In this document: one piece after another, positions 1-64,000 of the stretch
Layout of the letters: every line of letters begins with the position of its first letter
How positions within the stretch are numbered: position 1 is the stretch's first letter
NCBI GenBank assembly: GCA_010672585.1
Contig: JAAHGF010000021.1
Span: 68,992 to 132,991, forward strand
Direction: 5' to 3'
Source: Okeania sp. SIO1I7
Lineage (GTDB): Bacteria; Cyanobacteriota; Cyanobacteriia; Cyanobacteriales; Microcoleaceae
DNA length: 64,000 bases
The notes under the pieces: model-generated
Told to the model about the DNA's origin: nothing
The model's database searches: none
The model's input: only the letters and a program-made list of their open reading frames with translations
Position numbers and translations under genes: made by a program

Positions 1-572
1 AGTCTCTTCCCTTCCCCTAGTCAGAAAAATTCCTACCTTTTCCCTTCTACTATTTACTTGAGAGGGAAAAAATTGCCACTTCTAGTCTCTTCCCTTCCCC
101 TAGTCAGAAAAATTCCTACCTTTTCCCTTCTACTATTTACTTGAGAGGGAAAAAATTGCCACTTCTAGTCTCTTCCCTTCCCCTAGTCAGAAAAATTCCT
201 ACCTTTTCCCCTCTACTATTTACTTGAGAGGGAAAAAATTGCCACTTCTAGTCTCTTCCCTTCCCCTAGTCAGAAAAATTCCTACCTTTTCCCCTCTACT
301 ATTTATCTGAGAGGAAAAAATTTGCTTGCTTGAGTTCTTTGTCTAGGAGAAAATTAGAGAAAATTCCTACCTTTTCCCTTCTACTATTTACTTGAGAGGG
401 AAAAAATTGCCACTTCTAGTCTCTTCCCTTCCCCTAGTCAGAAAAATTCCTACCTTTTCCCCTCTACTATTTATCTGAGAGGAAAAAAATTGCCACTTCT
501 AGTCTCTTCCCTTCCCCTAGTCAGAAAAATTCCTACCTTTTCCCCTCTACTATTTATCTGAGAGGAAAAAAT
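1..572. repeat. 83-bp tandem repeat array, about 7 copies
   Basis: Units begin at 1, 84, 167, 250, 418 and 501 (AGTCTCTTCCCTTCCCC...), giving an exact 83-base period. A degenerate unit lies between 320 and 417, and the array runs off the left edge of the window. Each unit contains a short inverted repeat (CCCCTCT or CCCTTCT, loop ACTATTTA-CTTG/TCTG, then AGAGG) followed by A-runs, so every unit could form a small hairpin. The array abuts the stop codon of the hydrolase gene on the minus strand (573-575) and may act in its 3' region. There is no unique spacer between units, so it is not CRISPR. Confidence 0.95.
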
Positions 573-1790
573 TTACGACCTCAATAGTTTTCCTTCTTTC
601 TTTGAACTAGAGATATGTGGTCTTGAAATCTTTCCCTGAAATATTTTTTCCAAAGCTTCATTTCTGATATTTTCTGACTCCTTTCCCCACTTCCATAAAC
701 TTTCATAGAAAAAGAATGATACTCCCGCAAAATTTCTTTTTCGTACTGCTTCTATTTGTTCCTCTATTATCGTTATGGGAGTAGAATTATTTTTCAAACC
801 AGTCAAAATTCCAATGGCAAAATGAATATTATTTTTAGCTAATTTAACCTCTGTTCGTTCCAACTCATTAATAAAACGTTTCATATCTGAACGATAAACT
901 TGTAAAACAATTTCATCAATCAATTCTTCTCTTTCCCAAGTAAACCAGTCTTGCAAATAAGCAGGTAAAGCAAAATGGAAAGGATTAGGAGATACAGAAA
1001 TAATACAGTCTGGTTTTATCGATTTTATTTCTTCAGAAACTCGCTCCATAAAGTTATTAATTTTATCCGCTCGCCAACGGACCCAAAAAGTTTCTTGATA
1101 ATTGTCAGAAGGGGATAAACCAGGAAGTTCTTTTTCATATAATTTAACTGTAAAATCGTCATAACCAAATTCTGCTGGTAAGCCAAAATGGTCGTCAAAT
1201 TGAATCCCATCTATATCGTATTTAGTTACAATTTCCATGACTAAATCTAAGATAAATTGCTGCACTTCTGGATGAAAAGGATTAAGCCAAACTCGCGGAT
1301 ATTCACCTTCCATTTTTATAGTAGTTCCATCCCGACGTTTAGTTAACCAATTAGGATGTAATTTTGCTAATTCTGAATCTGCTGGTGCCATGAAACCAAA
1401 TTCAAACCAAGGAATAATTGTTAAACCTTTTTGATGTGCTTCAGTAATAATTTCTTGTAAAAAATCTCGCCCTTGTAAACCAGGTGTAGGGTCTAAAGAT
1501 TTGCCAAATACTTGTTGTGCTACTTGACTAGGATATAGAGTATAACCACCTTGCCAAACAGTGGGATATAGTGTGTTGAAGTTGAGTTTTGCTAAACGAT
1601 TTATTGCTGCTGTTGTGGCTGAGTTAGAAAATAAAACATCACTATCAATATTAGTTATCCAAACACCACGAATTTCTGTTTGTTGTGTGGTTTTGCTAAT
1701 TTGATTAGATGCTAATACTAATGTAATTGTGGTAAAAATTGCAATTAGTGTTAGGGCGATGGTTCGGTAAATTGATTTTGATTTAACCAT
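573..1790 (-). CDS. Secreted glycosyl hydrolase-like (GHL10 family) protein
   Basis: This is a 405-residue protein of the GHL10/YngK-like family (PF02638), predicted TIM-barrel glycoside hydrolases that act outside the cytoplasm on an unknown polysaccharide. An N-terminal hydrophobic segment (about 9-28) looks like a signal peptide or anchor. The family start motif RGVWIT is at 41-46, an IPWFE strand at 126-130 and an acidic DGIQFDDHF strand at 194-202, which holds the probable catalytic aspartates. The last dozen residues are K/S-rich and end at the border of the 83-bp array, so the C-terminus may have been altered by the repeat. The ATG at 1790 is supported by the signal peptide following directly. 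The first 15 or so codons and upstream sequence reappear as degenerate copies upstream. Confidence 0.85.
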   Translation of the reverse strand: MVKSKSIYRTIALTLIAIFTTITLVLASNQISKTTQQTEIRGVWITNIDSDVLFSNSATTAAINRLAKLNFNTLYPTVWQGGYTLYPSQVAQQVFGKSLDPTPGLQGRDFLQEIITEAHQKGLTIIPWFEFGFMAPADSELAKLHPNWLTKRRDGTTIKMEGEYPRVWLNPFHPEVQQFILDLVMEIVTKYDIDGIQFDDHFGLPAEFGYDDFTVKLYEKELPGLSPSDNYQETFWVRWRADKINNFMERVSEEIKSIKPDCIISVSPNPFHFALPAYLQDWFTWEREELIDEIVLQVYRSDMKRFINELERTEVKLAKNNIHFAIGILTGLKNNSTPITIIEEQIEAVRKRNFAGVSFFFYESLWKWGKESENIRNEALEKIFQGKISRPHISSSKKEGKLLRS

Positions 1791-2385
1791 GATATTTTGA
1801 TAGATATTGAAATTATTTGTGATTAAGCGATCGCTCAGATTATCAGATTAAATTATCTAAATTTTTCGCGATAATTGAAATTAGGATTAGGTCGATGGTT
1901 CGGCAAATTGATTTTGATTTAATTATAAGATTTTGAGATAGCTTAAATTTGTTGATTGTTGATAAATTGCCAATATCCATAAATTGATAATTGAGGCAAA
2001 TATAAATAGCGCTTTAGTCAAAAACCTAATATTCAATTCTTGAAATTTTGGTGAGAATGAAAATTAGTATTATGGGAATAATTCGGGAAATTGATTTTGG
2101 TTTATACATGAGATTTTAAGAGAAATTAAATTTGTTGATGTTTGAGCGATCGCTAATATCTATAGATTGATAATTGAGCTAAATATAAATAGTGTTATCG
2201 TGAAAAACCTAACACTCAATTCTTGAAATATTGATGAAAGTTGAAATTAGGATTAGGGCAATAATTCAGTAAATTGATTGAGATTTAACCATGAGATTTT
2301 AAGAGAGATTAAAATTGTTGATGTCTGAGCGATCGCTAATATCTATAGATTGATAATTGAGCTAAATATAAATAGCTAAGATTAA
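1745..2385. repeat. Degenerate tandem copies of the hydrolase 5' end
   Basis: A block containing the hydrolase start codon, its first codons and its leader occurs in the gene itself (near 1771), and again near 1907, 2090 and 2273. The last two spacings are exactly 183 bases. The copies share AAATTGATTTTG, a CATGAGATTTT-like start-codon region, AGCGATCGCT and a TAGATTGATAATTGAG tail. None keeps an open frame. The whole 1791-2500 spacer is mostly this material; nothing else is seen in it apart from the Shine-Dalgarno-like AAGAGGG before the next gene. Confidence 0.85.
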
Positions 2386-2500
2386 GGATTAGCATTTGAT
2401 ACTATACTTCTTTTTCACAGTTGTCAATTTCAAATAATTTTTATAAATATGCTTTAGTCCAAAATGATACAATTAAAATTCAAACAAGAGGGTAAATTTT

Positions 2501-3406
2501 ATGGCAAGAAAAACACCAAAGGGAAGAAAACTACCAAGCAAATATCAAGAAGAAGAAAATTATCAGGAAGAGGTGTATCAAAGAGATAACTTAATTTACG
2601 ACCCCGATCAAATTAATATTATTACTCGAGAAATTACAATTAAAGAGTTATTGAGAAAAATAGGTGAAAAATTTATTGATTTAGCCTCTGATTTTCATGG
2701 TTATACCGATATATGGAACGATGCAGTTAAAAGTAGGTTGATTGAATCTATTATTATTAGAATTCCTTTACCAGCTTTCTATGTTGATGGAACTAATGAA
2801 AAGCAATGGTTAGTAGTAGATGGATTACAAAGACTGTCAGCTTTAAAACAATTTATTAATGATAATACTTTATGTTTAACTGGTTTAGAATATCTCGACA
2901 TTGAACTTAATGGTAAAACCTACAAAGAATTAGACCGTAAATATCAACGTCGTATTGAAGAAACCCAGGTTACAGTACATCTAATTGCACCAGGTACACC
3001 AGCTAAAGTTAAGTACAATATTTTTAAACGCATTAATACAGGAGGAGGACTTTTAACTCTTCAAGAAATACGTCATACTCTTAATCCTGGTAAAGCAGTT
3101 AAATTATTAGCTGAACTTGCTAAATATCCAGAATTTACTAATGTTATTCAGATTAGTGAAACAAAAATTAAGCGTATGGAGGATCGGGAATTTGTACTAG
3201 GTGCTTTAGCAGTTATGCTTACATCTACTTCTTATAAAGATTATGCAAGATATAAAAGAGAAGAATTTTTAGATAATGCCATGAAAAAAATTAATAGTTT
3301 ATCTGACTATGAAATAAAACAACTTGCTAATAAATTTAAAAATACCATGATTACCTATCAAAAAATATTTGGCAATCAACTTATTCGTCAATCTAATAAA
3401 GAATGA
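2501..3406 (+). CDS. DUF262-domain protein (ParB/GmrS-like nuclease fold)
   Basis: This is a 301-residue DUF262 protein. A charged, probably flexible N-terminus (1-35) is followed by the family core: SRLIESIIIRIPLP at 78-91 and DGLQRLSAL at 107-115, the equivalent of the DGQQR motif of the ParB/Srx-like fold in GmrSD-type enzymes. DUF262 proteins often act as NTP-dependent nuclease or modification-dependent restriction subunits. The large C-terminal DUF1524 HNH domain of full GmrSD is absent, so activity cannot be assumed. An AAGAGGG ribosome site lies about 10 bases before the ATG. It heads a cluster with the broken ATPase and the 315-residue gene that follow on the same strand, so a defence-type role is plausible but inferred. 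Confidence 0.85.
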   Translation: MARKTPKGRKLPSKYQEEENYQEEVYQRDNLIYDPDQINIITREITIKELLRKIGEKFIDLASDFHGYTDIWNDAVKSRLIESIIIRIPLPAFYVDGTNEKQWLVVDGLQRLSALKQFINDNTLCLTGLEYLDIELNGKTYKELDRKYQRRIEETQVTVHLIAPGTPAKVKYNIFKRINTGGGLLTLQEIRHTLNPGKAVKLLAELAKYPEFTNVIQISETKIKRMEDREFVLGALAVMLTSTSYKDYARYKREEFLDNAMKKINSLSDYEIKQLANKFKNTMITYQKIFGNQLIRQSNKE

Positions 3407-4004
3407 AAATAAAACCATACCTAATCGTAGCTTAGGACATCCAGAAGAAGAATCTCTAATTTTAAGAGAGCAAGTTGAAGCTTGGATGGGAGAAATTAGT
3501 CCTGGTACACGCCTAAAAATAAACCCTAAACAAGATATAGATTTAATCAGTCTTCAATATTATTATGGAGATAGTAATCCTTATCGTTCTACTAATGTCG
3601 GATTTGGAATTAGCTACACTTTACCAATTATTGTGGCAATTCTTTCTTCTCCACCTGGCACTTTAATTCTAATAGAAAATCCCGAAGCACATCTTCATCC
3701 AAAAGGTCAAGCAAAAATGGGAGAATTATTAGCTCTTGCTGCTAATTGTGGAGTACAAATTGTAGTTTAAACTCATAGCGACCATGTTTTAAATGGAATT
3801 AGATTAACAGTTTATAGAGGAAAACTTGACCCTGAAAAAGTTCAATTACACTATTTTGACCGCCGAAAACAAGGAACAGAATTTATCACTGAAGTAATAT
3901 CCCCCCAGATAGACCGGAACGGGCGAATAGATAAATGGCCAGAAGGCTTTTTTGATGAATGGGATAATAGTTTAGAAGCACTTTTGGAACCCAGGGAAGA
4001 ATAA
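3405..4004 (+). pseudogene. DUF3696-type AAA ATPase, 5'-truncated and with a nonsense codon
   Basis: One frame encodes the C-terminal half of an ABC/SMC-like AAA ATPase of the DUF3696 type. It has a signature-like region (NVGFGISYTLPII), Walker B (TLILIENPEAHLHP) and the H-loop region (THSDHVLNGIR). A TAA at 3768-3770 falls between QIVV and THSDHVLNGIR, where relatives normally have glutamate, so GAA to TAA is the simplest explanation. The frame then stays open to a natural stop at 4002-4004, two bases before the next ATG. The Walker A half is missing altogether: homology starts around LGHPEEES, just after the DUF262 stop, as if an internal deletion joined the two genes. An ATG at 3369 inside DUF262 would open the frame but has no family support. 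Confidence 0.85.
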
Positions 4005-4006
4005 AT

Positions 4007-4954
4007 ATGGATTTAGAAATGGTGCTTAATGAACTTTCCCTAGAGACTCCTGTTGCTGATACTTCCACAGCGCTAAAATTAATGTCAGAGTTAATTCAAA
4101 CTTTAATCCAAGCAAAGAAATTAGGAGTAAAAATACTTCGGACTGACAGAGACCTTAACTATATAGAACTTGCTCCTAATTATCCTATAGCAAGTTGGCG
4201 TAACGACCGGGAAGTAGACAGAGAGGAGCGTAGATTTTTTCGCTCTCTTATCACTAAAGTTCCTCTTTGGAGTGATGTTGCTGAAGAAATTAAAAGTAAA
4301 TTTGATTTGTCTGAAGTTTGGCATCAAGGAAAATTAGCAGAAGGTATTCGTTTTGCTTTAATTAGTGATTCTCTTGCGGTTAGTTTATTATCCAAACCCC
4401 AATGGGATACAGATTTTTTGGAACTTCAGATAACAGAATTAGACAAAAATGAACAGTTAACTGACTACTCGGAAGAAATTGTTCATGCTAGTCGAAGTAG
4501 TCATGTAAAACAACATACCGAATGGATTAAAAACCGCATCCAAAATATACTTTTTGGTAGACAAGTTGACGGACAAATACTTTGGGAGCGTAGAGAGGAA
4601 TTTTTTCCTGGTTTAATATTCTGTGAACAGGTTAGTCAGCAATTACAACATCTGAATATTGGTAACCCTATTTTACAGCAGGTAAAGAAACGATTATTTG
4701 AACTAGAACAATACTGTAAAACTTGGAAAACTGGAGCTTTTAATAAAAACCTCCTCCCTAGCAAAACAACTCCAGAAAGTGACTCAAGAATTCAACAGTT
4801 TAGACAAGAACTAACTATTAAATGTCCTGATGGTAAAAAACTTCTTTTTAGTTGGCATCTCCGCATGACTCCTGGTGCTTGGCGACTTTATTTTTCCGAA
4901 GAATTAGGACCTGGAAAAATCATCATTGGTTATATAGGTCTTAAGCTAAAATAG
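4007..4954 (+). CDS. Uncharacterised protein, third gene of the DUF262/ATPase cluster
   Basis: This is a 315-residue protein with no domain I can name with confidence. It is mostly helical and charged. The C-terminal 40 residues form the only distinctive part: FSWHLRMTPGAWRLYF followed by IIIGYIGLKL, a pattern reminiscent of RelE-like beta-sheet ends (a histidine/arginine strand, then a YIG strand). It starts two bases after the ATPase frame ends and on the same strand, so it was probably translated with it; the upstream AGGGAAGAATAA may serve as ribosome site. The gene itself is intact. With the ATPase broken, its role is uncertain; an effector or specificity subunit of a defence-type locus is a guess from context only. 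Confidence 0.65.
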   Translation: MDLEMVLNELSLETPVADTSTALKLMSELIQTLIQAKKLGVKILRTDRDLNYIELAPNYPIASWRNDREVDREERRFFRSLITKVPLWSDVAEEIKSKFDLSEVWHQGKLAEGIRFALISDSLAVSLLSKPQWDTDFLELQITELDKNEQLTDYSEEIVHASRSSHVKQHTEWIKNRIQNILFGRQVDGQILWERREEFFPGLIFCEQVSQQLQHLNIGNPILQQVKKRLFELEQYCKTWKTGAFNKNLLPSKTTPESDSRIQQFRQELTIKCPDGKKLLFSWHLRMTPGAWRLYFSEELGPGKIIIGYIGLKLK

Positions 4955-5134
4955 ATAAGCAGTCAGCTATCAACTATCAGCTATTAACTTATTATCTTAG
5001 AAAGAGAATTCAAAATTATGTTTGGGTAGTATTCCGCACCGAAAGAAAAAGGTAACAAGCTAACTTTAGTAAGTCCTGTACGTTCATACATCTGTTTGCG
5101 TAGCATGACAAACGGAAATGCTAAATGCTAATAG

Positions 5135-5160
5135 CTGTTTGCGCAGCATTCCGCAGTAAA
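5135..5160. repeat. Small dispersed repeat (CTGTTTGCGCAGCATTCCGC)
   Basis: A short repeat of about 26 bases recurs, with small changes, near 17580-17606, 22880-22905, 53404-53430, 62017-62042, 62306-62328 and 62558-62580. A related, diverged copy lies at 5090-5125. It is usually next to other repeats or at gene ends. It behaves like the very small mobile repeats known from Nostoc-type genomes; no function is visible. Confidence 0.7.
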
Positions 5161-5223
5161 TATTTACTAAAATAGTGACAATATTTTTGATAGTTAAATC
5201 CATATAGATATTAACCAAACTCC

Positions 5224-5415
5224 ATGAGTAAAAATTCTAATTTTCCAATTCCCCAATTTTCTTACATTTGTGGCATTCTCACAATTATAACTCTATTAAT
5301 ATGGCTCCTCAGAGGCTTAAAAATTCTGGCATTTTTACCAGGAGGAGTGCTTTTGTTTCTAATTTTCTTATCCATAACAACTGGTGTAATTAGCCTCTTA
5401 CAAAGACCACATTAA
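5224..5415 (+). CDS. Small two-helix membrane protein
   Basis: This is a 63-residue protein with two hydrophobic segments (about 12-30 and 33-57), separated by a short RGLKILAFLPGG turn, and a short basic C-terminus. I do not recognise a family. The composition, the clean ATG start and its position just before a repeat block make it likely to be real. The spacer before it (4955-5223) contains TCAGCTATCAGCTATTA-type short repeats and two copies of the small dispersed repeat. There is no obvious operon partner. Confidence 0.55.
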   Translation: MSKNSNFPIPQFSYICGILTIITLLIWLLRGLKILAFLPGGVLLFLIFLSITTGVISLLQRPH

Positions 5416-5471
5416 TTCAGACTTTTTTTGCCATTTTTTCTAATACTTTTTCCTCCTTCTATAACTTACCA

Positions 5472-5741
5472 AATAATTAAGATTTAAAGCCTCTCCTTTA
5501 AAGGAGAAACAAGCGGTCGTTTGCTTTTGCTTCGCAAAACTGGCGTAACGCAACGCTGACGCGTTTCGCGTCAGCGGAACGGAGTTCTCTCTTCGCAGCT
5601 TCCCGTAGGAGAGGATGGCGAGGTTTCGGAGCCATACCCAATCGACCAAGAGAAGAAAAATTTTTCATGATTAGTCAATCCTCTTTTTTTCAAGGAGAGG
5701 TAATTGTTAATTATTAATTATTAATTATTAATTATTAATTA
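5472..5741. repeat. R1 dispersed repeat, long form with nested GC-rich core
   Basis: This is one of about 14 full or partial copies of repeat family R1. It starts with AATTAAGATTTAAAGCCTCT, a CCTTTAAAGG palindrome and AAGCGGTCG. A nested GC-rich module follows (TTTTGCTTCGCAAAACTGGC... TCGCGTCAGCGGAACGG ... CGATTGGGTATGGCTCCGAA when read on the minus strand). It ends with CAAGGAGAGGTAATTG and TTAATTA iterations. It ends directly on the 3' end of the YihY/BrkB gene. Confidence 0.9.
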
Positions 5742-6866
5742 TTGAAGACTTCTGACTTCATTATCCCTTGCCATTGCCTCCCCTACTGTTACATTTAATT
5801 GTGCCCCAATTAATACCACCAATGAACTAATATATAACCACAACAATAAAATAATAAAAGTACCAATAGTTCCATAAGTTCGGTTATAGTTGCCAAAATG
5901 AAAAACATATAAACGAAATAAATTAGAAGCTCCTGCCCACATTAATGCTGATATAATTGCACCAGGCATAATAGGTGTGCCTTTTCGTCTACGACTCGGA
6001 CCAAAACGATAAACAAAAGCAAAAGCTGTAGAAACTATTCCTAAAGTAATCGGCCATCTTAATTGACCCCAAGTTTCTAATAATTGTGACTTCAATACAC
6101 AATTATCAACTGGTTCTTGAAATAAACAACTAGCAACCTGGTCAGGGGGACAATTTGGTAGAGTTTCTAGTAAACAACTTTGCCGAGCAATCATGTCTAC
6201 AATTAAGTCACTAACTAATACTAATCCAGAGGCAATAATTAATAGTATGAGAGTACCAATAGTTAGCCCTAAAGAAACTAACTTTGCTTTCCAAAAAGGT
6301 CGTTTTTTCTCAACAGGAACTTGATGAATTTCATCGAGAGCTGCCATCCCAGAACTCAGTACGCTAGAAAATATCCATATTGAGCCAATAAAACTGAAAG
6401 AAAATATTTCTCTGTTGGGGGTTTTCAGAATTTCATCAACAGCACTGCTAATTAAAAATCTTACTTGATTAGGTACTATATCTGTTAGTAAAGTACCCAT
6501 TTGTAATAGAGGCGATCGCAAAGATTCAAATAATCCAATTGCTGAAATTATTGTTAATAATCCCGGAAATAAAGCGAGCATAGCATTATAGGCCATCTCG
6601 GCTGATAAACCTGATAATCTACTTTTGCCAGCACAAATACATACTTCTTTAATAGTATTAAAGTTTAGATGTAGGATGAACTGAAAAAAGCGAATTATTC
6701 GCTTCAGTATATGCTTGACGATTGTTTTTAATATCGTCAATATTATGCCATAACCACGTTGAGCAATTGGAGTTAATAAGTTTAAAAATCGCTGTCTATT
6801 GGAGTGATTTAAAACCTCTCGCAATGTGGCAGAATTAAAATGACGTAAAAAATGGAGAAAGCTCAT
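5739..6866 (-). CDS. YihY/BrkB family inner-membrane protein
   Basis: This is a 375-residue YihY/virulence factor BrkB family protein. The family hallmark is present after about residue 85: AEMAYNAMLALFPGLLTIISAIGLF. Further membrane segments follow (IFSFSFIGSIWIFSSVLSSG, LGLTIGTLILLIIASGLVLV, a later pair around 290-345), for about six in total. The N-terminal 70 residues are an amphipathic, basic extension longer than in the core family. A cysteine-rich loop (SCLLETLPNCPPDQVASC) lies between helices. The physiological role is unknown; the old ribonuclease BN assignment is wrong for this family. No operon partner is visible, and the 3' end is bordered by an R1 repeat. Confidence 0.88.
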   Translation of the reverse strand: MSFLHFLRHFNSATLREVLNHSNRQRFLNLLTPIAQRGYGIILTILKTIVKHILKRIIRFFQFILHLNFNTIKEVCICAGKSRLSGLSAEMAYNAMLALFPGLLTIISAIGLFESLRSPLLQMGTLLTDIVPNQVRFLISSAVDEILKTPNREIFSFSFIGSIWIFSSVLSSGMAALDEIHQVPVEKKRPFWKAKLVSLGLTIGTLILLIIASGLVLVSDLIVDMIARQSCLLETLPNCPPDQVASCLFQEPVDNCVLKSQLLETWGQLRWPITLGIVSTAFAFVYRFGPSRRRKGTPIMPGAIISALMWAGASNLFRLYVFHFGNYNRTYGTIGTFIILLLWLYISSLVVLIGAQLNVTVGEAMARDNEVRSLQ

Positions 6867-8174
6867 AGGGCTTTTAGGACAAAAAGATTATCTGAGTTAC
6901 TTTTAGTAGAGAATAGTTTGTCAACTAACAAAAACTTCAAAACAACAATTTTAAATTTATAACTTTCGGAAAATGTACTTAAGATAAATTACTTTATTTA
7001 GGGCAAAAATCAAAATTAAATAGTAATCTATTATAGAAAAAAATTGCTAAAAGAAATAAACATGAAAGTCGTACAGAAACCAAATTTTTCCAATCCAGGC
7101 ATCAAAAATCTATAATTCCATAATGTATCATAGCAATTGGAACAAGTGATTTTACAAAAATATTTTTCTAGGGAATAGATATTTTTAGAAACTTATACCA
7201 ATTTCATAAAATATTGCTACAGTCACAACATAGGAAATAGGGAACATTTAACTGGGAATACAGAAAGAAAAACATAATAAAAAAGAGGGGAAAAAGGTTT
7301 GATTTTTAGATTCTATGGGATTGATATTTTTTTATTGTAGAAATAAATCACAAATTAAGATGTAAGATGTAACTACCTTTTTTGAATTTGGTATTATTGA
7401 TTTAAATAAGATCGACTCCTCCTTTAATGTAATGTAAAAGTAAAAAGTATGTTCCTAGATTTATCTCTATAAGCTTAAAATTAAGAGATTCTGCTTAATA
7501 ATGATAATTTTAGTAGAGTACAGTAAATGCAATTTCGTTACTGGTAAATTTGAATATAAATTTGACCAAAAAGATCGTGTCTCAAGCTCCCACTTTGAAG
7601 GGAATAAAAAAGAAATTTCTGCTTCTTCAAAGCTTCCCTATTGTAGAAAGTACTGATAAAGCAGTTCCTCTGACAGGAGGCTAACTAATAACTGATAACT
7701 GAATTGACCTTCAGTTATTGCTAATTTAAATGGCTATTTTGTTTTCCAATACCAATCATCTATGCATTAAAACAACACACTAATAAATTTTATTTTTATA
7801 TTAGTTGAAGTCAAAGTTATAGCACTACGTCTTTTGAGATTTAACAATAAATTTTAGCTTTCATATGAAATATAAAAAAGAATACTACTAATAATTTGCC
7901 TGCTTAAAAGGCTTTATCTAGAAATGTCGATTTGACTAAAAACAAATAGGGTTTAATTATAAATCAATGATAGGCTATTTCTACTGATTTGATCCTCCTG
8001 TAAGTCGCCCAACCAACGCCTCCCCTACCTGAGTTCTTGAAACAGCCTAATTATTTGTAGCAAAAATTTTAGTATTTCATATAAGGGAGCATCAAATAGT
8101 GGTGCGAACCCGCGGGGTGCGGGAATGCGGACTCGGTTTTAGGGAACAAGGATACAAAGGAATGTCAAGACCAT
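6867..8174. other. Long AT-rich spacer, no gene seen
   Basis: I find no convincing reading frame, tRNA or classical terminator in this 1.3-kb spacer. It holds AT-rich unique sequence, a short GC-rich patch near 8100-8140 (GCGAACCCGCGGGGTGCGGG) related to dispersed repeats elsewhere in the window, and fragments such as AACTAATAACTGATAACTG. Confidence 0.6.
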
Positions 8175-8443
8175 AATTTGTGTAGCGCTATAGTATTTCC
8201 CTATTTCCTTTCAGTATCTACTGTCCTAAACTATAATTCTGTTGGATAGTTTAAAATTGCCAAGACAACCTTCGCGGGAAAATCACCCGAATTTGTGTAG
8301 CGCTATAGTATTTCTATTGATATAGTTTAAAATTGCCAAGACAACCTTCGCGGGAAAATCACCCGAATTTGTGTAGCGCTATAGTATTTCTATTGATATA
8401 GTTTAAAATTGCCAAGACAACCTTCGCGGGAAAATCACCCGAT
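8175..8443. repeat. 76-bp tandem repeats with internal hairpin upstream of coiled-coil gene
   Basis: Three units start at 8246, 8322 and 8398 (ATAGTTTAAAATTGCCAAGA...), spaced exactly 76 bases, the last one partial. A fourth fragment (TTTGTGTAGCGCTATAGTAT) lies at about 8176-8200. Each unit contains CGGG-AAAATCA-CCCG, a small hairpin, and the palindromic core TAGCGCTA. The array ends 31 bases before the ATG of the next gene, so it forms its promoter or leader region. Confidence 0.9.
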
Positions 8444-8474
8444 GAGATGAACACTCTATAATCTAAAATATGAT

Positions 8475-9098
8475 ATGACTCAGGACATAACCCCGTGGTT
8501 AAATGAAATTAAAGCTCTTCAAGAGAAAATAGTAACACTTCAAACAGAATTAAATGCAACCCAGGATAGTGCCTCTAAGTGGCGTCAACTCTACAATACT
8601 GAAGCTCAACAACGACGAAATGAAACTCAACTGGCTCAAGAAATTATTCAGACTTTAAAGGCCCAGGTTCAGAGATTACAAGGTTTTCCATCTGTTGAAG
8701 GAAGTATAGATAAAAGTGCAACAACTATTGAACAGCAAATCGAAAATTTACAAACTTTAGCTGAACTTAAGGCCAAAATAATTGAAGTAGTCCAAGAACG
8801 CGACCGTGCTTTTGTACAAGTCCAAAAATTAACTGAAGCCCTAGAACAAGAGCAAGTCAATCATACAAATACTCGTACCAGTTTAACAAATGCTTTGGCA
8901 GATGCAGTAGATATTCTGGCCAAAGCAAAAGCCAGCAAACAACAAAAATCGGAAATTACTCCTGATATTCAGCCAAAAACAGAAACCAATATTCAAGCTC
9001 AAAATCAAATCCAGCTAGAGGAAAGCTTCTCTCCCAATGCTGCTAAGTTGTCGCCCAATGACAAGCCATTGCCCCGCTTACCCAGTAGTAAAGATTAG
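8475..9098 (+). CDS. Coiled-coil protein of unknown function
   Basis: This is a 207-residue, almost entirely helical protein. Heptad-rich stretches cover about 5-75 and 80-150 (for example TLKAQVQRLQ and AELKAKIIEVVQERDRA), followed by a polar, proline-containing tail (KLSPNDKPLPRLPSSKD). It has no membrane segment or catalytic motif. Relatives of this layout occur as conserved hypothetical proteins in cyanobacteria. The ATG lies just after the 76-bp hairpin array, which may affect expression. No operon partner follows; the 269-base spacer to thrC contains only short GCTGA-type repeats. Confidence 0.7.
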   Translation: MTQDITPWLNEIKALQEKIVTLQTELNATQDSASKWRQLYNTEAQQRRNETQLAQEIIQTLKAQVQRLQGFPSVEGSIDKSATTIEQQIENLQTLAELKAKIIEVVQERDRAFVQVQKLTEALEQEQVNHTNTRTSLTNALADAVDILAKAKASKQQKSEITPDIQPKTETNIQAQNQIQLEESFSPNAAKLSPNDKPLPRLPSSKD

Positions 9099-9367
9099 AG
9101 AGAAAAGCTCCAAAGTAGAACCAAAAATATTTTCCTTCCTTCTCCCTTCCGCCTCCCTTTAACTAACTATCAGCTTTTAGCATTTGGGTATCGGAATGCG
9201 GAGCTAACAGCTAGCCTCCTGCAGAGAAACTACGTTAACAGCTTTTAGCAGCTCTGGTTAAAATCCCACTATTGCACCGAATTGTTGAGGAGGGGTTGAA
9301 ATCCCCTTCTGGCATCTTCAAAAAAATAATCTTGCTGACTGCTGAGTGCTGAATGCTGACCGCTTCT

Positions 9368-10459
9368 TTAAAACCCCATCACTTCAGCTACTGCCTCTAT
9401 ATTCGGCTCTATTCCCTGGCGAAACTGATTATTGCTATGTTTAATCGCCACATCTGGGTCTTTGAGACCATGACCAGTAAGTACACAAACTACTTTTGCT
9501 CCTCTAGGAACTTGGTCTTTGACTTTCAATAAACCCGCAACAGAAGCAGCACTCGCAGGCTCACAAAAAATTCCTTCATTGGACGCCAATAAACGATAAG
9601 CCTCTAATATTTCCTCATCGGTAACTGCTGTAAAACTTCCTTGACTAGCTTGTTGAGCTGCTACAGCTTTTTCCCAGCTAGCAGGATTGCCAATTCTAAT
9701 GGCGCTGGCCACTGTTTCCGGTTGGACTACAGGATGACCTTGAACAATGGGTGCTGCCCCTGCGGCCTGAAAACCCATCATTTGCGGAAGGCGATCGCAT
9801 TTTCCGATTTGATGGTATTGACAAAAACCCATCCAATATGCTGTGATATTTCCGGCATTCCCCACAGGAATACATAACCAATCTGGGGCATCCCCCAAAG
9901 TGTCCACTACCTCAAAAGCTCCTGTCTTTTGGCCTTCTAGACGATAAGGATTAACTGAGTTAACTAAAGTGACAGGATATTTAGCGGCCACATCTCGGAC
10001 AATTTCTAAGGCTTGGTCAAAATTTCCCTTGATGGCTAAGACTTCTGCACCATATAATAAGGCTTGGGCTAATTTTCCTAGGGCAACATAACCATCTGGG
10101 ATTATGACAAATGCTCGCATCCCACCTCTTCTAGCATAAGCAGCAGCGGCAGCTGAGGTATTGCCTGTGCTAGCGCAGATTACTGCTTTTGCCCCTTCCT
10201 CTTTGGCTTTGGATATGGCTAAAGTCATGCCCCTATCTTTGAAACTACCTGTGGGATTAAGGCCATCATATTTGACAAAGACTTCTACTTGGCTGCCTAT
10301 TTGATGGGCGATCGCTGGCACAGGTATGAGAGGAGTATTACCTTCATGCAATGTGATTACAGGAGTTTCTTCTGTCACTGGTAGATAGGATCTATATGCT
10401 TCAATCAAACCAGGCCAGCCTTGTAATTTTGACTGAGAAAAAGGCCGTGTTAAGGTCAT
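9368..10459 (-). CDS. thrC: Threonine synthase
   Basis: This 363-residue PLP enzyme converts O-phospho-L-homoserine to threonine in the aspartate-family pathway. The PLP lysine is K74 in [11 protein letters not shown]. The [13 protein letters not shown] phosphate/substrate loop and the glycine-rich [12 protein letters not shown] loop are present, with the C-terminal [11 protein letters not shown]. Length and motifs match the short bacterial class used by cyanobacteria. The ATG at 10459 is the natural start. Between it and the structured RNA upstream lies about 100 bases of AT-rich leader; the RNA reads in the same direction, but I see no classical threonine attenuator (no leader peptide rich in Thr/Ile codons). 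Confidence 0.96.
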
Positions 10460-10563
10460 TTTTAAGTTTTGAATTTTTTACTGTAAAGTTTTAGTTTTTT
10501 TTACCTTAGGCCAAAGCTATAAATAACTTTTTGGTCAATTTTTAGTAAGGTTGACACTCCACT

Positions 10564-10620
10564 GGATAAATCCGCGTGGATTCGTGATTAGGAGTTTTCT
10601 ATCGGGATAAATCCGCGATT
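10564..10620. repeat. 13-bp direct repeat beside the structured RNA
   Basis: GGATAAATCCGCG occurs twice (near 10564 and 10608), 44 bases apart, immediately downstream of the structured RNA's presumed 3' end. It could mark an insertion boundary. Confidence 0.6.
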
Positions 10621-10860
10621 TTCACATTGCTCGGAACGGCCACATTGCCAGTACCATACCATAGTACCCATACAGCAGCAGCTCACAAGGCAGTGCCAAT
10701 CGCCACTACCCTCTCCGGTCATTGGACCATTGAGACTACTTTCTAAAGTTGTTGGTTGATTCTACTCGCTTTGAGGTACAACGTGCGGACTAACGGCTAG
10801 AAACAGAGTGCAGGCTAGCACCGGGTCACCTTTTCGGTTAACCACCCTTTAACGTGGATC
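10618..10860 (-). ncRNA. Solitary structured RNA, possibly HEARO/IscB omega-RNA-like
   Basis: This block of about 240 bases is much more GC-rich than its surroundings and is dense in local stems. On the minus strand these include GGTTAACC-GAAAA-GGTGACC, GTGC-TAGCCT-GCAC (with an overlapping GCTAG/CTAGC pairing), GTTGT/ACAAC, GGTC-CAAT-GACC, GGTAGTG-GCGATTGG-CACTGCC and GTAC/GTAC. Two stems are perfect only as minus-strand RNA, where their mismatches become G-U wobbles, which fixes the strand. The candidate 3' end reads GCAATGTGAAAATC and so contains GTGA, the type of site reported at HEARO 3' ends. No IscB gene is adjacent. The HEARO identity is from memory of the family and unproven; 10861-11199 shows nothing else convincing. 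Confidence 0.45.
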
Positions 10861-11199
10861 GTCCATTAGCTAACGATACTCTCACCATGGTTAAAAGGTC
10901 ATTGTGTCTTGATACTTTGATTATCGCATATTTTGACTACCCTTTATTACCCGTCGCGTTGTTTCCATCGAGCCGTTCAAACTGGCACTTTTCCCACTTA
11001 CCGAAATTTTACAATGAAAACTTAATCAAATCTATGGTTAAGAAAGATACTAAACCTTACTAATCTTATTGTATTATCCAAGTGTTTAGTGTTGGATATC
11101 GTACTCCAACTTTTAATGCCGGAAGTTAAATAGTTGAATTTGTTGTAATTTATCTTAATATTCCGGTTACAATAGAAAAATTAAGTGAAGTAAGTATAA

Positions 11200-11439
11200 A
11201 TGGCTAGTAAGTTACTGATGTCTAACAGCATATCCACTTTGTCCAGTGCATCTGTTTCTGTAGATACTTCTAAAAGGGTAAATGTTTCAGGGGTATCAAG
11301 CAATCAAAACTACACTCAAGAAAAGATGAAATCTTTGTATCAAACAGATCAACAAGTTAAGTTGCTCCATCTTGAGGCAGAAGTAGAAACTTTATTGTTG
11401 GAATTGCGGACTATAAAAGAACGAAACTTAGAAAATTAG
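11200..11439 (+). CDS. Small conserved cyanobacterial protein
   Basis: This 79-residue protein has a serine-rich N-terminal half (1-40) and a conserved-looking C-terminal helix, YTQEKMKSLYQTDQQVKLLH, continuing into LEAEVETLLLELRTIKE. That helix pattern is known to me from small hypothetical proteins throughout cyanobacteria; the function is unknown. AAGTGAAGTAAG precedes the ATG. Its transcript may end at the hairpin at 11685, or that hairpin may belong to the desA leader. The gap 11440-11684 is AT-rich with no further gene. Confidence 0.7.
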   Translation: MASKLLMSNSISTLSSASVSVDTSKRVNVSGVSSNQNYTQEKMKSLYQTDQQVKLLHLEAEVETLLLELRTIKERNLEN

Positions 11440-11684
11440 TCTCAGAGGTTGAAAAATAATTCAATCAATAAAAATCGTGAATAAATAAATGATTGCTAAA
11501 CTTGACGAATGAAAAATCAGATAGTAGCAGTAACCAAATCAATTAATTTACTTTGATAATGACAAGACTGTGATATAAAAAGAAAGGTTTTGCTACAGTT
11601 CTGTTGTGTACAAAATTGACTAAGATTCACTAGGTGGTAGTATGTCTTAAAATTTTCTGTTAACTACTTTCTGTGGTCAAAACT

Positions 11685-11716
11685 GCCAGCAAAATATTTG
11701 CGCTGGCGTTTTTTTT
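11685..11716 (+). terminator. Intrinsic terminator or desA leader hairpin
   Basis: GCCAGC, an 11-base AT-rich loop, GCTGGC, then G and a run of T. The six-pair stem is perfect. It lies about 245 bases after the small gene and only about 60 bases before the desA ATG, so it is either a plain terminator or a conditional element in the desA 5' region. Confidence 0.8.
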
Positions 11717-11774
11717 CGGAATAATAAATCTACTGCATAAGCACACAAAAAAATACGGAGAACTCAAATAATTT

Positions 11775-12830
11775 ATGACAGTATCAATTGCAGAATCTAC
11801 TAATGGAAATTCTGAGATTAGAAATGAGCAACTACAACTAAAAGATATTGTAAAATCCCTGCCTCGTGAAGTTTTTCTCAAAGATAAATGGAAAACATGG
11901 ACAATGGTAGCGGTCAATATTTTTATGGTCGTATTAGGTTACTGGGGACTAACAATTACACCTTGGTTTTTATTGCCCCTACTTTGGGTTTTGACTGGCA
12001 CAGCATTGACTGGGTTTTTTGTTATTGGCCATGACTGCGGTCATCGTTCTTTTGCTAACCGTCGGTGGGTCAATGACCTAGTGGGTCACTTAGTCTTTTT
12101 ACCTTTAATTTATCCGTTTCATGGCTGGCGAATAGGCCATAATTATCACCACAAACATACGAATAAAATGGGTGAGGATAATGCTTGGCAACCTTGGTAT
12201 CCAGAAGATTATGGGAATGCAGGTAGCTTCATGCAGTCAGTGTATCGGTTTATGCGTGGCAAATTTTGGTGGTTAGGATCTGTTGCTCACTGGGCAGTTG
12301 TGAATTTTGATTGGAGAAAATTTGAGGGTAAGGATAGTGAAGATGTCAAATTTTCTACATTGGTAGTTTTTGGGTTTAGCGCGATCGCCTTTCCTCTGCT
12401 TATCGCTACAGTTGGTCTGTGGGGTCTGGTCAAGTTTTGGTTAATCCCCTGGTTGGTTTACCATTTCTGGATGAGTACATTTACTATTGTTCACCATACA
12501 GTACCAGAAATTTCTTTTAATCCTGCGGAAGAGTGGAATGAAGCGGAGGCTCAATTATTTGGTACAGTACATTGTGATTATCCCCGGTGGGTAGAGTTTC
12601 TTTGCCATGATATTAATGTGCATATTCCCCATCATATCTCAACAGGAATTCCTTCATATAATCTGAGGAAAGCACATAAATTTTTGAAGGATAAATGGGG
12701 AGATAAACTTTATGAAACTAAGTTTTCTTGGTCTTTAATGAAGGAGATTACAGAGAAGTGTCATTTGTATGATAAGACTAAGTTTTACCTAACTTTTAAA
12801 GAGTATGATGCTCAAAAAGTTTCCCAGTAA
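11775..12830 (+). CDS. desA: Delta-12 acyl-lipid fatty acid desaturase
   Basis: This 351-residue membrane di-iron desaturase introduces the second double bond (delta-12) into oleoyl chains of membrane glycerolipids, using ferredoxin in cyanobacteria. All three histidine boxes are visible: HDCGH at 86-90, HNYHH at 122-126 and HIPHH at 283-287. Hydrophobic pairs lie at about 43-85 and 195-232. The ATG at 11775 has GGAGA about 12 bases upstream. desA homologues are cold-induced in several cyanobacteria; the terminator-like hairpin 60 bases upstream is the only regulatory feature seen. A strong intrinsic terminator follows the gene. Confidence 0.95.
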   Translation: MTVSIAESTNGNSEIRNEQLQLKDIVKSLPREVFLKDKWKTWTMVAVNIFMVVLGYWGLTITPWFLLPLLWVLTGTALTGFFVIGHDCGHRSFANRRWVNDLVGHLVFLPLIYPFHGWRIGHNYHHKHTNKMGEDNAWQPWYPEDYGNAGSFMQSVYRFMRGKFWWLGSVAHWAVVNFDWRKFEGKDSEDVKFSTLVVFGFSAIAFPLLIATVGLWGLVKFWLIPWLVYHFWMSTFTIVHHTVPEISFNPAEEWNEAEAQLFGTVHCDYPRWVEFLCHDINVHIPHHISTGIPSYNLRKAHKFLKDKWGDKLYETKFSWSLMKEITEKCHLYDKTKFYLTFKEYDAQKVSQ

Positions 12831-12948
12831 TTTTAGTTAGGAAAGCGGTCAGCTATCAGCTATTAGCTATCAGTTTCTCAAGGTTTTTAATAGGGATTCA
12901 AACCCCATTAACACATACCACTAATTTTTCATTTATCAATTTTTATAT

Positions 12949-12976
12949 AATCCGGCATTTTGACCGGATTTTTTTT
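12949..12976 (+). terminator. Intrinsic terminator of desA
   Basis: A perfect seven-pair stem AATCCGG / CCGGATT with loop CATTTTGA, followed directly by a T-run. Confidence 0.92.
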
Positions 12977-13050
12977 ATAGGGTATCTTGATACTCAACGG
13001 GAGCAAGATGCTCTTAGAAAAATAACCCCAAGCAGAATAAAATTAATTGA

Positions 13051-13151
13051 TATAGCAGTCGAAGCAAAGGTTAGGACAGATTAAAAGCTTAAAACTCAGA
13101 CAACGCAAGGTTTTTCCTTCTTCCTTCTTTCTTCTTCCTTCTTTCTTCTGC
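13051..13151. repeat. Dispersed repeat R5 with TTCCTTC microsatellite
   Basis: TATAGCAGTCGAAGCAAAGG, AAAAGCTTAAAACTCAGACA and a CTTCCTTCTTTC tract. The same order recurs at 42811-42905 and, inverted, at about 25353-25418. It lies in the spacer before the nuclease-ParA gene. Confidence 0.8.
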
Positions 13152-13308
13152 CATAATACCACTTTTATAAATTGGTATAAAACTGTAAAAATACTGAAAA
13201 AAAAGTAATATAACTGAATCAAATTGTCAAGATTGACATCAATTAATCCGTTGGATAGGATCGGATAAATTAATCAAGGAAAAAATTCAAAATTAAGGAA
13301 TAATCACC

Positions 13309-14913
13309 TTGAGTTTTAATCCAGACTTATGTCGCAATGAAAGCGAAGTAGAAAGTAAACTAATTGTTAGTTATCTGCTGCCAAAATTAGGATACGGTAT
13401 CGAACATTGGCATCAAGAAGTAACGTTGGGTAGTATCCGTTTAGACTTTTTATCATTTGCTGCCCAGAAGTTACCTTTTCGTTTAGATGGAGATTCTCCA
13501 TTAAGTTTAGTTATGGAGGCAAAACATCCGAGAGAAAATTTAGACCGCCATCAACGAAAACTGAGGCGTTATTTAACAAGTATAAATGTAAAATATGGGT
13601 TGTTAACTAATGCTAAAGAAATTAGGATTTATCAAAGAGACAGAAATAAGATTGAGTTAATTTTTAGTTGTTTAGGGGGTGAAGTTGATGACAAAATAGA
13701 AGAAATTAAAAAATTAGTAGGTCGAGAATCTTTGCGTCAAAAAGGGAGTTGTAATAGACCAGAAACTCCGGTAGAAAAAGCAGGTGTAAGTGAAGATAAC
13801 ACTCTTCAATCTGAGACGAATCAAATTGTTAGTAATATTCCCGAAAATCAGGGAAATTTAGTCAACCTTGAAATCGATTCTAATCAACCACAAATTTCTG
13901 TAGAAGAAGCCAGGGGAAGTGAGGATAACGCTCTTCAATCTGAGACGAATCAAATTGTTAGTAATATTCCCGAAAATCCGGCGAATCAAGTAAATATTGA
14001 AACAGAGTCTAATCCAATTAATCAAAGTAGGATAAATTCTATGAAAGTAATTGCTGTCTATCACAATAAAGGTGGAGTTGGAAAGACGACAACAGTAGTT
14101 AATTTAGCTGCCGCCTTAGTGCAAAAAGGAAAGAAAGTTCTAATTATAGATTTTGATAGCCAGGCAAACGCCACATTTGCTACTGGTTTAGTAAAATTTC
14201 AGTTTGAAGAAGATGATAATATTAGAAGCAGTTATGTTTATCATCTAATAGAATCAGCTAATTTTGGTTTTATTCCTGAGATAGCTAGAAAATCAGAATT
14301 TTTTAACGATCCAGAACTAGATATAGTTCCATCTCACATTCAATTAATCGATCACCAATATAGGCTGACAAACATTATTGCTACTAGATCGAGATTAGTT
14401 ACGAAACTGAAGAAAGTAGAAAATCTGTATGATATAGTAATTATTGATACTCCTCCATCTCGCGACCTTTATGCTGAAATCCCCCTTATTGCTGCGGATT
14501 ATTTGATAATTCCCTCTGATTTAAAACCATTTGCAAATCAAGGATTACCAAGTGTAAAAAATTTCGTCAAACAAGTAAATGAATACAAAGAAACTACTGG
14601 AAAGCGTCCTCTAAAAATTATGGGTGTTCTTCCTTCTAAAATTTCCCCTAATTCTAAATTTAGAGAACACACATTTTCTCGACAAACAAAAGTAATTTCA
14701 GAACGTTACGAGCTTCCTTTAATGAATAGTATTATCTCAGAAAGAACAGCTTTGTCAAAATGTTTAAATCAAACTATAACAGTAGGTGAATTAGATATTC
14801 CTAATCCACTATCTATATTTAAGTATTCAGAAAAAGACTCCGCTGCTAACCACTCTGCTGATGAATTTGAATTATTAGCTGAAGAAGTTCTACACAAAAT
14901 GGAGAATATTTAA
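13309..14913 (+). CDS. Fusion of PD-(D/E)XK nuclease-like domain with ParA/Soj ATPase
   Basis: This is a 534-residue two-domain protein. Residues 1-145 resemble the N-terminal domain of type I restriction R subunits: E13/E16 in the first helix, D46 in SIRLDF and E70-A-K72 form a plausible PD-(D/E)XK site. A linker (about 150-244) contains two copies of a 43-residue repeat (SEDNTLQSETNQIVSN and SEDNALQSETNQIVSN). ParA starts at residue 245 (MKVIAVYHNKGGVGKTTT; deviant Walker A KGGVGKTT), with DFDSQANAT and the Walker B region VIIDTPPSRD. The best start is TTG at 13309 with AAGGAA upstream; ATG at 14041 would give ParA alone. The stop overlaps the next ATG by one base, so translation is coupled. 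The biological role is unknown. Confidence 0.85.
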   Translation: MSFNPDLCRNESEVESKLIVSYLLPKLGYGIEHWHQEVTLGSIRLDFLSFAAQKLPFRLDGDSPLSLVMEAKHPRENLDRHQRKLRRYLTSINVKYGLLTNAKEIRIYQRDRNKIELIFSCLGGEVDDKIEEIKKLVGRESLRQKGSCNRPETPVEKAGVSEDNTLQSETNQIVSNIPENQGNLVNLEIDSNQPQISVEEARGSEDNALQSETNQIVSNIPENPANQVNIETESNPINQSRINSMKVIAVYHNKGGVGKTTTVVNLAAALVQKGKKVLIIDFDSQANATFATGLVKFQFEEDDNIRSSYVYHLIESANFGFIPEIARKSEFFNDPELDIVPSHIQLIDHQYRLTNIIATRSRLVTKLKKVENLYDIVIIDTPPSRDLYAEIPLIAADYLIIPSDLKPFANQGLPSVKNFVKQVNEYKETTGKRPLKIMGVLPSKISPNSKFREHTFSRQTKVISERYELPLMNSIISERTALSKCLNQTITVGELDIPNPLSIFKYSEKDSAANHSADEFELLAEEVLHKMENI

Positions 14914-15647
14914 TGATTTCATTCTACCTAGTCGATGTTCAAAGTATTACTTCAAATCTGCCACGTTCTAATTTTTCAGAACATGAAATTGAAAATTTAG
15001 CCGATATAATTTTAGAGTGTGATGGATTAGTAAAACCGCTTTTGTTGAAGCAAGTTGAAATAGAAAAATATGAAGTCATTGATGGAGACTTAGAATACTA
15101 TGCTGCTGTGAGAGCGAGGGAAAAAAATCCACGTCAGGCAGAAATGGTTAATTCTTTAGTAATATCATCAAAAGTTGAAGATTTAGTTTTAAAACAAGCT
15201 GAAGCTCTTAAACCAAAAACGCCACCTCCTTTACCGGATAGTGGTGGAGAAACTCCCGCACCAAGTAACGCAGAATCTCGCTTATCAAATTTTGATTTTC
15301 GTCTAATTAATATGGAATCTAGGTTAGACAATATAATAAATGAAGTTAAAGGACAGCTTTCATCCCAAAACCAAGCATTAGAGGCAAGAATTCAAGAATT
15401 AGAAAGAAGAATTCCCGAACCAATTCCTCCATTATTAGACGCTCTCAATACTATGTCTATAGCTCAACTAGGTACTAGGTTAAACAAAGCAGGTGTAAGT
15501 CAGAGAGTAATCAATAACATTGAAAAAGAGCGAAATCAAAAACAGTTTCAACCCTTTGAGTCTTTCAGTGATGTTATTAAACGTATTGACGGTTTAGGTG
15601 ATAAAACAATGATTAAAATTATTGACTCCTGGCAAGATAGATCGTGA
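14913..15647 (+). CDS. ParB-N-like protein with coiled coil and HhH-like C-terminus
   Basis: This 244-residue partner of the ParA fusion begins on the last base of its stop codon (TAATG). Residues 1-100 look like a ParB/Srx domain (VDVQSIT... LVKPLLLKQ... EVIDGDLEYYAAVRA). A proline-rich stretch (PKTPPPLPDSGGETP) leads into a coiled coil (about 125-170, RLDNIINEVKGQLSSQ). The C-terminal 65 residues contain SIAQLGTRLNKAGVSQ and VIKRIDGLGDKTMIKI, resembling tandem helix-hairpin-helix DNA-binding motifs. The usual ParB central helix-turn-helix is absent. No parS-like palindrome is evident to me nearby. The layout suggests a DNA-associated partner for the nuclease-ParA protein; this is inference. 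Confidence 0.75.
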   Translation: MISFYLVDVQSITSNLPRSNFSEHEIENLADIILECDGLVKPLLLKQVEIEKYEVIDGDLEYYAAVRAREKNPRQAEMVNSLVISSKVEDLVLKQAEALKPKTPPPLPDSGGETPAPSNAESRLSNFDFRLINMESRLDNIINEVKGQLSSQNQALEARIQELERRIPEPIPPLLDALNTMSIAQLGTRLNKAGVSQRVINNIEKERNQKQFQPFESFSDVIKRIDGLGDKTMIKIIDSWQDRS

Positions 15648-15657
15648 GTCTCCGTAG

Positions 15658-15790
15658 GTTGGGTTTCGTTACCTCAACCCAACTTCTACCAAGATTAACT
15701 TTTACCAAGATTATATGTTGGCTCGATCCTACTGATAAGTTGGGTTTCCCTTCGGGAAGCTGCGCTAACACTTCGTTCTACCCAACCTAC
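15658..15790. repeat. GTTGGGTT/AACCCAAC hairpin repeats
   Basis: A perfect eight-pair stem GTTGGGTT-10 nt-AACCCAAC at 15658-15683 sits 10 bases after the ParB-like stop and may serve as its terminator. A related hairpin (TTGGGTTTCCC ... CTACCCAACC) lies at about 15738-15790, and another at 30299-30323. GTAGGTTGGGTT palindromes of this kind are common dispersed elements in cyanobacteria. The rest of the spacer to 15957 shows nothing. Confidence 0.8.
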
Positions 15791-15957
15791 TTTTTATAAT
15801 AGAGTTGTCGCTAAATAGAGGGAAAAAATCGCTACAACCTAGACAGAGCAATCATTCCAAGGGATTTGAGCCACCAATGGCTACAATCCTTATAGAACAA
15901 GGTTTTTGGGGATTTTTTAAGTTATAAAGCGACAAGTCTAATCTTTACCCACTCCTA

Positions 15958-16857
15958 TCAAAAAAAACTCTGACACTTTTCCCTCTGAGGACAAATATCA
16001 CATAAATACTCTTTCTCCGTCCGTGGAGGTGGGTCAGGTTGAGACTCCTCCCACCTTAACCACTCCCGCATCTCCTGTAACTTAGCAGGAACTAAACTCT
16101 CCACCACATTCTCTAACTTTTCCCATGAGTAATGATACTCTCCCAACTCAGGCAAAACCCAATAAACAACCGCATCAACAGGTACTTTTTTCTTTTGCTT
16201 CAGCAAAAAACTATAGAGAGCAATTGCCATTAACTGAGAGGATACTTCTACAGTTTCATAAGTCTGATAATTAACCACACATAAACGACGAGATTCAAAA
16301 TCAAAAATTAAATTATTAACTTTTCCCGTTAACTTTTGATTGTCACCATCTGGTATTTTAAAAGTATAATCTAGTAGTATTTCCCTTGTAATTAATGTGC
16401 GACGAACTACAACACTTTCATGACAGTAACGCCGATTTTTAACAATGATTTTAGATATATTTAAAATTAGTTGAGTTAATAGCTGCCAAATTTGATAGAA
16501 TGCTGTTGCTAGACTAGAATCTTTTGTCATTATTGTGTCTAAATAAGGAAAGAAAATCAACTCATAAAATAATTGTTGTATTTGATGAGCGATCGCCTCT
16601 ACCATCAACTCCTCAAACTGTCCCTCAAACAAAGCTTGAATCTTAGATTCTTGTCTAATCATATTCATCAACTGATTAGCTAAGTCAAGAAAAGCACTAT
16701 CAATTTCCTGGATATAATCTTTTGACAAAAACAGATGCTCGCCCCCAAAACGTTGTTTCAGATAAAATAAACGTGGGCACTCAAAAGCAACTTTAACATT
16801 GGTAACACTAAATGGGGGAGACTGTAGTTGAGGTTTATTAATTATTGGCATTGACAA
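15958..16857 (-). CDS. Cas4-like Fe-S protein with inactivated PD-(D/E)XK site
   Basis: This 299-residue protein has the Cas4/RecB-type layout. An N-terminal cysteine (C27 in FECPRLFYL) and a C-terminal C286-x2-C289-x5-C295 cluster would hold a 4Fe-4S centre. Between them is the region matching the nuclease core, but the residues that should be catalytic are changed: GKVN at 178-181 where Cas4-type proteins have Asp, and VVNYQ at 194-198 where they have D-Y-K. All three replacements are conservative amides (N, N, Q). It is therefore probably a DNA-binding pseudo-nuclease. It is the last of a minus-strand set with the ATPase and winged-helix genes, though separated from them by a repeat-filled 0.8-kb spacer. 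No cas1/cas2 or CRISPR is nearby. Confidence 0.75.
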   Translation of the reverse strand: MSMPIINKPQLQSPPFSVTNVKVAFECPRLFYLKQRFGGEHLFLSKDYIQEIDSAFLDLANQLMNMIRQESKIQALFEGQFEELMVEAIAHQIQQLFYELIFFPYLDTIMTKDSSLATAFYQIWQLLTQLILNISKIIVKNRRYCHESVVVRRTLITREILLDYTFKIPDGDNQKLTGKVNNLIFDFESRRLCVVNYQTYETVEVSSQLMAIALYSFLLKQKKKVPVDAVVYWVLPELGEYHYSWEKLENVVESLVPAKLQEMREWLRWEESQPDPPPRTEKEYLCDICPQREKCQSFF

Positions 16858-17055
16858 ATTATCCTGATTTTCCAGGTTTTTAAGTAGTTAATATCGCTAA
16901 AAATTTTTCAAAAATTATCAGTTTTATCTACTAAATATTGATTTTGATTTATCGCTCCTAACTTGCAAGCATTTCCTGCTGAATACTGCAAAAAAGCCGT
17001 CAGCTATTAGCTAGCTTCGTGGATCAGAACTGCGGACTTCAGCTATTAATTTTGG

Positions 17056-17178
17056 GGAAGGTTATTTCAGTTATCAGTTATCAGTTATCAGTACCTCTGC
17101 AATCAGGAGGTTTGATATTAGGAATATTCTCTTTTTTTTACCCCCTTAGGGAGAATTTAGACCACAATTTTTTGGTAA
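17056..17178. repeat. R4 repeat (TTATCAG-headed)
   Basis: ATTTCAGTTATCAGTTATCA iterations, then TACCTCTGCAATCAGGAGG, a T-run, CCCCCTTAGGG and a tail CAATTTTTTGGTAA. The same module occurs at 32405-32552 and 56866-56986. It is probably a small mobile repeat. Confidence 0.8.
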
Positions 17179-17245
17179 AAGTAACCTTTGAAATTGAGAA
17201 AGAATAAAAAGTTACTGCCAAAGTTCCCGGACTAAACCTTAGAAG

Positions 17246-17520
17246 TAATTAGGGTTTGCTGATTAAATCTAGCATTGACATATAAAGACAAGTGCCTTTT
17301 TGGGTCTGTAATACCTTGCTTTTCAGCTCTTCACGCTCAAAAAAGAGCGTATTTTAGGCACATAGTTGGGCAGAATAATCTTGGGAAAATTCTTACTTCT
17401 ACCTCCTCTACATTCCCATTTCTCCTATCTTCCCCTCCTGGGAGGGGGAGGGGTGAGGGGTGGGTTGTCTCCTGTCTCCTACAAAGAGCAAAAAGACTTT
17501 CCATACGCAAACCCTAATTA
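17246..17520. mobile_element. 275-bp MITE with 14-bp perfect inverted ends (R3)
   Basis: The left end TAATTAGGGTTTGC (17246-17259) and right end GCAAACCCTAATTA (17507-17520) are perfect inverted repeats. There is no coding capacity. A second copy of almost the same length (274) lies at 53217-53490, and diverged or partial copies lie at about 62130-62704 and 63823-63960. Internally it holds a GC-rich palindrome remnant (CCCCTCCTGGGAGGGGG) related to the hairpins in tnpB. Target duplications are not clear. Confidence 0.8.
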
Positions 17521-17633
17521 TTCATTACTAATTGGTGAATGGGAGCGCATTCCAAAGGAATAGCTGACTGCGAGTTAGCTGTTTGCGCAGCATTCTGCAG
17601 GAAATGCTTACCCTAACTTTTATTATATATTCA

Positions 17634-19631
17634 TTAGTAACTAGGAATAAAACAAACTAATTGTCGTTCTAATTTTGATGTAGGAGTAATATTTTTTATT
17701 TTCTGTTCTCCTTCAAGTTCCTCAATAATTTTATAAATTTTTGACTGCTCTATGTTAATAAATTTATTTAGTGTATTTTCAATTATGTTTTTACGCTCCA
17801 TAAAACATTGTGTTTTAATTAAATTTACCACAAAATCCTTCACCTCATCTAAATCTGAATCACTTTGCTGTTCTTGACTATCTGCTAGATCGACTACAGA
17901 TAAATCTTGTAATAAGCTACAATTGTTTAAAATTTGTGATTCACAAATTATTTCTTCTAACTCTTTGAGACTAATAATCTTACCTTCAATCGTTAATTCA
18001 TTAGCGAGAGCAGCATTTACCAAACTATGGTATGTAGCCAAAAAATATACAGATTCCAGGTTTGGTTGAATATGACAATTTTTCAATCTACCTTTAAAAA
18101 TTTTTCTATATATTTTATTGCTCATATTTTTGGCATTTCCCACCTCAGCAGCTCTCACTAAATATAAACTTTTACATAACTTTTTATCCGCCACTTTCTG
18201 ACAAGCATTCATTGTATTATAAAAACTATTCATATTTGGGTCTTCTGTCCAAATTACACCAATTATTTCCTCATTATTTTGTTGTTTATAACTCAAAGAA
18301 TGACTAGCATATTTCCCACTTAATAATTTAGTTTTTACATCTTTCAATCTTACAGCATTTAATACTTCTTGTAGCATTCTAATCAATTCTGGTGCTGCTA
18401 TATCTGTAATTTTATTGATTTTTTTCTGATTTTTTTGATATTTATCTTGCCAAATTAATTTAAAAGTTTCTAATTTTGTTTCTGATGTTGATTTTTGAAC
18501 ATTTCCTGGCTCATCTAATAATTTGCTTTTATATTGATTATATTCCTTACGTCCCAACTCTAATATATTACGAGGTAGAGTTTTACCTCTAGGAAACTTT
18601 TCTGCTAATATTTCTGTTGACAAAGGAAATATAGGTGATTTAGGCTGGGGTTTAGCCAGAGAATGCAAAGGACTCAAACGAGCTGCTAATAAACATTCTC
18701 CTTGCGCTAAAGTAATCGGCTTTAAATGAAAATATCCAGCATTTACTCTAGCTTTATCTGCAGGTTGAATCAATTCAGAATTTTGTTTCCAGGTACTCGT
18801 AATAATACTAATAATTATCAGAAAATTTTGTGGATAATGAGTATGAATACTAGAATTAATATTAAATAAAGCTTGCAAATCCAAAGAACCATTTAATAAC
18901 CGAGGAATATTATCCAGATTATCAAAACATAAAACAATAGGTTGAGATGCAGCCGAAATAATACCCAAGTTAGTCATGATTTTCTGAGCAGAATCTTCAG
19001 AATCTATACTATTTTTAATCCCCAAATATTTTAAATCATCTTCGTCCAAATCATCCCCCCGTAACCACTCACAGGCAATGGATATGTAACTTGGATTTAA
19101 TAGATGATAAAGAGCGCTGAAAAAATCATTAGGATTATAAATGTCAGAAGAATAAATACCTTTGAGATTTCTAATAAATACTCTTCTTTCACCAATAATT
19201 TTTTTTAGTAAACTACCATTCTGGAAAGCCAATAGACCCTTTAACCATAGTAACAACTGAGAATCTGTTTGACCCTCCGGAGTTTTCATCAGAGAATCTA
19301 CTGTTTGACGCAAAATATGACGCCAAATGTAATCACTATCAGGCCAGGGATCGATATAGACAAAAAAGGCTTTTGTGTTGAATAATTTTTTGATTCTCCC
19401 CAAAAGATAACTTTTACCAGAACCAGAGTCACCAGTCAGTATCAATGTTCTGGGACGATGTTCCTGGGCAACCTGTTCTAGCACTGTTTCTATATCAGAG
19501 ATAATATTTTGATGGATAGAATCAACATTTAGGGTCGGATTTTGTTGCTCCTGCCAAAAATTAATAGTATAAAGACTTACTGGGTCAAAAGGATTAACTT
19601 CTCTTTGAATAATCCGATCTATAGATGCCAT
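17634..19631 (-). CDS. AAA+/STAND-like ATPase with C-terminal winged-helix region
   Basis: This is a 665-residue P-loop ATPase. Walker A is GDSGSGKS at 67-74 and Walker B is IVLCFDNLDN at 232-241. The N-terminal helix (about 10-60, EVNPFDPVSLYTINFW) precedes the NTPase as in Orc1/Cdc6- or AAA_22-type switches. The middle (380-560) contains a region resembling a nuclease-like or sensor fold (EIIGVIWTEDPNMNSF; KLCKSLYLVRAAEVGNA). The last 80 residues look like a winged helix ending FIPSY, similar to the FIIPY end of the neighbouring winged-helix protein. It lies between the Cas4-like gene and the winged-helix gene on the same strand. The function is unknown; a DNA-bound molecular switch is inferred. 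Confidence 0.75.
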   Translation of the reverse strand: MASIDRIIQREVNPFDPVSLYTINFWQEQQNPTLNVDSIHQNIISDIETVLEQVAQEHRPRTLILTGDSGSGKSYLLGRIKKLFNTKAFFVYIDPWPDSDYIWRHILRQTVDSLMKTPEGQTDSQLLLWLKGLLAFQNGSLLKKIIGERRVFIRNLKGIYSSDIYNPNDFFSALYHLLNPSYISIACEWLRGDDLDEDDLKYLGIKNSIDSEDSAQKIMTNLGIISAASQPIVLCFDNLDNIPRLLNGSLDLQALFNINSSIHTHYPQNFLIIISIITSTWKQNSELIQPADKARVNAGYFHLKPITLAQGECLLAARLSPLHSLAKPQPKSPIFPLSTEILAEKFPRGKTLPRNILELGRKEYNQYKSKLLDEPGNVQKSTSETKLETFKLIWQDKYQKNQKKINKITDIAAPELIRMLQEVLNAVRLKDVKTKLLSGKYASHSLSYKQQNNEEIIGVIWTEDPNMNSFYNTMNACQKVADKKLCKSLYLVRAAEVGNAKNMSNKIYRKIFKGRLKNCHIQPNLESVYFLATYHSLVNAALANELTIEGKIISLKELEEIICESQILNNCSLLQDLSVVDLADSQEQQSDSDLDEVKDFVVNLIKTQCFMERKNIIENTLNKFINIEQSKIYKIIEELEGEQKIKNITPTSKLERQLVCFIPSY

Positions 19632-19739
19632 ACTATAAACTGATAATATTTTTTGGATTGGTTAGAGAATTACGATAACAGATATAGGAAAATTGGTGTT
19701 GCTGAAGCGCGTGTATGATATTAATCTTAATTATTTAGG

Positions 19740-19812
19740 AGTCAACCCACCCCTAACCAAACCCCTAACCCCTCCCAGGAGGGGAGCTAGGAGGGGGACT
19801 CAGGACTCAGGA
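19740..19812. repeat. G/C palindromic hairpin insertion
   Basis: CAACCCACCCCTAACCAAAC, then CCCCTCCCAGGAGGGG and AGGAGGGGGACTCAGG. The inner CCCCTCC-CA-GGAGGGG core is the same as in the two hairpins inserted in tnpB (60010 and 60672). It separates the ATPase from the winged-helix gene (gap 19632-19937); nothing else is seen there beyond more G-rich and CAGGA-type repeats. Confidence 0.8.
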
Positions 19813-19937
19813 GGGAAGAAAAAAGAAGAAAGAGTAGTAGAAGGAGAAAGTTTTTTGTTCGCGCTCTTATCCGCAATTCGTAGCTCCCCCGGAGGGGACA
19901 CAGGACATCATACCTCAAATCACCAACGCCGGAAAAT

Positions 19938-20759
19938 TTAGTAGGGAATGATAAAAAATAAACTGCCACCAATATCTTGAGGTATAGCTGCTTCAAATTC
20001 TTCTGGAGTGTAGGAGCTGACTTCTTGTAAGGAACTTAATTCTATTTGGTCACTTTTTTCTAGACGGTAAAGTGCTAGATTTAGTTCTTCTCTAGATAAA
20101 GGAGGTTGTAACTTGTGTCGCAGATGAAAAATGGGTAGATAGTTATTTGTACCTAGATTTTGGTCTAAATCTCGAATCACAGCTAAAACCTCAGAGTCAG
20201 TAGGTTTGTCAAGCATTTGGGAAAACTGCTGTTTTTCTTGCTTAGGGAAGTAAAGGGAACAGTTGGTACGCATTAAATCAAGATAGTCGCTCAACATTTT
20301 TAAGGATATCTCTTTTGCAGTGCTGCGAGAAGAATATTCTTGGCACAAAAATTGCTTTCCTTTTTCTGTCAACCAGACATCCTTGATTTTTTGATCGATA
20401 ACTTTAATCAAACCTTGCTCTAGTAAGTCTGTGATAACAGCATTCCTATAGCTAGTATCAATACCAGTCTCCGCTGGAGAAATAGCACCCTTAGCAGTAG
20501 CTTTCAGCACTTTCAATTCTTCAGTGGTGAGTGAGTTAACAGCTTTTTTATGATTGAGGAGTGATTTTCCTTGAGGTGTTATATTAATTTTTGTAACTTC
20601 TCTAGTAAATTTTACCAACCCTTGATCGCCAAGTCTGGAACAAATTTCATTTTTCTCAGAGACCTTTATTTCAGACTCTAGTTGAATTTTAGCAAAAGAT
20701 ACTTGATAATTTTGATAGCTAAGTAATTTTAAAAGAAATTTTAAATCTTTAACATTCAT
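19938..20759 (-). CDS. Winged-helix protein
   Basis: This is a 273-residue protein with at least two winged-helix-like units: residues 1-70 (SRLGDQGLVKFTREVTKINI, wing-like TPQGKSLL) and 75-140 (AVITDLLEQGLIKVID ... VWLTEKGKQFL), then a helical part and a third possible unit (210-273, LNLALYRLEKSDQIEL) ending GGSLFFIIPY. The tail resembles the end of the ATPase encoded downstream. It is probably a DNA-binding component of the same locus. The ATG is followed at once by a structured helix, supporting this start. The gene is transcribed divergently from the ParB-like coiled-coil gene across a 758-base gap. Confidence 0.7.
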   Translation of the reverse strand: MNVKDLKFLLKLLSYQNYQVSFAKIQLESEIKVSEKNEICSRLGDQGLVKFTREVTKINITPQGKSLLNHKKAVNSLTTEELKVLKATAKGAISPAETGIDTSYRNAVITDLLEQGLIKVIDQKIKDVWLTEKGKQFLCQEYSSRSTAKEISLKMLSDYLDLMRTNCSLYFPKQEKQQFSQMLDKPTDSEVLAVIRDLDQNLGTNNYLPIFHLRHKLQPPLSREELNLALYRLEKSDQIELSSLQEVSSYTPEEFEAAIPQDIGGSLFFIIPY

Positions 20760-21517
20760 GCGATCGTCTGTTCCTCACTTGCAAAAATCAGCCAATTAAT
20801 ATTATTATTAATCAGATAGGTACCCCCTTGACTATTTTGCGCAAAAAAGTTAAAAAATAACTTCAGACACTTGAATGGAGTTACGCGATCGCTCTGTGAC
20901 ATGGCCAGAAAATATACTGCCATCAGTTAATTCAGTTCAGAGAAATTTAAGCCGATCGCCATTCCTACAGTCCTAAGTGGGTAATACCTAGTCAAATTGT
21001 AGTAGTAAAGTGATAACTACAATAAAAGGTAGTAAGTGTTTACTGAGTTCATAGCAAAAAATCAATTGCTACTAAGATCATAATTATTTGTCTTCCATAG
21101 TAAATGAAAGTATGCTAAAGTAACTTTGTGAAAGTAAAATCTGGGTAAGAAAAAAAATACACTAAGGCATAGTAAAAACCAACAAGTTAAAAAAGTAATG
21201 TTGGAGATCATACTTACTTATAGCTGTATGAATTTCTAGCCTAAGAATTAATTATAATTTCCCAGATTATGCAATAATCATAAATCCTGTTTAGCAGCAC
21301 TAAGCAGTTTGCGAACTCCCACCACCTAATCCTATTTTATCAAACTGTGATGAAATTATGATTTTTCCAATAGCTGTAATAGCTGAAAATCTTGCTTGAA
21401 TTTCTCAAAAGTGATAAAGAGGAGTCACAAAGAAAATGTCACCGGGAGAATGCTATCTAGGCAGTATTAGCCTAAAACCTTTATTTGATTTTAGGAACCA
21501 AGGAAAGTTGAAAGCAA
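20760..21517. other. Divergent promoter region between winged-helix and ParB-like genes
   Basis: No convincing gene. It contains two HIP1-like sites, many TAGTA/AGTAA words, and near the right end a possible leader (ATGTCACCGGGAGAATG... at 21436) that overlaps the next gene in another frame and lacks coding character. It is long enough to hold regulatory sites for both flanking genes. Confidence 0.5.
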
Positions 21518-22642
21518 ATGGTTTCATCAACGAAGCGAAAAAATCGACAAGAAGATTTACCAGTACAACCAGTAAGTTTGGAATTGACTCCCATATCCAA
21601 AATTACTGTACCAGACTCTCAGATGAGAGATATTCCTGCTGAAAGACATGAAGCTTTAGTTAAGAGTCTTTCTGAACAAGGCAGTAACTTAATCCCATTA
21701 ATTGTCAGATTGACAGATAATGACGATTCCGAGCAGCAGTACGAAATTGTTCGTGGTGCTGATTGGTATCAAGTTGCAAAAGAAGCTGAAATCAAGGAAC
21801 TATGGGCCTGGATTTATGAAATGACAGATGAACAAGCAAAGATAGCTGTAGCAGAGATAGAGCAGTTAACTCAACCACCTGTTATAGAAACACCAAGCTT
21901 TGAGCATCTAATGCAAAAACTTGAGGTATCATTCGATAAAAAAGTAGATTCTCTCACCAAAAAAATCGATCAATCTATCAAGAAAAATGAGGAGGTACTC
22001 AAAAAACAAGTAAAATCTTTGCAAGATCGAGGGACGGATGCTGTTCAAATTGAACAGCTCAAAAATTTGATTACAAATCTAGAAAATTCAGTTAACGATA
22101 AGGTAGAAAAATTGGCAAGAAAAATTACAAGTTCAACAACAAAAAAAACAACATCTAATTCTTTATCAGGAGTAAATGTGGACTTATTATCAAAACAACT
22201 TGACGATCTCGATAAACAAATAGAGAAAAAACTGGAAGGGATTGTCAAAACAATTAATCAGTTCTCCCAGTCAGTTCAAGATATTGAAGATGACTTAAAA
22301 ACTCAAGTATCAGCTGTTCGGCGTCAATTACAGACAATACCAGAAGTTGATACTACCGAAGAAGTTCCAGCTAAAGCTGAGACAACACGCAAGACAACAA
22401 CCAAGAGTAAACCAAGTTCTACATCATCAAGGTCTAAGGCCAGTACAACAAAAACTACTACTAGAAAGACTAAAGCTCAAGCAGCTCCTGTAGAGCCAGA
22501 AGTGCCCATTGATGATTATGATACTAAATCACTCAGACAACTGAAAAAAATTGCCCAAGAACGGAAACTTCGTGGCTATGCGCGCATGAAACGTCCTGAA
22601 ATTCTCAAAGCTCTTCGAGAAGCTGACGCTGCTGCTAGTTAG
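21518..22642 (+). CDS. ParB-N-like protein with long coiled coil and SAP/Rho-N tail
   Basis: This 374-residue protein begins with a ParB/Srx-like domain (about 15-110: SLELTPISKITVPDSQMRDI, SLSEQGSNLIPLIVRL, YEIVRGADWYQVAKEA). A long coiled coil follows (about 118-285, repeated KKVDSLTKKIDQSIKKNEE-type heptads). A basic Thr/Ser/Lys linker (about 290-335) leads to a C-terminal 40-residue SAP/Rho-N-type module (YDTKSLRQLKKIAQERKLRG ... RPEILKALREA), which binds nucleic acid in other proteins. It lacks a ParB helix-turn-helix and has no ParA next to it. The start has AAGGAAAG 12 bases upstream. The domain order parallels the 244-residue ParB-like protein at 14913. The role is unknown. Confidence 0.75.
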   Translation: MVSSTKRKNRQEDLPVQPVSLELTPISKITVPDSQMRDIPAERHEALVKSLSEQGSNLIPLIVRLTDNDDSEQQYEIVRGADWYQVAKEAEIKELWAWIYEMTDEQAKIAVAEIEQLTQPPVIETPSFEHLMQKLEVSFDKKVDSLTKKIDQSIKKNEEVLKKQVKSLQDRGTDAVQIEQLKNLITNLENSVNDKVEKLARKITSSTTKKTTSNSLSGVNVDLLSKQLDDLDKQIEKKLEGIVKTINQFSQSVQDIEDDLKTQVSAVRRQLQTIPEVDTTEEVPAKAETTRKTTTKSKPSSTSSRSKASTTKTTTRKTKAQAAPVEPEVPIDDYDTKSLRQLKKIAQERKLRGYARMKRPEILKALREADAAAS

Positions 22643-22943
22643 AATGAGTGTAATCTGAATTTCACTAGCCAAAATTGTTCAAATTGTGGTCAAGCTCTTA
22701 AGAAGTCATTATCACTTAGAACCCACAAATGTCCGCATTGTGGCTATATTGCTGACGCGAGACCACAATGCAGCAAGGAACATTTTGGCTAAAGGTTTAG
22801 AGATGTTAGGAGCAATAGTAAACAGTACCAAGGGGCACGCCTCTTACAGAGGAGCTGCGCTAACGGAACCTGGGGGAAACCTGTTTGCGGAGCATTCTGA
22901 AGGAAAAGCTACGGGAGAGTCCGACCTCTGGAGAGCGCGATAG
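22643..22943 (+). pseudogene. IS200/IS605 TnpB C-terminal remnant
   Basis: Only the C-terminal part of a TnpB remains. The zinc ribbon is clear (CSNCGQ ... CPHCGYIAD), followed, after a one-base insertion near 22757, by RDHNAARNILAKGLEMLGA, the conserved RuvC-III region with its catalytic aspartate. The tail (GHASYRGAALTEPGG...) is typical of the TnpB end but altered by a GCGGAGCATTC repeat. The N-terminal two thirds and the element ends are missing. It begins directly after the ParB-like stop codon. Confidence 0.85.
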
Positions 22944-23096
22944 CAATATGGCTAGTTTAAGTTGTCTCTGTGAGCGTAGAATCATCAATGATGAGAATCC
23001 CCCATCATAATCTCTAATTTGATGCCGGGAGTATGTCAATCCTCCTAAATACTTAACCAATCTATAACTGTTTAACCGGATTTGATATTATGTCCT

Positions 23097-23193
23097 ACTC
23101 CCTTCCCGCTAGAAGATTACCTAACCAAATTTGGCTATAAACTATATGCTGCAAGGATTTACTGATTAGAACTTTGCACCGGGAAGGGAGTAA
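23097..23193. repeat. 97-bp element bounded by 13-bp perfect inverted repeats
   Basis: TACTCCCTTCCCG (23097-23109) and CGGGAAGGGAGTA (23181-23193) are exact inverted copies enclosing 71 bases. The element has no coding capacity. It could be a tiny MITE or a structured RNA. The rest of 22944-23313 shows nothing. Confidence 0.75.
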
Positions 23194-23313
23194 CTGGACT
23201 TGGGCAAAAAAAATGGCCTGTATGATTACTAAGCCAATATGGAGTAATCATCATCTTCTAGGAAGATTGATCGAGTGGCGATCGCTAAAAAATTATCCCT
23301 AGTTATTTCCAAC

Positions 23314-24303
23314 TTAAGTAGTTGCTTTTCTAACTCGATCAGCATAGTCTTGAGGACGAATTTTCCTAAAACTTTGCAAAGCAAATTGTCGTAAATTTAG
23401 GGGTAGGTAAGATAATACTAAAGCAAATTTAGTCTTGAATGAAGTTCCTAGTATTTGGCTTGATTCTTGTAATAATTTTCTCCCTTTAACACTTTCACCC
23501 TTTTCAATTAATCTAATTCCTAGATTCTGTTTCGTATCTGCTAACCTAAATAAACGTAATTTTTCCAATTTCTGGTCGTCAAATTTATAACTATTAATAC
23601 AGAAAGTTTTAGCAGATAAAAAGTGAATATCTTGTTTTAAACTGGTTTGACGATTATGAAAACGATATTCCATGAGATATTCTGGAATAAAATATCCCAC
23701 TTTTCCGATTACTGCTAATCTGACCAACAAATCAAAGTCTTCACATCCATCTGCTTCAGGCCGCATATAATCAACTTCTTGTAGACAAGAGCGACGAAAC
23801 AAAGTTGAACCCACCTGCAAACTTTGGTATTGAAATGTTTCTTTAAGCAGGTTAGGGATAATTCCTTGCTCCAACTTATCCTTTCCCCACTTAGCTGCAT
23901 TCTCTTTCGTGGCAACTTCCTCCCGTTCACTTTTTTCATTAATAACCCAATGACTTGTACAGACAAAATCTACATTTTGCATCTCATCTAATACTGCCAC
24001 AGTTTTCTCTAAAAATTCTGGAGTCAAGGCATCATCATCATCAAATTTGATGAAATAATCCCCCGTAGCAGCATCAAAACCAGAACGCATATTTTTACTA
24101 CGTCCAATATTTTGAGGATGCTGAATATAGTGAATTCTGGAGTCATTCCACTGACTAACTACTTCAGCAGTATTATCTTTTGAACCATCATCAGTTATGA
24201 TTAATTCAAAATCATTGTAAGTTTGATTCAAAACACTATTTACTGCATAAGGCAGCAAATTTGCTCGGTTATAAGTGGGAATGCAAATACTAACTTTTGT
24301 CAT
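23314..24303 (-). CDS. Family 2 glycosyltransferase
   Basis: This 329-residue GT-A fold glycosyltransferase transfers a sugar from a nucleotide donor onto a surface glycan. The GT2 start VSICIPTYNRANLLPYAVNS, LIITDDGSKDNTAEV, and the DXD-type FDDDD (residues 87-91) are present, with the acceptor-side region GCEDFDLLVRLA (about 185-196). It has a basic C-terminus and no clear membrane span. It precedes two sulfotransferase genes on the same strand, with a 90-base gap, so glycan assembly and sulfation may be linked. Confidence 0.9.
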   Translation of the reverse strand: MTKVSICIPTYNRANLLPYAVNSVLNQTYNDFELIITDDGSKDNTAEVVSQWNDSRIHYIQHPQNIGRSKNMRSGFDAATGDYFIKFDDDDALTPEFLEKTVAVLDEMQNVDFVCTSHWVINEKSEREEVATKENAAKWGKDKLEQGIIPNLLKETFQYQSLQVGSTLFRRSCLQEVDYMRPEADGCEDFDLLVRLAVIGKVGYFIPEYLMEYRFHNRQTSLKQDIHFLSAKTFCINSYKFDDQKLEKLRLFRLADTKQNLGIRLIEKGESVKGRKLLQESSQILGTSFKTKFALVLSYLPLNLRQFALQSFRKIRPQDYADRVRKATT

Positions 24304-24393
24304 AAGGAATTACATAATTTATGTGATAGTTTTAATAGATAATTAACCCGATTTTGAATGATAAATAATGGTTAATTTATTACTGATTATTTC

Positions 24394-25320
24394 TTAATTA
24401 ATTAAAGATTCTGTGCCGGGAATATGACCAAATATTCGCTCTGAATATTTCAATATTTTCTGATTATTAAATAGCTCTCTATATCTAGGATTATCGGCTA
24501 CTTTTTGCCATCGGTTTAAGACATCCATTGATGTTGCTTTGCCATCAAATTCTTTTCCTTCAAATGAACTGCCTCCACCTTGACCCGCAACCTTATTAAT
24601 GCCTACATCAGAAAATTCCATTTGCAGTTTATCAGCAATATTGCGCCGATATTCAACATCAGTAAACCATTGATTATAGTTTATACAAATTTTGTTTTGT
24701 TTGAGATAATTTGTTTCTCCTAAATACTCTTTTGCATAATTAATCCACAAATCAGCAACTGTTTTATTAGGATTTCTTACTGATAAAAAATTATTTCCGT
24801 AACTGCTTTCTCCTAAATATAAATTATTTTTTTCTTTCTGTAATCTATTCTTTAATCTACTTGCAAATAAGTTAAAAGGATCTCTAAGAATAAGTACTTC
24901 ATATCTAGTACCACTTTTGCCAAAATATAAGTCATGCTTGCTCTCAAATATCCAGTTTGTAATCTCTTGCAAAGTATAATCCTCATAACTGCGAATCAAG
25001 CAATCTTTTTTGACAAATGGATAGTTTTCTCTGAGATTTTCATACTTTTGGCGTAAGGCATTTATGTTAACTTTTAAATCGTTCCAAAATTCTATCTTAC
25101 CTGTTTGCTGACCTTTAATCCAGTTAATAATTGCATGATTCCCAGTGCGCCTCATGCCTACTACTCGAATTTCCTTCTGATTAACTATTTCTGATAGTAT
25201 ATCTTGCTGAGTAACTATGATGATGAAATCTTTAAGATTATCTTTGAAAAAACGCTGACCTTGATGGAATACTTTGTTTGGGGATTTTAATGCTTTAACT
25301 ATCAGTGATTTTTGTACCAT
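24394..25320 (-). CDS. Sulfotransferase family protein
   Basis: This 308-residue protein has PAPS-binding hallmarks. A 5'-PSB-like loop is EIRVVGMRRTGNHAIINW (about 51-68) and a 3'-phosphate motif is LILRDPFNLFASRL (about 142-155). Such enzymes sulfate surface polysaccharide or other hydroxyl acceptors. A glycine-serine rich segment (GINKVAGQGGGSSFEGKEFD) lies near 250. It is the intact copy of a tandem pair; the other copy (25658-26591) is frameshifted. Their last 270 bases or so are nearly identical while the N-terminal halves diverge. Confidence 0.8.
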   Translation of the reverse strand: MVQKSLIVKALKSPNKVFHQGQRFFKDNLKDFIIIVTQQDILSEIVNQKEIRVVGMRRTGNHAIINWIKGQQTGKIEFWNDLKVNINALRQKYENLRENYPFVKKDCLIRSYEDYTLQEITNWIFESKHDLYFGKSGTRYEVLILRDPFNLFASRLKNRLQKEKNNLYLGESSYGNNFLSVRNPNKTVADLWINYAKEYLGETNYLKQNKICINYNQWFTDVEYRRNIADKLQMEFSDVGINKVAGQGGGSSFEGKEFDGKATSMDVLNRWQKVADNPRYRELFNNQKILKYSERIFGHIPGTESLIN

Positions 25321-25352
25321 AATATCTATATCCTAAGATTAAAATATCAACT

Positions 25353-25629
25353 TTATAGCAGAAGGAAGAAGGAAGAAGGAAGAAGGAAAAATATTACGTT
25401 GTCTTAGTTTTAAGCTTTTTACCGAATAATTAGGTTTAAAGCCTCTCCTTTAAAGGAGAAACCAGCGGTCGAGGGATGGCGATCTTCGGAGCGGCTCTGA
25501 TAAGAGCGGTCTCCTCGCAGGCCTCCAATCGACCAAGATCAGAAAAAATTTTCCTTTGAGCCAATCCTCTTCTTTTCAAGGAAAGGTAATTGTTAATTAT
25601 TAATTGTTAATTATTAATTATTAATTGTC
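25353..25629. repeat. R5 fragment plus R1 repeat between the sulfotransferase copies
   Basis: An inverted R5 fragment (GGAAGAAGGAAGAAGG ... TTTTAAGCTTTTT) is followed from ACCGAATAATTAGG (25421) by a full R1: CCTTTAAAGG palindrome, ACCAGCGGTCG, short GC-rich core, AATCGACCAAGATC, CAAGGAAAGGTAATTG, then TTAATTATTAA iterations. Confidence 0.85.
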
Positions 25630-25657
25630 CTAGCCTTTCCTTCCACTGCTATATTAC

Positions 25658-26591
25658 TTAATTAATTAAAGATTCCGTACCGGGAATATGACCAAATATT
25701 CGCTCTGAATATTTCAATATTTCCTGATTAAAAAACTGCTTGTATTGAGGATTATCGGCTACTTTTTTCCATCGGTTTAAGACATCCATTGATGTTGCTT
25801 TGCCATCAAATTCTTTTCCTTCAAATGAACTTCCTCCACCTTGACCCGCAACCTTATTAATGCCTACATCAGAAAATTCCATTTGCAGTTTATCAGCAAT
25901 ATTGCGCCGATATTCAACATCAGTAAACCATTGATTATAATTTACACAAACTTTGTTGTGCTTGAGATAGTTTGTTTCTCCTAAATATTCTTTGGCATAG
26001 TCAATCCATAAATCAATCATGGTTTTATTCGGAGAATTTACTGATAAAAAATGTGCTGCCTTAGAAGATATCTTTAGTCTACTTGCAAACAGATTAAAAG
26101 GGTCTCTAATAATAAGTAAATCGTACCTAGTAGCACTTTTTCCTAAGTATAGGTCGTGGTTACGTTCAAATTTATCACTTGCTATCTGCTCCAGGGAAAA
26201 ATATTCATAGCTGTAAATCAAACAATCTCTTTATAATAAAATTTCCCTTAGCTTGTTGGCGGTTATTTTCTATTGCCCATTTATGTTCTGGAAATTTATC
26301 TCGTAGATTTTCATACTTGTACCGATAGGGGTTTTGATTGGCTAACACATTATTAATAAATCCCACTTCACCATTATGCTGACTTTTAACCCAGTTAATA
26401 ATGGCATGATTCCCACTACGTTTCATACCTGCCACTCGAATTTCCTTTTGATTAACTATTTCTGAAAGTTTGTGTTGTTGGGTAATAATTCTGATAAAAT
26501 CTTCAACATTATGTGCTACAAAACGTTTACCTTTCTTCAAGGCTAGATTTGGTTTTTTTAATGCTTTAACTATATTTGACTTTTCCACCAT
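25658..26591 (-). pseudogene. Second sulfotransferase copy, frameshifted
   Basis: The N-terminal part (26591 to about 26220; EIRVAGMKRSGNHAIINW PSB loop) and C-terminal part (about 26226 to 25658; LLIIRDPFNLFASRL) belong to one sulfotransferase but lie in different frames. The break falls around KGNFIIKR / DCLIYSYEYF, judged against the intact paralogue's KKDCLIRSYEDYT. The C-terminal portion is almost identical to the upstream copy (QMEFSDVGINKVAGQGGGSS), pointing to recent duplication or gene conversion. A GAGA-type short repeat at the break could be the slippage site. Confidence 0.85.
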
Positions 26592-26840
26592 AAAATCTAT
26601 TTGTAAAATTAAAATATTCAGAATCTAACTAAAATTAATAATATAGCAATTTCCAAAAAGCGCGAGGTACAAAATTCCTTGGTTTAAGGGAGTAGGGAGT
26701 CGTAATTCTCCTTCCGTAGGAATCGATCAATAAGAAAAACAACTGTACCTCATTAGTTTGGAAAACGCTATATAATATTGCCATTAAATATAATAAATTA
26801 CCTGTATATAGAAAAAAATCTAGAGGAACTTACCAACTGT

Positions 26841-28049
26841 ATGCAAATCCTAATGCTTTCCTCCACCTTTCCTTATCCTCCCAGCAGAGGTGGTACTCAA
26901 GTTAGAACTTTTAATCTACTCAAATATTTGAGTCAAAAACATTCTGTTACTTTGGTAACACAACGGTCTCCAGATGTCAATAATTTAGAAATAGATTCAT
27001 TGCGTTCTTATGTGGAAGAGTTGGCCGTATTTCCGCGCCCCCAAGAACCAAATCAGGGAACATTAGTAAAACTAAGACGTTTTAGTAATTTTTTGATTGA
27101 AGGTACTCCACCAAGTGTTCTTTCGATATATTCGCCAGCAATGCAAAATTGGGTGGATGAGTTTGTGGCAGCAGGTAAATGTGAGGCCATTACTTGCGAA
27201 CATTGTGTTAATGAAATTTATATTCGCCCTCAATGGCAACAACAACTAAAAACTCTAGTTAATGTCCATAGTTCGGTTTATGGTACTTGTAGGCAACAGT
27301 TAGAAACTGGTACAGCAGAAAAACCATTGCGAGATAGACTGAATCTTCCCTTATTGCTTCGTTATGAAAAGCGCTACTGTTCAAAATTTTCCTGTATAGT
27401 CGCAACAACTGAGGAAGATGGGAAACAACTGCAAGAGTTTAACCCCAATAGTCAAATATCGGTCATTCCTAATGGGGTAGATTTTACTCAGTTTCCTTAT
27501 CGAAGTAACGACCCAGGGGGACATCAATTAATTTTTGTGGGAGCTATGGATAATTTTCCTAATATTGATGCGGTTCGCTTTCTGACTTTGGAAATATTAC
27601 CCAAGGTACAAGAGCTTTATCCTGATACAACTTTAGCTCTGGTAGGAGCAAGACCAGTACCAGAAGTGCAGGAACTTTCAGCTCACCCAGGAGTAACAGT
27701 TACAGGTCGCGTACCTTCAATGGCAGAATATTTGCATCAAGCGACAGTTTGTGTGATTCCAATGCGTACTGGTTTTGGAATTAAAAATAAAACTTTAGAA
27801 GCAATGGCAGCAGGTACACCTGTTGTGGCCAGTGACCGTGGTTTGGAAGGTCTAGCAGTTGATGGTGCAAATACACCACTCAGAGCATTAAGAGCAAATC
27901 AAATAGCAGAATATGTAGAGGCCATTAGTCGGTTATTTGAGGATGGGCAATTAAGACAAACGTTGTCAGAAAATGGGCGATCGCTCATAGAAACGGAGTA
28001 TACTTGGGAAGTTCAAGGTCAGCGCTATGAGCAGGTATTGCTAGGATGA
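26841..28049 (+). CDS. Family 4 (GT-B) glycosyltransferase
   Basis: This is a GT4-type transferase of about 402 residues. It starts MQILMLSSTFPYPPSRGGTQ, the N-terminal glycine-rich loop of GT-B enzymes. VIPNGVD, IFVGAMDNFPNIDAV and the E-x7-E-like region FGIKNKTLEAMAAGTPVV are in the C-terminal donor domain. I prefer ATG at 26841, preceded by GAGGA, over a TTG at 26778 that adds 21 poorly matching residues. It overlaps the next gene by four bases (ATGA), so the two are translationally coupled. It is divergent from the sulfotransferase genes and likely part of the same surface-glycan locus. Confidence 0.9.
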   Translation: MQILMLSSTFPYPPSRGGTQVRTFNLLKYLSQKHSVTLVTQRSPDVNNLEIDSLRSYVEELAVFPRPQEPNQGTLVKLRRFSNFLIEGTPPSVLSIYSPAMQNWVDEFVAAGKCEAITCEHCVNEIYIRPQWQQQLKTLVNVHSSVYGTCRQQLETGTAEKPLRDRLNLPLLLRYEKRYCSKFSCIVATTEEDGKQLQEFNPNSQISVIPNGVDFTQFPYRSNDPGGHQLIFVGAMDNFPNIDAVRFLTLEILPKVQELYPDTTLALVGARPVPEVQELSAHPGVTVTGRVPSMAEYLHQATVCVIPMRTGFGIKNKTLEAMAAGTPVVASDRGLEGLAVDGANTPLRALRANQIAEYVEAISRLFEDGQLRQTLSENGRSLIETEYTWEVQGQRYEQVLLG

Positions 28050-29662
28050 TGAAAAAGAAGATTCACGACTCTAAAGCTAGTTACAATCAAGCTAAGTTTC
28101 CTAAAGTTGCTAAAACAGCTCAGAAATCTGATTATCCTAGAATTAAGAAAACTCCACAAATTAGCCGGATAACTACTGCTTCTAAATCTAGACATCAGAG
28201 GAGATTATCTAAATCTCAAAAGTTTTCTTTAACATCCTTACCTTGGAAAAAATGGATGGTTGAATGGATAGGGATAAGTTTATTATTTGGTGGCTCTGGT
28301 TTGATGGCAATGGGGGCATGGATTAGTGTAAAGTTAATTTCAGATCCGAATGCTATAGTCTGGTTTAATCAATTATTGCCACAGTGGACTCAATTTTATA
28401 TATCCGGGAATAAATCTTTGCAAACTCTTGAACAAATTAAAGGTAGTATCAAGGAGGAAGGGTTTAGTGCTGGAGAAACTTTTTCTCTTCCTAGTACAGT
28501 AGGAGATTCTAGTTTAGATGTATTAGTTCCAGTAATGAAGCAGATTGATTCTAGAGCTTCTTTACCCTGTGAAACTCCTTGTCGGAAATTAGTAGAGTTG
28601 CGAGTCTATCAATCAATTTTGTCTGTTAACCAACGAGAAGGGAGTAAACCATATTTTCGATTAGTTAATAGTTTACCACTCCAAGGTCCTGCTGAATCTT
28701 TTGTCATTTCATCTGTTATTGAGTCTGTCTCTGCTCCCCAAGGTTCAAATCAACCTTTACCTTTAACAACAGTACGTCGTTTTCAAGGCAAAGTTCCCGC
28801 TGCTGGAATTTGGTTTAGTATCAGTGGTCAAAGATTACAAAATAATAAAACTATTCCTTATGGGCAAATTGTCAATTACAACCCCAAAAAAAATTACTTG
28901 AGTTCGATGTTGGAATGGAAAAGTGCTGCTGGTCAAGCTCCCATTTGGCAGGAAATGACTGGAGGAGGAGATCCAGAGTTAGTGGTTGAGCAAACTGTGG
29001 GATTAGATCCTGATTTTGATATTTATTGGATTCAGCCACGAAAGTTTATACTTAATCCCATTGAGTTAGAGAAAATTTCCCTAGAGGAAGCTCCTATTGG
29101 AGATAGGTATTATCAAGATACTCTCAGATTAGCTCGTAATGGTTTATGGTCTGGTGCTTTTGCTTTAATTCAACCTTTACGACAGAATTTAATAGATAAA
29201 TCTCAATGGCCCCAAAAAGCACAAGCTCAATTTGATTTAATTAAATTTCATGCCAAGATTACAAAAGCTCAGGCGATCGCTTCTTGGGCAAGTCCAAGTC
29301 AAAAAGTTTTGGCTGGTTTAATTGATGGTCGTTGGCAAGAAAGTCTAAATGTGTTTGAAAATAATTTGAGCAGCACTTATGAGATTGGTAAATTACTGCA
29401 AAATGATACTGGTCGTCTCCGCAACCGAGTTGATGCTGCTTTAAGGGTAAATCAGGCTGAAACTAATGCGATGGCTTGGGGTGCTTTAATTGTGGCGAGT
29501 CAAAAGGGGCGAAGAAGGGCAACATCTTGGTTAAATAGGCAACCTCAGACTAGCGAGGAGGCAAAGGAAAAGATTGGGAGGTTATTGGATCAATTAGATG
29601 CTGCTTTTGCTAAGAAGGAGACTATACAACAGCAGAGAATTCAGCGAGGAGGGTTGTTATGA
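28046..29662 (+). CDS. Single-span membrane protein coupled to GT4
   Basis: This 538-residue protein has a very basic cytoplasmic N-terminus (1-70, Lys/Ser-rich), one membrane helix (about 75-97, WIGISLLFGGSGLMAMGAWI) and a large C-terminal, probably periplasmic, domain. The C-terminal part (360-530) is helical and may contain TPR-like repeats (ARNGLWSGAFALIQPL; QALIDGRWQESLN-type). I do not recognise a named family; similar proteins are annotated as hypothetical in cyanobacteria. It shares ATGA with the glycosyltransferase, which suggests a joint role in glycan assembly or export. Confidence 0.75.
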   Translation: MMKKKIHDSKASYNQAKFPKVAKTAQKSDYPRIKKTPQISRITTASKSRHQRRLSKSQKFSLTSLPWKKWMVEWIGISLLFGGSGLMAMGAWISVKLISDPNAIVWFNQLLPQWTQFYISGNKSLQTLEQIKGSIKEEGFSAGETFSLPSTVGDSSLDVLVPVMKQIDSRASLPCETPCRKLVELRVYQSILSVNQREGSKPYFRLVNSLPLQGPAESFVISSVIESVSAPQGSNQPLPLTTVRRFQGKVPAAGIWFSISGQRLQNNKTIPYGQIVNYNPKKNYLSSMLEWKSAAGQAPIWQEMTGGGDPELVVEQTVGLDPDFDIYWIQPRKFILNPIELEKISLEEAPIGDRYYQDTLRLARNGLWSGAFALIQPLRQNLIDKSQWPQKAQAQFDLIKFHAKITKAQAIASWASPSQKVLAGLIDGRWQESLNVFENNLSSTYEIGKLLQNDTGRLRNRVDAALRVNQAETNAMAWGALIVASQKGRRRATSWLNRQPQTSEEAKEKIGRLLDQLDAAFAKKETIQQQRIQRGGLL

Positions 29663-29903
29663 AGTCAGAAGTCAGAAGTTAGAGTTCAGGAGTCAGTCCT
29701 CAGGAGTCAGGAGAAGATAAATTTTTGGTAGTAGTGCATTGTAATTATTTTGGTTATGGAGCATGAGAGTGGGAGCATCTTGCTCCCTGAATAGGTGTTG
29801 AGTATTCCCATCTATACTAAAGTTTGAAGTTAAGTTTGCAGCACGGAATAAATTTGTAAATTTGAGAGGAGCGAGAATGTCCTAATATTAATGGCAAGTG
29901 CTG

Positions 29904-30125
29904 TAATATTTCTATCAGGACTTAAGCAAAGGAACTATATATAGTAGATAAAAACTATAGCACTATGGTACATATAGTGTTTTTGTTGGAAAAATGCATA
30001 AGTTCTGTCTATAATATTTCTATCAGGACTTAAGCAAAGGCGCTATATATAGTAGATAAAAACTATAGCACTATGGTACATATAGTGTTTTTGTTAGAAA
30101 AATGCGTAAGTTCTGTCTATAATAT
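29904..30125. repeat. Two 108-bp tandem repeats
   Basis: TAATATTTCTATCAGGACTT begins at 29904 and again at 30012, with three or so differences over 108 bases; a third start is visible at 30120. Each copy contains ACTATAGCACTATGGTACAT, which can fold back with TATATAGT. Upstream (29663-29903) there are only CAGAAGTCAG/AGGAGTCAG short repeats. Confidence 0.9.
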
Positions 30126-30298
30126 TTCTAATCTCAAGTCCCCTCGGGTTCGGTATAAAAAAATTTTCCATCCTCGCGCCATTGCCACATCTTTCTTTAT
30201 CTACCTATCTATCCAAACTCCCCACCCTCTTTATCTAATTACACTGATGCTACCGGATTTAATATAGCGTTACTATGCAGGTCTAGCAAATTTTTTAA

Positions 30299-30323
30299 TT
30301 GGGTTTCCATTACGTCAACCCAA
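30299..30323. repeat. TTGGGTT/AACCCAA hairpin
   Basis: TTGGGTT-TCCATTACGTC-AACCCAA followed by CCTAC; same family as 15658. It lies 14 bases from the 3' end of the pentapeptide gene and may terminate it. Confidence 0.7.
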
Positions 30324-30336
30324 CCTACTATCTATA

Positions 30337-32226
30337 TTATTCGTGAGTTGAACCGTCTGGCATTGTTGCACCTTTCAAGTTAGCTTTATTATTGCCTTCA
30401 CCAAAGTTTGTACCAGTTATATTTGCTTCTTTTAAGTTTGCTTTTTCTAAATTGGAATTCATCAAAATTGCCCCACGCAAGTCTGCTAAAGTTAGGTTAG
30501 CATTACTCAAATTAGTGTGACTCAAATTTGTACCACAAAGGTTTGCTTCACTTAAATTAACACCAGTAAGTGTCTGATTATTAGACAAAGATAAGCTGAC
30601 TAAATTGGCACCAGTTAGGTTGGCAGCACAAAGGTTAACTTGATTAAAATTTTGTACATTTTTTAGGTCAGTTTGACTAAGGTTTGCTGCTGTTAAATTA
30701 ACATTGTATAAATTGGCATGAGCAAAATTTGTTTGACTAAGGTTTGCTGCTGTTAAATTAACACCATGTAATTTAGCAAAGACAAAACTTGTTTGATTAA
30801 GGTCTGCTAATTTTAGGTCTGCATATCGTATAGATGCTTGATTCAAATTAGCTTGATTGAGATTAGCTTCTATAAATTTTGTGTTATCCAAATTTGCTTT
30901 AATTAACTGAGCATTACTTAAATTTGTATCACTTAAATCGGAGTTACTCAGATTAGTTGAATTTAGATTTGCTCCTTGTAGGTTTGCTCCTCTTAAGTGT
31001 ACATTACTCAAGTCACAGCCAGCTAGATTTACTTCTGATAATGAAGCACTAGGAGCAATAAAATAAACACCTAATTTAGTGTGATTAAAACTTTTTGGAA
31101 AAACAGTTGCTTCGCTACAAAGTGCTTGATTCATTTTAACCATTTGCAGGTTTGCTCTTTCAAATTTTGCATTTAATAAATTCACTTTACTCAAATTAGC
31201 TTGACTCAAATCTGCATTAGTAAAATTCGCATTTCTCAAATTTAATCTACTCAAATTCGCTTTTGTGAGATTTGCACTACTGAAGTTTACATTATTTGAA
31301 AGTTGAGAATTACTCAAATTAACTCCCCTCAAGTTAGCTTCAGTAAAATTTGCAGACTCTAAATTAGCTTCACTGAGATTCACATTTCTGAACTTTGCCT
31401 TTTCTAGTTTCACAGAATTCATTTGCGCTTTATTCAAATTCGTATTAATAAACTTAGTGTGACTTAAATTGGCTGAATACAACTTAATTTCAGAGAGGTT
31501 AGCACTTTTAAATTTTGCTCCTGTAAAGTTAAAATCTCTTAAATCTGCACCACTCAAATTTGCACCATTAAAATTAGCATTACTCAAATTTAATGCTGAA
31601 TCATTAAAAGACTTCCCACTCAAATCAATACCTGCCAAATTAATCCCAGTAAAATCTCTTTCTCCTTCACTATATCTACGCAAAAATTCCTCAGTACTAA
31701 CCACAGATTCTTGACTTTCTTCTTCCTCTTCTTCCTCCTCCTCTTCTTCATCTACCATCATCGAAATATCCTGAAATTCCATTTCATTCTCATCAACAAC
31801 TCCAGGTAAATATTCCACTTCTTCCTCCTCCTCCTCTTCTTCATCTACCACCATCGAAATACCTTGAAATCCCATTTCACTTTCATCAATAACTCCAGAC
31901 AAATATTCCACCTCATCCAAACTTTTCACACTTGCTGCAAATCTTCGATTAATTTCCACCTCATCCAAACTTTCACCATCATCAAAACGATAAATTAATC
32001 CCTGAATAATTTCTGAATCACTCGTCAAAACTCCCACTTCTCTTTCCAAACTTTGATTGCCAGAAGCTAAAAAATTATGACTCCCCACAAAAGCAAACCT
32101 CTCATCACACACCAAAAAATTTTCGTGAGTTCCTAACAACTTCAACCGAAATACACCAGGATAACTTTCTTCCAATTCTTGTAAATCTCCCAAAGAATTA
32201 TATTTCCAACCTTTGCCAATATTCAA
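30337..32226 (-). CDS. PLD-like / pentapeptide-repeat chimera, 5'-truncated
   Basis: This 629-residue frame combines the end of a phospholipase-D-like domain (1-110: THENFLVCDERFAFVGSHNF) with two acidic repeats (about 110-170, each ending in a poly-Glu run) and a long pentapeptide-repeat beta helix (about 175-620, A(N/D)LSxxNL patterns). The HxK motif has Asn instead of Lys (H-E-N). The frame is open upstream to 32409 and encodes more PLD domain (LETVKERLIIVSPWLNC), but no ATG, GTG or TTG lies there; TTG at 32226 is the first possible start. An R4 repeat abuts the frame at 32405, so the original 5' end was probably lost. It may be expressed in truncated form or not at all. Confidence 0.7.
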   Translation of the reverse strand: MNIGKGWKYNSLGDLQELEESYPGVFRLKLLGTHENFLVCDERFAFVGSHNFLASGNQSLEREVGVLTSDSEIIQGLIYRFDDGESLDEVEINRRFAASVKSLDEVEYLSGVIDESEMGFQGISMVVDEEEEEEEEVEYLPGVVDENEMEFQDISMMVDEEEEEEEEEEESQESVVSTEEFLRRYSEGERDFTGINLAGIDLSGKSFNDSALNLSNANFNGANLSGADLRDFNFTGAKFKSANLSEIKLYSANLSHTKFINTNLNKAQMNSVKLEKAKFRNVNLSEANLESANFTEANLRGVNLSNSQLSNNVNFSSANLTKANLSRLNLRNANFTNADLSQANLSKVNLLNAKFERANLQMVKMNQALCSEATVFPKSFNHTKLGVYFIAPSASLSEVNLAGCDLSNVHLRGANLQGANLNSTNLSNSDLSDTNLSNAQLIKANLDNTKFIEANLNQANLNQASIRYADLKLADLNQTSFVFAKLHGVNLTAANLSQTNFAHANLYNVNLTAANLSQTDLKNVQNFNQVNLCAANLTGANLVSLSLSNNQTLTGVNLSEANLCGTNLSHTNLSNANLTLADLRGAILMNSNLEKANLKEANITGTNFGEGNNKANLKGATMPDGSTHE

Positions 32227-32404
32227 GCGATCGCCTAAATATCCCCAACCAATATCTATCTGACAATTGCTGTTTAAACAATCCTTGAATTTCTTAAGTA
32301 AATGTTCATCAATACTATTACAGTTTAACCAAGGGGAAACAATAATTAATCGTTCTTTAACTGTTTCTAATGCTTCGATTAATACACCACGACTATTAGT
32401 ACGG

Positions 32405-32552
32405 TCATTTCAGTTATCAGTTATCAGTTATCAGTTATCAGTTAGCGGAGGAACTACATTATCAGTACTTCTGCAATAAGGAGGCTTGAAATACCGAAGT
32501 TTATTTTTTTCATCCCCTTAAAAGGGGAGGCTTGAGACTTTATTTTTTGGTC
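32405..32552. repeat. R4 repeat truncating the PLD gene
   Basis: CATTTCAGTTATCAGTTATC iterations, then TACTTCTGCAATAAGGAGG, CCCCTTAAAAGGGG and TTATTTTTTGGTCA. Compare 17056 and 56866. The PLD reading frame ends exactly where the repeat starts. Confidence 0.85.
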
Positions 32553-32619
32553 AAACACTAATTTTTTTTGATACTCTTCAGTCTTTATTTTGCCAATAGT
32601 CCGAAGATTTATATTGAAT

Positions 32620-32862
32620 TTATGTAGTTGATTTTATGGGATTATTGAAAGCTAATAATTCATCTAAACGTAGAGTTAAAGCAACAAAATTTTCCTGTAA
32701 ATTTTCGATGTATTGTGCTTCTGGTCGATGATTAAAATTTTCTATTTGCTCGTCTAAAGTATGTTTCAGTTTAACAACATATTTTTTGAGAGTAATTTGT
32801 TGTTTTTCCAATTGTGAAACCTTGGCTGCTAGAGCAGATAAATTTGATTCTAAGTCAGACAT
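32620..32862 (-). CDS. Small coiled-coil protein
   Basis: This 80-residue protein from ATG at 32862 (MSDLESNLSALAAKVSQLEK) is fully helical with regular heptads (LEKQQITLKKYVVKLKHTLD). A longer frame from 32895 adds MYLIHKKTAVI, which does not fit. The family is unknown. It could be an oligomerisation or adaptor protein. It is followed by an R4 repeat, and its 5' side (32863-33221) has TGTTGCC microsatellites but no other gene. Confidence 0.55.
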   Translation of the reverse strand: MSDLESNLSALAAKVSQLEKQQITLKKYVVKLKHTLDEQIENFNHRPEAQYIENLQENFVALTLRLDELLAFNNPIKSTT

Positions 32863-33134
32863 AATTACAGCAGTTTTCTTGTGGATGAGGTACAAAGTTT
32901 TATTGCTCTAGGCAACAGCTCATCTGGCAACAGGGAATATAGGAATAAATAGTCTTATAACTGTACCTCACTATCCTCAAAAGTCCTGTAACTTGTAGAG
33001 ACATTGGCACATTCATTGTAAAACATTATAATAACAATTTAGTTTGATAATTATAGCAATGTGCGCTGGCTTATGTACAAATTACAAGAACTTTCCAATA
33101 GCTAAAAGTCCTACATTATCGGTTTTTTATTACC

Positions 33135-33182
33135 TCTGTTGCCTGTTGTATGTTGCCTGTTGTCTGTTGCCTGTTGCCTACC
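33135..33182. repeat. TGTTGCC heptanucleotide repeats
   Basis: Several iterations of TGTTGCC/TGTTGTC; the complementary CAGGCAA iterations occur at about 61806-61836. This is a short tandemly repeated repeat typical of filamentous cyanobacteria. Confidence 0.8.
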
Positions 33183-33221
33183 CACAACGTTATACTGCTC
33201 TCAAGCAGAAGATTAGAAATT

Positions 33222-34043
33222 ATGTTACTTGAACTCACAAAAAAAACTCTAGCATTTTATTTGGAAGATATTGAAACTCCTATCGGTAAAGCTATTAACT
33301 TTATTCTGCTATTTTTGATTTTATTTTCTTCAGCTATCTTTGTTGCCGAGACTTATCCAATTCCAGAGAATATTTTTATCATACTAGAACTAATCAATGA
33401 TGCTATTTTAGTGTTTTTTGCCATTGAATATTTACTGAGATTTTGGTGTGCAGAACAAAAAATAAAGTTTGTTTTTAGTTTTTTTTCTATTATTGATTTA
33501 CTAGCAATTTTACCTATTTTTCCAGGAATTTTAGAACTGAGTTTTATTAGAATTATCAGATGGTTCCGAATTCTAAAATTAATTCGATTTCTCAAATTAA
33601 AAATTTATATTTTTCAGATTAGTACAGAAGATGGAGTGATTTTTGCCAGAATATTATTTACTTTATTTACAATTATTTTTATCTTTTCTGGCTTGATTTA
33701 TCAAGTAGAGCACCGCGTAAATCCTGAATCATTTAAGAATTTTTTAGATGCTGTATATTTTTCAGTTGTTACAATGACAACTGTTGGATTTGGCGATTTA
33801 ATTCCTATTTCAGAAAGTGGTCGTTTATTAACCGTTTTAATGATATTAACAGGTATTAGTTTAATTCCTTCTCAACTGGGGGATTTAATTAAACAACTTA
33901 TAAAAACAACTAAAAATATAGAAAAATCATGCAGTGGTTGTGGTTTTTCTATCCACGATATAGATGCCAAATTCTGTAAAATATGTGGTACAGAGTTGAG
34001 TCTTTCTCAAACAAATCATCTTAATGATATCAAATCTGGTTAA
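33222..34043 (+). CDS. Voltage-gated-type potassium channel with zinc-ribbon tail
   Basis: This 273-residue six-helix channel of the Kv/ion_trans type starts MLLELTKKTLAFYLED. S1-S3 are hydrophobic, and S4 carries regularly spaced arginines (IRIIRWFRILKLIRFLKL, about 105-122). The pore loop has the selectivity filter TMTTVGFGDL (about 178-187), then S6. The C-terminus ends in C-x2-C and C-x2-C pairs (CSGCGFSIHDIDAKFCKICG), a zinc ribbon after S6. An earlier ATG at 33150 lies in microsatellite sequence, so 33222 is preferred. It probably conducts potassium across the plasma membrane with a metal-binding cytosolic tail as regulator (inferred). Confidence 0.9.
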   Translation: MLLELTKKTLAFYLEDIETPIGKAINFILLFLILFSSAIFVAETYPIPENIFIILELINDAILVFFAIEYLLRFWCAEQKIKFVFSFFSIIDLLAILPIFPGILELSFIRIIRWFRILKLIRFLKLKIYIFQISTEDGVIFARILFTLFTIIFIFSGLIYQVEHRVNPESFKNFLDAVYFSVVTMTTVGFGDLIPISESGRLLTVLMILTGISLIPSQLGDLIKQLIKTTKNIEKSCSGCGFSIHDIDAKFCKICGTELSLSQTNHLNDIKSG

Positions 34044-34187
34044 ACAGTTATAGAATAGTTAAGTCAGGAGGAGAAAGAATTACAAAGATGAGCGTAGTTA
34101 TGACTATTGGAGAATTTTTTTATGTCCAATAAAACGGATTTGATATTATTTCCCTGTACAGACGTTGTATGCAACCTCCCTACTCCC

Positions 34188-34254
34188 TCTTTTCAAGGAG
34201 AGGTAATTGTTAATTATCAATTATTAATTATTAATTATTAATTATTAATTATTA
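34188..34254. repeat. Partial R1 repeat
   Basis: TTTTCAAGGAGAGGTAATTG then TTAATTA iterations; the last iteration overlaps the stop codon of the following minus-strand gene. Confidence 0.8.
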
Positions 34255-36626
34255 ACGCTTCGCTTTAAACTTCGGAGTAAATTTTTTAATCTAGTTAAAT
34301 TAACTTCCTTATTACCATAACGCCATCCCACATAAGCTTCAGAAATTTCTTCAATTATTTCTACTTCATTGATAGAATTATATTCCTTAATAGCTTTAGT
34401 ATATTCAAAAGGTGTCTGAAAACGATGTTTAACTAATCCCTTACTCGCCATCAAACTCAACATTTGTTGATATATACTTTCCACTGGAGATAACTTAGCT
34501 AACCACCGACCGTAACGCCATTCTCGCCAAAATATATACAATAACCATCCCAAGAAAGCTAAAGAAGTAGCTAAAATTAAACCAGTAAATATCCCTTGCC
34601 AACCTTGAGAAAACAGAGCAAAAAACCAACTAATAATTCCCAATACCCAAAGGAATATTCCACCAATAAATCTCTCTAAAAAACCAGTTACAGGAGAAGG
34701 CAACCAACCAGCTACCCACTTCCAAAAAGTCATTAATGCACTAAAAGTTTCATTCTTTTCAATAGAAGGAGGAGTTAAAGGCATTCCCGGAATAGGATTA
34801 AAAGCAAACCATCCATACCCAGGAAAATATACCTCCGTCATCATATAAGCATCTGTATTCTTAACCACATATAAACCAGTAAAAGGATTAAATTCCCCAG
34901 CAGAATAACCCGCTACTAATCTTGCCGGAATTCCAATAGAACGTAACATTATTGTCAAAACAGTAGAGAAGTGGTCGCCATAACCACCGATGATTTTCTC
35001 CCCTTCCGGGCTATTTTGATAACCGAACAAAAAAGCTGATACTAAATCTTCACCTTCAGCAAAAAATGGAGGTTCCTTTTGCAGTTTATAATTAGGATTT
35101 TGTTTGAGATATTGGGCTAAATAAAGTGCTTTTTCATAGGGCGATGTTATGGGATTACTTGATTGAGCAACTTTATTTTTGTTCGCTAATATCTCCTCTG
35201 TTTTTTCTCTTACCTTTTCCGCAATTTCTGGAGGAATTTGTAGATAATATTTCCTAATAGTTTCTGGGTAATTTGTACCTACCTGATTCAAAAGAGTACG
35301 GTCTCGATAAGGAACATCAGAAATGACTGTGTACGTTAAACCCTCCCTCAGTTCAAGAGGAGAACGCAAATTACCATCAGGATCTATGGCAATTTTTTCA
35401 GTGGGAAAATATACTTCCCTTGCTTGATATAAAGCTGGAATTAAATTCGGCAACTGAGAAACAATTGTGTAGCTTTGAATTACCTCTCTAGTTTCATTCT
35501 CATACCTATTTCTCGGCCAGTTAACATAAAATTGGTAAGACCAACGAGGGCGATTTAAAGTAAAAGAATTATCATTCCGAGAAATTTCCCAACCTTCACC
35601 GGTATACTTATCAAAAGCCAAAACTCGCCAAAAACCCTCAGCTTGAGACCTCACCCGCATCACAACTTGAGGCTCTAATTGCCCTCGTAAATTTTGATTT
35701 ATTTTAGTATTAAATCCATAATAATAAGTACTATCTAAACTTCCTGGACCTGATTCTTGATTAGTTCCACTTCCTCCACCAGAATCATCTCCATCCCCTC
35801 TACCTTGACTAATATAACCAGGGTTCGTAATAGTCCGACCATCAAAATTTTCTACATCAAAATTAATCGGCGCACTAACAGGAAAAGTTCGTACTTGATA
35901 ACCAGGTAATCTAGGTAAAAGAGCAAAAATTCCTAGACCTAATCCAATAATTACTAATAATAATATTGTTAATCGCTTGGGAGATAAAGTCGCATTTAAT
36001 AAAGATATTTTCTTCTGCTTTTTCTTGACTTCTGATGTTCGACCTAAAATTCTCGACTCTAAACCTAACCTAGACCTATAATCTAAAATCAGGCAAGGAA
36101 TAGCGATCGCTATAAATAACAGCAACACTGGGCCATAAGTTAAAGTTTGACTGATAGTACCTGCGACCCCTAACAAAATTAGCCCGATAGTCATCGAATA
36201 ACCCAAATCTTTCCGTTTAGGCAAATCAAAGCTGTGTAAGACCTGAATTTGAATCAAGAATTCTGCTAATACCAGTCGCGTATCACTCAACTCAGTCACT
36301 AACCTACCCAAAAAAGCAGCTAACACCAATAACATTCCGATCGCCAAACAAAATTGAGTTGGTATATTTCGTTTGTAGCGCTTATACCAACTCCAAATTG
36401 CCCCCACAATACTTAGGGGAGCTGCCCAAAAAGTTAAAGGAAGTTCGTCTGTTGCTACCCCCGCAGCCACATCAACAGCAATAATACCTACTATAACTAA
36501 CGCCTGCACCATGACTCGCAATAGAATAGAATTTTCAGGAACAGGTTTAGGTGCTGCTTCTATCTGTCGCCACAGAGGTCCTAATATAGGAAGGTTTCGC
36601 ACTTCCCAACCAGAAAAATTAGACAT
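34245..36626 (-). CDS. TgpA-like transglutaminase-domain membrane protein, catalytic triad lost
   Basis: This 793-residue protein has the TgpA layout: an N-terminal block of six or so membrane helices (about 25-260, DUF3488-like), a periplasmic domain with a transglutaminase core (about 500-620), a further membrane helix near 690 and a C-terminal DUF4129-like tail. The core is recognisable (LRSIGIPARLVAGY), but the triad positions read G550 (GGYGDHF, Cys expected), Y594 (DAYMMTEVYF, His expected) and N610 (FAFNPIPG, Asp expected). It is therefore unlikely to be catalytic. The role of TgpA-type proteins in the cell envelope is poorly known. The stop codon lies in an R1 repeat, and R1-like repeats also lie just upstream of the ATG. 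Confidence 0.88.
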   Translation of the reverse strand: MSNFSGWEVRNLPILGPLWRQIEAAPKPVPENSILLRVMVQALVIVGIIAVDVAAGVATDELPLTFWAAPLSIVGAIWSWYKRYKRNIPTQFCLAIGMLLVLAAFLGRLVTELSDTRLVLAEFLIQIQVLHSFDLPKRKDLGYSMTIGLILLGVAGTISQTLTYGPVLLLFIAIAIPCLILDYRSRLGLESRILGRTSEVKKKQKKISLLNATLSPKRLTILLLVIIGLGLGIFALLPRLPGYQVRTFPVSAPINFDVENFDGRTITNPGYISQGRGDGDDSGGGSGTNQESGPGSLDSTYYYGFNTKINQNLRGQLEPQVVMRVRSQAEGFWRVLAFDKYTGEGWEISRNDNSFTLNRPRWSYQFYVNWPRNRYENETREVIQSYTIVSQLPNLIPALYQAREVYFPTEKIAIDPDGNLRSPLELREGLTYTVISDVPYRDRTLLNQVGTNYPETIRKYYLQIPPEIAEKVREKTEEILANKNKVAQSSNPITSPYEKALYLAQYLKQNPNYKLQKEPPFFAEGEDLVSAFLFGYQNSPEGEKIIGGYGDHFSTVLTIMLRSIGIPARLVAGYSAGEFNPFTGLYVVKNTDAYMMTEVYFPGYGWFAFNPIPGMPLTPPSIEKNETFSALMTFWKWVAGWLPSPVTGFLERFIGGIFLWVLGIISWFFALFSQGWQGIFTGLILATSLAFLGWLLYIFWREWRYGRWLAKLSPVESIYQQMLSLMASKGLVKHRFQTPFEYTKAIKEYNSINEVEIIEEISEAYVGWRYGNKEVNLTRLKNLLRSLKRSVNN

Positions 36627-36650
36627 AATTTTTGGTAGATGCTTTTCAAT

Positions 36651-36916
36651 AATTAATAATTAATAATTAATAATTAATAATTGCCTCTTCTTTCAAAGGA
36701 GAGGATTGACGAACAGGGAAAATTTTTCTTTATTATCCTCTTAAAAGGGGAGGCTTAAAACCACAATTTTTCGGTAATAAAAACTGTAAAAATTGGAAAG
36801 CATAGGCACGTTTGATAATTAACAATTAATAATTAATAATTAATAATTACCTCTCCTTTTATTTTAAAAGGATTGATGAATGGGAAAATTTTTCTTTATT
36901 ATCCCTTTAAAAGCAT
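36651..36916. repeat. Two R1 repeats in tandem, inverted orientation
   Basis: AATTAATAATTAATAATTGC, AAAGGAGAGGATTGACGAAC, CTTAAAAGGGGAGGCTTAAA, TTTTTCGGTAAT (to about 36777), then a second, shorter copy from about 36818 to 36916. Both lack the GC-rich core. They separate tgpA-like from patU-hetZ. Confidence 0.85.
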
Positions 36917-36996
36917 AGGCACGTTATCAACTCAAAATTCAAAAGTTACATTAATCCTCTTAGTTTATCAGAAGAAATAATTCTAAATTCTCAGTT

Positions 36997-38031
36997 CTAA
37001 GCTCTAAATTCTTGAAGGCGAACCACAAATTTTAAAGATTGCTCCCAGTTGAGGAATTTAATAATTAGCTGATATGTTTGTTCTGGTTGTGGGTCAAATA
37101 ACTCTACACATAGAGTACCCGCATCTAAACGTTGAGCAGTCGCTTCAACTCCTCTTCCTTGAAGTTGGAAACTTGCAGCTTCAGGTAGTTGACCTTTAAC
37201 CTTTAAACACGTAGAAGAATGATTTTGAGGAATATAATATTCAGCTTCAATGCTAACCCACCCTAGAGCAGTTTGCCACTGTCTTTTTGTTACTGACTGA
37301 TTCAAATGACAAGTCAAACTTAAGGATGAGATAATTTCTTGGGCAGCGAGCAAAGACAACAACATTTGCTGCTTTGGAGTTGCAGTATTATAAGAGGTAA
37401 TACCATTGGACATCAATTCTCCATCGCGGGTTCCACCTACAAGCACTAAACCAGCTAGGTCATTTAAAGATTGAGATTGATTTGGGAACAAACTATTCAC
37501 TGCTCTAACCAATCTACTACCGGGCAGTAAATCAGATGGTACTTCCTGACAAGATTGCAAAAGTTGAGCAAATACATTCTCTGTTAAAGGTATACTTAGC
37601 TTGCCCCACTTAATATTTTTCATCTGTGATGCCCATAAATTAATAGGGGAAAACCAGTTATTTAGCTCTACGTCTGGATATTCAGCATCGTAGTTTACCA
37701 GATTATTTTCCCAAGGAAATCTTGGGGGTTTAGCTTCAATCTTGGCTTTAAGTCGTTTTTGTAATACAGTCTCGAAACGATTATACACGGTTGGTACTTC
37801 TCCGGATGTAAGTGGCTGACTTTCGTGGTCGTAGGGGTAGTCAATTTCTTCAGAATCAAGTGGGTCTAATTCTTCCCACTCTAACTGCTCCACCCTGACT
37901 TCTTTGTTTCCATTCTCAATCTTGTTTTGATTTTTCCCTACATTTGATACTTCTTTAGAATTTGGCCCTAATAACCAGTCAAAGAAATTATCCTCAAAAG
38001 TTTCCACCTGTTTATTCGTTTCGTTATTCAT
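36997..38031 (-). CDS. patU: PatU-like protein (heterocyst pattern gene neighbour of hetZ)
   Basis: This is a 344-residue protein from ATG at 38031, which overlaps the hetZ stop by eight bases (ATGAATAA). A TTG at 38082 would add 17 residues. An acidic N-terminus is followed by TVLQKRLKAKIEAKPPRFPW, LWASQMKN, IPLTENVFAQLLQSCQEV and SRLVRAVNSLFPNQSQSLND, then a C-terminal beta-rich domain (EYYIPQNHSSTCLKVKG). This matches what I remember of PatU, encoded next to hetZ in heterocyst formers and also present in other filamentous cyanobacteria. Molecular function is not established. Its overlap with hetZ indicates one operon. Confidence 0.7.
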   Translation of the reverse strand: MNNETNKQVETFEDNFFDWLLGPNSKEVSNVGKNQNKIENGNKEVRVEQLEWEELDPLDSEEIDYPYDHESQPLTSGEVPTVYNRFETVLQKRLKAKIEAKPPRFPWENNLVNYDAEYPDVELNNWFSPINLWASQMKNIKWGKLSIPLTENVFAQLLQSCQEVPSDLLPGSRLVRAVNSLFPNQSQSLNDLAGLVLVGGTRDGELMSNGITSYNTATPKQQMLLSLLAAQEIISSLSLTCHLNQSVTKRQWQTALGWVSIEAEYYIPQNHSSTCLKVKGQLPEAASFQLQGRGVEATAQRLDAGTLCVELFDPQPEQTYQLIIKFLNWEQSLKFVVRLQEFRA

Positions 38032-39193
38032 CAGTTGACGCACTCGCTCCGGAATTTGAATGATTTCGTAATTCCCAGGCAAGTTCCAGTAACTTATGCC
38101 ACTTTTTCTTCACCTGGTTTACTTTACGACCTAAAGTCTTGGCGATCGCTTCGTCAGAGAGACCTTGATGCTTCAAATCTAGCAAACTTTTCTGTTCTGC
38201 GTCAATTTGCTCATGCAAAGCTGCCCATTCTGTGGGGGTTAAGCCTAAATTATGCTCTAAGTCTGCTTCTAACCATTGATGAACTAATTCCCACCTATGT
38301 CCCATAGCAAATTTGAGCAAATGGTACTTAAAGCGCTGCTGTAAATAATCCCTTTGTCTGGGAGTAAGACCTAAGATAGACTCTATTTCCCCAGTTGATA
38401 AATCTTGTAAACGCAGTGCAAAGTAGTCTGCACAGTCTTGCTGCCCACGTTCCTCCAGATAGGCCATAAGTTCTTCTATCACTACCAGGCGCAGAGAACC
38501 TATATCATCACCTGTATCCTGTTGTGCGGCCATTGCCTCTCGCACTTGTTGCATAGACCCATCATTCCATGTCTTATCTGAGTCAGTAGTTGTTCCCTCC
38601 GCTGCTTGGTCAATATCTACAGATGTTTCCTTTGGTTGTTGATGGGAAAATGTTTGAGCACGCAGAATAATTAATTGTTGACTACGACCACCAGACAAAG
38701 GTATACGTCTTTTGCCATAACGCTCTGTAAAGGCCATGTACTCTGCCAGTTCTAATAATGTATGGGGAGTGTACATTATTGGCAGCTCAGTTTCTCGTCT
38801 AAAAGCATTTAAAGCCTCCAGATAAAATTGTTGTAAAAAGTCTTCAATCAGATTTAATCTTGCCTGATAACTTGATTGTATTTGAGGAGGAGTGATATAC
38901 CTATAAACAATTGCACTTAGACTGCTATGTAAATGTATTCTTCCTTCTCTAGAACCAAGTTTGTAGTAATGTAAACATTGTCTCAGACGATGTTGAGCTA
39001 GATTCTTTGCCCATTTACTTATTTCCCCAGAAGCTTGAATTCTTTTGCTTTCTATGCAAATTCTTTCTACTTCCTGTTTAATACGCTCTGCTACTGATTG
39101 GCAATTTTGCTTTGATGCACGAGTAGATTGCTGAAATTCATCTAGCAAGAGCTTTAAATTTTCTTCGCCAACTTGGCAGATTTCCCCCATCAT
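38024..39193 (-). CDS. hetZ: HetZ family protein
   Basis: This 389-residue protein matches the HetZ family of filamentous cyanobacteria, regulators of early heterocyst differentiation in Anabaena. Recognisable blocks are ESKRIQASGEISKWAKNLAQ, AIVYRYITPPQIQSSYQARL, EYMAFTERYGKRRIPLSGGR, LSTGEIESILGLTPRQRDYL and a C-terminal helix-turn-helix-like LKHQGLSDEAIAKTLGRKVN. The last two resemble sigma-factor/HTH helices. It overlaps patU downstream by eight bases. In non-heterocystous filamentous species the gene is also kept, so its presence does not prove heterocysts. It is divergent from the 159-residue gene at 39286; the 92-base gap must hold both promoters. Confidence 0.85.
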   Translation of the reverse strand: MMGEICQVGEENLKLLLDEFQQSTRASKQNCQSVAERIKQEVERICIESKRIQASGEISKWAKNLAQHRLRQCLHYYKLGSREGRIHLHSSLSAIVYRYITPPQIQSSYQARLNLIEDFLQQFYLEALNAFRRETELPIMYTPHTLLELAEYMAFTERYGKRRIPLSGGRSQQLIILRAQTFSHQQPKETSVDIDQAAEGTTTDSDKTWNDGSMQQVREAMAAQQDTGDDIGSLRLVVIEELMAYLEERGQQDCADYFALRLQDLSTGEIESILGLTPRQRDYLQQRFKYHLLKFAMGHRWELVHQWLEADLEHNLGLTPTEWAALHEQIDAEQKSLLDLKHQGLSDEAIAKTLGRKVNQVKKKWHKLLELAWELRNHSNSGASASTDE

Positions 39194-39285
39194 TGTATTA
39201 ATAAATTAACTACTAATAATTTTTTCGATTCATTACATATACACCCTGATTTCATACAATTTCTGAAAATACTAGATAATAAATT

Positions 39286-39765
39286 ATGGACTTAGAACGA
39301 CAAATCCAAACACTCATTAAAAATTCACCTCAAAATGGAAATACAGCAGAAATTGTTGAAGCAATTACACCTGCCTTGAAACTTTTAGCTCAACAATTAC
39401 AACATTTAGAATACTATATTTTGCAAACTTTGTCACACAATTGGGTTTTGACTACCCTTGGTCATCGTAATAAATCTGAATTAGAAAAACGTGTCATTTA
39501 TGCTTTTTCTACTCAAAAAGATGCTTCATCTTCTATTGTAGAGGATAATGTCGTTGCTACACCGGTGCCAGTTGTTTATCTACTTTTCCAAATGATAGCA
39601 ATTGAACCTTTAGATAGCCTTATATTTTTTGAACAACCTGGTAATTTGACAAAGGCTACAGAAGTTAAGAGAGAGGATGTCCAAAAGCTGATAAATATAT
39701 ATCTCCAACAGTATCAGACATCCTCTAATTCCCACTCTAGCAAAATTCCTCCAGATATTGCTTAA
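39286..39765 (+). CDS. Conserved hypothetical protein divergent from hetZ
   Basis: This 159-residue soluble helical protein starts MDLERQIQTLIKNSPQ, and has ALKLLAQQLQHLEYYILQTL and a VVYLLFQMIAIEPLDSLIFF block. I do not recognise a domain. The clean ATG and short shared promoter region with hetZ suggest a real gene. No signal peptide or true membrane helix. Confidence 0.6.
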   Translation: MDLERQIQTLIKNSPQNGNTAEIVEAITPALKLLAQQLQHLEYYILQTLSHNWVLTTLGHRNKSELEKRVIYAFSTQKDASSSIVEDNVVATPVPVVYLLFQMIAIEPLDSLIFFEQPGNLTKATEVKREDVQKLINIYLQQYQTSSNSHSSKIPPDIA

Positions 39766-40015
39766 AATAGCAATCAGCACCTCAGCAGTCAGCCATCAGC
39801 AACTCAATTGCCGAACACTATAAGGAAAAGCTAATAGCTAATTAAAAAGCACCTCCTGAAAAAATGCTCACTAATAGATACCTAATTCTATGCACAAATT
39901 TTTAGGCTAATAGCTGATAGCTGATAGTTAGTTAAGGCATTGAAATACCCTCAAAGCTTGTCTGATATTAATTAATAGTTCAACCATCTCAAGTAATAGA
40001 GAAAATAGAATTTAA

Positions 40016-40156
40016 CCGAATAATTAATAATTAAATAATTCAGCTTTATCAACCTCCCCCTTCAAGGGGAAAAAATAAATTTTTTTCCTTTTAGTCAATC
40101 CTCTTCTTAAAAGAGAGAGGTAATTATCCATTATCCATTATCCATTATCCATTAAT
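40016..40156. repeat. R1 repeat, short form
   Basis: ACCGAATAATTAATAATTAA, CCCCCTTCAAGGGG, TTTTAGTCAATCCTCTTC, AGAGAGAGGTAATTATCC, then ATTATCC iterations ending CATTAATGAA. There is no GC-rich core. The remaining spacer 39766-40302 holds only GCTAATAGCTGATAGCTGAT-type short repeats. Confidence 0.88.
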
Positions 40157-40302
40157 GAAATAGCAAAGTTAAACTCATCTGAAGACAGATTAGATTGCTA
40201 TAAAAGATTAATAGGTCTACATCAATTAATTGCCTTTATTAAACTTTATCCTACTGCTAGTATTAATTAACTCTTAGCTAACTTATTGAAAAATACTAAA
40301 AG

Positions 40303-41274
40303 TTAATACAGCCGACTTAAAACATAGTCAGTAAGATTAATCAGAGCTTGACGAGAATCACAATCTGGCAAGGATTTTAAATGTTCTACACCCATTTTCG
40401 CGTATTTAGTAGCTAATTCCTGAGATTTTTCAATACCGTCACTATCTTTAATCAATTGAATTGCCTCTTCTAAATCGCCATCTTGGGCTAATTCTCTTTC
40501 GATTAGTTTTTCTAAAGTTGGTTTTTCTGTTAATGCATATAATGTAGGTGCTGTCAAATTGCCACTTTTAAGGTCTGAACAAGCAGGTTTTCCTAGAGAT
40601 TCTGTCGCACTGGTAAAATCTAGTATGTCATCTACTATCTGAAATGCCAAACCTACATATCGGCCATAGTAGTACATATCCTGAGCTAGTTCTGGTGAGA
40701 CACCACTAAGAGTAGCTGCAGCTTTAGAACTATTAGCAATTAAAGAAGCTGTTTTATAGTAGCTCTTTTCTAAGTAAGCATCTATAGATAAATCAGTATC
40801 AAATTTATGTAGTCCTTGCTGAATTTCTCCTTCCGCAAGGTCCATAATTACTTCTGAAAGTAGTTTAACTACTTCTAGATTATCTAGATTGGCCAAATAC
40901 CAAGATGATTGAGCAAAGAGAAAATCTCCTGCCAGTACTGCAACACGATTGGTAAATAAACTATGAACAGTGGGGACACCTCGGCGAATTTCTGATTCGT
41001 CTACTACATCATCGTGAACTAAGCTTGCAGTGTGGATCATTTCTGTGATTTCTGCTAAACGACGATGTTTTGGACTAATTTCCTGATTTGGCATGGTAGT
41101 CCGTGAAATTAAAAAGACGATAGCTGGTCTCACTCGCTTTCCCTGTACGCGGAATAGATGTTCTGCTGCTGCGTACAGAATTGGGTGACGAGCACCTACC
41201 AATTGTTTTAAGTTATCTGTTAGCAGTTTTAGGTCTGCTTCTACTGGTGAAAATAGGAGAGTTGAAGTGGTCAT
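40303..41274 (-). CDS. sds: Solanesyl diphosphate synthase
   Basis: This 323-residue all-trans polyprenyl diphosphate synthase makes the long side chain of plastoquinone. The first aspartate-rich motif is DDVVD at 88-92 (DDxxD) and the second DDILD at 215-219, with GKRVRP at 45-50 for IPP binding. Length and the MTTSTLLFSPVEADL start agree with cyanobacterial solanesyl diphosphate synthases; a related short-chain synthase is less likely given residues before the first motif (MIHTASLVH). It is monocistronic, with long AT-rich spacers on both sides. Confidence 0.92.
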   Translation of the reverse strand: MTTSTLLFSPVEADLKLLTDNLKQLVGARHPILYAAAEHLFRVQGKRVRPAIVFLISRTTMPNQEISPKHRRLAEITEMIHTASLVHDDVVDESEIRRGVPTVHSLFTNRVAVLAGDFLFAQSSWYLANLDNLEVVKLLSEVIMDLAEGEIQQGLHKFDTDLSIDAYLEKSYYKTASLIANSSKAAATLSGVSPELAQDMYYYGRYVGLAFQIVDDILDFTSATESLGKPACSDLKSGNLTAPTLYALTEKPTLEKLIERELAQDGDLEEAIQLIKDSDGIEKSQELATKYAKMGVEHLKSLPDCDSRQALINLTDYVLSRLY

Positions 41275-42572
41275 GGATTAGCCAATCAAGCTACAAGTTA
41301 ACAAAATTTTACATATTATATTCTTATTCTAAGCTAACCATCCTTCATATAGGTAAAGTAGAAATTTTTATAAATTATTTTTTGTTTTTTGATAGGCAAA
41401 GTACATTTTTATAGTATATTGTATCTAATTGTTAAGTAACTCTCAAAATCCTATATACAAATAGTATTGACTGTGTTATTTTAATAGTAAGAACTGTAAT
41501 CATTCAAGTATTCAAAGTTGTTAACTATAATAGGAGAATGCTAGGTAATTCTGTAAGGAACTAGACTTATTATAGATTCATCTCTCAATTTACCTAATTA
41601 TCAAGATCGGCTAGGAATAGTAGAGAATAATTGTTCACCATTCATTAAAGGTTGACTCAATCTACTATAACTATTTAGAGTAAAAAGAGATAATAGTTAC
41701 ATTTTAGACATCTCCGGAAACTAAGTTTTTACCCAGGTATTTCAAGGGTTTGAGATTAATTATCGGAGAGGTCTTTTGAATTAAAAAAGTAAATAGACCA
41801 AAAATTCCTCATCATAGTTATAAAGTTACCTATTGGGGAAGAGAATAGTCAACAACTTCTGAGCTGGAATACATATAATTTAGTCATCATCATATTTGAT
41901 CCAAATTAACCTGAAAATTTTTGCTATGTGGGTTATATCGATTAAGCTATCAGGCACTCTATCTAACTAATTAATGATAATGAAGATAACTTAATAGCTG
42001 CATAGTTTGTCTGAGATATATTTACCAATGACTGAAGACTGAAGTGCAGAAATTGAGTTAACTTAAGCTTCTAGAAATCTATGGGTTATTAGTTACTAAA
42101 ACATAGTCCCAGGCTAAAATTTTAGATCGATAGATGATGTAATTAAGCAATATAATTGCTAAAAATTGCCATAAATTTATAGTATTCCAGGTTACCAATC
42201 GTACTCAGTAATTATCAACAATTTCTCATCTGAATAACCTCTTCTCTAAAAATGTATCTAGGATCTAAATTTAGAGAAGACCTAAGCAGAAGGTAACTTA
42301 AAAGAACAGTTCAAGTATGTGAACTGAAAAATCAAAATCTCTGCTACTTTGCATTACTATTTAATGCTACAACCTTATGAATACAAAGAGTTTAAGACTT
42401 TGTCTATAAGTTTCTTTTGCTCTAAAAATAAATTAAAGGATAATTGTTTTTCTTAGTATTGATTTCAATTAATTACTAAGTAAAGAATACTCAATTAATC
42501 TTTAATTACTTAGCTTTTGAGCTAAGAAATACTTACATCTCAATCCTCCTCACTATACCATTTAATAAAACT
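41275..42572. other. Long AT-rich spacer, no gene seen
   Basis: About 1.3 kb of unique, AT-rich DNA without a convincing frame, tRNA or repeat. It probably carries the promoters of sds and of the small membrane protein at 42573. Confidence 0.55.
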
Positions 42573-42731
42573 ATGAACTACAATCACATTCCTGTAATTA
42601 TTCCCATTCTAGCAACTGGTTATGTATTTACTGTATATTTACTATTAACATTAGCCCAAAGAGGTGCAAAAATCACAAGAAATAAATCTTGGCAACAAGG
42701 CATTGCTAACTCAAGAACTAATTTGCATTAA
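42573..42731 (+). CDS. Small single-helix membrane protein (52 aa)
   Basis: ATG to TAA encodes MNYNHIPVIIPILATGYVFT, then VYLLLTLAQRGAKITRNKSW and a polar tail QQGIANSRTNLH. One membrane helix (about 7-28) is followed by a positively charged stretch, the pattern of small photosynthetic or regulatory membrane subunits. I cannot name it. Support comes from codon use, a sensible topology (positive side after the helix) and a strong hairpin starting nine bases after the stop. No clear Shine-Dalgarno sequence is present. Confidence 0.55.
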   Translation: MNYNHIPVIIPILATGYVFTVYLLLTLAQRGAKITRNKSWQQGIANSRTNLH

Positions 42732-42739
42732 TAAAAAAC

Positions 42740-42783
42740 AGCAGATAATACTATAGTTCTATATGAACTATAAATTATCTGCT
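42740..42783 (+). terminator. Long hairpin after the 52-aa gene
   Basis: AGCAGATAAT pairs with ATTATCTGCT at the base and TATAGTTC with GAACTATA inside, loop TATAT: about 18 pairs in all. There is no U-tract right after it, so it is either a 3'-end stabilising stem or a bidirectional terminator. Confidence 0.75.
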
Positions 42784-42810
42784 ATTAAGATTAATTTGAG
42801 TACTAAATAT

Positions 42811-42905
42811 TATAGCAGTCGAAGGAAAGTTAGGATAGATCAAAAGCTTAAAACTCAGACAACGCCTGATTTTTCCTTCTTGCTGCTTGCTTCTTGTTTC
42901 TTGCT
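42811..42905. repeat. R5 dispersed repeat
   Basis: TATAGCAGTCGAAGGAAAG, AAAAGCTTAAAACTCAGACA, then CTTGCTGCTTGCTTCTTG iterations; the same order as at 13051. The rest of the spacer to 43179 has a GC-rich patch (GGTCGGGCCCCGCGGG) and ACTTCTGACTTCTAACTTCT repeats. Confidence 0.8.
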
Positions 42906-43179
42906 TATGCTATAAAATAACTAATAAAATATTTGACATTTGTGTAAGAGTGGTAATGCCAAATTAATATAAAGTTGCATAGAATAATATCTTATTTCTG
43001 TTTATCAAAATCATAAGGGTCGCGCAACCCCGCCTTGACTGGCGAAATATTTTTGGAGCGGGGCTTAAATCCCCTACTTCCCCTCCACGGTCGGGCCCCG
43101 CGGGTGGGTTAACTTCTGACTTCTAACTTCTGACTTCTAAGTTCTGACTTCTGACTTCGTTAAATCCCCAACATAAATT

Positions 43180-44010
43180 CTATGCCATAGAAATAGGTTT
43201 GTCTAGAACCGTAGAGAAAGAAACTGATTGTACAATTGGTTTATAACCAAGCCATTGTAATGATAATTCAGCAAATTTTTGAGCAGAACCGCTAACTACG
43301 AATTTTGTTAGTTTTGCTTTCTCATAGTTTTGCAAATTCATAATTTCTAGCTTTTTCGCAGCTACTTTCACTAGAGATACAGCAGGGTCTACAAAATTAA
43401 CATTTCTAGGTAGAAAAGAACGCAATATTGGTTCTAAATAGGGATAGTGAGTACAACCATAAACCAATGTGTCAATTTTTTGCTGTATTAATGGCATCAA
43501 ATATTCTTCTGCTATCTGATATGTATAAGGGTTATGTAACTGATTTTGCTCTATTAAAGGTACGAAATAGGGACACCCTACTTGCCACACTTTAGCAGAA
43601 GCATTTGCCTCTAGAATTGCTCTACGATAGGCATTACTAGCAGCAGTTGCAGGGGTAGCAATTACGCCTATTCTTGTTCCTAATTCTACTGCAGCATTAG
43701 CCCCTGGTACAATCAGTCCTAGGATCGGAATATCAAATTTAGACTTGATTTTTTCTAAAGCAAGAGCTGAACTGGTATTGCAAGCCATCAACACCATTTT
43801 AACTCCACTTTTGACTAACCACTCTATAATTTCATCTACAAACTGTACAATTTCTTTGCTAGTTCTTGTACCATAAGGTAATCTTGCTGTATCTCCAAAG
43901 TAAAGAATAGATTCACTAGGCAACTGTCTATATAACTCTCTCAGAACAGTTAGACCTCCTATGCCACTATCAAAAATACCTATTCTTTTTTGTCTAGTTT
44001 CAACGATCAT
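43180..44010 (-). CDS. murI: Glutamate racemase
   Basis: This 276-residue enzyme supplies D-glutamate for peptidoglycan. The start MIVETRQKRIGIFDSGIGGL gives the N-terminal aspartate motif (FDSGIGGLTV); the two catalytic cysteines lie in MACNTSSALA and VYGCTHYPYLEP. A TTG at 44037 would add nine residues, but ATG at 44010 fits the family length. No operon partner. The 345-base gap to the peroxiredoxin gene is AT-rich, with no further gene seen. Confidence 0.94.
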   Translation of the reverse strand: MIVETRQKRIGIFDSGIGGLTVLRELYRQLPSESILYFGDTARLPYGTRTSKEIVQFVDEIIEWLVKSGVKMVLMACNTSSALALEKIKSKFDIPILGLIVPGANAAVELGTRIGVIATPATAASNAYRRAILEANASAKVWQVGCPYFVPLIEQNQLHNPYTYQIAEEYLMPLIQQKIDTLVYGCTHYPYLEPILRSFLPRNVNFVDPAVSLVKVAAKKLEIMNLQNYEKAKLTKFVVSGSAQKFAELSLQWLGYKPIVQSVSFSTVLDKPISMA

Positions 44011-44355
44011 TATTGATAGTCTAGAAATATTATTCAAATCAAATCAATATAACTATAATGTATCGGTTGAAAATCTATCTAGTTTTTCCTATTTATTTTA
44101 GTTTGAATAGATCAAAATTATATAATTCTTTATCAACTGAAGTGAAGAAAATGGGAATTGTCGAATATATTTTGGTTATCATTACTGAATAAGATAGGTT
44201 AACACTATATATAGCAATGTAATGTAAAAATATCTTTGTAGCGCCAAAAATTTATTGTTTAGGTTAATTTTTAGACACTACAGTTCAAAAATCACATTTA
44301 ATTGCTACATATAGTATTATTATTGTCAGTTTCAGCTTTATGTTAGAGGGGCAAA

Positions 44356-44925
44356 CTAGCCAACAAACTCTAATCGAGCTGGTTTTTCTGCTGGTGCTTC
44401 TGTACCCTTGAGATAGGCTAATACCGTATCTGCGTCAGATGTCTCAAATGGATCGTCACCATAGTTGTCACTAAAACCTTCTTCAACAAATATCTTTTCG
44501 ATTTTACAGTCATTGACAACCATTGCATAGCGCCAGGAGCGCATACCAAAACCGATATTGGACTTATCTACTAACATTCCCATTTTACGAGAGAATTCTC
44601 CATTGCCATCTGGTAATAGGAATACATTTTTGGCATTCTGCTGCTTACCCCATTGGAACATTACGAAGGCATCGTTTACTGATAGACAAATAATTTCGTC
44701 TATTCCTTGTCCTTTGAATTCATCGTATAGTTCTTCATAGCGAGGTAAGTGAGTAGATGAGCAAGTTGGTGTGAAGGCTCCAGGTAATGCAAATAATACT
44801 ACACGCTTGCCACCAAAAATTTCTTGGGTAGTTTTGTCTTGCCAACGATAAGGGTTAGGTCCATCAACAGATTCATCACGGACACGAGTTTTGAATACTA
44901 CATCAGGAACGCGCTCAATAACCAT
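44356..44925 (-). CDS. Peroxiredoxin (Prx5/type II)
   Basis: This 189-residue thiol peroxidase reduces hydrogen and alkyl peroxides. The peroxidatic cysteine is C55 in PGAFTPTCSSTHLP, with the family regions SVNDAFVMFQWGK and RSWRYAMVVND. It is longer than minimal Prx5 by a C-terminal tail (GTEAPAEKPARLEFVG). The family is common in cyanobacteria as glutathione- or thioredoxin-dependent PrxII. It appears monocistronic. Confidence 0.92.
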   Translation of the reverse strand: MVIERVPDVVFKTRVRDESVDGPNPYRWQDKTTQEIFGGKRVVLFALPGAFTPTCSSTHLPRYEELYDEFKGQGIDEIICLSVNDAFVMFQWGKQQNAKNVFLLPDGNGEFSRKMGMLVDKSNIGFGMRSWRYAMVVNDCKIEKIFVEEGFSDNYGDDPFETSDADTVLAYLKGTEAPAEKPARLEFVG

Positions 44926-45433
44926 AACTTAACCTCAAAATGATTTAGTAACTTAGCAATTCAATCTGTATCAGCTTTTACTGCTGTAAATCAGAATAAT
45001 TCTTATTTAAGAATTTGTCAACGGCATTAAAGAAAAAATTTTATTTTTGAGGTTTGCTTGTGAATGTGTTGCAAAATTAGGTATAATAGAAGATTTACTT
45101 TTTAGTGTTTAGGGTGGTAGGTCGCAGGTGTTAGGTGTTGGGTGTTGGATTTTATACCAATTTTATGTGAAATGGTACAGAATTATGAAATTTATTAACT
45201 TGTCTATCTAAATCTACTGGACTGTTTCACCTAAAATAGTGCATTAGGCTTTTCGATAATCACCTTATCACTCGGTCATCTCAATCCTCCACCCCCCCAT
45301 TTAATTATGCACATTTTTAGATGAAACAATCCACTACTAGACTGACACAGCTAATTTGGTGCAATAGATTTTTATTTCTAGGTGTCTTTATCTCCCCTAC
45401 TCCCCTACTCCCCTACTCCCCTACTCCCTAATG

Positions 45434-45581
45434 GGGGTTGCACATTATGGAATGATATTGCCAAAAATTAGTTTAGACTTTGACTAAAAATAACGATTAA
45501 TTAATCATTCTAGCAATTGATTAATCTACAATCCAATTCAATCAAAATTCTCACTCAAATCATTCGTCGCTGTGCAACGCC
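45434..45581. mobile_element. 148-bp MITE, copy 1 (GGGGTTGCACA ends)
   Basis: It starts GGGGTTGCACATTATGGAAT and ends CATTCGTCGCTGTGCAACGC + C. The terminal 23 bases form an imperfect inverted repeat. There is no coding capacity. It is about 80 percent like copy 2 by eye. Target duplication is not obvious. The preceding spacer (44926-45433) has GGTGTTAGGTGTTGGGTGTT and CCCCTACTCCCCTACT short repeats and no gene. Confidence 0.85.
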
Positions 45582-45678
45582 AAATCTACAGTCAACTTTG
45601 ATTAATATGTTATTTTATGCAGCTTCTTATGAATTTGATATTATTTGATTCAGTTAAATAATTATTATGATTATTTAG

Positions 45679-45820
45679 GGGGTTGCACATTATGGAATGA
45701 TATTGCTAAAAATCAGTTTAGACTTTGACTAAAAAAACCGAACATTAATCATTCTAGCAATTGATTAATCCAAAATCCTATTCATCAAAAATCTAAAATC
45801 ATTCGTTACTGTGCAACGCC
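45679..45820. mobile_element. 142-bp MITE, copy 2 with 8-bp target duplication
   Basis: Same ends as copy 1 (GGGGTTGCACA ... TGTGCAACGCC). TTATTTAG flanks it on both sides (45671-45678 and 45821-45828), a direct sign of transposition with an 8-bp target duplication. No transposase gene with such ends is in the window. Confidence 0.9.
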
Positions 45821-46054
45821 TTATTTAGTCTGTAAAAATGCCTTGTTTTGAACAGAGAATGAAAATAATTTAGAGGTAGTGATGTAGATTTGCTATTACT
45901 TTTCAATTTCAAAGAATTATTAGATTAAAAAATAGAATCTTTTACAGCACTTCCCGCTGTTATGAGGTGCAATAAGTAGACTTTTGATAGGGTAAATATT
46001 TTGGTAGTCCTGCATGGTAATGGTGAAGATATATATTTTTTAATTTCTCCCACA

Positions 46055-46124
46055 CTCCCCATCTCCCCATCCCCCCATCTCCCCATCTCCCCATCTCCCC
46101 GTCTCCCCATCTCCCCATCTCCCA
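46055..46124. repeat. CTCCCCAT microsatellite
   Basis: About eight iterations of CTCCCCAT with variants, downstream of maf. Similar CTCCCCTA iterations lie at about 45392-45428. Confidence 0.85.
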
Positions 46125-46180
46125 CACTTTCTAAAACCGTCAATATATGTACCTTATAACTTCGGAAACTGCTGTATAAC

Positions 46181-46795
46181 CTACCAAAAGTTACTAACTT
46201 GATATCCTAAACTATTTAACATAACTCTCAATAATGGTAGACTTAAACCAATTACATTAGTATGACAACCTTCTATTTTTTCAATAAATAAACCACCTTT
46301 ACCTTCTATGGCAAAACAACCAGCACATTTTAAAGGTTCTCCAGTCGCAACATAAGCTTCTATTTCTTGATCGTTAACGGGAGCAAAATGAACTTTTGTC
46401 ATTCTACAAACTACGATAGTTTGATTTTTAACTAGATCGATTAAAGCATGACCTGTGTACAATTGACCAACTTGACCACGCATTTTTTGCCATCTAGCGA
46501 TCGCTTCTTTAGCATCAGCAGGTTTACCATATATTTCGTCATCAATAACTAATACTGAATCACATCCTAAAATTAAATTTGATTGTGTTTCAGATAAGTT
46601 TTCTTTCATTAGAGACTTAGCTATTGTTTCTGCTTTAGCTTGGGCTAATGTTTCTACTAATTTTCGAGGTTCGATTAATTTTACTGTTGATTCATCAAAG
46701 TTACTAGGCATAACTATAGGATGAATACCAATAGTTTCTAACAAGCGAAGTCTTGCTGATGATGATGAAGCTAATATGAAGGTTGGAGTTTTCAT
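46181..46795 (-). CDS. maf: Maf family nucleoside triphosphate pyrophosphatase
   Basis: This 204-residue protein from ATG at 46795 ([20 protein letters not shown]), the family start; an upstream in-frame ATG at 46831 adds 12 residues that do not belong. Maf/YhdE proteins hydrolyse dTTP/UTP or modified nucleotides, preventing their incorporation. Seen: [10 protein letters not shown] substrate loop, [18 protein letters not shown] and [20 protein letters not shown]. It is followed by psbP upstream on the same strand, 133 bases away. Confidence 0.92.
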
Positions 46796-46928
46796 ATTTT
46801 CAAGCAAGTAAACAAATATTCCATAAAACATTGATAATTTGTCAGGACTATAGCCTATATTTAATGATATTTTTTAAGCTTGGAAAACTTAAAAATTTGC
46901 TAGTCCTGACTAATATAAAATTTTCTCA

Positions 46929-47471
46929 CTAATATATAGAGAAAGAGTTAATAACTTGCTCAAACTTATCATGCACTTTTTGCCAACGCGCTTCAGTAGC
47001 TGAAATATTTATAGTAAAAAGTTTACCTCGACTAACTCCTACACTTGCTAAATTATGACGCTTTCTCCCATCAGCAAATTTAACAGCATATTCCAATTGA
47101 TAATATGTTTTAGCTTTATATTCTCGTGCTTCTGCACTTACTAATTCTGCTTCCCGACCAGAGTCTGTTGGTGCAATGGCATTTTTGCTCAGTTTATATC
47201 CTACTTCAGTCGGAGTACCCAAGTCAGCCAAAGTTTGGTCTCCGACTACGGGACTAATAACGACACTAACATTCTCAGTGGCCTCAACTAGGTCATGGAA
47301 TACTACATCCGGGCCATCAGATACTTTAACTTCGAGCCAACCATTAGGATAAAGGAATTCATAACCATCAGTTGTATCCACGAAGCTTTGTAGTCCACCG
47401 CCAATAGAAACACAACCTGTTAGTACCAGAGCGATCACTACTAAACATAAAACCACTATTTTCTTTAACAT
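46929..47471 (-). CDS. psbP: PsbP-like photosystem II lipoprotein (CyanoP)
   Basis: This 180-residue thylakoid lumen lipoprotein has a signal peptide with lipobox LTGC (C20), then the PsbP core: TDGYEFLYPNGWLEVKVSDG, DVVFHDLVEATENVSVVISP and YQLEYAVKFADGRKRHNLAS. CyanoP assists photosystem II assembly and binds near D2. Length is as usual for cyanobacteria. Upstream spacer 47472-47960 is AT-rich, with no gene. Confidence 0.93.
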   Translation of the reverse strand: MLKKIVVLCLVVIALVLTGCVSIGGGLQSFVDTTDGYEFLYPNGWLEVKVSDGPDVVFHDLVEATENVSVVISPVVGDQTLADLGTPTEVGYKLSKNAIAPTDSGREAELVSAEAREYKAKTYYQLEYAVKFADGRKRHNLASVGVSRGKLFTINISATEARWQKVHDKFEQVINSFSIY

Positions 47472-47964
47472 TTTCTTTAATCTAGACTCTAAATAACTGG
47501 AGTTGGATTGAATTCAACTGTTCAGTCCCAACACTCAAGTAAATGTATTGTCTCATTAAATCTTGATTAATTTAACAAATTTGTGAATTTAATCAACTTC
47601 AAGAATTAATTTTTGCCAATCAGGAGCCAAAATAATTTACAGTTAAGGTATTTGTTTTGCACTAAGTAATATTTAGATATTGAGATTGAGTTTAGTGTGA
47701 TGTTTTGAGCGATAAATAATTCTGAGTTATGAGTTTAATTCTGAACGAATGGCGAATTTAGCTGGCAATTATGGTAGAAGAATAATTGATTTTAATACTT
47801 AGCGAAATATGATGATTTAGTTGTCTTTAATTGATTGAAGTTCTGAAGATATCACAATCTAATTCTTGATTCTGAATACTGAAATATTTATGCCATTAAT
47901 TACTTTCTCTATTAGCCAAACTTTGACTCATAAATCTGCGGTCAATATCCTGCAAAATACCAAC

Positions 47965-48226
47965 ATTAATTAATGGATAATTGATAATGGATAATTGATA
48001 ATTACCTCTCCCTAAAAGGGAGAGGATTGACAAATAAGGAAAAAAATTATTCTCTTGGTCGATTATATGGCGCAGGTTTCTGAGCCATCCCACCCTACGG
48101 GAAAGCTGCGAAGAGAGAACTCCGTTCCGCTGTCGAGAACGACCGCTTTTTTTCCCTTGAAAAGGGAGGCTTTTAACCAGGATTGTTTAATTATTTAATT
48201 ATTTAATTATTTAATTATTAATTATT
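47965..48226. repeat. R1 repeat, long form, inverted
   Basis: ATTAATGGATAATTGATAAT, CCTAAAAGGGAGAGGATTGA, TCTTGGTCGATTATATGGCG, GC-rich core (GGGAAAGCTGCGAAGAGAGA), CGACCGC, CCTTGAAAAGGGAGGC and TTATTTAATTA iterations. It ends on the stop codon of the MFS remnant. Confidence 0.9.
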
Positions 48227-48430
48227 CAGTAATTCCCCCACTTATTGCCATTACTAACACCAAAAAAATCACCACAATTTGTGTTTTATCTAATACCCAT
48301 CCTCCTAATAGCAGTCCGATTAAAAATCCAATCGCCCAACACTGAACATTAATTGCTAAATAAATACCACGTAAAGATTCTGGTGCTAAATCCGCTACTA
48401 AAGCTGAGGCAGAAGGAGTATAAGAAATAA

Positions 48431-48662
48431 TTACCGAATAATTAATAATTAATAATTAATAATTAAATAATTCGCGCCTTGAAGCCTCCCCTTTTAAGGG
48501 GAAAAAAAGCGGTCGTTAGCGCAGCGCACCCGTTGGGTGGGATGGCTCAGAAACCTGCGCTGTCCGACCATCGACCAAGAAAAGAAAATATTCCTTATAT
48601 TCAATTCCGTAACGGTTTTAACCAGAGGTAATTATCAATTATCCATTATCCATTATCCATTA
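48431..48662. repeat. R1 repeat inserted in MFS gene (copy A)
   Basis: It starts ACCGAATAATTAATAATTAA and ends ATTATCCATTAATGAA. The core AAGCGGTCG ... CATCGACCAAG holds GTTGGGTGGGATGGCTCAGA. Its ends are defined by the interrupted MFS reading frame. Confidence 0.88.
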
Positions 48663-48705
48663 ATGAAAATAGCAAATCAACTTAAAGCTAAAGTCGTCCA
48701 TAAAA

Positions 48706-48919
48706 TATTACCGAATTATTAATAATTAATAATTAATAATTAAATAATTCGCGCCTTGAAGCCTCCCCTTGATCGGGGAAAAAAGCGGTTGAGGGATGGC
48801 GAGGTCCCCTCGCCATATCCAATCAACCAAGAGAAGAAATAATATTTCCTGATATTCAATTTCGTAACGGTTTTAACCTTCTTGTAATTATCAATTATCC
48901 ATTATCAATTATCAATTAA
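48706..48919. repeat. R1 repeat inserted in MFS gene (copy B)
   Basis: It starts ACCGAATTATTAATAATTAA and ends TTATCAATTAATGAA; the core (AAGCGGTTGAGGGATGGCG) is shorter than in copy A. A second interruption of the same gene. Confidence 0.88.
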
Positions 48920-49345
48920 TGAACTATTTCTACTATCCCAGTAATACTGATTACGAGAAATCCTCATCCCCATAATATTGGTGAAATTATTAATGGTTGA
49001 GCATGGCTGAAATTTCGTAATTTTTTCGCAACTGGTAATTGGAATATAACAGTAAAAGCAGTATTTCCTGTAAATATAGCACTGATAATTAGTGATGAAA
49101 AATTTCCTGAAACAAAGTTGTTTAAATATCAAGGTATTGTGCTGTGGTAGAAAGTAAAAAAAATATTCACTCGCACAAAAATAATTAGAGTTATAATGTT
49201 AGGATACAGTTTAATCTCAATATTTGTTCTGTGTTACCAAAAGCTCTAAAAATTAATATCTGATCGAGTCGCAAATTTTTGTAAGTTCAATGATGGTTCA
49301 GTAGTTGTTAATATGTAATTTTGCAATGATTTTAAATTAATTTGA

Positions 49346-49981
49346 ATGATTAATTATCTGAAAGGGAAAGTGGCTGATGTTCAAAAAGGCAGTGGTATTC
49401 GTGTAACTCTAATTTTAGAAGTTAATCAAGTAGGTTATGAGCTACAAATTCTGCCGAGGTTAACTCAGAATTTACAGCAAGGGGAAGAGGTACAAGTTTT
49501 TACTCACCAACAAATACGGGAAGACCAAATGTTATTATATGGTTTTGGTACTTCTTCAGAAAGAGATTTATTTCGCCAGTTAGTAAGTGTTAGTGGTATT
49601 GGCACACAATTGGCGATCGCTTTGTTAAATACTTTAGAATTACCAGATTTAGTCCAAGCTATTGTTGGGGGAAATACTCGTGTCTTAGCCAAAACTCCAG
49701 GAGTAGGCCCGAAAACTGCAGAACGTATTGCTTTAGAATTAAAAAATAAATTGGCCGAGTGGCGACATGATGCTGGCTTAACTACATCAGTACCTGTGGG
49801 AGTTTTGCCCGCTATTCAAGAGGAAGTAGAAATGACTTTGTTAGCTTTGGGATATACAGGTCCAGAGGTAATACAGGCATTGCAAGCTGTTAGTCAAAAT
49901 GCTAAAATGTCCAAAAATATAAATGCAGAAGATTGGATTAGGGAAGCTATTAGTTGGTTGAGTCGTCCTACTCAACTTTGA
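49346..49981 (+). CDS. ruvA: Holliday junction branch migration protein RuvA
   Basis: This 211-residue protein binds four-way DNA junctions and loads RuvB in recombination repair. The N-terminal OB domain is MINYLKGKVADVQKGSG; tandem HhH motifs are LVSVSGIGTQLAIALLNTL and LAKTPGVGPKTAERIALELK; the C-terminal domain III is LLALGYTGPEVIQALQAVS. Length and start agree with the family. No ruvB or ruvC is adjacent. It is followed by a 250-base gap before rpsO. Confidence 0.96.
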   Translation: MINYLKGKVADVQKGSGIRVTLILEVNQVGYELQILPRLTQNLQQGEEVQVFTHQQIREDQMLLYGFGTSSERDLFRQLVSVSGIGTQLAIALLNTLELPDLVQAIVGGNTRVLAKTPGVGPKTAERIALELKNKLAEWRHDAGLTTSVPVGVLPAIQEEVEMTLLALGYTGPEVIQALQAVSQNAKMSKNINAEDWIREAISWLSRPTQL

Positions 49982-50231
49982 AAAAGGCACAGAGAGGAAA
50001 ATACTATAGCGCTACGCGCAACTCAGAACTCAGAACTAAGAAGTCATCCCTGAGCAATTTTGAGCATTTATAAATTCCCGCGCCCTATTTGCGTAGTGCA
50101 ATAGCAAGAGATTCAGACTCACTGCTCACTGCTGATTGAAATCTTATATTCTTTTATTGTCTGGGACAAGTATTTGATGATATAGTTAGTGATTGTAGTA
50201 ATTTTGAGAAAGATTAGTAGAAGTTAAATAT

Positions 50232-50501
50232 ATGGCTCTCAAGCAACAACGTAAACAAGAAATTATTGGTGAATACCAAACTCATGAAACGGATACAGGT
50301 TCAGCAGATGTTCAAGTAGCTATGCTGACCGAAAAAATTAGTAAATTAAGTGCTCATTTAAAAAATAATAAGCAAGATTATTCATCCCAAAGAGGTCTAT
50401 TAAAAATGATTGGTAAACGTAAGCGCTTACTATCATATATTCAGAAACAAAGCCAAGAACGTTATAAAGGATTAATTACTCGCCTTGGTATTAGAGGTTA
50501 G
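50232..50501 (+). CDS. rpsO: Ribosomal protein S15
   Basis: This 89-residue small-subunit protein binds 16S rRNA early in 30S assembly. Family blocks: EIIGEYQTHETDTGSADVQV, LTEKISKLSAHLKNNKQDYS, SQRGLLKMIGKRKRLLSYIQ. Co-directional with and close to the PAM68 gene (10 bases after the stop), probably one transcript. S15 can repress its own mRNA in other bacteria; the leader here was not resolved. Confidence 0.97.
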   Translation: MALKQQRKQEIIGEYQTHETDTGSADVQVAMLTEKISKLSAHLKNNKQDYSSQRGLLKMIGKRKRLLSYIQKQSQERYKGLITRLGIRG

Positions 50502-50511
50502 AAACTTACTT

Positions 50512-51009
50512 ATGTCCTCAGAATCATCACGTCAACCTTTACCTTTTGAGCCTGCTAAAAATCGTAAAAAGCAAGGTAAGAAATCATCTCCCTCACCCAA
50601 AACAAAAACAGTAGAGGAGCAAAAGTCTTCTAATGTAAATCAGCCGAAAAACATTAGTAATCAAAAACAACGCCAACAACTCAAAGGAGAAAATTCTATC
50701 CCTGAAGTAGTTAGTCAGAGAATGATAAGTCGCATGGTGTTATTCTCTGGTACACCTCTAATATTTTCTTTATTAACCTTTGTTATTAGCTACTTTATCA
50801 TTACAAATGATATTTTGATACTACCAAACCAAGCAGTTTTGCTAGTTAGTATGAGCTTTTTTGGTTTAAGTGTTATTGGTTTGAGCTATGGTCTTTTTTC
50901 CGCTTCTTGGGATGAAGATAGAAAAGGTAGTTTATTGGGTTGGCAAGAACTAAAAATTAACTTTCAACGAATGAAAGAAGCCAGGAAAGAAGCCAAATCA
51001 AAAAGCTAA
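50512..51009 (+). CDS. PAM68 family photosystem II assembly protein
   Basis: This 165-residue protein has a charged, basic N-terminus (MSSESSRQPLPFEPAKNRKK) and two membrane helices (about 84-104 and 112-133, LIFSLLTFVISYFII and AVLLVSMSFFGLSVIGLSYG). After them comes FSASWDEDRKGSLLGWQE, the recognisable C-terminal block of PAM68, needed for photosystem II assembly in plants and cyanobacteria. ATG at 50512 is preferred over a GTG-type start at 50485 inside rpsO. The rpsO-PAM68 pairing is a recurrent cyanobacterial arrangement as far as I recall. Confidence 0.88.
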   Translation: MSSESSRQPLPFEPAKNRKKQGKKSSPSPKTKTVEEQKSSNVNQPKNISNQKQRQQLKGENSIPEVVSQRMISRMVLFSGTPLIFSLLTFVISYFIITNDILILPNQAVLLVSMSFFGLSVIGLSYGLFSASWDEDRKGSLLGWQELKINFQRMKEARKEAKSKS

Positions 51010-51176
51010 TTTCCATCTATGATTAATAGTTATAGAGATGAGAAAACCTTGTCTCTAGTACTGTCTTATATTCCCAAACAATTTAATGTGAAAAAATCAC
51101 ATCCACAGAGCAAACTAGAGATTGTATCGGATTTATTAAGAAACGAGTAAAAGTCAAGTTTTATACAGAATAAGGT

Positions 51177-51556
51177 TGAAAGCTCCTCGTCTTTAGGCAA
51201 GGGATGAAAATGACCATTCAGGATCAATCCGGCTGAAGTGATAGAATTAAACTTTGAGTAAGGCGTTTATCTGCACCTGGAACTGTCCTAGTACGGAGAA
51301 ATCCCGGCAAATAAGAAACAACGGTTGATACATTTAACGGCAGTATGACTATATAACTGCAAGCAATGGCAGGACAGGGAGTGTACCATTTTGGCATAGT
51401 GATAGAACCTCCCGGAAGCTAAGAAAAAGTAAGCACAATCTGTATAACTTAATGTCAATACAAGTGAGTGTCTAGGGGCGTTTTGACTCGTCCCACCCGG
51501 ATAAATCTCTAGGTGACAATAAGAAGGAGTGAGCAATGAGTATTTATCCCCTTGCG
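51177..51556. other. Structured non-coding element A, homologous to 55151-55353
   Basis: It starts TTGAAAGCTCCTCGTCTTTA ... GGATGAAAA, continues through about 200 bases of GC-richer unique sequence (AACTGTCCTAGTACGGAG, GGCAGGACAGGGAGTG), then AAAAAGTAAGCAC, GTCTAGGGGCGTTTTGACTC + GTCCC and a final GTATTTATCCCC. The order of conserved blocks is shared with element B at 55151, so the two are related. No frame is convincing. It lies upstream of the DAHP synthase gene. Confidence 0.55.
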
Positions 51557-51663
51557 TAGCATCCTCTTAGAATACCTGTATCTTTAAAGAGCAGGAAGAA
51601 GTCAAAAGTTATTGTCAATATAACCGTAGTTGAACTTACACCTAATTAACTGCAAAAGAAAAA

Positions 51664-52725
51664 ATGATTATAGTAACAAAAGTTGGTTCTCCAGAGGCCG
51701 AAATAGACCGTCTTTGTAATGACCTTCAAACTAATTGGGGTCTAACACCAGAAAAAATTGTTGGGCGCTATAAAGTTGTCATAGGTTTAGTAGGAGATAC
51801 TGCAGACCTAGATCCATTACAACTACAAGAACTAAGTCCTTGGATCGAACAGGTAATGAGGGTTGAACGTCCTTATAAGCGAGCCAGTTTAGAATATCGC
51901 CATGGAGAAGCAAGTGATGTAGTAGTATCTACTCCTGATGGACCTGTAACTTTCGGTCTTCATCACCCCTTAGTTGTAGTTGCCGGTCCTTGCTCGGTAG
52001 AAAATGAGGAGATGATTATAGAAACAGCTCAACGGGTAAAAGCTGCTGGTGCTAGGTTTTTGCGCGGAGGAGCTTATAAACCTCGTACTTCTCCTTACTC
52101 TTTTCAGGGACATGGTGAAAGTGCTTTAGGTCTACTAGCTGCAGCTAAAGAAAAAACTGGTCTGGGGATTATCACAGAAGTAATGGATGCTGCTGACTTA
52201 CCAAAATTAATTGAAGTTGCTGATGTGCTACAAGTGGGTGCCCGTAATATGCAAAACTTCTCTCTATTAAAAAAGGTAGGTGCTCAAGACAAACCTGTAC
52301 TTTTGAAGCGGGGAATGGCTGCAACTATTGAAGACTGGTTAATGGCTGCAGAGTATATTTTAGCTGCTGGAAATCCAAATGTAATTCTCTGTGAGCGGGG
52401 TATTCGTACATTTGACCGTCAGTATGCTCGTAATACTTTGGACCTCTCAGCAATACCAGTGTTGCGATCGCTGACTCATTTACCAATTATGATTGACCCT
52501 AGTCATGGTACTGGTCGAGCTGAATATGTACCAGCAATGGCAATGGCTGCTATTGCAGCAGGGACAGATTCTCTGATGATTGAAGTCCATCCAAATCCAG
52601 CAAAAGCTTTATCTGATGGCCCTCAATCTCTGACACCTGAAAAATTCGATCGGTTAATGCAGGAAATGTCAGTAATTGGCAAAACAGTGAATAGGTGGCC
52701 ACAAGCAGAGCCTGTTCTAGTATAG
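51664..52725 (+). CDS. aroF: 3-deoxy-7-phosphoheptulonate (DAHP) synthase, type I beta
   Basis: This 353-residue enzyme catalyses the first step of the shikimate pathway, condensing PEP and erythrose 4-phosphate. An N-terminal ferredoxin-like/ACT-type regulatory extension (about 1-75) precedes the barrel. Conserved regions: AGPCSVEN (about 107-114), RGGAYKPRTSPYSFQG (137-152), LLKRGMAAT, CERGIRTFD and MIDPSHGTGR. The class I beta form with this extension is typical of cyanobacteria and Thermotoga-type organisms, and is feedback-regulated by aromatic amino acids. It appears monocistronic. Confidence 0.94.
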   Translation: MIIVTKVGSPEAEIDRLCNDLQTNWGLTPEKIVGRYKVVIGLVGDTADLDPLQLQELSPWIEQVMRVERPYKRASLEYRHGEASDVVVSTPDGPVTFGLHHPLVVVAGPCSVENEEMIIETAQRVKAAGARFLRGGAYKPRTSPYSFQGHGESALGLLAAAKEKTGLGIITEVMDAADLPKLIEVADVLQVGARNMQNFSLLKKVGAQDKPVLLKRGMAATIEDWLMAAEYILAAGNPNVILCERGIRTFDRQYARNTLDLSAIPVLRSLTHLPIMIDPSHGTGRAEYVPAMAMAAIAAGTDSLMIEVHPNPAKALSDGPQSLTPEKFDRLMQEMSVIGKTVNRWPQAEPVLV

Positions 52726-52780
52726 AAGAAGGAGTCAGTCCTCAGAATTTAGGAGAAAATCATAGCTGCCGCGATCGTTC

Positions 52781-53153
52781 ATTAATTGATAATTGATAAT
52801 GGATAATTGATAATTACCTCTGGTTAAAACTGTTACGGAATTGAATATCAGGAAATATTATTTCTTCACAGGAGTCGATTGGATATGGCGCAGGTTTCGG
52901 AGCCATCCCACCCAACGGGAAAGCTGCGAAGAGAGAACTCCGTTCCGCTGACGCGAAACGCGACAGCGTTGCGTTACGCCAGTTTTGCGAAGCAAAAGCA
53001 AACGACCGCTGTCTTGGTCGATTGGATATGGCGCAGGTTTCGGAGCCATCCCACCCTTCGGGAAGCTGCGCTAACGACCGCTTTTTTCTCCTTAAAAGGG
53101 GAGGGTTCAAGGCGCGAATTATTTAATTATTAATTATTAATTATTAATTATTC
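52781..53153. repeat. R1 repeat, longest copy, core partly doubled
   Basis: Inverted orientation. The GC-rich core module GTCGATTGGATATGGCGCAG ... GGGAAGCTGCG occurs twice in tandem (about 52875 and 53017), the first followed by the AAGAGAGAACTCCGTTCCGC ... GCGAAGCAAAAGCAAACGAC part. The core therefore behaves as its own module nested in R1. It ends TTAATTATTAATTATTCGGT. Confidence 0.9.
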
Positions 53154-53216
53154 GGTAAACAATTAAGCAAGTATTTATGCTTAATTGCTTACTTGGGATT
53201 TGATGAACGAAAAAAG

Positions 53217-53490
53217 TAATTGGGGCTTGCTGATTAAATCTCAAAGTTTTTACACATAAAGGTTTGAAGATTTTTAGGTATCAAAAAGTTCTAGCTTTTA
53301 GGTAGTTCCGGTTCAAAAATGAGCGTACTTTGGGTAGATTATGGCAGAAAAATTAAGGGACGATTCTTCCAACTACCTCCTCTATAATTCCCCGTTTCTC
53401 CTGTTTGCGGAGCATTCCGTAGGAAATTCACCGATTCTGACTCGGTCTTCCTACTCTTACCACTCATACTTTTTCAGCAAACCCTAATTA
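53217..53490. mobile_element. 274-bp MITE R3, copy 2
   Basis: Left end TAATTGGGGCTTGCTGA, right end TCAGCAAACCCTAATTA. Nearly the same length as the copy at 17246 and the same internal landmarks (TAAATCT, AGCGTACTTTGGGTAG, GGCAGAAAAAT). It carries a CTGTTTGCGGAGCATTCCGT small repeat inside. A partial R1 tail (AATTATTAATTATTCGGTAA) follows to 53526. Confidence 0.82.
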
Positions 53491-53529
53491 TTAATTATTA
53501 ATTATTAATTATTAATTATTCGGTAATAT

Positions 53530-54654
53530 CTATAAATTTTGATTATTTTGTTGAGAAATAATACATTCAACCTGATGCTCAACATTATCCAGTAACTTCT
53601 GCAAAGTTAACAAGCTATCTAGTTGAAATGGAGCTAGATGTTGACGAGAATAAATTTGATTGATTTTAATCTGTAATTGTTTGCCTAATTTCAAGGTATC
53701 TTGACTCAATAAAGATAGCTTTTGCTGTTGATAAAATTTTAAAGCAGCTCCTCTTAATACCTGTAGTGTTGCTTCTTCCCCATAAACTCCTGGCATTACT
53801 CTCAAACGTAATAGTAAATGATTATTTTGATAAATTCTTTCAATCTCTACTTGCCGAGGTTTTTTAACGGGAATTGAACTCATTTTTGTCAGAATTTTAA
53901 GTTCTTTAATAACACCTTCAATTTTTTCTCGTTCTAAGTTTTCAACTACAGATTGTAGAACTCCATCTTGACTCCAAAGAATTTTTCCTTGTGATTCTTG
54001 TTGCTCAAAATAAAGTCTACCAATTCCTGATTCTAAAACTCTTACCATTAGTTCTCTCAATAACTGTTGAGGCTCTAAAATAGCCATAGATTCTAAAGAG
54101 ATATATTGTTGAGAGTTAGGCAGAAATAATTCTAAAACATCACATAAATGATTTTGTGGATTTTGTGATAAATCTTGAATTTGAGGTTGAAGTTTTTGTT
54201 GTTGTGAATCTTGAGATTTTTTAATTAAATATTCTTGACTTGTGCTCTTTTTTTGCTCAGAAAATTGCTGATTTTTTCCTTTTTTAGTAGATTGATGATT
54301 ATCAATTTGTTTCTGATTATTATTGACCAGTTTATGTTGAGAAGAACTAGAAGTGACAGATTTTTGATGACCAATATAGTTTAAATAAGATGATAATATT
54401 GACCTCTGAGTTTCAGAGGAAATTTCTTCCATTACTAGCGAACAATTTAAGTAAGATAATAATCGGCGAGCATAATTTGTAGCAGAAGAATCTTTGATGT
54501 CAACGACACCAAGTCTGACTCGACTACCTTCTACAGATAGAGGTAAAATTTGATAGTGTAGACAGGCTTCAAATGGTAATATATTGTCAATTAGAGCAAA
54601 TATCTGGGGATTATCCATTTGCTTTTCCCCATTATTTTTGTTGTATGCGGGCAT
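53530..54654 (-). CDS. PilB/GspE-N-like protein without ATPase motifs
   Basis: This is a 374-residue protein, possibly from ATG at 54618 (MDNPQIFALIDNILPFEACL) rather than 54654. Residues 1-105 resemble an MshEN/GspE N-terminal domain (HYQILPLSVEGSRVRLGVVD ... ARRLLSYLNC). A Gln/Lys/Ser-rich low-complexity linker (about 105-175) leads to a region like the N2 domain of type IV pilus ATPases (LMVRVLESGIGRLYFEQQ, RLRVMPGVYGEEATLQVLRG). The Walker A, Asp box and Walker B modules that should follow are missing, and the protein ends in an ordinary coiled-coil-like tail. Perhaps a regulator or c-di-GMP-binding partner of pilus machinery, or a degenerate paralogue. Confidence 0.65.
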   Translation of the reverse strand: MPAYNKNNGEKQMDNPQIFALIDNILPFEACLHYQILPLSVEGSRVRLGVVDIKDSSATNYARRLLSYLNCSLVMEEISSETQRSILSSYLNYIGHQKSVTSSSSQHKLVNNNQKQIDNHQSTKKGKNQQFSEQKKSTSQEYLIKKSQDSQQQKLQPQIQDLSQNPQNHLCDVLELFLPNSQQYISLESMAILEPQQLLRELMVRVLESGIGRLYFEQQESQGKILWSQDGVLQSVVENLEREKIEGVIKELKILTKMSSIPVKKPRQVEIERIYQNNHLLLRLRVMPGVYGEEATLQVLRGAALKFYQQQKLSLLSQDTLKLGKQLQIKINQIYSRQHLAPFQLDSLLTLQKLLDNVEHQVECIISQQNNQNL

Positions 54655-54756
54655 TATTGAGTTGTTGGTTTGAAACTAATAGAAATCATCTATTTAACAA
54701 TTGGGATTAAAATAGGCAACAACCGTCTTCACTAGAGTTATTGAAGCTGATTTAAC

Positions 54757-54971
54757 AATTAATTATTAATTATTAATTATTAATTATTAATTATTAATTA
54801 TTACCTCTCCTTGAAAATGAAGAGGATTGACTCAAAGGAAATTTTTTTCTTCTCTTGGTCGATTGGATATAGCGAGGATACCTAGCCATCCCACCCTTCG
54901 GGAAGCTGCGAAGATCGACCGCTTGTTTCTCCTTTAAAGGAGAGGCTTTAAACATTAATTCTTCGGTAAAA
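54757..54971. repeat. R1 repeat, medium form, inverted
   Basis: AATTAATTATTAATTATTAA iterations, CTCCTTGAAAATGAAGAGGA, TCTTGGTCGATTGGATATAG, CATCCCACCCTTCGGGAAGC, CGACCGC, CCTTTAAAGG, TTCTTCGGTAAA. It lies upstream of the PilB-like gene. Confidence 0.88.
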
Positions 54972-55150
54972 AAATGGTAATAATCAAGCAGTTACTATAT
55001 ATATATTGGTGTACTTTTACCATCTGCAAAAAAGTTCTCAACAAATCACACTAAATACGCCAATTACATAATTCAAGTATCTAAATACTCAAATACTCGA
55101 TACACTACTTATTAAGACTATATTATCCTAAAAATTACTCAAAAGCGACT

Positions 55151-55353
55151 TTGAAGGCCCCCATGTTTGAACCGATGGATGAAAACAAGGGAGTTGCTTA
55201 AACTAGACAACTTTAGTTGTCCTGTGCTAATGTTATCAAAAAAAGTAAGCAGAGCAGTAGGTATTGGCCTTAGCTGACTATATAGGGGCACTTTTACTTG
55301 TCCCCAAATAATATATCTTTGGTCAGCTAAGAATAGATGAAGTAACAGGGATT
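55151..55353. other. Structured non-coding element B with 10-bp stem
   Basis: CTTAGCTGAC (55269-55278) pairs perfectly with GTCAGCTAAG (55322-55331), enclosing GGGGCA ... TGTCCCC. The block order (TTGAAGGCCC, GGATGAAAA, AAAAAAAGTAAGCA, TAGGGGC, ATTTATC) matches element A at 51177. It is non-coding. It could be an RNA gene or a mobile-element end; a TnpB remnant lies 100 bases downstream. Confidence 0.55.
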
Positions 55354-55454
55354 TATCTCAACGTTGGCCCTTGACCCGCGCTCTCCCGAAGGGGAGCGTC
55401 GTATGGGAAAACCAATCAATTTTGCGGCGCATGTCAATAGTGTGTTAGAGTTAA

Positions 55455-55626
55455 AAATATGGCTGCTGGGCTAGCAGTTTCAGTCTGTGGAGCGACTGTA
55501 AGACCGAAAAGAGGCTCGACCTTGGAGGCTGGTGCATTGAAGCAGAAAGGCCTAAGAGCGCGATGGTTAGGAATCCCGCGCTGTACCGTCAGGTCAGCGT
55601 CGGGAGGATGTCAACCTCTTGTATAG
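55455..55626 (+). pseudogene. TnpB tail and IS200/IS605 right-end remnant
   Basis: AAGLAVSVCGATVRPKRGST is the usual extreme C-terminus of a TnpB of this group; it continues in frame through GCATTGAAGCAGAAAGG into the structured right end GGTTAGGAATCCCGCGCTGT ... CGGGAGGATGTCAA, the 3' part of an omega-RNA/right end. The rest of the gene is missing. The preceding CGCTCTCCCGAAGGGGAGCG is a perfect hairpin. Confidence 0.8.
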
Positions 55627-55737
55627 TGTCTACTTACAATACCGGGGACTTGAGTCCGGGAAGTAGTCAAAGACTCAATTAATATTTGAAGCATCTTGGT
55701 TAAATTATCCTGCCTAAAATCTTAGTCTTGATAGAGG

Positions 55738-56868
55738 CTAAGAACTATTTCGTAACGATTGAGCAGATAAGTATAATTTAGTCCATTCGCTAATAACTTG
55801 GTTACTTCTCAAGTTTAATTGTTTAGCAATTTCCTCTACACTCGCACCTGATTTTAAGCCGTCAATTAAATGACGTTGTTGGGGATTGAGATTTTTCCAA
55901 TATTCTTGCCATTGATTAGAAGTCAAACCTAAACCATGTTCATTCAGAGAAATTTCTAACCAACTAGCTACTAATTCTGGTTGTTGTTTAACTGCAAAAA
56001 CACGAATTGCATGATAACTGACTTTTTCTCGTAACCTATATACTTGCTTGATAGGCATATCTAAAGCTTGAGCAATTTCATCTTGAGAATTGCCTCGAAG
56101 ATAAAGCTTCAACCATTCTGCTGCCTTTGAATCAACTTTTTCCGCCAAATATTTTTCAAATTCTTCCTGGACTTTAGAGCGGAGCATATGTTGTTGCTCC
56201 ATTTCTTCAGTATCTTGGTATCCTGAAGTTACTACAGCATCCAACAAACTCACTTGGTCTTCCGTATCACCAGGACTAATATCTTCCGAGATTAATTTAA
56301 CCCATTCTTTTACAGGCACTTGAGTTAGGCCACCTCTTTGAGTTCGACGTAGATAATTAACAAATCTATATACCAGTAATGGCTGATTGCGAATCGGTCT
56401 AATACAATATTCTTCTACACTGGCTAATAATAGAGAGTTGCGGAGATTGGGATTTTTTGTACATTCACTGATTTTGGCCATTTGCTGCTGGAGGTAGCGA
56501 TCGCTATTGAGCATCTCTTGGATCACTTCCTGGAGGACATCAATTACACTTCGTTGGCGATCGCGACTGGTATTTACCCATGCTCGTATTTTCTGTCGCA
56601 GCATGACTAGGCCACTCAACCGTTGCAGTAAGTTTCGATAAGCTCGCTCTGGCGGAATGTCGAAATATCTTTGTTTTAAAATTCTATAAAGAAACTCTCT
56701 GCCTTTAGATGCCATTTCCCTTTGAGTAGGAGTCAGCTCTTCTAAGCGACTAGGATTATTCCCCAATAGCCAACAAATAATACTATTGTGGACATCTGAG
56801 TTATGGTTTGGGTAGTCTTCCTGAAGTTTGGTTTTCCACTCTTGTTCCAGTGCTTGGGCCAAAGTCAT
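55738..56868 (-). CDS. HetZ-related protein 2
   Basis: This 376-residue protein resembles the HetZ-related group: YRNLLQRLSGLVMLRQKIRA, NLRNSLLLASVEEYCIRPIR, AEWLKLYLRGNSQDEIAQAL with a sigma-like HTH, LREKVSYHAIRVFAVKQQPE and a second HTH-like LKSGASVEEIAKQLNLRSNQ at the end. Overall organisation parallels hetZ at 38024, which also ends LVHQWLE.../LVASWLE... plus HTH. It is probably a DNA-associated regulator in filament biology; its function is not established. The ATG is directly next to an R4 repeat, so upstream regulatory DNA may have been replaced. Confidence 0.82.
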   Translation of the reverse strand: MTLAQALEQEWKTKLQEDYPNHNSDVHNSIICWLLGNNPSRLEELTPTQREMASKGREFLYRILKQRYFDIPPERAYRNLLQRLSGLVMLRQKIRAWVNTSRDRQRSVIDVLQEVIQEMLNSDRYLQQQMAKISECTKNPNLRNSLLLASVEEYCIRPIRNQPLLVYRFVNYLRRTQRGGLTQVPVKEWVKLISEDISPGDTEDQVSLLDAVVTSGYQDTEEMEQQHMLRSKVQEEFEKYLAEKVDSKAAEWLKLYLRGNSQDEIAQALDMPIKQVYRLREKVSYHAIRVFAVKQQPELVASWLEISLNEHGLGLTSNQWQEYWKNLNPQQRHLIDGLKSGASVEEIAKQLNLRSNQVISEWTKLYLSAQSLRNSS

Positions 56869-56986
56869 TTCAGTTATCAGTTATCAGTTATCAGTTATCA
56901 GTACCTTTGCCTAAAGCATCGGGATTAAAATATTGAACTTTATTTTTTTTCATCCCCTTAAAAGGGAGACCTTATTTTTTGGTCAC
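56866..56986. repeat. R4 repeat at the HetZ-related start codon
   Basis: CATTTCAGTTATCAGTTATC iterations, TACCTTTGCCTAAAGC, CCCCTTAAAAGGG, TTATTTTTTGGTCA. The first CAT is the reverse complement of the gene's ATG. Confidence 0.85.
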
Positions 56987-57317
56987 GATATTTTTAATTC
57001 TAGCTCTTCAGTAGAATCAATTTCTGCCAAATTTTATTCAAAAGCTATATTTTCATTGACATCCTCCCCGGCCTAAAGGCACGGGGATTCCTACCGAGCC
57101 TTAGCTCCTCGGTGGGTTGACACTTCATTTACTGCTGCTACCGTAGGCGGTAGTCTTACGCTTGCCTCCACGTCCGTTTTTTGTCTCGGACTGCCCGCCC
57201 GCGACTAATATATTTATTGCTGCATTCTCATCTCTATCATGTTTTGCACCACAGTTGAGACACTCCCATTCTCGCACCTTCAGGTCTAGCTTGCCACCTT
57301 TAAAGCCACAATTTGAG

Positions 57318-59901
57318 ATTAAAGTCAGTGAAGAAGTCACCCCCTCCACTGCTCTCCAGAACGCAGCATGATAGTTTCCCATCACTGCGCTCCTCAGTAA
57401 AACAGCTATTGTCATTAGTACGTCACCACAAGCATATCTTCAATCCATCTGTAATTTGATAGGATGTCTGATAGTTGTTTGGGCATGGCACTATTACAGC
57501 CAGTTTTGCTGCCAGACCTTTCCAAACTTCCGTCTGTTCTGGTCTTTTCATCATGGCAATGCCGATGGAGTAGTTGCCAGTTTTTGTATTCGTCCTTTCC
57601 GCCTTTTGACTTAAGAATGATATGGTCTAACTCTATTACGTCTCCATCCTTAAAGAACAATCCGCATCTGCGCCACTTCCCTTTTTGCTTTTTCAGCAGC
57701 GATGCTGTTCGCTTCGGCATCTGAGGGTGTTTACCCATTCTTGTACTCCAATAAGCTAGGTTCCCATCATAAGGACTGGCATCGCCTTTAACTTTTATAT
57801 ATTGTTGGCTCTTAAATGAGCCATATTCCACTAAAGTTAAAGGGTTATTTTCCCGTGAGGTAGAAAAGACCCAATTTCTATTCCCTATTTTTTGCCAATA
57901 CTTGTTAATCCAGTGTTCGCCTTTGTTGGGGTGTCTTCTCTTTGCCCATCTTCGGAGTTTCCAGTATAATAAGTAATCCATTCGGTAAAATACCTTTGTT
58001 GGACATCCTATGGAAAAATAGTTACACCATCCTCTGATTATGGAATTGAGGTTTTTGATAAGTGCAGCTTGCGGTTTAGCTTTGTGCTTGTCAATAACTT
58101 CTGTGATTTTGGTGTAATGTTCCTTTTGACTTTCTTTGGATGGGGTGATGATTGTGGAAAAACCTAGTATTCGTTTTTGTGAATCTTTTCCAGATGTATA
58201 TTTTCCTGCTTTAAACTGTCGGATGTTGAATCCGAGAAAATCGAATCCTGGTTTGTGTCCTTCGTGTTCTTGCAGTGTATGGATCAATCTGGTTTTGCTG
58301 GGTTTTAATTCTAAACCCATGTCTTTTAACCATTCAGAAATAACTTCTTGACACCTTTGGACAACGGTTAGACTTTCGTGGATGATAACAAAGTCATCGG
58401 CATATCGAATTAGTGTTACGGATTTTCTTCTATTTGGGAGGCTGACCTTACGTCCGCTTTTTTCTCTCATATCAAAATCTTTGGCAAGTTCTTTGATTCG
58501 ATATTCCATCCCGTGGAGGGCTATATTTGCAAGTAAGGGGCTGATGACCCCACCTTGGGGTGTACCCTCAGATGTTGGAAACAACTCTTTCCCATCCATC
58601 ACACCAGCTTTTAACCAAGCTCGGATTTGTCTCCGTAGGGTCGGATAGGTATTTAATTTTTCTATGAGTCGTTGATGGTTGATATTATCGAAACATTTGG
58701 CAATGTCTGCATCAAGCACATATTTGGCCTTTTGATTTATTGCTATAAAAATTGCTTCGATTGCATCTTGACATGAGCGCCCTGGCCTGAAACCGTATGA
58801 AGACGGTTCAAATCGGGCTTCCCATTCTGGTTCTAAGGCCATTTTTACTAGCCCTTGCAATGCGCGGTCGTACATGGTCGGTATTCCCAAAGGTCTTTTT
58901 TCATCCTTACCTGGTTTCGGAATCCATACTCTCCGAGTGGGTTTTGCCTTTGAGCCTATTTTTAGTTGATTTACCAGGATGACACCTTGCTTTGGGGTCA
59001 GCGACTTAATGCCGTCCACACCTGCCGTCTTCCTACCTTGATTGTCTTGGGTTACTCGACGCACCGCTAAACATTTTGCAGACCATGATTTTGTTAGTAA
59101 TTTTTGGAGTCTACGAACTGTTCTGACATCTCCACGACGTGACGCTTTGTAAATCCGATGAATGCAACTTAAAGACACATCTTTGGGCTTTTCGCCAGTT
59201 GATGTCCCTCCATCCATACATCGGCTTTGGTTCCGTGTTCATAACTTGAGATTGCTACTTGTAGCTTTACATTCCGTATTACCGTGAGTCCGTCTGCATA
59301 TCCTCATCATTACAATGAGGTGTTGGCTTCTGACTCAATCTTTCCCATCTATATACCTACACCTGTGGTAGATTTTCCGTCTTAGCTGACTACTTAATCA
59401 ATCGACCTTGACTAAGAGTAATAAATGGGTTACTTCGTTCCAAATAACCATTGGTTTGTTCCTTTAGGATGATACTCTCCGCCTATATTTGGGAAACACA
59501 TATCAGATTGAGACCTGACCTCTCTGACTCCCTTAGTTTTTGCCTTTTTGGGACTCAAGCGTGTATCAACCTATTTCACTGGTTTTCACTCAAGACGGTT
59601 CGGACGTATCTTTGTATTCCTATCCATGAGAACTTGCTAAGGTGGCATTGACTCCAGGTTGAGTTGCCTTTACCCTTTCATCCCTGCTTCAAAGATTGAT
59701 GGCTAGTCGCTACTTTGAGGGAAAGTGTTTTCACTCCTGTGTCTGGAGGATTGGACTTGAGTGTTCTAGGATACTTACTCGCACCAATATGGTTATTTAG
59801 TTGTCATCTGTTGAGGATTAAAGTGCGAACTCTACCTTATCGGTTACTCAACACAAGCCAATCATCCCCCTATTTCTAGGTTTCGACTGAACGAATCGCA
59901 C
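57318..59901 (-). mobile_element. Group II intron (2,584 bp) with maturase
   Basis: The 5' end GTGCGATTCG (59901 downwards) fits the GUGYG rule and the 3' end ...ACTTTAAT (57318) the AY rule. Removing it rejoins tnpB exactly: ...TCTCAAATTTG + CTCAAATTGTGGC gives TSQI-C-SNCGFKGG. Domain V is at about 57356-57396 (GAGGAGCGCAGTGATGGGAA ... TATCATGCTGCGTTC), and domain VI follows. The ORF (57415-59217) sits in domain IV, and the 680 bases before it hold domains I-III. The intron looks complete and could be active. Confidence 0.93.
57415..59217 (-). CDS. ltrA: Group II intron reverse transcriptase/maturase with HNH domain
   Basis: This 600-residue intron-encoded protein promotes splicing and retrohoming. 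An RT0/N-terminal part (HRIYKASRRGDVRTVRRLQK) precedes finger/palm motifs: AGVDGIKSLTPKQ, RRVWIPKPGKDEKRPLGIPT, YGFRPGRSCQDAIEAI, DADIAKCFDNINH, GTPQGGVISPLLANIALHGM and the active site LIRYADDFVII. The maturase X domain (LKPSKTRLIHTLQE ... FDFLGFNIRQ; GWCNYFSIGC) is followed by a D/En HNH domain (IELDHIILKSKGGKDEYKNW, LLHRHCHDEKT). All key motifs look intact. The ATG at 59217 follows the structured domains; the stop lies just before domain V. Confidence 0.95.
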   Translation of the reverse strand: MDGGTSTGEKPKDVSLSCIHRIYKASRRGDVRTVRRLQKLLTKSWSAKCLAVRRVTQDNQGRKTAGVDGIKSLTPKQGVILVNQLKIGSKAKPTRRVWIPKPGKDEKRPLGIPTMYDRALQGLVKMALEPEWEARFEPSSYGFRPGRSCQDAIEAIFIAINQKAKYVLDADIAKCFDNINHQRLIEKLNTYPTLRRQIRAWLKAGVMDGKELFPTSEGTPQGGVISPLLANIALHGMEYRIKELAKDFDMREKSGRKVSLPNRRKSVTLIRYADDFVIIHESLTVVQRCQEVISEWLKDMGLELKPSKTRLIHTLQEHEGHKPGFDFLGFNIRQFKAGKYTSGKDSQKRILGFSTIITPSKESQKEHYTKITEVIDKHKAKPQAALIKNLNSIIRGWCNYFSIGCPTKVFYRMDYLLYWKLRRWAKRRHPNKGEHWINKYWQKIGNRNWVFSTSRENNPLTLVEYGSFKSQQYIKVKGDASPYDGNLAYWSTRMGKHPQMPKRTASLLKKQKGKWRRCGLFFKDGDVIELDHIILKSKGGKDEYKNWQLLHRHCHDEKTRTDGSLERSGSKTGCNSAMPKQLSDILSNYRWIEDMLVVTY

Positions 59902-60009
59902 CAAATTTGAGAAGTAGGCTCCCAACGACTAATTACTCTAAAATCACGACCATATTTTTCTGCTTTTCCTTCTAGGAATGTCCGGAATTGTCTCCAACCT
60001 AAATCTGAT

Positions 60010-60053
60010 ACCCACCCCTCTTGCTCCCCTCCCAGGAGGGGATGGGGGTGGGT
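60010..60053. repeat. 44-bp palindromic hairpin inserted in tnpB (orientation 1)
   Basis: ACCCACCCC-TCTTGCT-CCCCTCC-CA-GGAGGGG-ATGG-GGGTGGGT: two nested stems. It replaces about six residues between MVKNR and DLGWRQF of TnpB. Confidence 0.92.
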
Positions 60054-60671
60054 TACGGTTTTTAACCATTCCAGAAACGTTTAAATCTTCTAAAACAATT
60101 GTTTGGTTTTCACGAATTATTTCAGTGGATAATTTATGTAGAAAGTCTGTTCTTGTATCTTTCAGTTTTGCATGGAATTTAGCTACTCTAATCCGTGTTT
60201 TTTCATACCTTTTTGACCCTTTAGTTTTATGAGATAATGACTTACTTAACTTTCTTAATTTCTTAATTCGTTTCTTCAGAGGCTTAGGAGCATCAACCTT
60301 TCTACCATCGCTAAATGTAGCAAAAGTTTTAATACCTAAATCTATACCTACTGAATTATCAGTTTTAGGTAAGATTTCTGGTTGTATTTCTACTACAAAA
60401 CTCAAGAAATATCTATGAGCTGAATCTTTGATTACTGTTACTGATGATGGAGGAGCAGGTAACTCTCTTGACCATACAATTTTCAGCTTTCCAATCTTGG
60501 CTAAATAGATTTTATGTTGACCAGCTTTAAACCCTCCCTTTGTAAACCTAGCAGTCTGTTTTGATTTCCTGCTTTTGAATTTAGGAGGTTTAACAGGCTT
60601 ACCTTTTCTCTTTCCTTGAGTTGATTTAAAAAAGTTAGAGCAACGCCTGGTTTAAATCATTCAATGATTGC

Positions 60672-60714
60672 ACCCACCCCCATCCCCTCCTGGGAGGGGA
60701 GCAGAGGGGTGGGT
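60672..60714. repeat. 43-bp palindromic hairpin inserted in tnpB (orientation 2)
   Basis: The reverse complement of the 60010 element with one base missing. It lies between WLSEVS and SLNDLNQA of TnpB and introduces a frameshift and stop. Confidence 0.92.
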
Positions 60715-60990
60715 AGAAACCTCTGACAACCATTGTCTTTCTTCAGTCTTTTTAGCTTGAGTAATAAAAAGCTTTTGTAGCTCTGAATTAGTAGATTTCT
60801 TTTCTCCTGATTTATACCCCTGTTGGCAGAAAGCTAGACTATCATTCCAGACCACACGGACACAGCCAAATAGCTTGGCGCTCTCGGTATTTTTGTCCCG
60901 GCGTTGGATATATACGGTACTTAAATCTAGCTTTCATAACTTGACTTTCAAAATAATAATATAATAACATATTTATAGACAAAAATCAAC

Positions 60991-62086
60991 TAAAAAATCG
61001 CCCTAGAAGGGCGAGGCTTGAAACCCATTTTTCTGGTCATTCAATCAATATTTCTGACTACTGATTGAATATGCAGTTTGAAGTTCTCTGCCGTTAAATG
61101 GGAGATTTTAACGAAGTCAGAAGTCAGAAGTCAGATAGGGGAGCCGTCGGATTGGCGAGGTACAGAAGTTATTTTTGTAACGGGGATTTGAGAAAAGCTC
61201 CAAAAATATTTCGCCTTAAAAGGCGGGGTTTTAGACCCATGTTATTTTGATAATTGGGAGACCCCTTGCCGAATCAAGTATATTCAAAAAAGTGTTTGGA
61301 CAAGAGTGGAGCGATCGCTCATCAGCTATAATTGTCCTTTTTTCTTCGACATACCACAAAGTTGTCAATCTATCAAACTGCGGAAAAGTTAGGAGAGAAA
61401 AATTTGTCATTTCTGGTTGAGGAAAACAAGACTATTTGTCTCTGAAAGAACGAAATAATCAGTATTTGCAGCGTTAAAATTCTCTTCAGCAATACTTACC
61501 CTTGGATTTTTCTACCATTTATAGTATCACACCACGGAGGAAAACGGCTAAACATCTTGAAACTTCGTTAGCTGTATCAGAAAAATTTTCTCCTTTTTTG
61601 TCATAAAATCCTGACAAAGTTAAAAATATTCAAAGGAAAATACTAAAAATTATAAGTAAAAGTTAAGTATTCAACTGATTTTGAAATATAGAAGCTTTTG
61701 AAGCGATCGCTTTATTAAGACGTAAGCATTCAGCGGTCAGCAGTCAGCTATCAGCTATAAGTTATTAAGTCATTATCTTGGAAGAAGGAATTATAGCGCT
61801 GTGCGCAGGCAACAGGCAACAGGCAACAGGCAACAGCGGTGCGACCCCGCGACGACGCCAGCTCGCTTGCGGAACGCTGACCAAGAGAGGGAATGCGCAC
61901 TCCTGTGAGGCAACAGGGGGAATAAATTGCTTATAATATAAGACTTTTAGCTATTTGGCCTCTCCTGCAATTTGTAAATATACCAGCGCTCATTGCTATA
62001 GCTGAATACTAATAGCTGTTTGCGCAGCATTCCGCAGAAAATGCTTACCAAAGGACATGGTTCATTAATGGATAATGGATAATTAC
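60991..62086. other. Repeat-rich spacer, no gene seen
   Basis: It holds AGAAGTCAGAAGTCAG, two CCTTAAAAGGCGGGG-type hairpins with GGTTTTAGACCC, HIP1 sites at about 61310 and 61704, CAGGCAA iterations (61806-61836), a GC-rich patch (GCGACCCCGCGACGACGCC) and one small dispersed repeat. No open frame convinces. Confidence 0.6.
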
Positions 62087-62583
62087 CTTTCCCTTTTAGG
62101 GAGAGGATTGAGCAATATGGATAATTATTGCTCTACTGATTAACTGTCAAAGCCTTTATCTGTAAATATTTGAGGATTTTTAGAGTGAAAAAAGGTGCAA
62201 GGTTTTTGGTCTAAAAAGCTAAAAAAGTTAGAATTCTGAGTAGATAAGGATAGAAAAATCAAGGGATATTTCTTTCTCCTAACTCCTCTAAATTCTGAAT
62301 TCTTTTTGCGAAGCATTCCGCAGGAAATTATAGTAAATACCTTTCCCTAAAAAGGAGAGGATTGAGCAATATGGATAATTATTGCTCTACTGACTAACTT
62401 TCAAAGGCTTTATCTGTAAATATTTGAGGATTTTTAGAGTGAAAAAAGGTGCAAGGTTTTCGGTCTAAAAAGCTAAAAAAGCTAGAATTCTGAGTAGATA
62501 AGGATAGAAAAATCAAGGGATATTTCTTCCTCCTAATTCCTCTAAATTCTGAATTCTTTTTGCGAAGCATTCCGCAGAAAATT
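62087..62583. repeat. 254-bp tandem duplication of R3/R1-derived sequence
   Basis: GAGCAATATGGATAATTATT starts at 62110 and again at 62364. The two copies are nearly identical through GTAGATAAGGATAGAAAAAT and TGCGAAGCATTCCGCAG. The block resembles a diverged 275-bp MITE; its matching right end GCAAACCCTAAATA lies at 62691. A short AAATTCTGAATTCT array follows to 62650. Confidence 0.85.
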
Positions 62584-62768
62584 CTAAATTCTTAATTATA
62601 TCTAACTCTTCTAAATTCTGATAAATTCTTAATTCTAAATTCTGAATTCTATTCTCCTGACTCCTACCCTCACTCATAAGACTTCCATAAGCAAACCCTA
62701 AATAGTTATGGAAAATCAATATTTGCATTTGTAGGTATTATGTGAGCGTAAAAATATTTTATGGAATT

Positions 62769-63773
62769 ATGACTTCTCCTAAAATAAATAAGCAGAATCA
62801 GGTACAACAAAGTGTTCAAGAAAAAATACAGATAGCTAAGTATAACAAACTTAAGGAGTTAGATTTAAGTGGAAATACATTAACAACATTACCAGAATCA
62901 ATCACTAAACTCACCAATTTAACTACACTTGATTTAAGTGATAATAAATTAATAGAATTACCGGAATCAATCTCTCAGCTCACCAACTTAACTACACTTG
63001 ATTTAAGTGATAATAAATTAATAGAATTACCGGAATCAATCTCTAAGCTCACCAACTTAACTACGCTTTATTTAAGATATAATAAATTAACAATATTACC
63101 GGAATCAATCTCTAAACTCACCAACTTAACTACGCTTTATTTAAGATATAATAAATTAACAATATTACCGGAATCAATCTCTAAACTCACCAACTTAACT
63201 ACGCTTTATTTAAGATATAATAAATTAACAATATTACCGGAATCAATCTCTAAACTCACCAACTTAACTACGCTTTATTTAAGATATAATCCCCTAGAAA
63301 ATCCACCAATAGAAATTGCTGTACAAGGAATAGAAGCAATTATAAAATATTTACAACAAATAGAAGAAGAAGGAACAGATTATCTCTATGAAGCCAAATT
63401 ACTAATTATTGGAGAAGGCGGGGCTGGTAAAACGACTCTAGCTAAGAAAATTCAAAACTCAAAATATAAACTAAAAGAAGAAGATTCAACTAAAGGAATT
63501 GAAGTTTATCAGTGTAAATTTAAGATAACAAATCAACATAATTTTCAGATGAATATTTGGGATTTTGGCGGACAATAAATTTATCATGCTACTCACCAAT
63601 TTTTTCTGACCAAACGCTCCCTATATATTCTTGTAGCTGATACTCGTAAAGAAGATACAGACTTCTATTATTGGCTGAGTATAGCAGAATTGTTGAGTGA
63701 TAATAGCCCTTTATTAATTATCAAAAATGAGAAACAAGTGAGTGACATTTGTAAATTAGAGTATTTCCGTTAG
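62769..63773 (+). pseudogene. ROCO-type LRR-GTPase gene, truncated with nonsense codon
   Basis: N-terminal leucine-rich repeats (about 27-190; LPESISKLTNLTTLYLRYNK units of 23 residues) are followed by EAKLLIIGEGGAGKTTLAKK, a Roc GTPase P-loop, and NIWDFGGQ (G3 motif). TAA at 63576-63578 follows GGQ where relatives have Glu (GGQE), then the frame continues IYHATHQFFLTKRSLYILVA ... SPLLIIKNEK (G4-like NEK region) and stops at 63773. The COR and effector domains are missing. GTG at 62742 is an alternative start. ROCO proteins are bacterial signalling GTPases; this copy is dead or makes an LRR-plus-partial-Roc protein. Confidence 0.85.
62875..63290. repeat. 69-bp LRR-coding repeats
   Basis: Six consecutive 69-base units; the last three or four are almost or fully identical at the DNA level (CTTTATTTAAGATATAATAA...), pointing to very recent expansion by slippage or unequal crossing-over. 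Confidence 0.9.
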
Positions 63774-63822
63774 CAATTAATACCCAAAAATTACTGTCTA
63801 GTGAGTAGAAAACTTATGATAG

Positions 63823-64000
63823 AGCTTGCTGATTAAATCTAAAAGCATTGACATATAAAGACAAATGCTTTTTTGGAGTCGAATTGCAGTGTGCCTGTTT
63901 CAGTCTAAAACACTCAAAAAGTTAGTATTTTAGGCATAGAGTTAGACAGAAAAATCCCAAATTGACAATTGTTACCCAAATAATTAAGGTTTAAAGCCTC
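63823..64000. repeat. Partial R3 MITE followed by R1 start
   Basis: AGCTTGCTGATTAAATCTAA ... TATTTTAGGCATAGAGTTAG ... AGAAAAATCCC, then AATAATTAAGGTTTAAAGCC, the start of an R1, cut by the window edge. Confidence 0.8.

Follow-up and report, generated by a model that had tools for sequence, protein, structure and literature searches.

A tnpB gene in the window, a stretch of 64,000 nucleotides from the filamentous cyanobacterium Okeania sp. SIO1I7, contains a short palindrome in two copies as well as a complete group II intron. In all likelihood this gene belongs to a solo tnpB element that was invaded by an intron of a clade homing to codons of the catalytic motifs of TnpB, the palindromes being a second, separate tnpB specialist. 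The tnpB genes are among the most abundant genes of prokaryotes and an ancestor of Cas12, and one such abundant selfish gene would here serve as habitat for other selfish DNAs. A preliminary description, made from the sequence alone, was right that one tnpB holds mobile DNA of three kinds, and took their nesting as plain stacking; the nesting stands, but judging from the comparison both the intron and the palindromes seem to be tnpB specialists, each in its own right.

The host element and its palindromes

The host is a tnpB-only element of the IS200/IS605 type (Table 1). OrfB_IS605 and TNB domains are recognizable in its tnpB, with a broken frame, and copies with different flanks share the defined ends of the element. 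Without the intron the element measures 1.4 kb and reads tnpB only, with no HUH tnpA, and a simple motif search did not find its ends at the 10 Y1_Tnp loci of the genome, which holds 10 Y1_Tnp matches vs. at least 150 matches to the TNB domain. The window tnpB is a pseudogene: three-frame reading reveals a frameshift in the N-terminal part, a stop directly past palindrome A and a shift at palindrome B; both palindrome copies break the frame. The best paralog in the same genome (L089) is 92% identical to the window element, and another (L098, the locus of L242) is 72% identical.

Table 1. Features of the tnpB element, numbered by position in the window
Feature	Position	Strand	Basis
tnpB-only IS200/IS605-type element, hosting the other parts	57056..61039	-	edges placed by aligning copies of the same genome whose flanks are unrelated
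tnpB N-terminal piece preceding the frameshift	60885..60937 (lower end approximate)	-	three-frame reading, paralog alignment
Palindrome A, 42-nt copy, common to L089	60673..60714	+	paralog alignment
tnpB fragment, OrfB_IS605 part, running into palindrome B	59944..60405	-	domain match
Palindrome B, 43 nt, replaces 15 nt, shifts frame	60010..60052	-	comparison with empty paralogs
IBS2 TTCTC, 5' exon	59909..59913	-	4/5 positions pair with EBS2
IBS1 ATTTG, 5' exon	59902..59906	-	5/5 positions pair with EBS1, two G.U
Group II intron, 2584 nt, GTGCG...AAT	57318..59901	-	RF00029, empty site in 7 paralogs, end-to-end relatives
Predicted EBS2 GTGAA	59585..59589	-	de novo covariation, z 6.7
Predicted EBS1 CAGGT	59513..59517	-	de novo covariation, z 5.6, 36 lineages
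Intron-encoded RT/maturase with HNH, 600 aa, open	57415..59217	-	Pfam, TIGR04416
Intron domains V and VI	57318..57394	-	RF00029, folding
tnpB 3' exon, zinc ribbon and RuvC-III (DRDENAA)	57125..57317	-	PF07282, three-frame reading

The two palindromes lie in opposite orientations and measure 42 and 43 nt, so that of the two 43/44-bp copies described before, the number holds and the lengths do not. Compared by eye with the window paralogs, palindrome A puts 42 nt in place of 13 nt. L098 has palindrome B too, at an identical position and with an identical frame shift, so that B may have come by conversion. Because palindrome A is common to L089, it probably predates the split between that paralog and the window copy, whereas the intron and palindrome B, both absent from L089, came to the window copy later. 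The order of events that had been thought inferable can be read in part, A being early and intron and B later, but which of the latter two came first cannot be told.

A complete group II intron at a zinc-ribbon cysteine

The segment inside the tnpB gene is a complete group II intron. Its 3' part matches the Rfam model of domains V and VI (RF00029) with 53.3 bits at a gathering threshold of 40, and the 95-nt domain V/VI region folds with a z-score of -5.8, none of 200 shuffled sequences reaching as low. The ends, GTGCG...TTTAAT, follow the GUGYG 5' and AY 3' consensus. The open reading frame contains RVT_N, RVT_1, GIIM and HNH domains (PF00078 and PF08388 among the matches), is recognized by the model for group II RT/maturases (TIGR04416) and reads YADD at residue 272; EBS-IBS pairing, treated below, is a further group II character. 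The junction is TTTG/CTCAAATTGTGG (a slash marks the insertion point throughout), located exactly at the codon of the first zinc-ribbon cysteine, and the flanks joined across the intron read TSQICSNCG. Seven paralogs of the same genome that span the site (L089, L090, L091, L092, L093, L095 and L098) have no intron at this codon. The preliminary description is thereby borne out in its 2.58-kb intron at the first cysteine, the intron ends, the restored TSQICSNCG and the YADD and HNH of the maturase; the domain V/VI match and the intron-free paralogs it had called for were both found, and its caveat that related tnpB genes might hold the intron as ancestral sequence did not apply. As a point against the homing reading, one close copy only of the intron was seen in this genome, the remaining matches being partial and 65-81% identical.

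Relatives of the intron and their host genes

A first scan of named genomes yielded 56 loci. In a further search, 207 of 388 genomes of the order contained matches, no more than three candidates being scored in any one of them; the 100 regions used from this search are the best 101 of the places listed (the window's own excluded) minus one without a 3' end. Among 155 loci with an RT match, boundary calling gave both ends for 117 and, with L048 placed by hand, 102 distinct junctions. Introns with the 3' end ACTTTAAT or ACTTTACT were taken as the close clade, with 55 junctions; L043, for which the 5' end only was obtained, stands outside these 55. The sample was selected by likeness to the window intron, and collapsing at 93% identity lessens shared descent but does not remove it.

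Within the close clade 23 of the 55 junctions lie in tnpB according to tblastn with correction by hand, and a 24th (L170) according to its motif. The other 31 lie outside tnpB, five of them at YGFRPG in the RTs of other group II introns (L025 and L028, which matched as TnpB through an L016 query extending into an RT gene, were counted as RT), indicating a clade that is rich in tnpB insertions and not confined to them. As 10 of the 47 junctions in the neighbouring intron set are also in tnpB, the habit is wider than the close clade. Collapsed at 93% identity, the 55 junctions form 36 lineages, 20 with a tnpB home, two with an RT and 14 with neither; a strict count gives tnpB 18 of the 36, since L154 rests on the 5' exon only and L170 on the motif only. 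Pfam models PF07282 or PF01385 match nine of ten junction peptides, L141 and L186 below the curated cut-off, and the junction peptide of L222 has no Pfam match.

Could such a distribution arise if introns landed anywhere and persisted where they do no harm, tnpB being harmless and abundant? PF07282 has 689 matches in 156.5 Mb of 30 genomes of the order, which at an assumed 1.25 kb per copy puts tnpB at about 0.55% of the DNA, with a maximum of 1.93% in the window's own genome. At a background of 2%, finding 20 of 36 lineages in tnpB has a P of 5.6e-25, a figure that shared descent among the lineages makes a guide only. Among the 62 junctions in neither tnpB nor RT, 40 host pieces were scanned with Pfam, of which 25 had no family; one was a DDE transposase (L209), one a tnpB (L213) and the rest belonged to other families, so that as a control for harmless hosts this set, small and with 25 of 40 pieces lacking a family, yielded a single DDE transposase. 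The intron inserted there has its other copy in tnpB (L208). L213, 'other' by tblastn, is tnpB in its 5' flank by Pfam, and the counts were left unchanged. Against this background, and with insertions recurring at a few motif codons that the guides match, landing without targeting appears improbable.

Insertion sites and guide sequences

Named from the junction peptides, the sites in tnpB fall on few motifs: TSQxC/S (window, L013, L029, L048 and, from the 5' end only, L043), DRD/xNAA (L015, L020, L021, L035, L149), an NAA-type site (L017, L059, L134, L141, L151, L158, L168, L170, L174), EDLNIKG/L of RuvC-II (L016), DFG/LKTF of RuvC-I (L018), an ESYTS site (L014, L155) and two others (L154, L162). 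Further copies of an intron within its genome occupy sites like its own tnpB site (L058 and L060 beside L059; L156 and L157 beside L158). Some loci are more complex: L029 has a second intron start lower in the same tnpB, past DRDENAAI, and both L043 and L048 have inserts within the intron itself, the one in L043 beginning at GFRPG.

Guides for these sites were sought by a covariation scan in which no structure was supplied, each intron column being compared with each exon position and exons being permuted among introns. The top signals link exon positions -8 to -12 to intron nt 313-317 and exon positions -1 to -5 to nt 385-389. When each of the 36 lineages is represented by a single intron, they reach z 6.7 and 5.6, and the highest maximum in 60 permuted sets was 2.83. 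By position and partner these covarying segments are the predicted EBS2 (nt 313-317) and EBS1 (nt 385-389). The window's CAGGT pairs with ATTTG by way of two G.U, while CATTT of L048 pairs fully with AAATG and CATAC of L029 fully with GTATG, and the EBS2 bases, compared by eye, fit AGT in L048 and TCT in the window, the two kinds of serine codon of TSQ. Because G.U is allowed, RYYTG as a whole is open to pairing with CAGGT, which covers sites where a codon for Val, Ile, Thr or Ala stands between TSQ and Cys. Pairing of all five EBS1 positions is seen at just 6 of 21 distinct TSQxC-type sites among the fetched loci of the own genome, where the commonest x codon is AAT, a misfit to the window EBS1. 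Folding gives no support for a particular local structure at EBS1: the surroundings of EBS1 and EBS2 fold like shuffled sequences (z -0.3 for 113 nt, z +0.4 for 27 nt), with disagreement between these two folds.

The introns of the window, L029 and L048 are 96.3-96.9% identical over their first 1100 nt and their 150-nt tnpB exons 59-80%, a difference best accounted for if the intron moved from one tnpB lineage to another. That the nearest intron relatives share the TSQxC site would also be expected if the intron had entered one ancestral tnpB and had then been carried by transposition of the IS, but an intron so much better conserved than its exons, seven empty paralogs in the same genome and guide bases that change in step with the target codons across introns make such vertical carriage very improbable. 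On an RT tree the site labels are clustered overall (23 changes vs. a shuffled mean of 34.4, none of 200 shuffles as low), and so are ZnC1, DRD and RT_GFRPG each taken singly; NAA, the largest class, is not clustered alone (9 changes vs. a shuffled mean of 8.4), nor is ESYTS. Most likely, judging from these sequence comparisons, the introns of the window's clade home between tnpB genes.

A 43-bp palindrome family in tnpB genes

The 43-mer has 44 copies at three or fewer mismatches in the own genome, where the reversed control has none; each of five genomes of the genus holds 9 to 63 copies, and 10 of 59 genomes of the family contain it. When the palindrome was masked in both queries and targets, tnpB was found within 90 nt at 29 of 30, 24 of 26, 8 of 8 and 6 of 9 loci, 67 of 73 in all. 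The six misses (L260, L287, L304, L322, L323, L327) have, by eye, at least an upstream flank like palindrome site C or F. Of the 44 own-genome copies 39 entered this test, one other copy sharing locus L321 with a tested one; L316, L317 and L318, which do not match the 43-mer pattern, were left out of the counts, and L283 and L291 were both counted despite near-identical surroundings.

A general genomic repeat of the MITE or REP type, seemingly bound to tnpB because it is multiplied along with the tnpB copies, is an unlikely identity for the palindromes. Where one site holds many of them (B, C), these surely go back to a single insertion, and the look-alikes L316 and L317, found with a looser pattern, are not near tnpB, though their arms differ. 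Yet beyond the masked loci and the tnpB-like flanks of the misses, palindromes occupy, by eye, some ten distinct positions in tnpB and in both orientations, among them just before RuvC-I (L302), just before EDLNV of RuvC-II (L246, L248, L251), past RuvC-II (L233, L240), past RuvC-III (L245, L249) and in the tail.

Of 56 palindrome loci, 38 could be compared with an empty paralog, and the replaced length was taken from the best one after subtracting unaligned flank bases by hand. The palindrome replaces 16 nt at 27 loci, 13 nt at six, 17 nt at three (L232, L290, L307) and 15 nt at two (L236, which is window B, and L242). As 43 exceeds both 16 and 13 by a multiple of three, replacement of 13 or 16 nt keeps the frame (33 of 38). 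Among 72 distinct contexts, 32 have tnpB alignable on both sides, with 26 in frame and six shifted, copies at one site not being independent. Four in-frame copies still read a stop (L237, L261, L298, L310), so that frame-keeping is not solely selection for a working protein. No microhomology was seen by eye at the palindrome edges in the flanks of the empty-paralog comparison.

Proposed course of events

Palindrome A probably damaged the solo tnpB element before the intron invaded it. The intron would stem from a cyanobacterial group II clade that repeatedly uses codons of TnpB catalytic motifs as homing sites; since no DNA of this very numerous gene is more constant than these codons, many targets are available to a guide that matches them. 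Its RNP would reverse-splice at TTTG/CTCA, guided by pairing of EBS1 with IBS1 and of EBS2 with IBS2, whereupon the HNH domain would nick the other strand and the RT would copy the RNA. Reverse splicing, HNH nick and RT copying are the standard mechanism of group II introns. As protein, ends and guides of the intron look intact, it should need no functional TnpB and depend instead on splicing and moving by itself. Retrohoming, splicing and present-day mobility are inferred here, in contrast to the positions, empty sites, tnpB enrichment, guide-site covariation, unequal intron and exon identity, and palindrome locations and replaced lengths, which were observed. Separately from it, the palindromes would mostly swap 43 bp for 13 or 16 bp. 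It can also be imagined, as a tentative extension that we rate below even chance, that tnpB genes are a dedicated niche for at least two unrelated specialists: introns with guides adapted to codons of RuvC and of the zinc ribbon, and a coding palindrome of 43 bp whose spread is confined to tnpB genes, where it takes the place of 13 or 16 bp, perhaps through short-patch conversion or a hairpin intermediate.

Comparison with known systems

According to excerpts of a study of Thermosynechococcus elongatus (T. elongatus), some of its group II introns occupy a conserved site of an IS200-family element, and their proliferation is ascribed to divergence of target specificity and to insertion into other mobile elements (PMC2882425). 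The introns described here resemble family F4 of that species, cyanobacterial group II introns at a conserved IS200-family site in ISEL1; as far as the excerpts go, F4 comprises three introns in one IS of one genome, whereas here many lineages, several TnpB motif sites and codon-matched guides are involved (PMC2882425). An intron inside another mobile element is likewise found in the cyanobacterial twintrons that excerpts describe for T. elongatus F3 (PMC2882425) and Trichodesmium (PMC4649490), from which the present case differs by a sister set located in RT genes at the codons for YGFRPG. One relative of the window intron, L043 (Okeania SIO2C9), contains an intron-like start at these codons.

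IStrons also join a self-splicing intron with an insertion sequence, but they are reportedly a group I intron forming one unit with the IS, whereas here a group II intron is a guest within tnpB (PMC4227781). Identity with an IStron was rejected, the window intron being group II, sitting within tnpB and not being a group I intron fused to IS ends. A review, in its excerpts, places bacterial introns mostly outside housekeeping genes (PMC4424553), and the main text of a survey of prokaryotic group II introns does not mention tnpB or IS605 (PMC8919778). Among the matches listed in the open-licence literature, some represented by excerpts, we found no report of group II introns homing to tnpB motifs, nor one of palindromes confined to tnpB, which is weak evidence of absence.

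Excerpts on Rickettsia describe palindromes that insert in frame and code for protein, and the 43-bp palindromes resemble these; the Rickettsia elements are, however, about 150 bp long and occur in unrelated genes, whereas the 43-bp palindromes are nearly tnpB-only and replace host bases (PMC10969869). Membership of the Rickettsia kind was rejected, given the tnpB share of the 73 loci and no locus shown in another gene.

If tnpB catalytic codons are a standing homing site, they offer a natural guide-target series for studying the retargeting of group II introns. The palindrome raises a sharp mechanistic question, namely by what process 13 or 16 bp are exchanged for 43 bp and for what reason tnpB is the place, and, if it truly spreads only among tnpB genes, it would be a new kind of minimal mobile element. 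Very small mobile repeats of cyanobacteria are said to have been described by Elhai in 2008 as small dispersed repeats of Nostoc, which the 43-bp palindromes resemble in this respect and from which they differ in that the Nostoc repeats are reportedly 21-27 nt long and not tied to tnpB. Set beside these systems, the intron shows a known habit in a new form and the palindrome part is the odder of the two.

Solo tnpB genes and short repeats

The genome from which the window derives is very rich in solo tnpB, since its domain matches comprise at least 150 to the TNB domain versus 10 to Y1_Tnp.

The tnpB paralogs L092, L093, L097 and L098 carry, in addition to the 43-bp palindrome, other short repeats of about 20–60 nt that lie at positions common to these genes. 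Palindromes that resemble the 43-bp family but differ from it in their arms are found at two further loci (L316 and L317), where no tnpB is nearby. Within the window itself, positions 62140–62728 hold a local repeat of short, near-identical open reading frames (MLRKKNSEFRG...).

Sites and arrangement of related introns

Three group II introns of the neighbouring set (L191, L212 and L213) appear to be inserted at the tnpB 3' end or in the right-end hairpin region of IS605-type elements. Sister introns at L022, L023, L025, L028 and L051 are located at the codons for YGFRPG in RT genes that belong to other group II introns, and additional copies (L024 and L027) occupy sites that resemble these. 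At L134/L135 two intron copies form a direct tandem, the 3' end of the first abutting the start of the second.
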